NCBI GenBank assembly: GCA_905234175.1
Contig: CAJOGX010000016.1
Location: 1 to 39,753, forward strand
Length of the DNA stretch: 39,753 nt
Source: an uncultured Selenomonadaceae bacterium
GTDB lineage: Bacteria; Bacillota; Negativicutes; Selenomonadales; Selenomonadaceae
Reading direction: 5' to 3'
Positions 1 through 39,753 of this stretch are shown here, in pieces. The position numbers and the translations under genes are program-made. The notes under the pieces were generated by a model. That model was given only the letters and a program-made list of their open reading frames with translations, did not search any database and had not been told where the DNA came from. Numbering within the stretch: the stretch's first letter is position 1; every line of letters begins with the position of its first letter.

Positions 1-1829
1 TATTCGACAGTTACCGACTTCGCCAGGTTGCGCGGTTTATCCACGTCGCAGCCTCGCGTTATCGCCGCGTAGTACGCCAAAAGCTGGAGCGGCACCACCG
101 TCAGCAGCGGTATCAAAAGTTCGTCGGTTTCCGGCACGAAAATCACGTGGTCGAGATATTTTTCCAGCTCCGTGTCGTCCGCCGCCGCAATTCCGATAAC
201 TATCGCATCGCGCGCCTTGACTTCCTTGATGTTCGACAAAGTTTTTTCGTAAACGGATTTCTGAGTTGCCAGCGCGATGACCGGCACGCCTTCGACTATC
301 AGCGCCAGCGTTCCGTGCTTGAGTTCGCCCGACGCGTACGCCTCCGCGTGTATGTACGAAATTTCCTTGAGCTTGAGCGCGCCTTCCAGCGCCACGCAAT
401 AATCCAGGCTCCGCCCAATGTAGAAAACGTCCTCGTTGAACCCGTACTGCCGCGCGAAGGTTTTTATCGGCTCCACGTCCGAGAGCGTTTCCGAAATTTG
501 CGCGGGGATTTTTTTCAGCAGACCAATCAGCCGCCGCAGTTCCGCCTCGTCAACAGTGCCGGAGATTTGCGCCATGTACAGCGCCAGCATGAACATCAAA
601 ATCAGCTGCGTCGTGTACGCCTTCGTTGACGCAACCGCGATTTCCGGCCCCGCCCACGTGTAAATTACAAATTCCGCTTCCCGCGCGATTGACGAGCCAA
701 CGACGTTCGTTACCGCCAGCGTCTTGGCGCCGAGCCGACGAGATTCTTTGAGCGCCGCAAGAGTGTCAGACGTTTCGCCGGACTGGCTGATAACAATCAC
801 CAAAGTTTGAGCGTCAACAATCGGGTCGCGGTAACGGTATTCGCTTGCCACGTCGACTTCCACGAGTTTGCGCACGAGTTTTTCAATGTAAAATTTTCCA
901 ACGAGACCCGCGTGGTACGCCGTGCCGCAGGCGACGATATAAATTTTGTTAATGCCGTCGAGGAAATTTTTGTCCCAGTTGAGTTCGTCGAGGAGAATTT
1001 TCGCGCCGTCCTTAGCGATACGCTTGCTCATCGTGTCGCGGACTGCCTTGGGCTGCTCGTTAATTTCCTTGAGCATGAAATGTTCGTAGCCGCCTTTTTC
1101 CGCCGCCTCAGCGTTCCAGTTCACGTGGAAAATTTTCTTGTTGACGGTTTTTCCCCACCGGTTGACAATCTGCACAGAATTTTTTTTGACGATAGCAATT
1201 TCGCCGTCGTTGAGAATGTAAGTTTCGCGCGTGTAGGAAATTATCGCCGGAATGTCGGACGCGATGAAATTTTCGTCCCTGCCTAAGCCGACGACCAGCG
1301 GATTTTCCTGTTTCGCGCAGATTAAAACATCAGGGAAATCCTTAGCCATGAACAAAAGCGAATAGGAGCCTTCGATTTTGCTCAGCACTTCGCGGACGGC
1401 CTCAACGAAATCGCCTTTGTAAACTTCTTCGAGCAGGTGCGCAACAACTTCGGTATCGGTCTCGGAAATGAATTTGTGGCCGCGCGCGATTAAACTTTCC
1501 TTGAGCGGCAGATAATTTTCGATAATGCCGTTGTGCACGACGAAAAAATTTCCGTGACAATCGGCGTGCGGGTGCGCGTTGATGTCGGACGGCCGCCCGT
1601 GCGTCGCCCAGCGCGTATGCCCAATGCCAGTCGTGCCAGCAGGAAGATTATTTTTCAGCTTGTCCTTGAGCGAATCGAGCCGCCCGACAGCTTTCTCACT
1701 GAAAACGCTCCCGCCATTGTTGACCGCGATGCCCGCCGAATCGTAGCCGCGATATTCAAGTTTCGTAAGACCGTCTAACAAAAAATCGACGGCGCGCCTG
1801 CCGCCAATGTACCCGACAATTCCGCACAT
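1..1829 (-). CDS. glmS: Glutamine--fructose-6-phosphate aminotransferase (isomerizing) GlmS
   Basis: Makes glucosamine-6-phosphate from fructose-6-phosphate and glutamine, the first committed step to UDP-GlcNAc for peptidoglycan and LPS; cytosolic. The reverse strand reads MCGIVGYIGG from 1829, so Cys2 is the N-terminal nucleophile of the class II glutaminase domain; the rest is the two-SIS-domain isomerase half. The protein ends in the family-typical PRNLAKSVTVE, and the first two window bases read TA, so only the last base of the stop codon is missing: 609 residues, the usual length. GGAGG sits 7 nt before the ATG. It follows the FAD-dehydrogenase gene but has its own promoter at 1861-1889 and a leader of only about 25 nt, so there is no room for the glmS ribozyme known from many Firmicutes. 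Identification is secure. Confidence 0.96.
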   Translation of the reverse strand, partial: MCGIVGYIGGRRAVDFLLDGLTKLEYRGYDSAGIAVNNGGSVFSEKAVGRLDSLKDKLKNNLPAGTTGIGHTRWATHGRPSDINAHPHADCHGNFFVVHNGIIENYLPLKESLIARGHKFISETDTEVVAHLLEEVYKGDFVEAVREVLSKIEGSYSLLFMAKDFPDVLICAKQENPLVVGLGRDENFIASDIPAIISYTRETYILNDGEIAIVKKNSVQIVNRWGKTVNKKIFHVNWNAEAAEKGGYEHFMLKEINEQPKAVRDTMSKRIAKDGAKILLDELNWDKNFLDGINKIYIVACGTAYHAGLVGKFYIEKLVRKLVEVDVASEYRYRDPIVDAQTLVIVISQSGETSDTLAALKESRRLGAKTLAVTNVVGSSIAREAEFVIYTWAGPEIAVASTKAYTTQLILMFMLALYMAQISGTVDEAELRRLIGLLKKIPAQISETLSDVEPIKTFARQYGFNEDVFYIGRSLDYCVALEGALKLKEISYIHAEAYASGELKHGTLALIVEGVPVIALATQKSVYEKTLSNIKEVKARDAIVIGIAAADDTELEKYLDHVIFVPETDELLIPLLTVVPLQLLAYYAAITRGCDVDKPRNLAKSVTVE

Positions 1830-1860
1830 GATTTTTCCTCCAAATTTAGTTATTCTGTCG

Positions 1861-1889
1861 ATTATAACTTACCGCGCCGCCTGCGTCAA
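1861..1889 (-). promoter_or_regulatory. Sigma-70 type promoter of glmS
   Basis: On the minus strand, -35 TTGACG (1889-1884), a 17-nt spacer, and a perfect -10 TATAAT (1866-1861). It overlaps the stop codon of the upstream FAD-dependent dehydrogenase gene (1869-1871). Predicted start of transcription is near 1854, giving a leader of about 25 nt before the glmS ATG. Confidence 0.8.
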
Positions 1890-3464
1890 CAAATTTCGCG
1901 CAGACTTAACGCCGTCGACCGCCGAACTCATAATCCCGCCAGCGTAACCCGCGCCCTCGCCAATGGGAAAAATTCCGCCGTGGCTCAGCGACTGCCGCGT
2001 AACTTTATCGCGCAAAATCCTGCACGGCGCGCTGGTTCGAGTTTCAACGCCGGTTAACGGAATATCCTCCGCCGCGAAATTTTTAATCCTGCCATTCCAG
2101 AAATTCAGCGCGTCTTTTAAAGTTTCAGCAACTTCCGCCGGCAAAATTTCATTCATGTCAGCGATTTTGAAGCCGAGCGGGTAAGTTGGCTTGACGGCGA
2201 AATTTTGAGAGCCCGCGCGAGCGTTCAGGAAATCGCCGACGCTTTGAACTGGCGCCTTGAAGTTGCCGCCGCCGAGTTTGAACGCCAGAGTTTCAAGGTG
2301 CCGCTGAAATCTTACGCCGCTGAGAACGTCGCCGCCGAAATTTTTGAAATCGCCCGCGTCAACCGTCACGAGAATCGCGCTGTTGGCCACGCCGGAAGAG
2401 CGCGCGAAGTTGCTCATGCCGTTGGTAACGACGCCGCCGGTTTCAGACGCCGCCGCCACGACCTGCCCGCCAGGACACATGCAAAAGCTGTACGCGCCGC
2501 GCGTTTTGCCCTTGAACGTCAGAAAATAATCCGCCGCCGGAAGTTTGGGACTGGCGAAGTCTTCGCCGTACTGCGCGCGGTTAATAAATTCCTGCGCGTG
2601 CTCAATCCTTACGCCGACAGCGAACGCCTTAGTTTCCATCGCTAAACCGTGCCGGTTCAACATTTCGTAAGTGTCTCGCGCGGAATGACCAACGCCTAAG
2701 AAAACCGCGCCCGCCGGAAATTTTTCGGAGCCGTTGACAATCGCCGCCGTGACGTTCCTGCCAGCGTCGAACTCGAAATCCGTCACTTGCGCGTTGAAAA
2801 AAATTTTACCGCCGAGCCTTAGAATTTCCGCGCGAATATTTTTAACGACGCCGCGAAGTTTGTCAGTGCCAATGTGCGGTTTCTGCAGGTAAGAAATTTC
2901 TTCCGGCGCGCCAGCTTCCACGAAAGTTTTCAGCACGCAGCCAGTCAAAGGGTCGTCAAGGCGCGTGGTGAGTTTGCCGTCGGAAAAAGTTCCCGCGCCG
3001 CCTTCGCCGAACTGCACGTTGGAATTTTCGTCAAGCTCACCCGTGCGGAAAAATTTGGCAACGGCGGCAGTGCGAGCGTCAACGTCACCGCCGCGCTCAA
3101 AAATAATCGGCTCCAGTCCTGCGCGCGCCAGCTCAAGGGCGGCGAACATACCGGCGGGACCGAAGCCAATGACTATTGGATTTTTCTGCGCGAAACTTTT
3201 TGGAACTGCGACGCGCGGGAAAATATTTTCAGCGAGAATTTCCGTAACGCCGCCGCCCAGCCTGACTTTGCCCGCAACTTCCACGTCAACGATATAATTA
3301 AATTTTATACCGGCACCGTGATAACGGCGGGCGTCGACAGCCTTGCGAACGAGCTTAACGCGGCGGATTTTTTCAGCGCCAACTTTCAGGCGGCTGGCGG
3401 CAATTTCCTCAAGCGCGCGGTTATCGTCAAGGTCGGCGGCGAGATTCGTGATTCTGACTTTCAA
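1869..3464 (-). CDS. NAD(P)/FAD-dependent dehydrogenase, COG2509 type
   Basis: 531-residue flavoprotein of unknown substrate. An N-terminal domain of about 90 residues precedes a Rossmann FAD-binding motif (VIGFGPAGMFAALELARAG) and the COG2509 hallmark stretch with FGEGGAGTFSDGKL; near the C-terminus are GEGAGYAGGI and a SAVDGVK segment that usually close the FAD site. Length and order agree with the widespread uncharacterised FAD-dependent dehydrogenase family of Firmicutes. It starts 6 nt after the cdaR stop and is probably the last gene of the gspE-to-cdaR run before the glmS promoter. The family is clear; its biochemical role is not established, and the link to cdaR is only positional. 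Confidence 0.85.
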   Translation of the reverse strand: MKVRITNLAADLDDNRALEEIAASRLKVGAEKIRRVKLVRKAVDARRYHGAGIKFNYIVDVEVAGKVRLGGGVTEILAENIFPRVAVPKSFAQKNPIVIGFGPAGMFAALELARAGLEPIIFERGGDVDARTAAVAKFFRTGELDENSNVQFGEGGAGTFSDGKLTTRLDDPLTGCVLKTFVEAGAPEEISYLQKPHIGTDKLRGVVKNIRAEILRLGGKIFFNAQVTDFEFDAGRNVTAAIVNGSEKFPAGAVFLGVGHSARDTYEMLNRHGLAMETKAFAVGVRIEHAQEFINRAQYGEDFASPKLPAADYFLTFKGKTRGAYSFCMCPGGQVVAAASETGGVVTNGMSNFARSSGVANSAILVTVDAGDFKNFGGDVLSGVRFQRHLETLAFKLGGGNFKAPVQSVGDFLNARAGSQNFAVKPTYPLGFKIADMNEILPAEVAETLKDALNFWNGRIKNFAAEDIPLTGVETRTSAPCRILRDKVTRQSLSHGGIFPIGEGAGYAGGIMSSAVDGVKSARNLLTQAAR

Positions 3465-3470
3465 AAAAAT

Positions 3471-4394
3471 TTACTCCTTTAGACTAACTCTGGCGTCGAC
3501 TTCGTACTCGCTGAGCGTGATGCCTTCGGGGATAACAAGTTTCAGCTTGCCGATAAACGATTTGACATTAACGGGCAGTGTGAGCGTTTCGGTCTTAATC
3601 GCCTCGATTGAGCTGACGAGTTCAGTCATGCCGGTGATTTCGACATTTTCAGGATTGATTGTTATTTTGTCTATTTCGCGACCGGCAGGCGCGGCGACTT
3701 CGGCAACTATCGGCACGGTTTTTTTCTGGATATTGCTTTCGATAACGACGGTGACGGTGATAGCCGAAGGGACAACGCGCACGTCGCTGACTTCGCGGCC
3801 ATTTTCGTCGACGGCGCTCAGCGGAACGGGAATGTCAAAAGTTTCAGCGTTGCCGCTCAGGCCAATGTAGCCAATGACGCGGCGGACGGAGTTCACGGCG
3901 GTCTTAGCGCCAATCAGCGTCAGGTTGTCAGAGGAGCGGTCGAGATTTTTGACGATTGAACCTTCGACGGGCGTGCCGGTGACGATAATTTCGGCGGGAA
4001 TCTGGCGCTCAATGAAGGGGTCGAGCTTGACGCGGACAATTTCGGGGCGGACGCTTTCGAGTTCAAAGCCCTTGGGGTAGGAAGTTTCAACGGGAATATC
4101 GTATTCGCCCTCGCCGGTGTAGTCGCGCAGGTTTGCGAAGGCGCGGAGGTTGCTTTCGCCGTAGTCGATGAAGTAGGAGCGTGGCGCCCGCAGTCGAACG
4201 CGAATTGTCTGGTCTGCGTAGAGCGCTTTGAATTTCGGCGGGACGTTGACCATGGATAGCGGCACGTCGTAGGAGCCATTTATCACAGGATCCTGGCTGC
4301 TCATGACGAAAAACCACAGCGCCGTTGACAGAATCAGCGCGACAAATTTTTTCTGCCGGTTCCGCAATAAAATATTTTTAATTAGTTCCAGCAT
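3471..4394 (-). CDS. cdaR: YbbR-domain protein CdaR, regulator of the c-di-AMP cyclase
   Basis: 307-residue protein with one N-terminal membrane segment (about residues 17-32, VALILSTALWFFVMSS) followed by extracytoplasmic YbbR beta-domains in tandem (segments such as PVNGSYDVPLSMVNVPP-like and the repeated V.GYIGLSG / VSDVRVVPSAI patterns). In Firmicutes CdaR binds and modulates the diadenylate cyclase CdaA at the membrane. The reading frame overlaps the end of cdaA by 17 nt, the classic cdaA-cdaR arrangement and a sign of translational coupling. glmM, the usual third member of this cluster, is not next to it but lies at 25-26 kb; the FAD-dehydrogenase gene follows instead. Confidence 0.9.
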   Translation of the reverse strand: MLELIKNILLRNRQKKFVALILSTALWFFVMSSQDPVINGSYDVPLSMVNVPPKFKALYADQTIRVRLRAPRSYFIDYGESNLRAFANLRDYTGEGEYDIPVETSYPKGFELESVRPEIVRVKLDPFIERQIPAEIIVTGTPVEGSIVKNLDRSSDNLTLIGAKTAVNSVRRVIGYIGLSGNAETFDIPVPLSAVDENGREVSDVRVVPSAITVTVVIESNIQKKTVPIVAEVAAPAGREIDKITINPENVEITGMTELVSSIEAIKTETLTLPVNVKSFIGKLKLVIPEGITLSEYEVDARVSLKE

Positions 4395-5235
4395 TGTGCG
4401 TTCTCCACTTCAGGAAAAAATCTAAAAAACTTTTCTTATGCTGGTGGACAAAGGCTGGGCGAAGTACCGACGCCAGCGTTTCGCCGTTGAGGTGGCGCAT
4501 GAGCCGACCGTTTTCCGCAACAGAAATCGTGCCGGTTTCCTCGCTGACAACTAAAACCAGCGCGTCGCACTGCTCAGAAATTCCGATAGCCGCGCGGTGC
4601 CGCGTGCCAAGTTCCTTAGACAGCCCACGCTTTTCCGTCAGCGGAAGTAAACAACCCGCCGCGTAAAGTCTGTTCCCGCGAATTATCGCCGCGCCGTCGT
4701 GCAGTGGCGTGTTCACGAAAAACACGTTGCCCAGCAGTTCCGCAGTGATTCTCGCGTCAAGTTTTATTCCAGTGTCCGCCACGTCGTTTAAGCCCATTTC
4801 CCGCTCGATAACCATAAGCGCGCCGGTTTTCGTGGACGACAGCGCCTTCGACGCCCGCACAAGTTCTTCGACGACTTTGTTTGCCTCTTCCTCGTCAAGC
4901 ATTTCGCGCTCGGAAAATAAAAATTTCCCCTGCCCAATTCGCTCCAGCGTCCGCCGCAATTCCGGCTGAAAAACTATCGGCAGCAACACGAACATCCACG
5001 TCATTATTTTTTCAAAAATCCACGATAATAAATTCAACTGCAGCACGTTGCAGAAAAAATTCGCCATGAACAGCACTAAAATTCCCTTGACAAGCGTTAT
5101 CGCGCGCGTGCCTTCAAGCATCGCGTATAATTTATAAAGTATAATCGCAACAAGCAAAATTTCCAGCACGTCCGACGGCCGAATCGTCGAAATCAGCCCA
5201 GCGACCTGTGCCGGAAGCGATATGTTAAACGGCAT
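4378..5235 (-). CDS. cdaA: Diadenylate cyclase CdaA (DAC domain, membrane-bound)
   Basis: Condenses two ATP into c-di-AMP, the second messenger for potassium, osmotic and cell-wall homeostasis. Residues 1-80 carry about three membrane segments; the DAC domain follows with the catalytic DGA motif (LHDGAAIIRG, about residue 178) and the RHR motif (GTRHRAAIGISE, about residue 210). I prefer the ATG at 5235 (MPFNISLPA), which has a GGGGG ribosome site 7 nt upstream; an ATG at 5241 and an open extension up to 5325 exist, but the extension runs into the upstream radical SAM gene and is not conserved-looking. With this start the protein is 285 residues, near the family length. Operon partner cdaR overlaps its 3' end. 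Confidence 0.93.
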   Translation of the reverse strand: MPFNISLPAQVAGLISTIRPSDVLEILLVAIILYKLYAMLEGTRAITLVKGILVLFMANFFCNVLQLNLLSWIFEKIMTWMFVLLPIVFQPELRRTLERIGQGKFLFSEREMLDEEEANKVVEELVRASKALSSTKTGALMVIEREMGLNDVADTGIKLDARITAELLGNVFFVNTPLHDGAAIIRGNRLYAAGCLLPLTEKRGLSKELGTRHRAAIGISEQCDALVLVVSEETGTISVAENGRLMRHLNGETLASVLRPAFVHQHKKSFLDFFLKWRTHNAGTN

Positions 5236-5266
5236 GCGCATTCCCCCTTGTTTTAGTTTGGAAAAT

Positions 5267-6169
5267 CTATCGCACGCCCGAACCGTCGAAGCGCGGAATA
5301 AATTTTTCCTCGGCAGTTCTTCCAAGCTGAATATAGCAGTTTTCTACGCCAATTTCAAGCGCGTGTTTAACAACGGAATCGTACTCAAAAGTCGTGAGGC
5401 GGCGGGAAATTTTTTTGTGCTCGCCCGCGCGAAAAACCGGCGTGTACTGGTTCATGAGGCTGATAAAAACCCTGTTACCAAAATTTTCGTAAAGCCAGTC
5501 CAAAATCTTAATGCTGTCGTGGCGGAAATTGGGTAAAATTAAATGGCGTACGAGGACGCCACGGGTCATATTGTCGGCCGCGCTGAAACGGGGCTCGCCG
5601 ACGAGTTCAAACATTTTGCGAATGGCGGCGCCTGCCACGGCGAAATAGTTAGGCGCGCGCGAAAAAGTTACGGCGAGTTCGTCGCTGAAATATTTCAGGT
5701 CGGGTAGAAAAATATCGACGCGGTCGCGCAGAAGTTCGAGCGTCGAAAGATTTTCATAGGCGCTGGTGTTATAGACGACGGGAAGTTTCAGTCCGTTCGT
5801 TTTAGCTAGGTCGAGAGCAACGCAGATTTGCGGAACGTAATGAGTCGGCGTGACGAGTTCGACGTTGGCGGCACCGCGCGCCTGCTGTTCAAGAAAAATT
5901 TCGGAGAGCCGCTCAATGGAAATTTCCTCCCCGCGCCCGCCGCTGCTGATTTCAAAATTCTGGCAGTAAACGCATTTTAAATTACAGTGCGAAAAGAAAA
6001 CCGTACCGGCACCGTTTTCCCCGACGAGGCAGGGCTCCTCCCATTTGTGCAGGCTGACAAGCGCGACGCGAATTTTTTCACCGGCGCCGCAAAATCCCGC
6101 GCGTTCTGTTCTGTCTGCACCGCACCTGCGCGGACAAAGTTCACAGCTTTTCAGCAAATCCAAAATCAT
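5267..6169 (-). CDS. Radical SAM protein, PflA-like (COG1313)
   Basis: 300-residue radical SAM enzyme. The iron-sulfur motif CNLKCVYC is seen at about residues 83-90, and an extra N-terminal cysteine cluster (CELCPRRC ... FCG) is typical of the COG1313 'putative pyruvate formate-lyase activating enzyme' family. Substrate unknown. Its ATG overlaps the TGA of the upstream YvyF-like gene (ATGA, 6169-6166), so the two are translationally coupled. cdaA starts about 31 nt downstream. No glycyl-radical enzyme lies in the window, so a PFL-activating role is not supported by context. Confidence 0.85.
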   Translation of the reverse strand: MILDLLKSCELCPRRCGADRTERAGFCGAGEKIRVALVSLHKWEEPCLVGENGAGTVFFSHCNLKCVYCQNFEISSGGRGEEISIERLSEIFLEQQARGAANVELVTPTHYVPQICVALDLAKTNGLKLPVVYNTSAYENLSTLELLRDRVDIFLPDLKYFSDELAVTFSRAPNYFAVAGAAIRKMFELVGEPRFSAADNMTRGVLVRHLILPNFRHDSIKILDWLYENFGNRVFISLMNQYTPVFRAGEHKKISRRLTTFEYDSVVKHALEIGVENCYIQLGRTAEEKFIPRFDGSGVR

Positions 6170-6675
6170 GGATTGTTACGGTTCTTCAAAAGGGTCTGCG
6201 CGAAATTGCGTCTGATATTGGCGGAGCGGGTTTCCTTTTCAAATTCGCGTTCAGCGAGGGCGTCGAGGCGCTCAATCGTCGACATTTTCCGGTCTTCCTT
6301 AATGCGAATCTGCATGGATTCGGCGGCCTTGCGCGTCTGAGTTCTGAGTCGACTGAGGCAGTCAGTGCAGTAGGTGCCGGTGTGAATTGGGCGCCCGCAG
6401 CCCACGCACGGATACATAAAATCTTCGCCGCTGCCCGTGTTGGAAAAAATTCCTTCCTGCATCATTCTTTTCAGCATTTTATCGGTCGCGCCGGTCGCCT
6501 CCATGACTTCCTTCATTGAAGTGCCAGGGTTATCGCGAATATATTCAACAACTTTCTGCTCAAATGCTTTAGCCTCGTCCGTGCACTCTCTGCAAATCTT
6601 TTCGCCGCGCAGGGAAGTGAAAACCTTCCCGCATTTCGTGCAATTTCTAAGCTTCGGTCCACTCAGTAAAGCCAC
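6166..6675 (-). CDS. YvyF-like flagellar-operon protein (TIGR03826 family)
   Basis: 169 residues, zinc-ribbon-like protein. Visible are CTKCGKVF ... CREC near the N-terminus, a middle helix-turn-helix-like segment (GTSMKEVMEATGATDKML), and a second cysteine set CVGCGRPIHTGTYCTDC. This matches the TIGR03826 family usually found beside flgM and other flagellar genes in Firmicutes; its function is poorly known and may be regulatory. No flagellar genes are nearby here. I place the start at the GTG at 6675 because a perfect GAGGTGAT ribosome site lies 4 nt before it; an in-frame GTG at 6684 would sit inside that site. It is coupled to the radical SAM gene by an ATGA overlap. Confidence 0.8.
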   Translation of the reverse strand: MALLSGPKLRNCTKCGKVFTSLRGEKICRECTDEAKAFEQKVVEYIRDNPGTSMKEVMEATGATDKMLKRMMQEGIFSNTGSGEDFMYPCVGCGRPIHTGTYCTDCLSRLRTQTRKAAESMQIRIKEDRKMSTIERLDALAEREFEKETRSANIRRNFAQTLLKNRNNP

Positions 6676-6726
6676 TTTTATCACCTCGACATAATTTTTC
6701 TATAAAAGTATCAAAAAACCTGCAAC

Positions 6727-7092
6727 TCAGCGCGCCAAAGTTAATCCAGCCGTGCAGGCCGCCAGTCCAATCGTCACGCTCACCAAAACATTCGCCGCCG
6801 CTGAAAATATCTGCCCGCCCTGCAGGAGCGCTAAAGTTTCGGCGGAAAAACTTGAAAACGTCGTGAAGCCGCCCAAAAATCCCACCGCCAGCAAAAGCCG
6901 CAGCGATTCAAGCGACGCCCGCCCCGCGATTATTCCGACGACAATCCCCATTAAAAAACTTCCCAGCAAATTCGCCGTCAGCGTGCCCAGCGGAAAATTT
7001 CCCAGCTTGCCCGTCAGCGCCGTCGTTACGAAATACCGCGCCACCGCTCCAAGTCCGCCGCCCGCAAATACCAGCAGAAATTTCACCGCCAC
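6727..7092 (-). CDS. crcB: Fluoride efflux channel CrcB/Fluc
   Basis: 121-residue, four-helix membrane protein that exports fluoride as a dual-topology dimer. The family motifs GGLGAVARYF (N-terminus), NLLGSFLMG (with the pore Asn) and GFLGGFTTFSSFS (with the phenylalanines that line the pore) are all present. The start overlaps the end of the gspE-like gene by 10 nt, so it is co-translated with it. I see no fluoride riboswitch in front, and no second crcB copy; Fluc proteins like this one can work as homodimers. Confidence 0.92.
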   Translation of the reverse strand: MAVKFLLVFAGGGLGAVARYFVTTALTGKLGNFPLGTLTANLLGSFLMGIVVGIIAGRASLESLRLLLAVGFLGGFTTFSSFSAETLALLQGGQIFSAAANVLVSVTIGLAACTAGLTLAR

Positions 7093-8309
7093 TGAACATC
7101 GCTCCCCAAAATCCCGCGAACTTCCTCCAGCGTCGTCAGCCCCGCGCGAACTTTTTCCTGCCCGTCCGACGCCAGAGTTTTCAGACCGCCGCTAAGAGCC
7201 GCCTCACGAATTTTATCGAGATCCCGACTGCTAAGAATCAGCGCGCGAATATTTTTATCGACGCTCAGAATTTCGTGGAGCGCCAGCCGCCCATAAAAGC
7301 CCGTGCCGCCGCATTTCTCGCAGCCAACTGAATTATAAACCTTCGGCGCGCCAATAATTTTCTCCTCGAACTCGTTCGCCGCCACCAGCTTTTTGCACGC
7401 CGGACACAGCCGCCGCACCAGCCGCTGAGCCACAACGCCCTTTAAAGTTGATGCCAGCAGGTACGGTTCCACGCCCATTTCTATCATTCTGAACACCGCC
7501 GAGCACGAATCCGCCGCGTGCAGCGTCGTGAAAATCAAATGCCCCGTGAGCGCCGCCCGTACCGCGATTTGTGAAGTTTCCGCGTCGCGCGCCTCGCCGA
7601 CCATCATGCAGTTGCAATCCATTCGCAGCATTGCCCGCAAGCCCGCCGCGAACGTCAGGCCGGCTTTTTCGTTGACCTGCACCTGGCTCACGCCGTCCAA
7701 ATGCTGTTCGATTGGGTCTTCCAGCGTCATTATCGCGCGCGTCGGCTGATTCAGTTCGCGCAGTGCCGCATAGAGCGTCGTCGATTTGCCGGAGTTCATC
7801 GGCCCCGTCAGGATTATCATTCCCGAAGTTTCCGCTATCAGCCGCCGGAAAATTTTTTCGTTCTCCGCCGTGAAGCCCAGTTCCGTCAGCCGGTGCAAAT
7901 TCTGCGAGGAGTCCAATAATCTTATCGTCAGACTTTCCGCGCCGTATGAAGGCATTGACGCTACACGCATTTCCGTTCCGGCGAACTGTATTGCGCCGTC
8001 CAGCGCCGAGAAAGCCGCCGTTGTATCCATTCGCGCCAGAATTTTTATCCGCGAGCTTATCGCCGTCGCAAATTTTATCGGTAACGGCTCGTGCATTTCG
8101 TGTAAGTGCCCGTCGATTCTGTACCGCACGCGCAGAAATTCTTCAAACGGCTCGATGTGCAAATCCGTCGCCCGCATTTTTACCGCGAGGTTCAAAATTA
8201 ATTCGACCAGCTGAACTATTGCCTGCGACGCGCCGCCGAAATTGTGCCCCGCCTGATGAATCAGCTTGTGGAGCCGCTCCGTAAATTCTTCCAACGGTAT
8301 CGCCGCCAA
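7083..8309 (-). CDS. GspE/PilB-family secretion or pilus ATPase
   Basis: 408-residue hexameric ATPase that powers a type II secretion pseudopilus, type IV pilus or DNA-uptake apparatus from the cytosolic face. Seen are the N2-like region with RATDLHIEP, a Walker A motif with an unusual middle (GPMNSGKSTT instead of GPTGSGKSTT, about residues 168-177), the Asp box and the His box region (LRAMLRMDCNCMMVGEARD), and a zinc-binding tetracysteine (CPAC ... CEKCGGTGF). The N1 domain of full-length PilB/GspE is absent, as in the shorter ComGA-like forms. It starts with TTG a few bases behind a strong promoter; no clear ribosome site. No other secretion or pilus genes are in the window, so the exact machine is undecided. 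Confidence 0.88.
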   Translation of the reverse strand: MAAIPLEEFTERLHKLIHQAGHNFGGASQAIVQLVELILNLAVKMRATDLHIEPFEEFLRVRYRIDGHLHEMHEPLPIKFATAISSRIKILARMDTTAAFSALDGAIQFAGTEMRVASMPSYGAESLTIRLLDSSQNLHRLTELGFTAENEKIFRRLIAETSGMIILTGPMNSGKSTTLYAALRELNQPTRAIMTLEDPIEQHLDGVSQVQVNEKAGLTFAAGLRAMLRMDCNCMMVGEARDAETSQIAVRAALTGHLIFTTLHAADSCSAVFRMIEMGVEPYLLASTLKGVVAQRLVRRLCPACKKLVAANEFEEKIIGAPKVYNSVGCEKCGGTGFYGRLALHEILSVDKNIRALILSSRDLDKIREAALSGGLKTLASDGQEKVRAGLTTLEEVRGILGSDVQWR

Positions 8310-8327
8310 TCTGAAATTCTTGTAAAA

Positions 8328-8356
8328 ATTTTACTACAAAACGCGCGCAGAATCAA
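8328..8356 (-). promoter_or_regulatory. Promoter of the gspE-crcB-yvyF-cdaA run
   Basis: Minus-strand -35 TTGATT (8356-8351), 17-nt spacer, -10 TAAAAT (8333-8328). The gspE TTG start lies about 18 nt downstream of the -10, so the leader would be only about 10-12 nt, which fits the absence of a clear ribosome site. Confidence 0.65.
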
Positions 8357-8390
8357 CGCTTAATTGTGGAAAATCCGGCGCCGTTGGTAT

Positions 8391-8398
8391 ATAATTTC
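8391..8398 (+). promoter_or_regulatory. Likely -10 element of the cbiB promoter
   Basis: The plus strand reads TATATAAT about 30 nt before the cbiB ATG, giving a perfect TATAAT with no convincing -35 at 16-18 nt. It is divergent from the gspE promoter 40 nt away. Confidence 0.45.
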
Positions 8399-8426
8399 AG
8401 CATAAAAAAATTTTCGGGGTGTTGCT

Positions 8427-9368
8427 ATGAGCCCAATGATAACGGCGGTTGCGGCGCTGCTAATCGACTCGCTGATAGGCGACCCGCGCAGCAGATTTCA
8501 TCCGGTCGTACTAATGGGAAAATTGATTTTGGTGCTGGAATATTTTTTGCGGCGAGATTCGGACGGCTCTGCTCTAAAAATTTTCAAGGGCGGAATTTTA
8601 GTTGCAGTCGTCGTGTCGGTGAGCTACGGCGCGGGCTTAGCGGTTTCAGTTTTGGCGGAGGCGACGGGGAGTTTCACGGCGGAAATTTTTATCGAGGCGC
8701 TGGCGCTGAGCTTCATGATTTCGCCGCGTTCGCTGGCAGAGGCTGGGCGGGAAATTTACGCACTGCTTGAGGCGGAAAATTTACAGCAGGCGCGCTACAA
8801 AGTCAGCTGGATAGTCGGGCGGGACACGGTGAACCTGAACGAGGCGGAAATAGTCCGCGCGACGGTCGAGACGGTCTCTGAGAACACGGTCGACGGAATA
8901 ATTTCGCCGCTGTTTTTCTTCGCAGTAGGAGGCCTGCCTCTGGCGGTTGCCTATCGCGCAGTGAACACGCTGGATTCAATGCTGGGCTACAAAAATGAGC
9001 GATACTTATATTTCGGTCGAGTTGCGGCGCGGCTGGACGACGTTGCGAACTTCATACCCGCGCGAATCACGGCGGCACTTTTCATAGCGGCGGCGCTGGT
9101 TTTAAATCTGGATTTCAAAAACGCCTTCGCGATGATGAGGCGGGACGCGGCTAAGCACCCAAGCCCGAACGGCGGCTACGCGGAAGCGACAGTTGCGGGC
9201 GCGCTGGGAATAAGGCTGGGCGGAATAAATTCGTATTTCGGCGTGCCGAGTTTCCGCGCGTACATGGGCGACCCGATAGAGCCGCTGCAGGCGCCGCATA
9301 TTTTGCTGGCGATTCGGATGATGTACACCGCCACGATAATTTTCCTCATGCTGGCAGTTGCGATATAG
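8427..9368 (+). CDS. cbiB: Adenosylcobinamide-phosphate synthase CbiB
   Basis: 313-residue integral membrane enzyme that attaches the aminopropanol (phosphate) linker to adenosylcobyric acid in cobalamin synthesis. The family signature is seen at the N-terminus (LIDSLIGDPRSRFHPVVLMG), followed by WIVGRDTVNLNEAEIVRA and ETVSENTVDGIISPLFFF in the middle and HPSPNGGYAEATVAGALG toward the end, all diagnostic of CbiB/CobD. GGGGTG precedes the ATG by 5 nt. The transglycosylase gene follows 9 nt downstream, an unusual partner. No other cob genes and no cobalamin riboswitch are visible here. Confidence 0.94.
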   Translation: MSPMITAVAALLIDSLIGDPRSRFHPVVLMGKLILVLEYFLRRDSDGSALKIFKGGILVAVVVSVSYGAGLAVSVLAEATGSFTAEIFIEALALSFMISPRSLAEAGREIYALLEAENLQQARYKVSWIVGRDTVNLNEAEIVRATVETVSENTVDGIISPLFFFAVGGLPLAVAYRAVNTLDSMLGYKNERYLYFGRVAARLDDVANFIPARITAALFIAAALVLNLDFKNAFAMMRRDAAKHPSPNGGYAEATVAGALGIRLGGINSYFGVPSFRAYMGDPIEPLQAPHILLAIRMMYTATIIFLMLAVAI

Positions 9369-9377
9369 GAGGTTTCA

Positions 9378-10208
9378 ATGACAACACCAAAAAGGTCTCA
9401 GCGGCGATTCCGGCGTTCAGTCAAAATAATTTTCCGGCTGATACAAATAATTTTCGCGCTGGCGGCGGTGTTCGTGGCGTCGTTTTTAGGGACGCTGGCA
9501 CTGCGTACGCCGGAGCCGGAGGATTTGCCCGACGAAAAAATTTACGCTCGCAATTATTCTGAAGTTGGTATCGCCGGAAAAATTGAGCGAATCATGAACG
9601 TTGAAAGCGCAGTCAACGAAAAAATTCGCGGGATTCGCCACTACGTTCAGCTGAAGGACATTCCGCTCCGGCTGAGGCAGGCGGTTATTGCCGTCGAGGA
9701 CACAAGATTTTATTCGCACCGTGGCTTCGACGTGGAAGGAATTATCCGCGCGACAATCGTCAATGTCGAGGCGGGCGAAATTCAGCAGGGCGCGTCCACG
9801 ATTACTCAACAGCTCGTTAAAAATCTTTTCCTTACGCAGGAACGCTCATTCACGCGCAAGGCGGAGGAAGTTTTCCTGGCTATGAGCGTTGAGCGCAGTT
9901 TCACGAAAGATAAAATTCTGGAGATTTATTTGAACACAATTTATTTCGGCTCGAATTTCTACGGAGTTTACGACGCGGCGCACGGCTACTTCGGTAAGGA
10001 GCCGAAAGATTTGACCATTGGCGAATGTGCCATGCTCGCCGGTCTGCCAAACGCGCCGTCTGTCTATTCGCCCTACAACAATTTCATGCTGGCAAAAAGG
10101 CGCCAACTCATTGTCATTGACGCCATGGTTCGTGCAAATATGATTTCTAACTACGACGCGGAAAAAGCCCGCATTGAAGAAATTGTCCTCAGCGATGGGG
10201 TATTTTAA
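9378..10208 (+). CDS. Monofunctional peptidoglycan glycosyltransferase (GT51)
   Basis: Polymerises lipid II into glycan strands at the outer face of the inner membrane. One N-terminal membrane segment (about residues 18-40) is followed by a GT51 domain with the catalytic EDTRFYSHRGFD motif (catalytic Glu), QGASTITQQLVKNLFL, and RKAEEVFLAMSVERSFTKDKILEIYLNTIYFG. At 276 residues it stops right after the GT51 domain; there is no transpeptidase domain, so it is MtgA-like rather than a class A PBP. It could also be the N-terminal part of a shortened PBP1a, but the stop is clean and followed by terminator-like hairpins. Perfect AGGAGG ribosome site; probably co-transcribed with cbiB. Confidence 0.9.
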   Translation: MTTPKRSQRRFRRSVKIIFRLIQIIFALAAVFVASFLGTLALRTPEPEDLPDEKIYARNYSEVGIAGKIERIMNVESAVNEKIRGIRHYVQLKDIPLRLRQAVIAVEDTRFYSHRGFDVEGIIRATIVNVEAGEIQQGASTITQQLVKNLFLTQERSFTRKAEEVFLAMSVERSFTKDKILEIYLNTIYFGSNFYGVYDAAHGYFGKEPKDLTIGECAMLAGLPNAPSVYSPYNNFMLAKRRQLIVIDAMVRANMISNYDAEKARIEEIVLSDGVF

Positions 10209-10221
10209 GCTTTAATTAGAC

Positions 10222-10320
10222 GGCATTTCTTTCCAGAAAGAAACGCCTGGCAAAAAAAGCTGCCCGCTTAGGTCGCTTCCGGCGACCACACGCGGGCGGG
10301 GGCGCGCGTCCATGCGCGCC
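10222..10320. terminator. Three consecutive stem-loops between convergent genes (bidirectional terminator region)
   Basis: The stretch of about 170 bases between the convergent transglycosylase and cydB genes holds three hairpins: 10222-10247 (GGC-A-TTTCTTTC, mirrored arm), 10262-10297 (outer GCCCGC/GCGGGC with an inner GGTCGC/GCGACC stem), and 10301-10320 (GGCGCGC/GCGCGCC). Read on the minus strand, the middle one is followed by AGCTTTTTTT (10261-10252), a good intrinsic terminator for cydAB. The third, read on the plus strand, is followed by TCTTTAATT, a weaker terminator for the cbiB operon. Confidence 0.75.
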
Positions 10321-10381
10321 TCTTTAATTGCAAAGGTTCTCACATACTCGGCGTATCTGCTAAAAAATATTCGCGTGTCGT

Positions 10382-11371
10382 TTACACAGTCTTAATGCGC
10401 TCTTTGAAAATTTTGTACGTCCAGCCCTGGTAAATCAAAACTATCGGCACAAAAATCACCGCCGCGATTGTCATGATAAACAGCGTGTTTTGTGTCGACG
10501 CCGCGTTGTAAATCGTCAGGCTCCATTCCGGATTTAAGCTGGAAACCATGAGCCGTGGGAACAGCGCCACGAATAATCCCACCGTCGTCATTGCGATTGT
10601 CACCGCCGTCGTCGTGAAGGCGGAATGCTGTCTGCCGTCGCGCGCAAATTCCCAGCCAGCCGACAGCACGCCCATTGCCGAGGCGAATATCAGCACGCCG
10701 CTCGTGTGCTCCATAACGTCCGTTTCCGCCGCCGTCAGTATCGTGAACGCCAGGTACGCCAGCCACGCCGCCGCGCCCAGGCACTTCGATTTCTTGCGCA
10801 AATCCAGCAACAGTCTTTCGTCCGCCAGCCTCAGCGATAAAAATGTTGCGCCGTGGAACGCGAACAGCAGCACGAAAAATATTCCCGCAACGATTGTGTA
10901 CGGGCTCAGCAGGTCGAAGAAAGTTCCGACGTAATGCATTTGCGCATTTATCGGCAAGCCCTGCAGCAAATTCGCCATCGCTACGCCCCACAAAAGCGCC
11001 GGTACGAAACTCCCGAAAATTATTGCGCCGTCCCAGAACGTCCGCCAGTCCGCGTTGTCTATCTTCCCGCGCAGCTCGAACGCCACGCCCCGCATGATAA
11101 GCGCCATCAGCATTAGAAACAGCGCCATGTAAAAAGTGCTGAACATCGACGCATAGAAGTGCGGGAACGCCGCGAAACTCGCTCCGCCAGCCGTTATCAT
11201 CCAGACTTCGTTCGCGTCCCACACCGGCCCTATCGCGCGGATTAACTGCGTCCGCTCGGCTTCCGGCCGCCCAATCAGCAGCATTCCGACGCCGTAGTCG
11301 AACCCTTCCAGTATGAAAAATCCCGTGAAAAGTACCGCGATTAAAATAAACCACACGACGTTCAAATCCAT
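10382..11371 (-). CDS. cydB: Cytochrome bd oxidase subunit II CydB
   Basis: 329-residue membrane subunit of the cytochrome bd quinol oxidase, which reduces oxygen to water at high affinity; in anaerobes it mainly scavenges oxygen. The N-terminus WFILIAVLFTGFFILEGFDYGVG is the standard CydB signature (first membrane helix with the GFDYG motif), followed by GPVWDANEVWMITAGGA. About eight membrane helices are visible. It starts 3 nt after cydA ends, with its GAGGAGGTG ribosome site inside the last cydA codons, so the two are coupled. The ABC exporter genes cydCD are not in this window. Confidence 0.95.
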   Translation of the reverse strand: MDLNVVWFILIAVLFTGFFILEGFDYGVGMLLIGRPEAERTQLIRAIGPVWDANEVWMITAGGASFAAFPHFYASMFSTFYMALFLMLMALIMRGVAFELRGKIDNADWRTFWDGAIIFGSFVPALLWGVAMANLLQGLPINAQMHYVGTFFDLLSPYTIVAGIFFVLLFAFHGATFLSLRLADERLLLDLRKKSKCLGAAAWLAYLAFTILTAAETDVMEHTSGVLIFASAMGVLSAGWEFARDGRQHSAFTTTAVTIAMTTVGLFVALFPRLMVSSLNPEWSLTIYNAASTQNTLFIMTIAAVIFVPIVLIYQGWTYKIFKERIKTV

Positions 11372-11374
11372 GGC

Positions 11375-12742
11375 TCATTCCACCTCCTCGGTGATTTTCG
11401 TCCGATTGATAAACCGAACCGCCGCGAAGACCGCCAGCACCGCTAAAAACAAATATATCGCCGTGAATCCAATCAGCGTCGCCCAAACGTCCCACGCCGT
11501 CAGATTCGGGCTGACCGCTTCAACCGTTTTTTGCAGTCCGACGACAATCCACGGCTGCCGCCCCGCCTCGGCTATGTACCAGCCAACTGAGTTTGCGATA
11601 AACGGCAGCGGCAACAGCAGCGGCATTAATTTCAGACAGCACGCGAATTTTTTTATTTCCTCGCCGAAGTAAAACGCCAGCAGCCCCGTGACCATAACTA
11701 TCGCCATCATCGCTCCGCCGACGCCGACCATTATTCTGAAACTCCAGAACAAGCCCTTAACGTCCGGCACGTAGTACCCGCTGCCGTATTTTTCAACCGC
11801 CTCGCGCTGGAGTTCGTTTATCCCCTTAATCTCGCCGCTGAATGAATTGTGCACCATGAACGTGAACAGGTACGGCACCGCAATTTCTGAATCGTTGCGC
11901 CCAGCCGCCTGATTTATGTCCGCCACGATTGCAAACGGCGCGGGATCTGCCGTCTCCCACAGCGCTTCGATTGACGAAAGTTTCATTGGATTCGCCGTCG
12001 CCAGGTACTGCGTGTGCAAATGCCCTGAGCCCATGACGCCGAAAATTCCAAACAGCGTGAACAGCACCGCGCGACGCAGCGTCCGCACGAACATTTCCCG
12101 CGAAACTTCGTCCGTCGCAATTTTCCACGCGCTCACGACTATCACTAAAAATCCCGCCGTCGTCAGCCCTGCGAAAAACGCGTGGCAGTATTCGCCCAGC
12201 ACGTACGGATTCGTTACCAAATCGAAAAAGCTCGCCATGACCGCGCGCCCTTCCTGTATTTCGTAGCCAACCGGATGCTGCATGAACGAGTTTGCTACCA
12301 AAATCCAGAACGCTGAAAGGTTGCTCCCGAACGCCACTATCCAAATGCACGCGCAGTGAAGTTTCTCGCTCAGCCTGTCCCAGCCGAATACCCAGATTCC
12401 TATGAACGTCGACTCAAGGAAAAATGCCGTCAGCGCTTCGAGTGCCAGCGGCGCCCCGAATATGTCGCCCATGAACCGCGAGTATTCCGACCAGTTCATT
12501 CCAAAATGAAATTCCTGCACGATTCCCGTCACGACGCCCATTGCGAAGTTGATTAAAAATATCGTGCCGAAAAATTTCACCAGCTTTTTCAGCTTGATTC
12601 GCTCTTCGTAACTGCCGCTCTTCACGTACCACAGCTCCAGCAGCGCCACGAATATCGATAAGCCCAGCGTCACCGGCACGAACAGAAAATGATACACCGT
12701 CGTTATCGCAAACTGCAGCCGCGACAATATCAGTGCGTCCAT
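11375..12742 (-). CDS. cydA: Cytochrome bd oxidase subunit I CydA
   Basis: 455-residue subunit carrying hemes b558, b595 and d. Visible are the N-terminal SRLQFAITTVYHFLFVPVTLG (axial His of the b595/d site), GVVTGIVQEFHFGMNWS and FFLESTFIGIWVFGWDRLS, all near-invariant in CydA, and the Q-loop region in the middle. Length is at the shorter end (short Q-loop form). Start ATG has an AGAAGGGA ribosome site. Followed at 3 nt by cydB. No clear -35/-10 pair was found in the 400 bases upstream. Confidence 0.95.
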   Translation of the reverse strand: MDALILSRLQFAITTVYHFLFVPVTLGLSIFVALLELWYVKSGSYEERIKLKKLVKFFGTIFLINFAMGVVTGIVQEFHFGMNWSEYSRFMGDIFGAPLALEALTAFFLESTFIGIWVFGWDRLSEKLHCACIWIVAFGSNLSAFWILVANSFMQHPVGYEIQEGRAVMASFFDLVTNPYVLGEYCHAFFAGLTTAGFLVIVVSAWKIATDEVSREMFVRTLRRAVLFTLFGIFGVMGSGHLHTQYLATANPMKLSSIEALWETADPAPFAIVADINQAAGRNDSEIAVPYLFTFMVHNSFSGEIKGINELQREAVEKYGSGYYVPDVKGLFWSFRIMVGVGGAMMAIVMVTGLLAFYFGEEIKKFACCLKLMPLLLPLPFIANSVGWYIAEAGRQPWIVVGLQKTVEAVSPNLTAWDVWATLIGFTAIYLFLAVLAVFAAVRFINRTKITEEVE

Positions 12743-13144
12743 ATTTATCCCTTCTTTCGCGGAAAATTTTTTGCTGAAATAAAAAAACGCTCGGAATTTC
12801 GGGGGAAGGCGGAAATTTCCCAGCTTTGCCTATTCGCCGCAGGTTTGAAACCCGCAGCTCAAAGAATCCTGCTAAAATCAAGCAGCGAGGAATTGTTTTG
12901 AAGATTTTCCGACAGATTGAATATCGCATTTGCGAAGTTTCGCGGATTGTGCTGAAGACTGGCGCCAGCTAACGCTAAAGGGATTTGAACCCCACATAAA
13001 GCGCCACCACGAGGAATGGCGGTCGAGCCTTAACCATCACGAATTTTGCAAATTGCAATAAATGTGCAGCGTCTTAGTTCATCTGCACCTGAACCGGCTC
13101 TGCCGAAAAATTCTGCCCTCGCCCGAAACTCCGAACGAATAATT
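12743..13144. other. Gene-free stretch upstream of cydA with a degenerate tRNA-like sequence
   Basis: About 400 bases with no convincing coding region. It holds the cydA ribosome site, an imperfect GC-rich inverted repeat around 12838-12857 (GCAGGTTT / AAACCCGC), a small stem CTGCT/AGCAG near 12869-12886, and the tRNA-like segment described separately at 12965-13045. The short frames here look random. Confidence 0.5.
12965..13045 (-). pseudogene. Degenerate tRNA-like sequence
   Basis: Read on the minus strand, this has a D-loop-like GGTTAAGGC, then a 6-bp stem CCGCCA/TGGTGG closing a 7-nt loop TTCCTCG (position-33 T, possible CCT anticodon), then a T-arm-like GGGG-TTCAAAT-CCCT. The expected acceptor stem is missing: the 3' part TAGCGTT has no complement 5' of the D-arm, and the D-stem does not form. 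It is therefore more likely a tRNA remnant than a working gene. An alternative is chance similarity. Confidence 0.4.
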
Positions 13145-13777
13145 TTAATGTGACGCGGAAAAATCTTCCATAATCTCGGCGGCCGTCGCGTGCGGGTCGA
13201 ACGGGAAAACGTAGTCAACCTGCGTGTTAATCAGCGCGGCGTCAATTTCGGCGGAAACTTTGTCAGCTTCGTCCTGCACTTTCTGAACAATCGCGCGGAT
13301 TTTGTTGCGGTCGAAGTCAATCGTTTTGACAATTTCCACATCGTAGCGGTAGTCGGTCTGGTTGCCGTCCTTGTTGAAAACGTAGCCGGTGCCGCCGTTT
13401 TTCCTCAGCAGGCTCGAACTTTTCAGGTTGCGGAGGTCGCGCAGAGTTCCGGCGAAGGCGTGGCGTTTTCTGTTCACGTCAACGGCGGTATCCAAATCGA
13501 ACGGCATTTTGGATTTCGTAGCGTGAATCGCCCGCGCGAGCTTTTCGCGTTCCTCAATCAGCACGAGCAGAATTTCCACAACTTTATTTGTATCGTAAAT
13601 TTTATTATCGTAGTTCGTCACGTCCAGAACTTCATCAATCTGGTCGCCCGCCGCCTTGCTGCGGAAATGTTTTTCCGTGACGGTCATGACGTTGCTTTCT
13701 TCGCTAAGGTAGTCGGAAAAATTTTCAAACAGCGCCTCAATTTTATTCTGCGCCTGAAACGCTTCCTTCAAGTTCAT
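13145..13777 (-). CDS. Conserved-looking protein of unknown function
   Basis: 210 residues, no signal peptide or membrane segment, and no family I can name with confidence. It is rich in charged helices: a stretch around VVEILLVLIEEREKLARAI looks amphipathic, and the segment from DFDRNKIRAIVQKV to EIDAALI may form a coiled coil; a glycine-rich turn KNGGTGYVFNKDGNQTDY lies between them. I use the ATG at 13777 (MNLKEAFQAQ), which has GGGAGTG upstream and lies just behind a perfect promoter (13796-13824); the longer open frame to 13954 runs antisense-free into gltX and lacks a ribosome site. It is downstream of gltX but apparently transcribed by itself. Confidence 0.75.
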   Translation of the reverse strand: MNLKEAFQAQNKIEALFENFSDYLSEESNVMTVTEKHFRSKAAGDQIDEVLDVTNYDNKIYDTNKVVEILLVLIEEREKLARAIHATKSKMPFDLDTAVDVNRKRHAFAGTLRDLRNLKSSSLLRKNGGTGYVFNKDGNQTDYRYDVEIVKTIDFDRNKIRAIVQKVQDEADKVSAEIDAALINTQVDYVFPFDPHATAAEIMEDFSASH

Positions 13778-13795
13778 AAAAATCACTCCCGCTGA

Positions 13796-13824
13796 ATTAT
13801 AGCACAGGCCGCAAATTATTACAA
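13796..13824 (-). promoter_or_regulatory. Promoter of the unknown 210-residue protein gene
   Basis: Minus-strand -35 TTGTAA (13824-13819), exact 17-nt spacer, -10 TATAAT (13801-13796). The -35 covers the gltX stop codon. Transcription would start near 13789, leaving a leader of about 12 nt. Confidence 0.7.
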
Positions 13825-15162
13825 ACTTTTTCTGAGCGCCGCCAGAGCGTCCGCGAGCCGTTTCAGCGAAGTTTCGCGCCCCAGCAGGTACAAAATTTCC
13901 ACGACGCCGCCTGGCGTTACTTTCTGCCCCGAAAGCGCGATTCTCAGCGGCCACATAACCGTTCCCGTCTTAACGCCCGAACTTTCCGTGAACGCCGAAA
14001 TTTTTTCGTGCAGCGCCTCGAATGTCCAATCTTCAACGCCAGAGAGAATTTCAATCACTGGCGCGATAATCTCAGCGGATTTCTCAACGGTAACCTTGTT
14101 GCGCTTGTTTACGTAAAGTTCCGCGTCGAACGGCGGCATTTCGCGCAGGAATTTAATCGCGCTGGGAATTTCACCGAGTTTAGCGACGCGCGGTTTGAGC
14201 AGGCTGGCAAGGTAAACTTTCTTCGCCGCGTCGAACTCGCCGATAAATTTATCAGCCACGGCGGCAAATTCCTCGTCAGTCATCGCCTTAAAATATTCGC
14301 CGCTCATCCAGTCGAGCTTGTTGTAGTCGAAAACCGCCGGAGATTTACTGAGCCCGTCCAGGCTGAATTTCTCAATCAGCTCCGCCATGGAAAAAATTTC
14401 CTGATTGGTTTTCGGGTTCCAGCCCAAAAGCGCGACGTAGTTCGTGATAACTTCCGGCAGGTAGCCCATTTCCACCAAATCGTTGAAACTCGTGGCGCCG
14501 TGCCGCTTGCTCAGCTTGGAAACGGTGCCGTCCTCCGCCTTGCCCATAACCGGCGCGAGGTGAATGAAAGCCGGCGGCTCCCAGCCAAAAAATTCGTAAA
14601 GCAGAACGTGCTTGGGCGTCGACGTGATAAATTCCGTGCCGCGAATTATGTGGCTGACTTCCATCAAATGGTCGTCGATAACGTTGGCGAAATTGTACGT
14701 CGGAAGCCCGTCGCTCTTCAATAAAATCTGGTCTTCAAGCTCGGCGTTGGCAATGGTTATGTTCCCGTGAATCAGGTCGAAAAAAGTCGTCTCGCCGGTC
14801 TTTGGCATTTTCTGCCGAATCGCCACGCCGTTTTCGCTCTCTTCGTAGTAGGCGTGCCCGTCCGCAACAAGCTGCTCGGCGTACTTTTTATAAATTTCCA
14901 TGCGCTCGCTCTGCACGTACGGACCGAAATTCCCGCCGTGGTGCGGCCCTTCGTCCGGAATAATTTTCGCCGTCGCCAAAGTTTTTTCGATAAACTCCAC
15001 AGCGTCCGGCACGTAGCGCGCGCGGTCGGTGTCCTCTATCCGAAGAATGAAATCGCCGCCCTCGTGCTTCGCGAAAAGATACGCGTAAAGCGCCGTGCGC
15101 AAATTTCCAATGTGCATGTAGCCGGTCGGGCTGGGGGCAAAACGTGTGCGAACTTTTTTCAA
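13819..15162 (-). CDS. gltX: Glutamyl-tRNA synthetase GltX
   Basis: Charges tRNA-Glu with glutamate; with gatB present downstream in the window, it is probably the non-discriminating form that also charges tRNA-Gln for the GatCAB pathway (inference). Class I signatures: HIGN at residues 17-20 after RFAPSPTGYM, and KLSKR at about residue 217 (the KMSKS motif). The anticodon-binding helical domain follows. At 447 residues it is slightly shorter than the usual 465-490. The start codon is TTG at 15162, sharing TTGA with the dhaL stop (4-nt overlap), and GGAAG lies upstream, so translation is coupled to dhaL. Confidence 0.95.
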   Translation of the reverse strand: MKKVRTRFAPSPTGYMHIGNLRTALYAYLFAKHEGGDFILRIEDTDRARYVPDAVEFIEKTLATAKIIPDEGPHHGGNFGPYVQSERMEIYKKYAEQLVADGHAYYEESENGVAIRQKMPKTGETTFFDLIHGNITIANAELEDQILLKSDGLPTYNFANVIDDHLMEVSHIIRGTEFITSTPKHVLLYEFFGWEPPAFIHLAPVMGKAEDGTVSKLSKRHGATSFNDLVEMGYLPEVITNYVALLGWNPKTNQEIFSMAELIEKFSLDGLSKSPAVFDYNKLDWMSGEYFKAMTDEEFAAVADKFIGEFDAAKKVYLASLLKPRVAKLGEIPSAIKFLREMPPFDAELYVNKRNKVTVEKSAEIIAPVIEILSGVEDWTFEALHEKISAFTESSGVKTGTVMWPLRIALSGQKVTPGGVVEILYLLGRETSLKRLADALAALRKSL

Positions 15163-15803
15163 TTTCTCGAACTTCCTTTCAGCAAATCTTTCCAGTAGCC
15201 GCAGAGCGTGCGGTACATAATCAGCGAGGACATCGCGCCAGGGTCTTCGTAGCCGATACTCTTATCGCCGAGGTAACTTGCCCTGCCGCGCCGCGCCTTA
15301 ATCGTTTTGGTGAACTCAACTCCGTCACGCGCCGCCGCACTCGCCTCCGTCAGCAGTTCTTCAACATTTTTGCCGACGGTATTTTCCGGCTTGAAGCAGT
15401 CGCGAATTGGAATCAGCACGTCGAGCATTGTCTTATCGCCCTTATCCGCGTGCCCGCGCCGCTGAACGCCAGCAACTACCGCGCTGAAAACTTTTTCCAG
15501 CGTCTCAGCGTCCAGCTTTGAATTTTCGTCGACAACCTTAGCCGCCTCAAGAATACCCGTGCCGTAAAGCGGCCCCGCCGAGCCGCCGACGTTCATGACA
15601 ACCGCCTCGCCAATCGTCTGCAAAATTTCCTTGAGATCTTCCTCCGAATCGTCCAGCTCTTCCAGCGCCTCCTGCGCCGCCGTAACTCCGCGCGCCATGT
15701 TCAGACCGTGGTCGCCGTCGCCTATTTTCGCGTCCAGCTGGCATAAATAATCCTTGTCCGCCAACAGCGCCCTGAAGACCGCCTCCGCCGCGTCCATTAT
15801 CAT
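15159..15803 (-). CDS. dhaL: DhaL-type dihydroxyacetone kinase ATP-binding subunit
   Basis: About 214 residues of the DhaL/DAK2 fold. The nucleotide and magnesium site is seen as KIGDGDHGLNMARG (about residues 27-40), then NVGGSAGPLYGTG and RGHADKGDKTMLD. In DhaKLM systems DhaL hands phosphate from DhaM-His to dihydroxyacetone bound in DhaK. Neither dhaK nor dhaM is next to it: gltX overlaps its 3' end and a divergent LysR gene lies upstream, so its partner is unknown and a role with another substrate is possible. Start chosen at the ATG at 15803, with GAGG 8 nt upstream; an open extension to 15848 lies over the promoter. Confidence 0.85.
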   Translation of the reverse strand: MIMDAAEAVFRALLADKDYLCQLDAKIGDGDHGLNMARGVTAAQEALEELDDSEEDLKEILQTIGEAVVMNVGGSAGPLYGTGILEAAKVVDENSKLDAETLEKVFSAVVAGVQRRGHADKGDKTMLDVLIPIRDCFKPENTVGKNVEELLTEASAAARDGVEFTKTIKARRGRASYLGDKSIGYEDPGAMSSLIMYRTLCGYWKDLLKGSSRN

Positions 15804-15843
15804 TTTCCTCGCCTCTTTCGATAAAAAAATTTTTTCTGCACCA

Positions 15844-15876
15844 ATCATACCACATATTTGAAAAGTGTGCTATAAT
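15844..15876. promoter_or_regulatory. Back-to-back promoters and LysR-type operator between dhaL and the LysR gene
   Basis: Two -10 elements face away from each other: TATAAT on the plus strand at 15871-15876 (with TGC in front, an extended -10) and TATGAT on the minus strand at 15849-15844 (with TGG, also extended). Between them lies the dyad CACA-N11-TGTG (15851-15869), with matching ATA/TAT flanks. This is the spacing of a LysR-family T-N11-A box and would let the regulator cover both promoters. Confidence 0.6.
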
Positions 15877-15917
15877 AGCCGTGATTTTTTTTCGGAAAAT
15901 GGAGATGTGTTTTTAAA

Positions 15918-16826
15918 ATGGGACAAGGTATTGGAATTAAAGACATGCGCGCGTTTTTTGCAATAGTCGAAGAAGGAAATATCAGCCACGCCGCCCAGCG
16001 CCTCGACGTTGCTCAGCCCGCACTCAGCCGGCAGATGAAACGCCTCGAAGAAAAACTCAACGTCACACTTTTCGAGCGCGGTTCCCGCCGCATTCGCCTC
16101 ACTGACGCCGGTCGCGTTCTCTACAGCCGCGTCGAAAATATTCTCGGTATGGTCGACGGCACCGTCCGCGAAATTACCGAAATCGGCACCGGCTCAAAAG
16201 GCACGATTCGCATTGGCACGATAACCAGCTCCGGCGCGCTGATTCTGCCAGACTTAATTTCCGAGTTTCGCAAGATCTATCCGAATATCACGTTTGAAAT
16301 TTTTGAAGCGGAAGGCGCGCGCGTTCTGGAACTCCTCGACAGCCATCTGATTGAAATCGCTATCACGCGGACGCAGGTTGACAATCTCGCCTATGAACTT
16401 CTCGTGCTGCCGAATGAGCCGCTGGTTATGATCATGAACCGGCAAAGTGAGTGCGGCGAAGACAGCGACGTTATCAGGCTGGCGGAACTTGAAAATCAGC
16501 CGCTGATAATCCCGTTGCGCTGGAAATCGATTTTCGAGGCGAACTGTAAAAAAGCTGGCTTCGAGCCGGAAATAATCTGTGTCTCGGACAGCGTCGTACA
16601 GGATTTGCTTATGGTCAAAATGAATCTTGGCGCGGCAATGATACCAATTTCCAGCCAGAAACTTTTGACGGACGGCGACCTGATTTACAAACGCTTAGTG
16701 GAACCGGAAATGAAAACGCACACAGTCGTTTCGTGGCTGAAAAACCAGACGCTCTCGACGGCCTGCCGCAACTTTTTAGCAATGTTCAAGGAAAAATTTA
16801 TGAAGGAAAATCGCGATGATGTTTGA
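15918..16826 (+). CDS. LysR-family transcriptional regulator
   Basis: 302 residues. Winged helix-turn-helix in residues 8-66 (DMRAFFAIVEEGNISHAAQRLD ... QPALSRQMKRLEEKL), linker helix, then a periplasmic-binding-protein-like effector domain (GSKGTIRIGTITSSGALILP onward). It is divergent from dhaL-gltX with a shared 115-bp region that holds a LysR-type dyad, so it probably controls itself and possibly dhaL. The stop codon overlaps the start of the thioesterase gene. The effector cannot be told from sequence. Confidence 0.92.
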   Translation: MGQGIGIKDMRAFFAIVEEGNISHAAQRLDVAQPALSRQMKRLEEKLNVTLFERGSRRIRLTDAGRVLYSRVENILGMVDGTVREITEIGTGSKGTIRIGTITSSGALILPDLISEFRKIYPNITFEIFEAEGARVLELLDSHLIEIAITRTQVDNLAYELLVLPNEPLVMIMNRQSECGEDSDVIRLAELENQPLIIPLRWKSIFEANCKKAGFEPEIICVSDSVVQDLLMVKMNLGAAMIPISSQKLLTDGDLIYKRLVEPEMKTHTVVSWLKNQTLSTACRNFLAMFKEKFMKENRDDV

Positions 16827-17232
16827 AGAATTAAGCGTTGGACTGGCAAAATCTGTTTCGATGGTCGTCACGGAAAAAGACACGGCGCTGGCAGTGGGCT
16901 CCGGCAGCCTTGAAGTTTTAGCTACGCCCAAACTTGTCGCACTCATGGAAAATGCGGCGGCGGATTTAACAGACGAATATTTACCGCCGGAATGGACTTC
17001 GGTAGGATTTTTAATGCGCGTTTCGCACGTCGCGCCAACGCCCGTTGGAATGGAAGTCCGCGTGGAAGCCGAGCTTATCGAAATTGATGACCGGCAAATA
17101 ACTTTTATGATTAAAGCCTACGACGACTGCGACGAAGTTGGAATTGCGCGCCACGAAAGATTTATCGTCGAACGCAAGAGATTTCAGTCGAAGGCGGACG
17201 CCAAAAGACACACGCGCAAAAAAAACAGTTGA
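16816..17232 (+). CDS. FlK-like hot-dog thioesterase
   Basis: 138-residue hot-dog-fold acyl-CoA thioesterase. It keeps the catalytic triad geometry of fluoroacetyl-CoA thioesterase FlK: Thr37, Glu45 and His71 here are spaced +8 and +26, exactly as Thr42, Glu50 and His76 of FlK. The central helix ATPKLVALMENAA is typical. The physiological substrate is unknown; many bacteria that never see fluoroacetate carry such proteins. Start ATG at 16816 lies 11 nt inside the end of the LysR gene with AAGGA 8 nt upstream, so the two genes are coupled. The C-terminus ends in a basic tail (KADAKRHTRKKNS). Confidence 0.85.
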   Translation: MMFEELSVGLAKSVSMVVTEKDTALAVGSGSLEVLATPKLVALMENAAADLTDEYLPPEWTSVGFLMRVSHVAPTPVGMEVRVEAELIEIDDRQITFMIKAYDDCDEVGIARHERFIVERKRFQSKADAKRHTRKKNS

Positions 17233-17257
17233 CAACCACCGGCGTTTGTGGTATCCT
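17229..17257 (+). promoter_or_regulatory. Promoter of tRNA-Ser(GCT)
   Basis: Consensus -35 TTGACA (17229-17234), 17-nt spacer, -10 TATCCT (17252-17257), overlapping the thioesterase stop codon. A 7-bp hairpin AAGTCTT/AAGACTT (17261-17278) sits in the leader immediately before the tRNA. Confidence 0.75.
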
Positions 17258-17279
17258 TGCAAAGTCTTAAAAAAGACTT

Positions 17280-17365
17280 GGAGTGGTACCCAAGTCGGTG
17301 AAGGGGACGGTTTGCTAAACCGTTAGGCTCGCAAGGGCGCGGAGGTTCGAGTCCTCTCCACTCCG
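17280..17365 (+). tRNA. tRNA-Ser (anticodon GCT)
   Basis: Class II tRNA of 86 nt. Acceptor stem GGAGTGG (17280-17286) pairs with CCACTCC (17358-17364), discriminator G. The anticodon loop reads TTGCTAA with GCT at 17314-17316; a long variable arm (TTAGGCTCGCAAGGGCGC region) and the T-loop GGTTCGAGTCC follow. CCA is not encoded. It decodes AGC/AGU. Confidence 0.96.
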
Positions 17366-17380
17366 CTAAATGTTTTTGAA

Positions 17381-17406
17381 GCTCTCCAGCTCGGAGGGCT
17401 TTTTTC
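17381..17406 (+). terminator. Intrinsic terminator of tRNA-Ser(GCT)
   Basis: Stem GCTCTCC/GGAGGGC with a 5-nt loop followed by TTTTTT, 16 nt after the tRNA. Confidence 0.85.
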
Positions 17407-17426
17407 GTTGCATAAAAAGTCAGACA

Positions 17427-17465
17427 CAAAAAAACCGGAAGAACTCATTGCTGAGCTCCTCCGGT
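17427..17465 (-). terminator. Intrinsic terminator of the giant RTX gene
   Basis: Read on the minus strand, a long stem starting ACCGGA (17465) and closing TCCGGT (17434), with only two mismatches and a GCAA-type loop, is followed by a T-run (17434-17427). It lies 44 nt after the stop codon of the giant gene. Confidence 0.88.
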
Positions 17466-17508
17466 CGAATTATTTTACGCCGCGAAAATTAATCCGCGCG
17501 AATTGTTT

Positions 17509-20500
17509 TTAGCTCCAGGTCTGGTTGGTAGTGGACGCGGTGTAAACCTGATAGCTGCCGTCGCCCTTGTTGACTTCAACCTGAGCGCCGTTGGCATTCT
17601 TAATCGTGAGGGTACCGCCGCCGGATTCCGCCTTGAGCTGAATCTGCACATCGTCGCCGTTGAAGTACGCCTGTCCCTGTACGAGGTCATCAAGCGTAAT
17701 ATCGCCGAGGCGGATACGGTCGTTGGCGGCGTCGAAGCCGGTAATTGTGTCGTTGCTGCCGCACTTGGTGAAGAAGAACATGTCGGTGCCGGCGCCCGCG
17801 ATAAGCTCGTTGTTGCCGTAGCCGCCGCCCCAGAGACTTGAGCTGTTGCCTTCGCCGCCGGCCGTGATTGTGTTGTCGCCAGCGCCGCCAGCCAAAGTCA
17901 GCTGCGCGTTCGTTGCCGCAGAAGCGTCGATTACGCCAATGCCTTCGTAAACCTTGCCGTGATGTCCGTCGAGCCAGACAGCAACGTTATCTTCAGTCGC
18001 CGCAATGCTGAGAGTGTCAGCCGCGCCTTCCTGGTTACCAACATACACGAACGTTTCCTTGTCGTAGGTGAAGTTGTTCTTCGCGCCGGAAGTCTGTCCA
18101 ACCTGCATGATTCTTTCTTCGCCGTCGTAGCCCAGCTGGTAAAGAATCTTGTTGTTCGCGTTAATGCCGGCGTCTTCGTGAAGAGTGAGCTTGCTGTTGC
18201 CGTCAACCTTAATTTCGATATTGTTGCCGTTCGCGGTGATAGCGCTCGTGCCTTCCTGCCAGTTGTAAACAATAATCTTGTCCGCCGCAACTTTGTCCGC
18301 GTCGGAGGCGCTGCCCTGGTAGTAGCCGAAGTTGTCAACAATGTCGCTGCCGTCGTTTTCAAGACCGAAGTAAATCGTGCTGCCTGCAACGCTGGTCGAA
18401 GTGCCGCCGCTGACAATGCTGTCGTTGCCGCCGCCCAGCGAAACGTGCTTGCGGGAATCAGCGCTCGCCGTGCCGCCCAGTACCAGAACGTCCTTGTCGC
18501 CGGTGCCTACCAGCGTCGCCGCGCCGCTGTTGTTGAGTACCACGTTGTGAATATTCTCGTAGTTGCCGCCGTTAAGGCTAATCGTGTCGGCAATGTCGTT
18601 AACGCCGTCGGTGAAGGTCAGCGTCGCGTTCACGTCCGCCGCCGTGTAGTACATGTCCGCAATGTCGTCGTTGCTGGTAATCTGCACGTTCTTGCTGCTG
18701 CGGAGGTAGCTGAGTTTAGTGCTGTCGTCGGGCGTGCCAAGCAGCAGGTCGAAGACTTCGGTCGCGCTGTCGTTGTCAACGAAGTAAATCGTGTCGTTGG
18801 AATTGTGCGCGATGAGCGTGTCTTCTTTGTTGTCGAAGGTCAGCGCTCTGGCGTCGGTGTTGAGGATGTTGTTGCCGCTGGCGTTGTCGAAGCCGAACTC
18901 AAAGTTGTGGATGTAGGTTCTGCCGCCGCCCAGCTGTACAACTGCGCCTTCCTCTTTCTTAGAGTCGTTCGCCGCAGTGATATAAATTTCGTCGCTGCCG
19001 GAGCCCGCGTTCACGGTGTCGTTGCCGCCCACGAAAATCGTATCGTTGCCGCTGGAGCCAACAACGCTGTCGCTCGCGCCGTCGTTCTGGTCAGCAACCA
19101 TGAGCACGGCGCCTTCGCTGAATGCGTTGGTGTTGACGTTGCCGCCGTCAGCCGCCGCCCAGGTCAGCTTGTGAATATCCTGCGCGCTGCTGTCGGTGAA
19201 GCGGACGTTCAGCGCGCTGACAGTTGCGTCGGAGCTGGTATCCGCGCTGTTGAGCGTGAATTTGCCGCCGCCTGCAATGTTAATCGTGTTGTCCTTAACG
19301 GTAATCTTGTCGACGAGAGTTTGGGCGTCGAGGTTCTTGTTAATATCCGCGAGCTTGCTGGCAACAAGTACGTCGCCCTGAGCCGCGCTGTAATCGCTAA
19401 TCGCATAAGCACCGTTCGCGTCGAAGAAATAATCTGCGCCAGCGCCGCCGGTAACTTTGTCGCCCTTCTTCGCGGCGATGGAGTCGTTGCCCGCGCCGCC
19501 GATAAGCGTAGCCGTGCCGCCTTCGTTAGCAAGGTAGGAACCGACGCTGCCGGCCTGCGCGTAGTTGTTGCCGCGAGCGTTCGCGCCGAATTTGATATAG
19601 TTAGCGTTGTTGCCGCCGAGGACGGTGTGATTGACGCCGGTCGTGCCGGTAAGCGGGTCAATCGCCACGACGCTGGGCGAACCCTTGCTCACGTCGATAA
19701 CGGAAGTGCGGATGCTCGTGTCGGAGTCTTCAAAGATAACAATATTGTCATTGGTGAAGGACTGGAGCGTAACGGCGGTGAGGTCGTCGGAATTAAGCGC
19801 CGCGTCGCCGTAAATGTTGATACCGCCTTCGACGCTGGAAGATGCCGAAGTGGAATCGCTGGCGTTTTCGTAGCCCGCAACCGTGGAGCTCGGTGCGCCG
19901 GAATTTTCCGTGCCGAGTTTCTGATAAAGTGCAAAAACCGGCTGAGAAGCTGCCAGGGCGGCGGCTTCAACGGAATCGATAACGCCTTCGCGCGCGTCTT
20001 CGTTTTCTTTTACGCTCTTTTCGACGGCGGATGCGTTGCCGTGCTGGTCGAAGGTGATATAGCCGAGCGTTTCGGTTACGGCGACTGCCGCGCTCTTGCC
20101 AATCTTGTAATTGCCGCCGGAAACGGTGAGCGTATCGCCGGTGCCGAAGCTGACGCCGGTAAGCGTGACGTTGGAGCCGTTGACGCTGAGCGCTAACGGG
20201 TCACCTGTATAAGTCGCGTCTTCGCCAATTTCAACAGTCGTATTGTTGACATTGAGCGTAACGGCGGTGTCGTAATCGGGCATTTCGTACGTGACAACAA
20301 ATTTATCGTCGCTGCTGGTGTTAATCGTCGTGGCAACGGCAACATCGTAGAATCCGGTAACCTTATCGTCGCCGTTGGTGAAAACCATAACGTCATCAAT
20401 ATCGTCCGCGTCCGCCGCCGCCAGAGTTACGCCAGCGCCGTTGACTGTGACAGCCGCCGTAGTTTTTTCCGTATCAGCGAAAGTGAGAGCCGCCGAGCCG

Positions 20501-23500
20501 CCGGTAATAACGATATTGTCGCCGTTCTGAACTTCCTGCACATTAACAACCGGCGAATCTTCGTAGAAGAGGAATCTAGCGTCGGCGCGTGCGCTGTTGG
20601 AATAGGTGTAGTCGTTGAGCTTGAAGCTGTTGTCGCCGTTAACGGTAATGTAACCTTCGCTCACGCCGGAAATCGCAGCGATACCAGCGTTGTGCGCTTT
20701 TTCTTCGAGCGTGAAGGTAACGCCGTTTTCGTTGTTGCCGTCGTACGCAACATCAATGCCGTTGACTTTAATTGTAGCGTCAGAGTTAGAAACGTTGACA
20801 ACGGCCGCGCCGGAATCTGCGGAGGAAGTGCCGAGAACTTCGAGCGTGGAATCAGAATCAGCGGAAACTGTAACGTTGCCTGTTGCGTCGAAGAATAATT
20901 CAGAAACTCCTCCGTTGACAGGGCTTGAGGTACCAGGAATGGTAAATTCTTCGACAGCGGCGTTTTTAATCGTCCAGGTTGCGTCGCCAACGGTAAGACC
21001 GTTAACAGTAGCTCTGTCTGCAACAGTCGACAGGGTGATATTATCAGAAAGTCCCTGAATAGAACTAATGACATTACCATTGGATTTGTCAGCGGTGATA
21101 ATCGCGCGGGTGCCGTCGCTGTCAGCTGCTCCGCCAAATTCAATAAACTGAGCTCCAACACCAACTGCTCCAGCTTTAGCAGTCCAGCTGCCGCCAGCCG
21201 CGAGGGAAGTTGCGTGAATAACTTCATCTTCCACAACGGAAACCTGCGCGCCCTTGGAAACTGTCAGCACGTCGCCGGTCGTTCCGGAAGTGAAGGTAAC
21301 ATTCTTGCCGGAGTCGAGCGTAGCGGAGCCGGAATATCTGTCGTCGCTGGTGAGCGTAACATTTCCGTCCGTGTCGAACACAGCGAAATCGTCAAAGTTA
21401 TCGTCGTAGCCGGCAATATCCCAGGTTGCCTTGCCGTTCACGTTAATATCGCCTGCCGTGAGGGAAGTGCTGGTATCTTCAGCATTAACCACAAGGGTGC
21501 CGCTTGAGAAGTTAGCCTTAGCAATGCTGCTTCCGTCGCTGGAGTCGGCGGTAAGAGTAACAGCGCCGGAGGCGGAATGAGCCCAGGTCTTGCCAGCATA
21601 GGAAACCTCGTTGGCATTGGCAACCCATTTGCCGTTGGCGTCAAGGGAGTCGACAGCGACAATGGCGGCGTCGGAGCCGGAGCCTTCGATAGTGGCGGTG
21701 GCGGCGGAATTAAGAACAACGGAATCGGAATTGACGGAGATAGTGGCGCCATCTTCGGCAACGGTGAGTTCAACGCCGTCGTCAGCGCCTTCGATAGTGG
21801 AATTGGCTTTGGCGGCGCCTTGGATAGTGACGCCGTTGACGGCGATAAGGTCAGAGCCGGCGGAAGAGTCTTTGGAGGCAAAGAGGAGGGTGCCTTCGTC
21901 AAGGGCGGCGGAAAGAACAGAGCTGGCAGAGTCGGCGGCGGAAAGGTAAACGTCACCGTCGGCGAAGTAGGCAGCCCTGTCATAAGAGAGAGCGGTGTCA
22001 GAGGAATCGTTGAGAATCCAGTGCTGTTTATCGTCGATAGAATTGAGAGTAACAGCGCCCTCAGCCTGGGCGATAACAACGCCGGCGGTTACAGCCCCAA
22101 GGCTGACGGTACCGCCCTTGTCGGCGGTGGAGTAGTCGAGGTTGGCGTCGTTGAGGTTAAGAGTGACGTGCTTACTCTCGGCAGTAAGAGCAATATCGCC
22201 GTGGAGACCAATGAGCGCGGCGGTGTCGCTTTCTGCGGAAACAATGACGTATTCGCCGTCTTCGAGACCGGAGACAGTGCCAACGCCTTTAAGTACGAAG
22301 TCTTCGCCGGTACCGCCAATAAATGCGGGCGAGGCAAGGGAAGTGTTTTCAGTGTCACCGTCGGTAACGGCTTCCTGAATGGTAACGGGCGAATCAGTAC
22401 TGGAATCGGAATCGCTGAACTGGTAGTAGGCGGTAACGGTGGCGGTTTGCTCGTGAGTCCAGTTCTCGCCGTCGTAAGTATATGTAACGCCGTCAACTTC
22501 CTGCGTGTCGCCTTTGTCGGCGGTGTAGTACTCAGCAACAATGGCGGCGGCGGTATCAGAATCGGCGTTTTCGGTAACTTTGTCGCCGTAGTACCAAACG
22601 CCGTTGTCAGCGTTATAGGTGTAGGTGACGCCGTCGAGTTCGCGCGTATCGCCGTCGCTGGGCATATAGTAAGCGGCGAGAATCGCGCTGGCAACAGCCT
22701 CATCAGCGGCAACGGATTCGGTGCTGACATAAGACCATTCGCCGTTGTCAGCGTCATAGGTGTAGGTGACGCCGTCAACTTCCTGCGTAGCGCCGTCAGC
22801 GGGAAGATAGTCTTTAATAATAGCGGCGGCGACTTCATTGGTAGCGGTTTTGGTAACTTCGTCCTCGTAAGTCCAGTTATAGTCGGCTGCCTGATAAGTA
22901 TAAGTTTTGCCGTCAACGTCAGCGGTAGCGCCGTCGCTGGGAATGTAGTAAGCGGAGAGGATAGCGGTAACGATTCCGTCGTCAGCGGCGACAGGGGTAG
23001 TAATGGTAGTGTCATACGTCCATTCGCCGTCAACCTGAGTGTATTCAGTGCCGTCGTAGGTAACTTTGTCAGCAACGGTAGTGGCGGCGTCAACGATGTC
23101 AGCGATACGCGCGGCGTCGGTTACAGTTTCGGTGACAGTGGTGGTAGTGTCGTACGTCCATTTGCCGTTGGAATAGATGTATTTAGTGCCGTCGTAGGTA
23201 ACTTCGTCAGCAACGGTAGTGGCGGCGTCAACGATGTCAGCGATACGCGCGGCGTCGGTTACAATTTCGGTGACAGTGGTGGTAGTGGCGTACGTCCAGT
23301 TGCCGTTAGTATAAGTGTAAGTTATACCGTTAAGGGTAGTTTCAGTGTCAACAGTGGTAGCCGCGGCAACGATGTCAGCGATAACAGAAACGTCGGTTTC
23401 GGTTTCGGTAACATTTTCTAAGTAGCTCCAGGACTCGGTGGCGGCGTCATAGGTGTAGGTAACGCCGTCAACGTCAACGCTGGCGCCGTCGGTTATTAAC

Positions 23501-24768
23501 GCGGCGAGAATACCGGCGATAGTAGCGGTGTCGGTAACGACTTCGCTGGCGGAATCGAGCCAGTTCGCGCCGTCATAAGTATAAGTTTCGTTGTCAAAAT
23601 CAACGCTGGGGCCGTCGGTGAGGTTTTTAGTGAGGTAGGCTTCAACGGCAGCGGCGGCAATCGCGCTGTCAGAGGCGGCGGTTTGTTCTTCGGTAGTGAT
23701 GTACGTCCAGAAATCGCCGTCCTTAGTGTAAGTGGTGCCGTTTACAGTGACTTCGGATTCGACGGTAGTAGCCGCTTCAGTTATAGTGTCAATGAGTTCG
23801 GCGTCAGTGACAGTGGTGGTAGTAGTAACTTCGGTGTCATAAGTCCAGTTGCCGCCAATATAAGTGTAAGTAATGCCGTCAAGGGTAGTTTCGGAGTCAA
23901 CGGTGGTAGCTGCGGCGGCGATAGCGTCAACGAGGGCGGTGTCGGTGACGGTAGCGGTAGTGGAGACTTCAGTTTTATACGTCCAGTTGCCGTCAATATA
24001 AGTGTAGGTTATACCGTCAAGGGTAGTTTCAGAGTCGACAGTAGAGGCGGCGGCGGTTATGGCGTCAATGAGTTCGGCGTCAGTGACGGTAGTTGTAGTG
24101 GTGACTTCAGTTTCATACGTCCATTTTTCACCGTTATAGGTATATGTAACGCCGTCGTAGTCCTGCGTATCGCCAACGCTGAGGACAGATTCGAGGTAGG
24201 CGGCGTAAGCGGCAGCGGCGTGTTCTTCGTCAGCGGTAAGGGTTTCAGTGTCAGTGTAAGTCCAGTTACCGTCAGTATAAGTGTAAGTAACACCGTCGTA
24301 GTCGACAGTTTCTCCTTCGGCAGGGAGGTATATCTCGGCGAGAGTTGTAAGGGTATCGGTATCAGTAAGAATTAAAGTGGTTTCTGAAGGGTAAGTCCAT
24401 TCGCCGTTGGTATAAGTGTAAGTAACTCCTTCGTAGGTCTGAGTGTCGCCTTCTTCGGGGTCATAAAGGTCGAAGAGAGCCTCAGCAATTTCAGCGGTAG
24501 CGGCGGCGGTGGTATCTGTTTCATAAGTCCAGTTGCCGTCATTATAAGTGTAGGTTATACCGTCAATTTCCTGCGTGTCGCCTTCTTCGGGTTCATAGAA
24601 AGCCTCAAGTGCCTCAATAACGGCGGCATCTGTTTCGGTAACTGTCGAAGTTTCGCCGGTTTCAGTGGAAGTGCCTTCAACTACGACGTTGCTTTCCGAC
24701 GCGCTTACAGTCGGGGTATCGGGAAGAGCAAAGAGCTGCATATCCAAACCAAAGATTTTTTCAGTCAT
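17509..24768 (-). CDS. Giant repeat-rich RTX-type surface or secreted protein
   Basis: 2,419 residues, acidic, rich in Thr, Ser, Asp and Gly. A short N-terminus (MTEKIFGLDMQLFALPD) has no Sec signal. Residues about 75-770 hold 16 tandem copies of a roughly 46-residue unit with the core DGVTYTYxxGxWTYE followed by a Thr-rich linker. Residues about 790-1750 are beta-strand-rich repeats (patterns such as GNVTVSADSDSTLEV). The C-terminal third has RTX-like calcium-binding nonapeptide pieces: GGAGNDSI and TGGAGADYFFD (about 1766), GSSGNDTIFVGGNDTV (about 1910), LGGGNDSIVSGG (about 2110) and GGAGDNTITAGG with AGAGTDMFFF (about 2310), followed by ITGFDAANDRIRL. This layout points to export by a type I secretion system using a C-terminal signal (inference); no ABC exporter genes are adjacent. 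Strong SD GGAGG 10 nt before ATG. Likely an adhesin or S-layer-like protein; function unproven. Confidence 0.88.
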   Translation of the reverse strand: MTEKIFGLDMQLFALPDTPTVSASESNVVVEGTSTETGETSTVTETDAAVIEALEAFYEPEEGDTQEIDGITYTYNDGNWTYETDTTAAATAEIAEALFDLYDPEEGDTQTYEGVTYTYTNGEWTYPSETTLILTDTDTLTTLAEIYLPAEGETVDYDGVTYTYTDGNWTYTDTETLTADEEHAAAAYAAYLESVLSVGDTQDYDGVTYTYNGEKWTYETEVTTTTTVTDAELIDAITAAASTVDSETTLDGITYTYIDGNWTYKTEVSTTATVTDTALVDAIAAAATTVDSETTLDGITYTYIGGNWTYDTEVTTTTTVTDAELIDTITEAATTVESEVTVNGTTYTKDGDFWTYITTEEQTAASDSAIAAAAVEAYLTKNLTDGPSVDFDNETYTYDGANWLDSASEVVTDTATIAGILAALITDGASVDVDGVTYTYDAATESWSYLENVTETETDVSVIADIVAAATTVDTETTLNGITYTYTNGNWTYATTTTVTEIVTDAARIADIVDAATTVADEVTYDGTKYIYSNGKWTYDTTTTVTETVTDAARIADIVDAATTVADKVTYDGTEYTQVDGEWTYDTTITTPVAADDGIVTAILSAYYIPSDGATADVDGKTYTYQAADYNWTYEDEVTKTATNEVAAAIIKDYLPADGATQEVDGVTYTYDADNGEWSYVSTESVAADEAVASAILAAYYMPSDGDTRELDGVTYTYNADNGVWYYGDKVTENADSDTAAAIVAEYYTADKGDTQEVDGVTYTYDGENWTHEQTATVTAYYQFSDSDSSTDSPVTIQEAVTDGDTENTSLASPAFIGGTGEDFVLKGVGTVSGLEDGEYVIVSAESDTAALIGLHGDIALTAESKHVTLNLNDANLDYSTADKGGTVSLGAVTAGVVIAQAEGAVTLNSIDDKQHWILNDSSDTALSYDRAAYFADGDVYLSAADSASSVLSAALDEGTLLFASKDSSAGSDLIAVNGVTIQGAAKANSTIEGADDGVELTVAEDGATISVNSDSVVLNSAATATIEGSGSDAAIVAVDSLDANGKWVANANEVSYAGKTWAHSASGAVTLTADSSDGSSIAKANFSSGTLVVNAEDTSTSLTAGDINVNGKATWDIAGYDDNFDDFAVFDTDGNVTLTSDDRYSGSATLDSGKNVTFTSGTTGDVLTVSKGAQVSVVEDEVIHATSLAAGGSWTAKAGAVGVGAQFIEFGGAADSDGTRAIITADKSNGNVISSIQGLSDNITLSTVADRATVNGLTVGDATWTIKNAAVEEFTIPGTSSPVNGGVSELFFDATGNVTVSADSDSTLEVLGTSSADSGAAVVNVSNSDATIKVNGIDVAYDGNNENGVTFTLEEKAHNAGIAAISGVSEGYITVNGDNSFKLNDYTYSNSARADARFLFYEDSPVVNVQEVQNGDNIVITGGSAALTFADTEKTTAAVTVNGAGVTLAAADADDIDDVMVFTNGDDKVTGFYDVAVATTINTSSDDKFVVTYEMPDYDTAVTLNVNNTTVEIGEDATYTGDPLALSVNGSNVTLTGVSFGTGDTLTVSGGNYKIGKSAAVAVTETLGYITFDQHGNASAVEKSVKENEDAREGVIDSVEAAALAASQPVFALYQKLGTENSGAPSSTVAGYENASDSTSASSSVEGGINIYGDAALNSDDLTAVTLQSFTNDNIVIFEDSDTSIRTSVIDVSKGSPSVVAIDPLTGTTGVNHTVLGGNNANYIKFGANARGNNYAQAGSVGSYLANEGGTATLIGGAGNDSIAAKKGDKVTGGAGADYFFDANGAYAISDYSAAQGDVLVASKLADINKNLDAQTLVDKITVKDNTINIAGGGKFTLNSADTSSDATVSALNVRFTDSSAQDIHKLTWAAADGGNVNTNAFSEGAVLMVADQNDGASDSVVGSSGNDTIFVGGNDTVNAGSGSDEIYITAANDSKKEEGAVVQLGGGRTYIHNFEFGFDNASGNNILNTDARALTFDNKEDTLIAHNSNDTIYFVDNDSATEVFDLLLGTPDDSTKLSYLRSSKNVQITSNDDIADMYYTAADVNATLTFTDGVNDIADTISLNGGNYENIHNVVLNNSGAATLVGTGDKDVLVLGGTASADSRKHVSLGGGNDSIVSGGTSTSVAGSTIYFGLENDGSDIVDNFGYYQGSASDADKVAADKIIVYNWQEGTSAITANGNNIEIKVDGNSKLTLHEDAGINANNKILYQLGYDGEERIMQVGQTSGAKNNFTYDKETFVYVGNQEGAADTLSIAATEDNVAVWLDGHHGKVYEGIGVIDASAATNAQLTLAGGAGDNTITAGGEGNSSSLWGGGYGNNELIAGAGTDMFFFTKCGSNDTITGFDAANDRIRLGDITLDDLVQGQAYFNGDDVQIQLKAESGGGTLTIKNANGAQVEVNKGDGSYQVYTASTTNQTWS
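22450..24570 (-). repeat. 16-copy tandem coding repeat inside the giant protein
   Basis: Sixteen diverged units of about 135-140 bases encode [acidic-Ala helix]-[GDTQEVDGVTYTYDxxNGxWTYE]-[Thr-rich linker]. Best-preserved neighbours are units 5-6 and 10-12, where whole stretches (VTDAARIADIVDAATTVAD) recur almost unchanged, which points to recent duplication within the array. The YTY...WTY core suggests a small beta-hairpin module. Confidence 0.85.
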
Positions 24769-25089
24769 GTTAATTCATTCCTCCGAAAAAATTTTTCTAA
24801 CATTAGTCGCGAACCTGGTAGACGCCTTCGCGCCAGTTTTCATGCTATATGGTCGTCATTCGCGACTAACAACGACAACGTACAGCAATATCTCCACGAA
24901 CGCCAATCACTAATCCGAACGCGCGGAAAAGCTGGTTTCGTCGGCAAAATTGATACTGTTCAAAGACCACTTCCCCTCTCGCGATTTTGGCGGCGTTAAA
25001 AATTGCATAAAAATAGACAACCGTGCGAAACAACCGCCCGATTTAACGCCTATTTATACCAAAAAATTAATCTATCGTCAAGTTGCAAT
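24769..25089 (-). promoter_or_regulatory. Promoter and long structured leader of the giant RTX gene
   Basis: Minus-strand -35 TTGACG (25081-25076), 17-nt spacer, -10 TATAAA (25058-25053). Transcription would start near 25046, leaving a 5' leader of about 278 nt. Within it an exact 11-bp inverted repeat, TTAGTCGCGAA (24803-24813) against TTCGCGACTAA (24859-24869), can close a large stem-loop with a further CTGG/CCAG stem inside; its 3' foot lies about 20 nt before the GGAGG ribosome site (24780-24784). No coding region is visible in this 320-base gap. Confidence 0.75.
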
Positions 25090-26439
25090 TCAGCCGCTGA
25101 TCTTTTCAATCTCCGCCGCGATTTTACTGCAGATTCTTTCAAGCTGCGCCTTGCTGGGGCCTTCCGCCATGACGCGAACAAGCGGCTCAGTGCCGGACGC
25201 GCGAACCAAAATTCTGCCGCTCGCGCCAATCTCGGTTTCGCCTTCGGTTATCGCGCGCTGAACTTCCTCCGCCGTCTTGTAAATATTTTTATCCCGCACG
25301 CGAATGTTAATCAGAACCTGCGGGAAAGTCGTCATCATCGCGTTGAGTTCCGCCGCCGTCTTACCGGATTTTTTCATCGCCGTCAAAACCTGCAGCGCGG
25401 TAATCAAACCGTCGCCGGTCGTCGAAAATTCGCTGAAAATAATGTGCCCGCTCTGTTCGCCGCCCAGCGTGTAACCGTTCGCGCGCATATTTTCCAAAAC
25501 GTACCTGTCACCAACCGCCGTGACTTCGTAGCGCCCGCCGAGATTTTCTATCGCCTCGCGGAACCCGATATTCGCCATGACCGTCGTAACAACCGTGTTC
25601 CGCGCGAGAGTTCCAGCGTCCATCATCAGCTTGGCGCACATAATCAGAATGTGGTCGCCGTCAATCAGCTCGCCGCGTTCGTCAATACAAAGGCACCTGT
25701 CCGCGTCGCCGTCGTGCGCAATTCCAATATCCGCCTTCCTGCGCAGAACTTCCAGCCGCAAATTCTGAATGTGCGTCGACCCGCAATCGTCGTTTATGTT
25801 CAGACCGTTGGGCTTGTCGCCGAGCAGAATAACTTCCGCGCCAAGACGCTTGAGAACTGCCGGCATTGCCTCATACGCTGCGCCGTTCGCGCAGTCCAGA
25901 ACGATTTTCATTCCGTCGAATCGCGCGGAAGTCGTGCCCGCCACGAAATTTATGTATTCCTCAAGCAAATCGTGCCGGTATTCAATATCGCCAATCTTCG
26001 CGCCGGTCGGCCGCTGAAAGGTGTCGTTGAACTTAATCTCGTTGACAATGCTGGCAATTTCGTCCTCGGTCGCGTCGGGGAGCTTGTAGCCGTCGCCGCC
26101 GAAAAATTTTATCCCGTTGTCGTAGAAAGGGTTGTGCGAGGCGCTGATAACCACGCCAGCCGCCGCGTGAATTTTTTTGACAAGGTAAGCAATCGCCGGC
26201 GTCGGAATAATCCCAGCGGTAACCGCGCGCCCGCCAGCCGAGCAAATCCCAGCCATGAGCGCCGCCTCGAACATTTCGCCCGAAATTCTGGTGTCGCGCC
26301 CAATTAAAATTTTCGGCTTGTCTTCCGAGCGCTTACCAAAATACAAAGTTGCCGCGCGCCCCAGCCTGTACGCAAGTTCCGGCTGAAGTTCGGTGTTAGC
26401 CTCGCCGCGCACGCCGTCCGTTCCAAATAATCTCGACAT
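25090..26439 (-). CDS. glmM: Phosphoglucosamine mutase GlmM
   Basis: Converts glucosamine-6-phosphate to glucosamine-1-phosphate, the step after GlmS. 449 residues starting MSRLFGTDGVRGEAN at the ATG at 26439, which has GGGAGGA upstream; the frame is open to 26487 but without a ribosome site. Motifs: ISASHNPFYDNGIKFF (phosphoserine loop, about residue 100), DGDADRCLCID (magnesium site), GEQSGHIIF (substrate loop) and RASGTEPLVRVMAEG (phosphate site). It follows topB at 16 nt. Unlike the common cdaA-cdaR-glmM order, it is 20 kb away from cdaAR here. Confidence 0.97.
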   Translation of the reverse strand: MSRLFGTDGVRGEANTELQPELAYRLGRAATLYFGKRSEDKPKILIGRDTRISGEMFEAALMAGICSAGGRAVTAGIIPTPAIAYLVKKIHAAAGVVISASHNPFYDNGIKFFGGDGYKLPDATEDEIASIVNEIKFNDTFQRPTGAKIGDIEYRHDLLEEYINFVAGTTSARFDGMKIVLDCANGAAYEAMPAVLKRLGAEVILLGDKPNGLNINDDCGSTHIQNLRLEVLRRKADIGIAHDGDADRCLCIDERGELIDGDHILIMCAKLMMDAGTLARNTVVTTVMANIGFREAIENLGGRYEVTAVGDRYVLENMRANGYTLGGEQSGHIIFSEFSTTGDGLITALQVLTAMKKSGKTAAELNAMMTTFPQVLINIRVRDKNIYKTAEEVQRAITEGETEIGASGRILVRASGTEPLVRVMAEGPSKAQLERICSKIAAEIEKISG

Positions 26440-26455
26440 TGAAATTCCTCCCAGT

Positions 26456-28450
26456 TTAAATTTTTCCCGTGAAATCGGGCTTGCCATTTTTATCGTCGCA
26501 CGCCATCCGGCAGTTGGGAAAATTACTGCAGCCCCAGAAATATTGCCTGTCGCTCTTGCGCTGGCGCCGCACCATGACGCCGGTTTTACAGCGCGGACAG
26601 ACGACGGTATTTTTCTCCGCCGGTTTCATTGTAACGGTCTCCGCCTTCCTGCAGAGCTCACGGGTAAGTTTTACCTGCCCCGCCAGAAAATCTTCGAGCG
26701 TGCCTTCGCCCTCGCTCATGGAGTGCAGTTTGTCTTCCCAAATCGCCGTGGCGTCGGGGTAAATAATTTCGTCCGGCAGAATGTCAATCAGCATAAACGC
26801 CTTTTCCGTCGGCTGAAGAATTTTTTTGCCGGTGAAACTGAGAAAGCCGCGCCCAATCAAATCGTCAATGATAGCGGCGCGCGTGGATTCGGTGCCAATC
26901 CCGTAAACGTCCCTGAGCTGCTGCTGGACGGCGGGATTTTTAACGTACTTGTGAATTTCCTTCATGCCCTGCACGAGGCTCGACGCGGTAAAACGTACCG
27001 GCGGCTTCGTGACAGATTTTTTCAGCTCAGAATTTTTGTAAGTGGCATCGTCGCCCGCTCTGAGCGTGGGCAAAGTCTGCGCAATTTCGTCGTCAGCCCT
27101 GAAGGTCGGCGCGCTGTAAAATTCACGCCAGCCGATTTGCTTGACGGCTCTGTCGCGCGCGCTGAAAGTTTCGCCCTTGTAGCTGACGGCAACGGCGGTT
27201 TCGTCGTAGACGTGGACGGGGTAAAACTGCACGGCGTAGTTGCTGGCGATAAGGCGGTAAACGTTGGCCTCGACGGCGCTGAGCTTGCCGGTGGCTTTTT
27301 TCGTTGTAGGGATAATCGCGTGGTGCGCGGTGATTTTTTTGTTGTTCCAGGCGCGGCTTTTAATTTTGGCGTCGGCGTGCGTGACGAGATTTTTCAAAGT
27401 TTCGTCGCTGGTTGCTGAGAGGTTAGCGAGAATTTTGCGCGCGTCGCCGAACTGGGAAGTCGGCAGGTATTCGCAGTCAGAGCGCGGATAGGTGGTGAAC
27501 TTTTTTTCATAGAGGGATTGAGCGGCGTCAAGAACCTGCTGGGGCGTGTAGCCAAACTTTTTACCGGCGGCGATTTGAAGCGTCGACAGGGAAAAGGGCA
27601 GCGGGTTGAAATCTTTTTTCTCGGTGGTCTTGCATGAAGAAATTCTGGCGTCGAAGGGCGCGGCAGAAAATTTTTTAGCGTAAGTTTCAGCGAAAGTTTT
27701 ATCGATTAGCCTGCCTTCCGCGTCGAAAGATTTACCGGCGGGCTCAGGTTTCCACTGGGCAACGAAGGTGCCGTTTTTGTGCTGGAACTGCGCGAAGATG
27801 TTGAAAAAGTCTACGGGCTTGAAGTTTTGAATTTCGCGTTCGCGGCGGACGACAAGGGCGAGCGTGGGAGTTTTGACGCGGCCGATTGGAAAAACTTCGT
27901 CGTGCCCGAAACGGCGGGCGGCGAGTGTGTAGGCGCGCGAAAGATTCATGCCGATTAGCCAGTCGGCGCGGGAACGAGCCAGCGCGCTTTGCTTGAGGTT
28001 GAAGAAGTCGGCGTTGTCGCGCAGGTCAGCGTTGGCGCGTCTGATACTGTTTTCGTCGAGCGCGTTCAGCAGAATGCGGCGGACGGGCTTTTTGTTGCCG
28101 AGGAACTCCAAAACTTCGTCAACCAGCAACTGGCCTTCGCGGTCGGGGTCGCCAGCGTGAACAATCTCGTCCGCCTGCGCGATAAGTTTTTTGACGACTT
28201 TGAATTGGTCAGCAACCTTCGGCTCAACTTCGAGCTTCCAGATTTTGGGCACGATAGGCAAATCTTCAGCGCGCCAGTTTTTGTAGCGAGGGTCGTAGCC
28301 GCTTGGGTCAACCTGACGCAGGACGTGCCCGACCAGCCACGTGACAATTCCGCCCGAAGTTTTTATGTAGCCGTCGCCTTTCTGCGGATTTTCCAGGCAG
28401 TAAGCCAGCTCGCGCGCCATCGAAGGTTTTTCGGCGATGTACAGTCTCAA
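26456..28450 (-). CDS. topB: DNA topoisomerase III TopB (type IA)
   Basis: 664 residues. Toprim domain at the N-terminus (LYIAEKPSMARELA ... HAGDPDREGQLLVDE with acidic triad), active-site tyrosine in TTYPRSDCEYLP, GIGTESTRAAIIDDLIGRGF in domain III, and a single C-terminal zinc finger CPRCKTGVMVRRQ ... YFWGCSNFPNC. It resolves single-stranded and recombination intermediates. Starts with TTG at 28450 behind GGGGAAG. It may be housekeeping, but TopB copies are also common on mobile elements; nothing else mobile is seen next to it. Probably forms an operon with glmM. Confidence 0.94.
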   Translation of the reverse strand: MRLYIAEKPSMARELAYCLENPQKGDGYIKTSGGIVTWLVGHVLRQVDPSGYDPRYKNWRAEDLPIVPKIWKLEVEPKVADQFKVVKKLIAQADEIVHAGDPDREGQLLVDEVLEFLGNKKPVRRILLNALDENSIRRANADLRDNADFFNLKQSALARSRADWLIGMNLSRAYTLAARRFGHDEVFPIGRVKTPTLALVVRREREIQNFKPVDFFNIFAQFQHKNGTFVAQWKPEPAGKSFDAEGRLIDKTFAETYAKKFSAAPFDARISSCKTTEKKDFNPLPFSLSTLQIAAGKKFGYTPQQVLDAAQSLYEKKFTTYPRSDCEYLPTSQFGDARKILANLSATSDETLKNLVTHADAKIKSRAWNNKKITAHHAIIPTTKKATGKLSAVEANVYRLIASNYAVQFYPVHVYDETAVAVSYKGETFSARDRAVKQIGWREFYSAPTFRADDEIAQTLPTLRAGDDATYKNSELKKSVTKPPVRFTASSLVQGMKEIHKYVKNPAVQQQLRDVYGIGTESTRAAIIDDLIGRGFLSFTGKKILQPTEKAFMLIDILPDEIIYPDATAIWEDKLHSMSEGEGTLEDFLAGQVKLTRELCRKAETVTMKPAEKNTVVCPRCKTGVMVRRQRKSDRQYFWGCSNFPNCRMACDDKNGKPDFTGKI

Positions 28451-28513
28451 ATCATCACTTCCCCAAAAATGTAAATGACTTTTTCTACCAGCGGCGCGCG
28501 AAATCCTTTTTTC

Positions 28514-28542
28514 TTGACAGCGGGGAATTTACGTGGTATAGT
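28514..28542 (+). promoter_or_regulatory. Promoter of tRNA-Ser(GGA)
   Basis: -35 TTGACA (28514-28519), 17-nt spacer, -10 TATAGT (28537-28542), 18 nt before the tRNA. This is near consensus and probably also drives the structured RNA downstream. Confidence 0.82.
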
Positions 28543-28560
28543 ATCGCCGTTGATTGACAT

Positions 28561-28649
28561 GGAAAGTTGTCCGAGTTGGTCGAAGGAGCACGACTGGAAA
28601 TCGTGTAAGCGTTGATAGCGCTTCAAGAGTTCGAATCTCTTACTTTCCG
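28561..28649 (+). tRNA. tRNA-Ser (anticodon GGA)
   Basis: Class II tRNA of 89 nt. Acceptor GGAAAGT (28561-28567) pairs with ACTTTCC (28642-28648), discriminator G. The anticodon arm CACGA-CTGGAAA-TCGTG carries GGA at 28596-28598; the variable arm is GCGTTGATAGCGC and the T-loop AGAGTTCGAATCTCT. CCA not encoded. Decodes UCC/UCU. Confidence 0.96.
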
Positions 28650-28663
28650 TTTAAATATTGCAT

Positions 28664-28902
28664 TACGCTTTAGGCAAATTTATTTTGCGATTATAAGCGT
28701 TGGATTGAAATGAACCGTCGAGACGCTAACAGCGTTTACATGGTTAAAAAGTCGCGACTGTGAGCGCAGAGACTTGATTCTCCGAACAAATAACCCGTAC
28801 TGACAATATCGCCAGGGCATACGCAGCAACGATAGTCCATTGTAGCGCGGTAGGCTTCGGATTATGGGGTCAAGTTTTTGCGGTGACAGCCGCGATTTTT
28901 TG
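28664..28902 (+). ncRNA. Long rod-shaped structured RNA downstream of tRNA-Ser, candidate SRP RNA
   Basis: No convincing frame here, but strong pairing. Two 5' hairpins (ACGCTT/AAGCGT at 28665-28700; ACGCT/AGCGT inside AACC/GGTT at 28713-28745) precede a long rod from 28746 to 28901: TCGCG/CGCGA and CTGT/ACAG at the base, then 13 bp (28765-28777 with 28870-28882), TCCGAA/TTCGGA, and a tip helix GAC..TATCG/CGATA-GTC. The tip loop has CAGG on the 5' side and AGCA on the 3' side (28813-28828), like the symmetric loop of SRP RNA helix 8, although the apical loop ATAC replaces the usual GGAA. The run ends in T6. tRNA-Ser next to SRP RNA is a known Firmicute order. Not tmRNA (no T-arm end). Confidence 0.5.
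28876..28902 (+). terminator. Intrinsic terminator of the tRNA-Ser/structured RNA transcript
   Basis: Short stem GCGGT/GCCGC (28880-28893) followed by GATTTTTT. The same bases can instead form the base of the long RNA rod, so terminator and RNA 3' end overlap. Confidence 0.6.
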
Positions 28903-28908
28903 TTGCAT

Positions 28909-28933
28909 AAAAAAAGCCGCCGCTTACGGCAGC
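28909..28933 (-). terminator. Intrinsic terminator of the deaminase operon
   Basis: Minus strand: GCTGCCG-TAAG-CGGCGGC (28933-28916) followed by TTTTTTT, 15 nt after the stop codon of the amidohydrolase gene. It faces the RNA terminator on the other strand. Confidence 0.9.
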
Positions 28934-28947
28934 TCTGAAATTCAATT

Positions 28948-30309
28948 TTATTTCGCCGTCAACTTTTTCACGCGCGCGTTGAACTCCGCGATAATTTTTT
29001 CTTCGTCCAGCGTTTTCAGCTCGCGCTTCTCCATTAAAATTTTTCCGTCGACGATAACCGTATCCGCCGACGCCGCGTTCGCCGAGTAAACCAAAAGCGA
29101 AACTGGATTTATAACCGGCTGCCACTCCGCGCCGCTCATATCGAACAGCGTAATATCCGCCTTGTAACCGGCTTCGAGCTTACCAATATCGCTGATACCG
29201 ACAGCCGCCGCGCCGTATTCCGTCGCCATTTTCAGCGCTTCGGGCGCGGGGATAACGAGCGGGTCAAGCAGTTCAGCTTTGTTAAGGATCGCCGCCAGCC
29301 GAATTTCCTCAAGCATATCGAGATTGTTATTGCTGGAGGCGCCGTCCGTGCCGAGCCCGACCGTGATGCCATTGCTCAAAAGTTTAGGAATCGGCGCAAT
29401 GCCGCTGGCGAGTTTCATGTTACTGCCTGGGTTGTGCGCCACGCGGACATTTTTCGCGCGCATAATTTCAATTTCGTTATCGCTGAGGTGGACGCAGTGC
29501 GCCGCTAAAAATCCTAAATCCAGCAGACCGGTTTCAGCGACAACTTCAAAGGGGCGCCTGCCGTGTTCCTTGACGCAGCTGTTAATTTCGTCGAGCGTCT
29601 CGTTCATGTGCATATGAATTTCGGCGCCGAGCTTACCGGCGGTGTCAGCGATTTTTTTCAGATAATCCGGCGGGCAGGTGTAAACGGCGTGCGGACCGAA
29701 CATGACTTTGATTCTGCCTCCAGCCTTGCCGTGCCAGTCTTTGAACAGCTCAACATTTTGCGCGAGCCGTTTTTCATCACCAAAAATTTCACAGCGAGAC
29801 AGCACGCCGCGCATTCCAGATTTTTCGACAACCTGCGCGACTTCCTCCATATTCGGACCGTACATGTCAGCGAAAGTCGTCGTGCCGCCCTTAATCATCT
29901 CGACCGCCGCCAGCTCAGCGCCCGCGCGAATATCGTGGCGGTTCATTTTGTCTTCAATTGGCCAGATATATTTGTTGAGCCAGTCCATAAGCGCCATATC
30001 GTCAGCGTAACTGCGCAGCAGCGTCATTGAAGCGTGAGTGTGCGCGTTAATAAAGCCAGGCACAGCGAATTTCCCGCGCCCGTCGATAACCGTTGCGGCG
30101 GCGGCTGGCGAATTGTCGATTCTGGAAATTTTGTCGCCGGTTATGAAAATATTGGCGACTTCGACCGCCCCGTCGGGCTTGAACACGTGAGCATTTTTAA
30201 TAACTATGTCAGCGGACATTTTTTTCCCTCCTGTAGCAAAATTTGGAAAGGCAGCGAGCGCCATGAAACCGACGGCTCCCTTGATAAAATTGCGCCTTGA
30301 AATTTCCAT
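28948..30309 (-). CDS. MTA/SAH deaminase-type amidohydrolase with an N-terminal Tat-like signal
   Basis: 453 residues of the 5'-methylthioadenosine/S-adenosylhomocysteine deaminase (MtaD) branch of the amidohydrolase superfamily. Metal ligands are seen as NAHTHAS (HxH), HMHMNE, AAHCVHL and GTDGASSNN (Asp). Directly after ahcY (3-nt gap), it fits SAH/MTA clearance. Odd: the first 30 residues read MEISRRNFIKGAVGFMALAAFP, a twin-arginine (SRRNFIK) signal with a hydrophobic core, unexpected for this cytosolic enzyme. An in-frame ATG at 30219 (MSADIVIKNAHV), the normal family start, has its own AGGAGGG site 7 nt upstream. Both exported and cytosolic forms could be made; the family assignment is firm, the substrate inferred. 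Confidence 0.88.
   Translation of the reverse strand: MEISRRNFIKGAVGFMALAAFPNFATGGKKMSADIVIKNAHVFKPDGAVEVANIFITGDKISRIDNSPAAAATVIDGRGKFAVPGFINAHTHASMTLLRSYADDMALMDWLNKYIWPIEDKMNRHDIRAGAELAAVEMIKGGTTTFADMYGPNMEEVAQVVEKSGMRGVLSRCEIFGDEKRLAQNVELFKDWHGKAGGRIKVMFGPHAVYTCPPDYLKKIADTAGKLGAEIHMHMNETLDEINSCVKEHGRRPFEVVAETGLLDLGFLAAHCVHLSDNEIEIMRAKNVRVAHNPGSNMKLASGIAPIPKLLSNGITVGLGTDGASSNNNLDMLEEIRLAAILNKAELLDPLVIPAPEALKMATEYGAAAVGISDIGKLEAGYKADITLFDMSGAEWQPVINPVSLLVYSANAASADTVIVDGKILMEKRELKTLDEEKIIAEFNARVKKLTAK
30219..30230 (-). promoter_or_regulatory. Internal ribosome site and alternative start of the deaminase
   Basis: Within the coding frame, AGGAGGG lies a few bases before an in-frame ATG at 30219-30217. 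It would give a 423-residue protein without the Tat-like signal, matching the usual length of the family. Confidence 0.6.
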
Positions 30310-30312
30310 AGC

Positions 30313-31551
30313 TCAAATCCCCAGATAAGCGCGCTGAGCGTCGGTGAGCGTGTCAATCTGAACGCCAATCGCGTCTAGCTTAATTTCAGCGATTTTGTTG
30401 TTGATTTCGTCGGGCATGAGGTAAACTTTTTTGTCAAGCCTGTCGTGGTTGTGGAGAATGTGCGCGCAGCTGAAAAACTGAACGGCGAAACTCAAATCCA
30501 TAATTTCAGCGGGGTGACCGTCGCCGGAAGCTAAGTTGACGAGCCTTCCTTCAGCCAGCAGGTAAATTCTGCGGCCGTCGTGCTGGAGAAATTCTTCAAT
30601 ATTGTGGCGGACGGTGCGGCGGCTGACGGAAAGTTCTTCGAGCTGGGGAATGTTAATTTCAACATCGAAGTGACCGGAATTGGCGAGGACTACGCCGTTT
30701 TTCATCAGCGGGAAATGTTCCGCCGTGATAACGTCCTTGTCGCCGGTGAGCGTCAGGAAAATATCGCCGACCTTCGCCGCCTCGCTCATGGGCATGACGC
30801 GGAAGCCGTCGAAAACCGCCTCGACAGCCTTAATCGGATCGACTTCGGTAATGATAACGCTGGCGCCGAGGCCCTTCGCGCGCATAGCGGCGCCCTTGCC
30901 GCACCAGCCGTAGCCAGCGATAACGACGTTTTTGCCGGCGATAACCAGATTCGTCGTGCGCATAATCCCGTCCCACGTCGACTGACCAGTCCCGTAGCGG
31001 TTGTCGAAAAGATATTTGCAGTAGGCGTCGTTGGCGGCAATCATCGGGAAAGGAAGTTCGCCGCGTTTTTCCAGCGCGCGCAGCCTGTAAACGCCGGTTG
31101 TAGTTTCCTCAGAGCCGCCAAGAATTTTCGGGATAACGTCGCGGTGTTTCGTCAGCAAAAGATTTACGAAGTCGCCGCCGTCATCTATGAAAATGTCCGG
31201 CGCAAATTCTATCGCGCGCTCGATAAAATTTTCGTACTCCTCGGCGGTGCAGGCGTGCTTAGCGTAAACCGTCAGGCCGTCTTCTACCAGCGCCGCCGCA
31301 ACATCGTCCTGCGTGGAAAGCGGGTTGCAGCCGGTGAGCACAACTTCCGCGCCCGCCGCCTTGAAAACTTCCGCCATGTACGCAGTCTTCGCCTCGACGT
31401 GCAAAGTCATAGAAATTTTTTTGCCGGCGAACGGTTTCGACTGCGAAAATTCCCGCTCGATTGCCGACATTACCGGCATGAAATTTTTTACCCAGTTAAT
31501 TTTGTCGTGCCCGCCAGAAGCAAGCGCCATGTTCGCTACGATTGAGTTCAT
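30313..31551 (-). CDS. ahcY: Adenosylhomocysteinase AhcY
   Basis: Hydrolyses S-adenosylhomocysteine to adenosine and homocysteine, with bound NAD, relieving product inhibition of methyltransferases. 412 residues; N-terminus LASGGHDKINWVKNFMPVM is typical, as are QSTWDGIMRTTNL and the NAD-binding VVIAGYGWCGKGAAMRAKGLG. Bacterial/archaeal form without the long insertion. Start ATG at 31551 has AAGGA within the last surE codons (surE stop at 31554), so translation is coupled. Next gene is the SAH/MTA deaminase, which makes a coherent methyl-cycle pair. Confidence 0.96.
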   Translation of the reverse strand: MNSIVANMALASGGHDKINWVKNFMPVMSAIEREFSQSKPFAGKKISMTLHVEAKTAYMAEVFKAAGAEVVLTGCNPLSTQDDVAAALVEDGLTVYAKHACTAEEYENFIERAIEFAPDIFIDDGGDFVNLLLTKHRDVIPKILGGSEETTTGVYRLRALEKRGELPFPMIAANDAYCKYLFDNRYGTGQSTWDGIMRTTNLVIAGKNVVIAGYGWCGKGAAMRAKGLGASVIITEVDPIKAVEAVFDGFRVMPMSEAAKVGDIFLTLTGDKDVITAEHFPLMKNGVVLANSGHFDVEINIPQLEELSVSRRTVRHNIEEFLQHDGRRIYLLAEGRLVNLASGDGHPAEIMDLSFAVQFFSCAHILHNHDRLDKKVYLMPDEINNKIAEIKLDAIGVQIDTLTDAQRAYLGI

Positions 31552-31553
31552 TT

Positions 31554-32285
31554 TTAATTCATTCCTTCGCTAAAAATTTTTTCGTGGTGCGTAACGTCGA
31601 CGTGCAGCGGCGTCACCGAAACGAAACCCTGTTCAACCGCGAAAATATCCGTGCCATCGCTCCTGTCAAGGTCGATAACGTCGCCGCGTATCTCAAAAAA
31701 TTTCCGCCCGTCAATCTCGTGGCTGATAAAAGCGTTGACGTAGTCGCGCCGCCCCAGCCTGCTGAATTTAAATTCGGCGGAACTTGCGCGATACTTTTTA
31801 GGAAAGTTGACGTTCAGGAAAAAGTTTTCGCCGCTGTTAATCTGCTCAGAAAAATATTTCGCCGTGACAGCCGCCACTTCCTCAAAAGAAATTTCCGACG
31901 CCACGTCCCTTGAAACCGCCAGCGCCGGAATATCGTGCAGAAAACCTTCGAGCGCGCCGCCGACAGTGCCAGAGTACAAAACGTCCGTCGCTAGATTCGC
32001 GCCGTCGTTAATGCCGGAAATCACCGCGTCAATTTTATCAGCCGCCATCGCCTCCATGTAAATTTTCACGCAGTCGGTAGGAGTGCCGTCAATCGTCCAC
32101 GCCTCGCAAACGGGATTTTCTACGCGCCGGTATTCCATTTTCCTGTGAATCGTCATCGCGTGCGCAACGCCGCTCTGCTGGCTCATCGGCGCCGCCACTA
32201 CCACTTCAAAATTTTTCAGCGCCCGCGCCATAGCCCAGAGTCCCGCGCCGTCTATCCCGTCGTCATTCGTCAGCAAAATTTTCAT
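31554..32285 (-). CDS. surE: 5'-nucleotidase SurE
   Basis: Metal-dependent nucleoside 5'-/3'-monophosphate phosphatase, survival protein. 243 residues starting MKILLTNDDGIDGAGLWA, with the Asp pair at residues 8-9 and the other metal ligands in SQQSGVAHAMT and SGINDGANLATDVLYSGTVG. I use the ATG at 32285 with GGGGAG upstream; the open frame to 32426 extends into dus and does not look conserved. It overlaps the end of dus by 23 nt and is followed at 3 nt by ahcY. Confidence 0.95.
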   Translation of the reverse strand: MKILLTNDDGIDGAGLWAMARALKNFEVVVAAPMSQQSGVAHAMTIHRKMEYRRVENPVCEAWTIDGTPTDCVKIYMEAMAADKIDAVISGINDGANLATDVLYSGTVGGALEGFLHDIPALAVSRDVASEISFEEVAAVTAKYFSEQINSGENFFLNVNFPKKYRASSAEFKFSRLGRRDYVNAFISHEIDGRKFFEIRGDVIDLDRSDGTDIFAVEQGFVSVTPLHVDVTHHEKIFSEGMN

Positions 32286-33246
32286 CGTCCACGCTCCCCA
32301 AACTGCTAATAATTTCCCGCACGGCGTCCACGCTCTCCGCGCCGTTAAATTTCTTCCTGAACTCCGCGCCGCCGCGAAACCCCTTAGTGTACCAGGCAGC
32401 GTGCTGGCGCATTTCGCGGACGCCAACGTATTCGCCCTTGAAGCCGATTAGCTTTTCAAAGTGCCTCCGCATAACTTCAACGCGCTCAGCCAGACTCGGC
32501 GGCGGATTTTTTTTGCCGGTGCGAAAATATTCCAGCAGCCTGCCGATAAGCCACGGGTTGCCCTGCGCTGCGCGACCAACCATAACGCCGTCCGCGCCGG
32601 TAACTTTTAAAATTTTGTCGAGCGAATCGAAATCCCGCACGTCGCCGTTGGCAATGACGGGAATTTTCACGGCGGCTTTGACGCGGGCAATTTCCTCCCA
32701 GTTCGCCGCGCCGGAATAAAACTGCGGCCGCGTCCTGCCGTGCACAGCTACGAAGTCAACGCCAGCACTTTCAGCAACCTTCGCAATTTCCACGGCGTTG
32801 AAATTTTCGTCGTAGCCGAGCCGGAGTTTCGCGCTGACGGGAATTTTCACAGCCTGACGAATTGCGCTGAGAATTTTTCCGACGAGCGCCGGATTTTTCA
32901 TGAGCGCTGAGCCTTCGCCGTTCTTAACAATCTTCGGCGCGGGACAGCCCAGGTTGAAATCGATAACCGCCGCCGTGCCGAGGTCTTCAATAAATTTCGC
33001 CGCCTCAGCGCAGGTCGCGGGATTGGAACCGAAAATCTGAATTGCGATTGGGCGTTCAGCCGCGTCGGTCTGGAGCATTTCCAAAGTTTTTTCGTTGCGG
33101 TAGTGAATGCCGTTGGCGCTGACCATTTCCGAAAACATCAGCGAATTGCCGCCGAGTTCGCGAACGATTAGCCGGAACGCCGAGTCCGTCACGCCCGCCA
33201 TTGGCGCTAAGAAAACCGGCGCGCTGAAAATTTCTTCAAGCGTCAT
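32263..33246 (-). CDS. dus: tRNA-dihydrouridine synthase (DusB type)
   Basis: 327-residue flavoenzyme that reduces uridines in tRNA D-loops. TIM-barrel start FLAPMAGVTDSAFRLIVRELG, catalytic cysteine in DFNLGCPAPKIVKNGEG, FMN/RNA contacts KLRLGYDE and VHGRTRPQFYSGAANW, and C-terminal helical tail. Often the first gene of a run in Firmicutes; here its ATG overlaps the TGA of the truncated toxin gene (ATGA), and its AGAGG ribosome site lies in the toxin remnant. This junction suggests the toxin's 3' end was lost right at dus. Confidence 0.94.
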   Translation of the reverse strand: MTLEEIFSAPVFLAPMAGVTDSAFRLIVRELGGNSLMFSEMVSANGIHYRNEKTLEMLQTDAAERPIAIQIFGSNPATCAEAAKFIEDLGTAAVIDFNLGCPAPKIVKNGEGSALMKNPALVGKILSAIRQAVKIPVSAKLRLGYDENFNAVEIAKVAESAGVDFVAVHGRTRPQFYSGAANWEEIARVKAAVKIPVIANGDVRDFDSLDKILKVTGADGVMVGRAAQGNPWLIGRLLEYFRTGKKNPPPSLAERVEVMRRHFEKLIGFKGEYVGVREMRQHAAWYTKGFRGGAEFRKKFNGAESVDAVREIISSLGSVDDENFADE

Positions 33247-33476
33247 CGTCTGCCTCTATCACATTTTCCGCTGTTGGTCGAGCTGTTCGCGATTCTCACT
33301 TTGTATGCTGCTGTACCGTCTTTTAGCTTGAGACCTTCCAATTTATCGCCGATTAAATTTCCATTTTCAAGCTCGTCCGTAACGGTTTTAATGTCCGCCA
33401 TGATTTTCAGATATTTTTTCTTGCGAATGTAAAAATCAGTGTCTGTTTTGAATCGCTTTGTCGGTATGACTTCCAT
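33243..33476 (-). pseudogene. Truncated RelE/ParE-type toxin
   Basis: 77 residues: MEVIPTKRFKTDTDFYIRKKKYLK, a helical hairpin with VTDELENGNLIGDKLEGLKL, then the start of the beta-sheet (GTAAYKVRIANSSTNSGK) and a sudden CDRGRR end at the dus start codon. Full RelE/YafQ-like toxins of this kind usually run for another 30-40 residues (two strands with the catalytic positions), so this copy has lost its 3' part and is probably inactive. It has its own GGAG site and overlaps the antitoxin gene by 41 nt, as an intact toxin-antitoxin operon would. Confidence 0.65.
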
Positions 33477-33624
33477 TAAAGGTCTCCTGTTCAATCAGCG
33501 CGTTCATTTCGGCGAAGAAATCTTTAAGCGTAGGCTCAGGAATTTTTCCCGCGCGCATTTCCTTAACTTCTCTGCAGGCGTCAATTATCGATTTTTCGAC
33601 GGAAATATAGCGGTCATCTTTCAT
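33436..33624 (-). CDS. Putative antitoxin of a type II toxin-antitoxin pair
   Basis: 62 residues, acidic, mostly helical (KDDRYISVEKSIIDACREVK ... TLKDFFAEMNALIEQE). The small size, position directly ahead of a RelE-like toxin with overlap, and strong GAGGAGGAATT ribosome site identify it as the likely antitoxin; I do not recognise the exact family. Its ribosome site lies in the last coaX codons (gap 12 nt), so it is translated along with coaX. Confidence 0.65.
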   Translation of the reverse strand: MKDDRYISVEKSIIDACREVKEMRAGKIPEPTLKDFFAEMNALIEQETFNGSHTDKAIQNRH

Positions 33625-33636
33625 GACAATTCCTCC

Positions 33637-34410
33637 TCAAGATTTATTTCGCTCGTACAAAACACGCAGGCCGCTCAGCGTCAGGAAGTGGTCAATCCTG
33701 TCAATCGTCCTGGACTCCCTGTGAATCATCTTGGCGAGCCCGCCGGTCGCGATAACTTTTGCGTGCCAGTCGTCGCCCATTTCCGCGCGAATCCTGCGGA
33801 CAATCTCGTCAATCTGCCCGACGTAGCCGTAAATAATCCCCGCCTGCATACCGGTGACGGTGTTGCGGCAGATAATGCTTTTGGGCGGCACGAGCTCAAT
33901 GCGCGGGAGCTTGGCGGTGGACGTGAACAGCGAATCAGCGGCGGACATCAGACCAGGCGCAATGACGCCGCCTAAAAAATCTCCGTTCTCCGCCACAACG
34001 TCAATCGTCGTCGCCGTGCCAATATCGATAACAATCAGCGGCCCGCCGTAGTGCTCGAACGCGCCGACCGCGTTTACGATTCTGTCAGCGCCAATCGCGC
34101 GCGGATTTTCGTAGTTAATCCTTATGCCGGTTCTAATTCCTGGACCGACGAGCAGCGGGTGAACTTTGAAGTAGCGCTCGCACATTTTCTGAAACGGCAC
34201 GACCAGCGGCGGCACGACCGACGAAATAATTATGTCGCTCACGTCGTTAATGTTGACGTTCTGATAGCGGAACAAATCGTTAATCAGCATTCCGTATTCG
34301 TCGCCGGTTTTCTGGCGGTCAGTGGAAATGCGCCAGTGCTTCATGAGGTTTTTGCCCTCGTAAGTTCCCATGACGATGTTGCTGTTGCCGATGTCGATAA
34401 CCAGTAGCAA
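33637..34410 (-). CDS. coaX: Type III pantothenate kinase CoaX
   Basis: Phosphorylates pantothenate, the first step of coenzyme A synthesis. 257 residues of the ASKHA fold: P-loop-like LLVIDIGNSNIVMGTY at the start (Asp6 region), PRAIGADRIVNAVGAF with the substrate-site residues, and VIDIGTATTIDVV. The start codon is TTG at 34410, 3 nt after the ybaK stop. No bifunctional BirA domain. Confidence 0.95.
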   Translation of the reverse strand: MLLVIDIGNSNIVMGTYEGKNLMKHWRISTDRQKTGDEYGMLINDLFRYQNVNINDVSDIIISSVVPPLVVPFQKMCERYFKVHPLLVGPGIRTGIRINYENPRAIGADRIVNAVGAFEHYGGPLIVIDIGTATTIDVVAENGDFLGGVIAPGLMSAADSLFTSTAKLPRIELVPPKSIICRNTVTGMQAGIIYGYVGQIDEIVRRIRAEMGDDWHAKVIATGGLAKMIHRESRTIDRIDHFLTLSGLRVLYERNKS

Positions 34411-34413
34411 AAT

Positions 34414-34890
34414 TTACGCACCGCCCTTCGATTTGGCAACGTCGACCCAGCCCGCGCTTTTAATATATTTTTCCAGCTCAGCCAGCGTGAGCTTGACAAC
34501 GCTGCGGTCATTTCCGGCGGCGGGGTAAACAAAATCGTAGCGCTTCAGCGAGGCGTCAAGGTAAATCGGAACGCCTTCGTTTACCGCGAACGGGCAGACG
34601 CCGCCAACCGCGTGCCCGATGAAACCTTCGACTTCAGCCACGGGTATCATATGCGGGCGGCAGCCGAACTGCGCTTTGAACTTTTTGTTATCGAGGTTCA
34701 TGTCGCCGCCGAGTAAAATCAGCACCGGCTTTTTGTCCACGAACACCGAAATTGTTTTGGCGATTCGCCCGACTTCGCAGTTGAGTGCGTGCGCCGCCTG
34801 CTCGGAAGTCGCCGTCAGCTCCTCAAATTCCACGACGCGCTCCGGCTCCCCTATCGACGCGAAATATTTTTTTACCTTTTCTATTGCCAA
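34414..34890 (-). CDS. YbaK/EbsC-type aminoacyl-tRNA deacylase
   Basis: 158 residues; the YbaK/ProX editing-domain family hydrolyses mischarged tRNA, mainly Cys-tRNA(Pro). Motifs RIAKTISVFVDKKPVLILLGGDMNLDNKKF (catalytic Lys in the KTI segment) and GHAVGGVCPFAVNEGVPIYLD are typical. Starts with TTG at 34890, GGGAG 8 nt upstream overlapping the end of the glycosyltransferase gene. Exact tRNA target cannot be decided from sequence. Confidence 0.88.
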   Translation of the reverse strand: MAIEKVKKYFASIGEPERVVEFEELTATSEQAAHALNCEVGRIAKTISVFVDKKPVLILLGGDMNLDNKKFKAQFGCRPHMIPVAEVEGFIGHAVGGVCPFAVNEGVPIYLDASLKRYDFVYPAAGNDRSVVKLTLAELEKYIKSAGWVDVAKSKGGA

Positions 34891-34894
34891 ATTT

Positions 34895-35971
34895 TCAGCT
34901 CCCTTGAATTTGTTTCAGTTGGTTTTCCAGCTCAGCTATGCGCTGGCTCGCCATGAGCAACCTTGAACGCGCAAAGTTCGACGCCGTAAGCAGGTACACA
35001 AGAGTCGCTCCGTATTCGCCGAGCGTATTTGCCATTTCAGGTTTTAAAATACCGAAGAATTCCGGTTCCGCTGGTAACGCCGAATCTTGAGTCAGATAAA
35101 TCAAATCGCCCAAGCATATCCGCTCAAAATAATTCAGCAGCGCCCAGTGATATTGCGGATTTTCCTGAAAAAATTTTTGACCGGCGAGAAATTTGTCCAC
35201 GTGATTCAAAACGTAAAGCGTCGACTTCATCGAGCTGGGAATACTTTCCTGCGGCGGCTTTTTGCTGTGCGAAATGGAACTCGCAACCTCCCTGTAAATG
35301 TAAAGCGGCGCCGATATCGTCAAAATTTTTCTGGCGCAGCAAAATACCTCCGCCGCCCAAACGGTATCGTGAGCTATTCGCGCATTTTCGGGAAAAGTGA
35401 TATTGTTTTCCATGAGCAAATCGCGCCGCACAAATTTCTGCCAGGCAGTTCTCCCCATGAATCCGCCGCAAATATTTTTCACGCGTTCACCAATATCGTC
35501 CGGCTCAAAGGCCGCTTTGTCTACTACACGTTTCGACCAGAGATTAAGCCTGAGGTTTTCCTGCGTGGGAAAAGGCTTTTCGGTATCAGAAAAGAATACG
35601 TAGCTCCTGTCCATGTTCACAACATCCGCGTCATTTTTTTCCGCGAAATTGTAAAGAATTTCCAGCGCGTTGTTCATTAGCAAATCGTCGCTGTCCATAA
35701 CGAAAACATATTTGCCGCGCGAAAGTGCCACCGCTTTGTTGTACGCAGGAGAGGGACCGCCGGAATTTTTTTCTATCCGCGAAGTTTTCAGCCGCCCGCC
35801 AAATCTCGGCACGTAACTTTCCAAAACCGCCGCGCTGTTATCCGTCGAGCCGTTATCCACCACGATAACTTCAAAATCCTGGAACGTCTGATTCAAAATA
35901 CTCTCCAGGCACGCGCCAACATATTTTTCGACGTTGTACATCGGCATAACGACCGAGACCGCCGGCGCCAA
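34895..35971 (-). CDS. Family 2 glycosyltransferase, apparently phase-variable and in the OFF frame
   Basis: 358 residues of GT2 (GT-A fold): SVVMPMYNVEKYVGACLES, the nucleotide-sugar site VVDNGSTDNSAAVLESY and the DXD motif YVFVMDSDDLL, then a roughly 130-residue acceptor region and a C-terminal coiled stretch (RIAELENQLKQI). It probably adds sugars to a surface polysaccharide, LPS or protein. The natural start seems to be the ATG at 35991, with GGAGG 10 nt upstream in the end of gph. Between it and the conserved body is a C8 tract (35981-35974); with eight C the ATG frame ends after 32 codons, while nine would join it to the body. In this state only a weak TTG at 35971 opens the frame. Confidence 0.88.
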   Translation of the reverse strand: MAPAVSVVMPMYNVEKYVGACLESILNQTFQDFEVIVVDNGSTDNSAAVLESYVPRFGGRLKTSRIEKNSGGPSPAYNKAVALSRGKYVFVMDSDDLLMNNALEILYNFAEKNDADVVNMDRSYVFFSDTEKPFPTQENLRLNLWSKRVVDKAAFEPDDIGERVKNICGGFMGRTAWQKFVRRDLLMENNITFPENARIAHDTVWAAEVFCCARKILTISAPLYIYREVASSISHSKKPPQESIPSSMKSTLYVLNHVDKFLAGQKFFQENPQYHWALLNYFERICLGDLIYLTQDSALPAEPEFFGILKPEMANTLGEYGATLVYLLTASNFARSRLLMASQRIAELENQLKQIQGS

Positions 35972-35973
35972 CA

Positions 35974-35981
35974 GGGGGGGG
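35974..35981 (-). repeat. C8 homopolymer tract at the 5' end of the glycosyltransferase gene
   Basis: Eight C on the coding (minus) strand, four codons after the ATG at 35991. A change of one base by slipped-strand mispairing would switch the reading frame. It is the only G/C run of this length I noticed in the window. Confidence 0.9.
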
Positions 35982-35997
35982 TAGTAATCATTATCAA

Positions 35998-36642
35998 TTA
36001 GCCTCCAAAATTAATCTGCTCAAGAATTTCTTCCGCGCGGTGGACGATAATTTTCGCGCCAGCCTCGCGCAATTCAGCTTCGCTGCGGAAACCCCACGTC
36101 ACTCCGACCGGCAGAAAGCCCGCGTTGAGCGCCGTCTGAATGTCAACGGACGTATCGCCGAAGTACGCAACCTCAGCCGGAGCCACGCCGAAACTTTCAG
36201 CAATTTCGAGCGGCCGCGCGGGATTGGGCTTTTTAGCGTCGCCGATAACCGCGCCAGTTTCAACCTGCGTGAAAAATTTTTCAGCCAGCGCGACGGCGGC
36301 GAAGTGCTGCTTGTTGGTGCAAATGCCGACGGGAATTTTTCTGGTGTTGAGATTTTCCAGCAGGCTCAAAATTCCGGCGTAGGGTTTGGTTTTTATCAGC
36401 AGGTGCCGCGCGTAACAGCCGTCGTAGTAAGCCAGCGCCTCGGTGACGAATTTTTCTTCGGTAGTTTCCAGTACGCGCTCCATTAATTTTCTGGCGCCGT
36501 TGCCTACGAACATTCGCACTTCGTCAAGCGAGCGGCGCGGTAAACTGTAATGCTCAAGCATTTCGTTCACGCTGTCCGCCAAATCTTCGAGCGTGTCAAG
36601 GAGCGTGCCGTCCATATCAAAAATCGCGGCTCTGTAAATCAT
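35998..36642 (-). CDS. gph: HAD-family phosphatase, phosphoglycolate phosphatase-like
   Basis: 214 residues. HAD motif I is FDMDGTLLDTLEDLADSVN, motif II is GICTNKQHF, motif III lies in GDAKKPNPARP and motif IV in YFGDTSVDIQTALNAG, with the alpha-helical cap between I and II. It resembles Gph, which removes 2-phosphoglycolate, but HAD substrate ranges are broad. Starts 3 nt after gatB ends; its own end supplies the ribosome site of the glycosyltransferase. Confidence 0.85.
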   Translation of the reverse strand: MIYRAAIFDMDGTLLDTLEDLADSVNEMLEHYSLPRRSLDEVRMFVGNGARKLMERVLETTEEKFVTEALAYYDGCYARHLLIKTKPYAGILSLLENLNTRKIPVGICTNKQHFAAVALAEKFFTQVETGAVIGDAKKPNPARPLEIAESFGVAPAEVAYFGDTSVDIQTALNAGFLPVGVTWGFRSEAELREAGAKIIVHRAEEILEQINFGG

Positions 36643-36645
36643 CGC

Positions 36646-38088
36646 TCAGCCCTCAAGTTTTTTCGCCAGCAGTTCATTGACGAGCTGCGGATTCGCCTTG
36701 CCCTTCGTCTCCTTCATAATCTGCCCGACGAGCGCGCCAATCGCTTTCTTCTTGCCCGCGCGGTACTCGTCAACCGCCTTCGGATTTTTCGCAATAACTT
36801 CGTCGACAACTTTTTCAATCGCGCCGGTGTCGGTAATCTGAACGAGCCCTTTATCCCTGACAATTTTTTCCGGCGGGTCGGCGGACTTCCACATTTCCGC
36901 GAAGACCGTCTTAGCGATTTTGCCGGAAATCGTGCCCTTCTGAATCAACAGAATCATTTCAGCGAGGCGCCTGGCGTCAACGGGCGAATTTTCAATCGTC
37001 ATACCGTCAGCGTTGAGATTTTTGGAAAGGTCGCTCATAATCCAGTTGGCAGCAAGTTTCGCGTCGGCGCCGCCCTCAACAACCGCGTCGAAGTACTCAG
37101 CCATCGCGCGGGAACTGGTGATAATTCCGGCGTCGTATTCGCTCAGCCCGAAAGATTTTATCAAGCGCTCGCGGCGGGCGTCAGGAAGCTCCGGCAAAGA
37201 TTTTCTGAACGCTTCAATTTCCTCGTCGGTCGTGATAATCGGCGGCAAATCCGGTTCGGGCATGTAGCGATAGTCATTCGCGTTTTCCTTCGAGCGCATG
37301 GATTGAGTGATACCTTTTTCGGGGTTCCACGTCCGCGTTTCCTGAACAACTTCGCCGCCGTCGTCCAGAACTTCAGCCTGCCGCTCAATTTCGTAGTTAA
37401 TCGCGTCTTCCAGCGCCTTGAACGAATTGATATTTTTCATTTCGGTGCGCGTGCCGAGCTTCGTGCTGCCAGCTGGGCGAAGAGAAACGTTGATGTCCGC
37501 GCGAAGGTTGCCCTCCTCCATGCGGCAGTTGGAAACGTCGATGTATTCGAGAATCGCCTTGATTTTCTCCATGTAGGCGCGGGCTTCGGCGGCTGAATGC
37601 ATATCGGGCTCGGAAACAATTTCAATGAGCGGGACGCCGGTGCGGTTGTAGTCGACGTTCGAAGTGGCGGAATCTTTAATCGTGGTGCCGCTGTGAACTA
37701 ATTTTCCGGCGTCTTCCTCCATGTGAATGCGCGTCAGCCGGACGGTTTTACGCTCGCCGTCCACGTCAATTTCAACGTGTCCTTCGTAGGCAATCGGCAA
37801 ATCGTACTGCGAAGTCTGCCAGTTTTTCGGCAGGTCGGGATAATAATAATTTTTCCGGTCGAACTTGCTGTATTTGTTAATCTTGCAGTTCGTCGCCAGC
37901 CCAGCTTTTATCGCAAATTCCACGACGCGCCGGTTAATCGTCGGCAGAACGCCAGGCAGTCCCAGGCAAACCGGACAGGTATGCGTATTCTGTTCCGCGC
38001 CAAAAGTCGTCGCGCAGCCGCAAAAAATTTTCGTCGCCGTCTTCAGCTCGCTGTGAATTTCCAACCCGATAACCGCTTCATATTTCAT
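36646..38088 (-). CDS. gatB: Asp/Glu-tRNA amidotransferase subunit B GatB
   Basis: 480-residue subunit of GatCAB, which converts Glu-tRNA(Gln) and Asp-tRNA(Asn) to the amide forms. N-terminal cradle [23 protein letters not shown], zinc/active region [27 protein letters not shown]-like stretch [15 protein letters not shown], and the C-terminal YqeY domain with [18 protein letters not shown]. Perfect GAGGTGAT ribosome site. gatA and gatC, which usually come just before gatB, are absent; the DUF262-HNH nuclease gene sits there instead, 9 nt away. Confidence 0.97.
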
Positions 38089-38097
38089 AAAATCACC

Positions 38098-39270
38098 TCA
38101 AAAATTTCCTTTCGCGCGGTTGTGAACTTTGCAAAGCATTTGGCAGTTGTCAGCGGTCGACGCGCCGCCCCTGCTCCACGCCTCGACGTGATCCGCGTCC
38201 ATTTCGCTGTACTTCCAAATCTTTTTCGCGTTCCTGCCGCCGCCCTGCGCACAAAGCGGGCAGTTGCTCTTACCAATTTGCTCAGCAATTTTTTTCTGCC
38301 GCGCGTACGCACTTTTCTTAACCGACTCCTCGAAAAATCTCACGTGCAAAAGTTTCGGCTCAGTGCCGCCGCCCAGCACGTATTCAAAAATCCCGCGCTT
38401 ATCCGTTACCGCGTCGTCTTCGTAAAGTTTTTCAATCTCAGCTTTCAACTCGGCGGCGTCGTAGGAATTTCCGTGATAAGTTTCGTACAGCCGCCCCCAC
38501 TCAAGCCCGCACATTTCGTCGTAAACTTCGGGGAACGTAGTTTCTACCCAGTGAATCACGCCGTCGAAATAATTTTTCAGCTCGTCAATATTGTCGTCGT
38601 GCCGGTGCCGGCTCATATAATCATCTATCGCCTCGCGCTCGGAACTTTTCACCACCCAGCTCAGCGCGACCTGCAAAATTTCCTGCCGCTGCAAATTCCC
38701 TCTGACGTAAGAGCGCCACATAGTCTGCCTATAATTCTGGCTGTTGCTGTACTCCGCCTTCGCCAGCGTCACAAAACTCCCGCTGTACACCGAATTTGAA
38801 ATCTCCTGCGCGTTCAATGCAATTCCGGCAATGTTAATCGTCTTGAACCACGCCTTAATTTCGTCCTCCGTGCCCTCGCAGATATAAATTGTCAGCGGCG
38901 TCTGCAAAATCAAATCCTGTAAATTTTTCGCCAGCGACTTGTAATACTGCTGGTGTCCCCCCTCATCCTTAATCGGAAATAAATTTTTAATATACCTGCC
39001 CAGGCTGGTAATGCGCTGCTGCCCGTCCAAAACTTCGTACCGCCCGCCTACTCTGTTAAAATACAGCAGACCAATCGGATAGCCGCGCAAAATCGAATCA
39101 ATCACTGCCGTTTCCATGTTCGCGTCGGCATACAAATAATTTCGCTGATATTCCGGCTGTATCGTCAGCCGCCCGCTCCAGCCAAAAAGCCCCTTGTTCT
39201 CCGCCTTGTCAAATTCAAAGCCTTCGCATATGTCCGCCACCGTCAAATCAGTTTTCAGCGTCGTTTTCAT
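38098..39270 (-). CDS. DUF262 and HNH endonuclease domain protein
   Basis: 390 residues. The N-terminal DUF262 (ParB/GmrSD-like) domain shows [26 protein letters not shown] and [15 protein letters not shown]; the C-terminus is an HNH nuclease with [16 protein letters not shown] (catalytic His) and [12 protein letters not shown]. This is the architecture of many phage-defence and type IV-like restriction nucleases that use the NTP-binding DUF262 domain. It starts directly after the methyltransferase C-terminal cassette C (TAA then ATG), with AGGTGAT as ribosome site, so it was probably translated along with a methyltransferase as a restriction-modification or defence pair. The target is unknown. 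Confidence 0.88.
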
Positions 39271-39459
39271 TTAATCACCTGCCCGCCTGAAGCGAATAAA
39301 AATCCTTTTATAAATCATTTTGCCCTCAACACTGACGTCCCACGGGTGATTTTCATAGTGACAGCCAGGGTCGCCGTACTGATAAGAACAGCCGAGAATT
39401 TCAAACTGCTCTGGGTTGTACTTATCCAGAAAAGTTATCGGCACCCCCATGACGCCGCT
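39271..39459 (-). pseudogene. Methyltransferase C-terminal cassette C
   Basis: Encodes GVMGVPITFLDKYNPEQFE followed by ILGCSYQYGDPGCHYENHP and VEGKMIYKRIFIRFRRAGD, then TAA. This is the C-terminal part of an EcoRI-family adenine-specific DNA methyltransferase, without the catalytic part. The ATG at 39450 could start translation only by chance; there is no clear ribosome site. It is the copy directly joined to the DUF262-HNH gene, and its frame is different from that of cassette B. Confidence 0.7.
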
Positions 39460-39656
39460 GCGCCTTCCAGCGAATAAACAGCCGCTTGTATTGTCGCTCG
39501 CCGTTGATAACCGGCTGGGCAATTCCGCTGCTGCTGTCCCACAATCCGTTTGAGAATCCCTTGCCCTCGCTTTCGCTCGCTCCGATAAGCTCGAACTGCT
39601 CGGGGTTGTACTTGTCGAGGAAGGTGATTGGCACCCCCATGACGCCGCTACACTTT
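39422..39656 (-). pseudogene. Methyltransferase C-terminal cassette B
   Basis: Second copy of the same end region: GVMGVPITFLDKYNPEQFE, then a different middle LIGASESEGKGFSNGLWDSS, then INGERQYKRLFIRW. After IRW the frame runs into the first bases of cassette C in the wrong frame and stops (HGGADNFSG). Cassettes B and C share the boundary AGCGGCGTCATGGGGGTGCC and are offset by 190 bases, i.e. one base out of frame. Confidence 0.68.
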
Positions 39657-39753
39657 CTGCCGAATGAGGATTCTGAAGTATGGCGTAACTCTCCTGAGCT
39701 GAGCTGAGCTGAGCTGAGCTGAGCTGAGCTGAGCTGAGCTGAGCTGAGCTGAG
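39648..39753 (-). CDS. Partial methyltransferase C-terminus, cassette A, entering from beyond the window
   Basis: The minus-strand frame coming from the window edge runs through the pentanucleotide repeat and ends RVTPYFRILIRQKV with TAG at 39650-39648. YFRILIRQK is the same kind of last strand as YKRLFIRW in cassette B and YKRIFIRF in C, so this should be the end of the expressed methyltransferase copy, whose body lies outside. Confidence 0.55.
   Translation of the reverse strand, partial: SAQLSSAQLSSAQLSSAQLRRVTPYFRILIRQKV
39695..39753. repeat. Pentanucleotide tandem repeat (TGAGC)n reaching the window edge
   Basis: Almost twelve uninterrupted 5-base units (59 bases visible). On the minus strand it reads (CTCAG)n and encodes LSSAQ repeats without a stop in any of the three frames. 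Unit length 5 means every gain or loss shifts the frame. The window ends inside it, so the real length and what follows are unknown. Confidence 0.92.

Follow-up and report, generated by a model that had tools for sequence, protein, structure and literature searches.

The 39,753-base stretch analysed here (the window; positions 1 to 39,753 of the 40,309-base contig C16) ends within a gene that is predicted to encode an EcoRI-family adenine methyltransferase, recognized by its match to PF13651, and whose 3′ end carries three tail modules in three reading frames behind a pentamer repeat. We read the locus, with a probability of roughly 70%, as a Type II-like restriction-modification pair in which repeat number would drive a three-way switch of the methyltransferase's C-terminal target-recognition tails, so that cells would switch and specificity would change with the tail. 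In living cells, slippage would add or remove repeat units and thereby shift the downstream frame. In frame A, the enzyme would end in the body's own tail; in frame B, module B would be added; and in frame C, the B DNA would be read in another frame as a linker, after which module C would be added. A homologous end strand closes each frame, so the full switch would have no plain OFF state. In the B and C states, the first module would most likely be displaced in the fold by the added one and be left as a loose loop. Most likely the tails determine part of the DNA target, and the methylation motif would then vary across the cell population. In its fullest form, this would be a three-position specificity selector in which, whatever the repeat number, the methyltransferase stays active and its motif changes, and the nuclease follows without itself reading the tail-defined part of the target; we put the chances of this form at about even. 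Such a selector would use all three frames allowed by the genetic code.

All three window tails are confined to the last 483 bases and are read on the minus strand. The (CTCAG)n tract (39694..39753, minus strand) consists of 12 perfect copies and is open in three frames. It is the sole short-unit array found in the window by TRF, and (CTCAG)4 occurs at one site only in the whole genome assembly (48 contigs, 82% completeness). Just past the end of the window, the tract borders on a 46-base N run, which hides how many repeats this locus really has and which frame it is now in. Tail A has a short end (39648..39693, minus strand), with the last strand YFRILIRQKV followed by a stop. Module B (39422..39640, minus strand, ATG at 39640) is of the tail type GASESEGKGFSNGLW...YKRLFIRWK, and module C (39271..39450, minus strand, ATG at 39450) of the type GCSYQYGDPGCH...YKRIFIRFRR, in the +1 frame relative to B. 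B and C each align to the final ~65 positions of PF13651, at 40.5 and 38.3 bits, respectively, against a cut-off of 26.4 bits. The frame C ORF (39271..39753, minus strand) runs from the tract through the B DNA, out of B's frame, into module C and its stop at 39271. At the A/B junction (39630..39652, minus strand), the A stop and the B start lie in overlapping frames with the pattern TGYARYGGNRTNATGGGNGTNCC. Elsewhere in the window, a 2419-aa ORF (17509-24768, minus strand) holds 138-bp tandem repeats (23004-23383 and 23780-24123) and is overlapped by long antisense ORFs; it may perhaps encode a large repeat-rich surface protein.

A preliminary description of this DNA had placed the end of tail A at 39648 and the start codons of B and C at 39640 and 39450, an offset of 190 bases, and we re-read all of these as given. 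It had also traced three frames out of the tract into A, B, and C. The frames stood, but the end of B had to be corrected: the usual stop 10 nt before C is lost in the window, and the ORF is 12 residues longer, to 39422. The boundary sequence common to the modules is present as it was described and could plausibly provide recombination homology for the spread of modules. The assignment of the tails to an EcoRI-family methyltransferase agrees with the scores of B and C and with a PF13651 body that we found just beyond the window, out of sight of that description; the body does join the tract, across the N run. This body occupies C16:39800-40309, and its N-terminal part continues on contig C41, the first 64 bases of which are an exact copy of the last 64 of C16. 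The two parts score 239.6 bits (C16) and 174.7 bits (C41) and cover profile positions 138-303 and 2-158. The motif NPPF, which we take to be the catalytic motif, lies in frame in the open body on both contigs.

Next, we searched with the window's module B against 84,980 species genomes, which gave at least 541 relatives, and the best 80 were kept (L043-L122). Among the loci fetched, overlapping tail modules occur in 16 distinct loci including the window (L123, the window, with L125, L126, L044-L050, L052-L054, L057, L071, and L147). These loci share ancestry, so counts over them are not independent tests, and we give no combined probability. Three are from cultured isolates, named in their records as Catenisphaera adipataccumulans DSM 25799, Selenomonas flueggei ATCC 43531, and Hydrogenoanaerobacterium saccharovorans An564; the remaining titled loci are metagenome bins, with L071 labelled Spirochaetaceae and L046 labelled Corallococcus, a label that we doubt. 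A tract is visible in 15 of the 16 loci, the contig of L126 starting past the expected tract site. The units are GACA or its rotations, CTCAG, AGCAG, AACGG, AG, and a 7-mer (2, 4, 5, or 7 nt), and in 15/15 visible tracts the unit lies within the methyltransferase reading frame and is never a multiple of 3.

The switch junction appears to be rare and scattered. Of 380 genomes searched within the class, 5 carry the A/B junction pattern (reversed control, 0); a slightly looser pattern hit one of 398 genomes drawn from the phylum, the window's own (reversed control, 1 genome). PF13651 is present in 39 of 99 genomes in a search of the window's own genome and its relatives. Several candidates were set aside. 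Seven viral contigs carried the junction pattern; four of them (L151, L155, L156, and L157) were dropped, since no tail-module pair was seen there, although L156 and L157 show one motif each. The contig of L152 opens at a junction and carries the last module only. L111 was kept apart from the 16, since its B and C modules lie 190 bases apart, it has no tract, and its C frame does not stay open from a hand-set start to C. Inspection of L079, L086, and L096 showed no switch. Searches with the L047 module B hit no phage and 13 plasmid records.

The geometry of the modules is conserved. From the A stop to B's GVPIT motif there are 10 nt in 15 of the 16 loci (L057 is without that stop), the same spacing separates the B stop from C in 13 of 14, the exception being the window, and each successive module is shifted +1 from the previous one. 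An end strand of the form [YF]xRxx[IV][RK] closes A in 16/16 loci, B in 15/16 (L071 is one residue off), and C in 14/14. L052 and L054 are without module C. The third frame of L054 has no end strand. In L052 (5851-5993, an AG16 tract), the third frame bears a second copy of the tail A end strand, so every frame there has a proper strand.

Module C can be reached only if the B DNA is free of stops in a second frame. The preliminary description had seen this frame open through B into C in the window, and the observation extends to all 14 loci with C, over 72-93 codons. With synonymous recoding of the B frame under the codon use of each locus, 0.74 of the 14 would be expected to be open; for this test, we placed the end of the L126 tract by hand and omitted the L111 value, which carries no meaning, from the 0.74. 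In the comparable region of 68 single-tail controls, three were open in +1 and none in +2. The open C frame is beyond chance.

Natural assemblies also carry the alternative ends. Leaving out the window, eight loci have body and tract on one contig: three are assembled in state A (L050, L052, and L147), three in state B (L047, L048, and L125), one in state C (L071), and one in a third frame without a module (L054). Given that L054 is assembled in a frame without an end strand, not every frame is always used. The proposed fusion of B or C to a methyltransferase body is seen as in-frame joins in L047, L048, L125, and L071. On viral contig L153 (reverse strand, 5166-6621), there is no tract, and a single ORF runs from the body through the B DNA out of frame into C; we read it as a frozen C state. 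Taken together, the 16-locus geometry, units that are never a multiple of 3, the open C frame, and the assembled A, B, and C states lend strong comparative support to the earlier proposal that repeat number selects the C-terminus.

To type the tails, we compared those of the switch loci with 97 other family tails, including those of fused genes L088 and L094, using a grouping threshold chosen by us. Tail type 1 (GATESEGKGFSNGLW) accounts for 14 of 16 B modules and 53 of the 97 other tails, the window's B being of the same type as those 53; the query was the window's module B, so type-1 tails are over-represented in both sets. Different B types are present in L125 and L147, which were reached by separate routes. 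The window's C type recurs in 7 of the 97. Types shared with other family members make up 14/16 of B, 8/14 of C, and 2/8 of the readable A tails, and types seen in switches only make up 6/8 of A and 6/14 of C.

L017 and L131 have nucleases that are 93% identical and bodies that are 88% identical, with unrelated tails. Their DNA is 83-100% identical per 60-base step over nearly the whole region, except for two blocks: one ~165-280 bases before the GVPIT motif, and the tail. The nuclease gene shows two smaller dips, to 70% and 77%. By this comparison, the enzyme has two variable blocks, an internal V1 and a terminal V2, and the switch would alter V2. In L060, the hypervariable block V1 lies inside the EcoRI-family body at residues ~190-220, and residues ~71-110 are also poorly conserved. 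V1 varies independently of the tail, as L130 and L131 have the same tail type and different V1. The tails thus look like swappable alleles, and because V2 is both variable and mobile, it most likely sets part of the DNA target.

Tail modules are also arranged in other ways within the family. In two Bacteroidales methyltransferases (L088, 5098-6558, and L094, 2345-3763), two modules are fused in one frame with no tract, and a one-frame pair of modules also occurs on viral contig L154. Mycoplasmopsis agassizii (L121) has three tail modules ~1.2 kb apart (3617, 4795, and 6003), with nuclease fragments upstream. The Mycoplasmopsis group reads TGA as tryptophan, and L121 was read with table 11. Two genomes of the same genus as the window (G054 and G006) have 12 and 8 EcoRI-family matches, several of them at contig ends, and the genus seems rich in such systems.

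Directly past module C's TAA is the ATG of the partner nuclease (38098..39270, minus strand), a 390-aa protein with GmrSD_N and HNH domains that matches the PADLOC model REase_II at 6.5e-83. Among the nucleases of ten relatives, GmrSD_N was found in 10/10 and HNH in 9/10, and REase_II was matched by 4/4 nucleases scanned. Pfam scans of tails and nucleases returned no HsdS model. In 14 of the 16 switch loci, a nuclease ORF of 300 aa or longer lies downstream; that of L049 has no Pfam HNH match. L126 has a split nuclease, and in L125 no nuclease turned up within the 3.5 kb fetched. These two are also the exceptions in position: by eye, the nuclease start overlaps the C stop or lies within 6 nt of it in 12 of the 14 loci with C.

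We then compared nucleases, bodies, and tails across 68 single-tail systems, each with a nuclease ORF of 300 aa or more; multi-module loci, loci lacking such an ORF, and duplicates were left out. Nuclease identity follows body identity (Spearman 0.75) and hardly follows tail similarity (0.08). Tails likewise barely reflect how closely the bodies are related. Because the nuclease sequence barely tracks tail type, a fixed, matched specificity of the two enzymes is doubtful, and the nuclease may instead take its target information from the methyltransferase or sense methylation more generally. Otherwise, a switch of tails would expose the cell's own DNA to the nuclease.

To view the added module in its context, we modelled the natural B state of L047 with AlphaFold. 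The body is mostly confident, and the first module, tract, and linker (283-394) have pLDDT values below 50. Module B is modelled as strand-helix-strand-strand with moderate confidence (block means of 41-76 pLDDT). In this model, the new module seems to replace the first one in the fold, and the alignment used, which pairs single tails with module B, favours that outcome. For the A state, two alignments were set aside, as the last strand was misaligned; in the resulting model of L050, the tail is weak (pLDDT 40-52) with a similar order of elements. A Foldseek search with the B-state model returned no match at E ≤ 0.001, the best hits being general SAM methyltransferase folds.

One unlikely alternative accepts that the switch is real and has the tails set nuclease contact, activity, or stability, not the DNA target. 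No relative of either the L047 methyltransferase or the window's nuclease turned up when the PDB was searched by sequence, and the nuclease start lies so close to the C stop that frame C, the only one to bring ribosomes there, could couple the two genes in translation and add an effect on nuclease level. However, the diversity and swapping of the tails are as expected of recognition modules, and a contact surface matched to the nuclease should have left a correlation between nuclease and tail, which the 68 single-tail systems hardly show.

A still less probable reading is that a single frame works, with the tract acting as a conventional ON/OFF phase switch and the remaining modules supplying inactive ends. 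Control by repeat number of this kind is the usual one for phase-variable methyltransferases in the parts of two reviews drawn on here (PMC13076061, PMC11868660). The module-less frame of L054 and the weak model of the A-state tail fit it as well. Against it, useless ends would decay, yet the conserved end strand is kept in all three frames, and the C frame is kept open. Furthermore, L052, without C, has a second A end strand in its third frame, and L153 is fixed in the C state.

We give little credence to a third account, in which B and C are kept silent as donor cassettes, recombination exchanges the expressed tail for one of them, and the tract is incidental. The boundary sequence common to the modules, the many tail types present in other genes, and near-identical systems that differ mainly in the tail and one internal block would all suit such a store. 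However, silent cassettes need neither an open frame through B, nor a fixed 10-nt spacing, nor a repeat unit that is not a multiple of 3, and B or C is joined in frame to the body in four assemblies. Finally, an assembly artefact from a collapsed repeat can be dismissed for the architecture, even though the window tract runs up against an N run and the contigs of six relatives start inside the tract, since complete versions are present in the three isolates on contigs of 82-417 kb; such contig ends are as expected if tracts vary or resist assembly, and are not proof of variation.

The three-way switch, if true, would matter in several ways. Known methyltransferase repeat switches mostly turn one enzyme on or off. 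If all frames give complete and different ends, a population could hold several methylation patterns at once at no OFF-state cost, a direct route to varied gene expression and phage defence. It would also make testable how a restriction system survives a changed modification specificity, and the switch is available in cultured isolates. Many of the same tails in other family genes would serve as a natural parts list for target choice in this enzyme family.

By title and abstract start, none of the open-licence PMC papers listed dealt with a three-frame tail switch in an EcoRI-family methyltransferase, and among them we met no account of a methyltransferase with three nested recognition-type tails. 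The nearest precedent is C-terminal phase variation, in which a simple repeat near the 3′ end gives alternative C-termini in three frames, as described in portions of reports on Helicobacter canadensis (Snyder et al. 2010, PMC2823697) and Neisseria gonorrhoeae (Zelewska et al. 2016, PMC5320596); in NGK_1211, one frame fuses to the downstream gene. In the rows of the H. canadensis table at hand, the frames add ~1 to 22 residues (PMC2823697), whereas here they end in homologous modules of one protein family. Unlike in that system, the modules here form a +1 ladder of overlapping frames, and the enzyme is a DNA methyltransferase.

Repeat-switched methyltransferases appear in the same portions of the two reviews as ON/OFF Type III enzymes and recombining Type I specificity genes (PMC13076061, PMC11868660). 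Type III mod phasevarions likewise have a simple repeat in a DNA methyltransferase gene, which turns the enzyme ON or OFF, whereas here the repeat at the 3′ end would pick one of three ends. Type I hsdS specificity is switched by recombination (PMC13076061, PMC11868660). In both that system and the one proposed here, a reversible DNA event would alter the specificity region of a modification enzyme, but here the enzyme is a single-chain, Type II-like methyltransferase with three states from one tract and no inversion. In NgoAV, the specificity of a Type I hsdS is reportedly switched by a homopolymer. Within the EcoRI family itself, the body and modules B and C match PF13651 like other members, most of which, among those seen here, have one tail, whereas the switch loci have three in overlapping frames.
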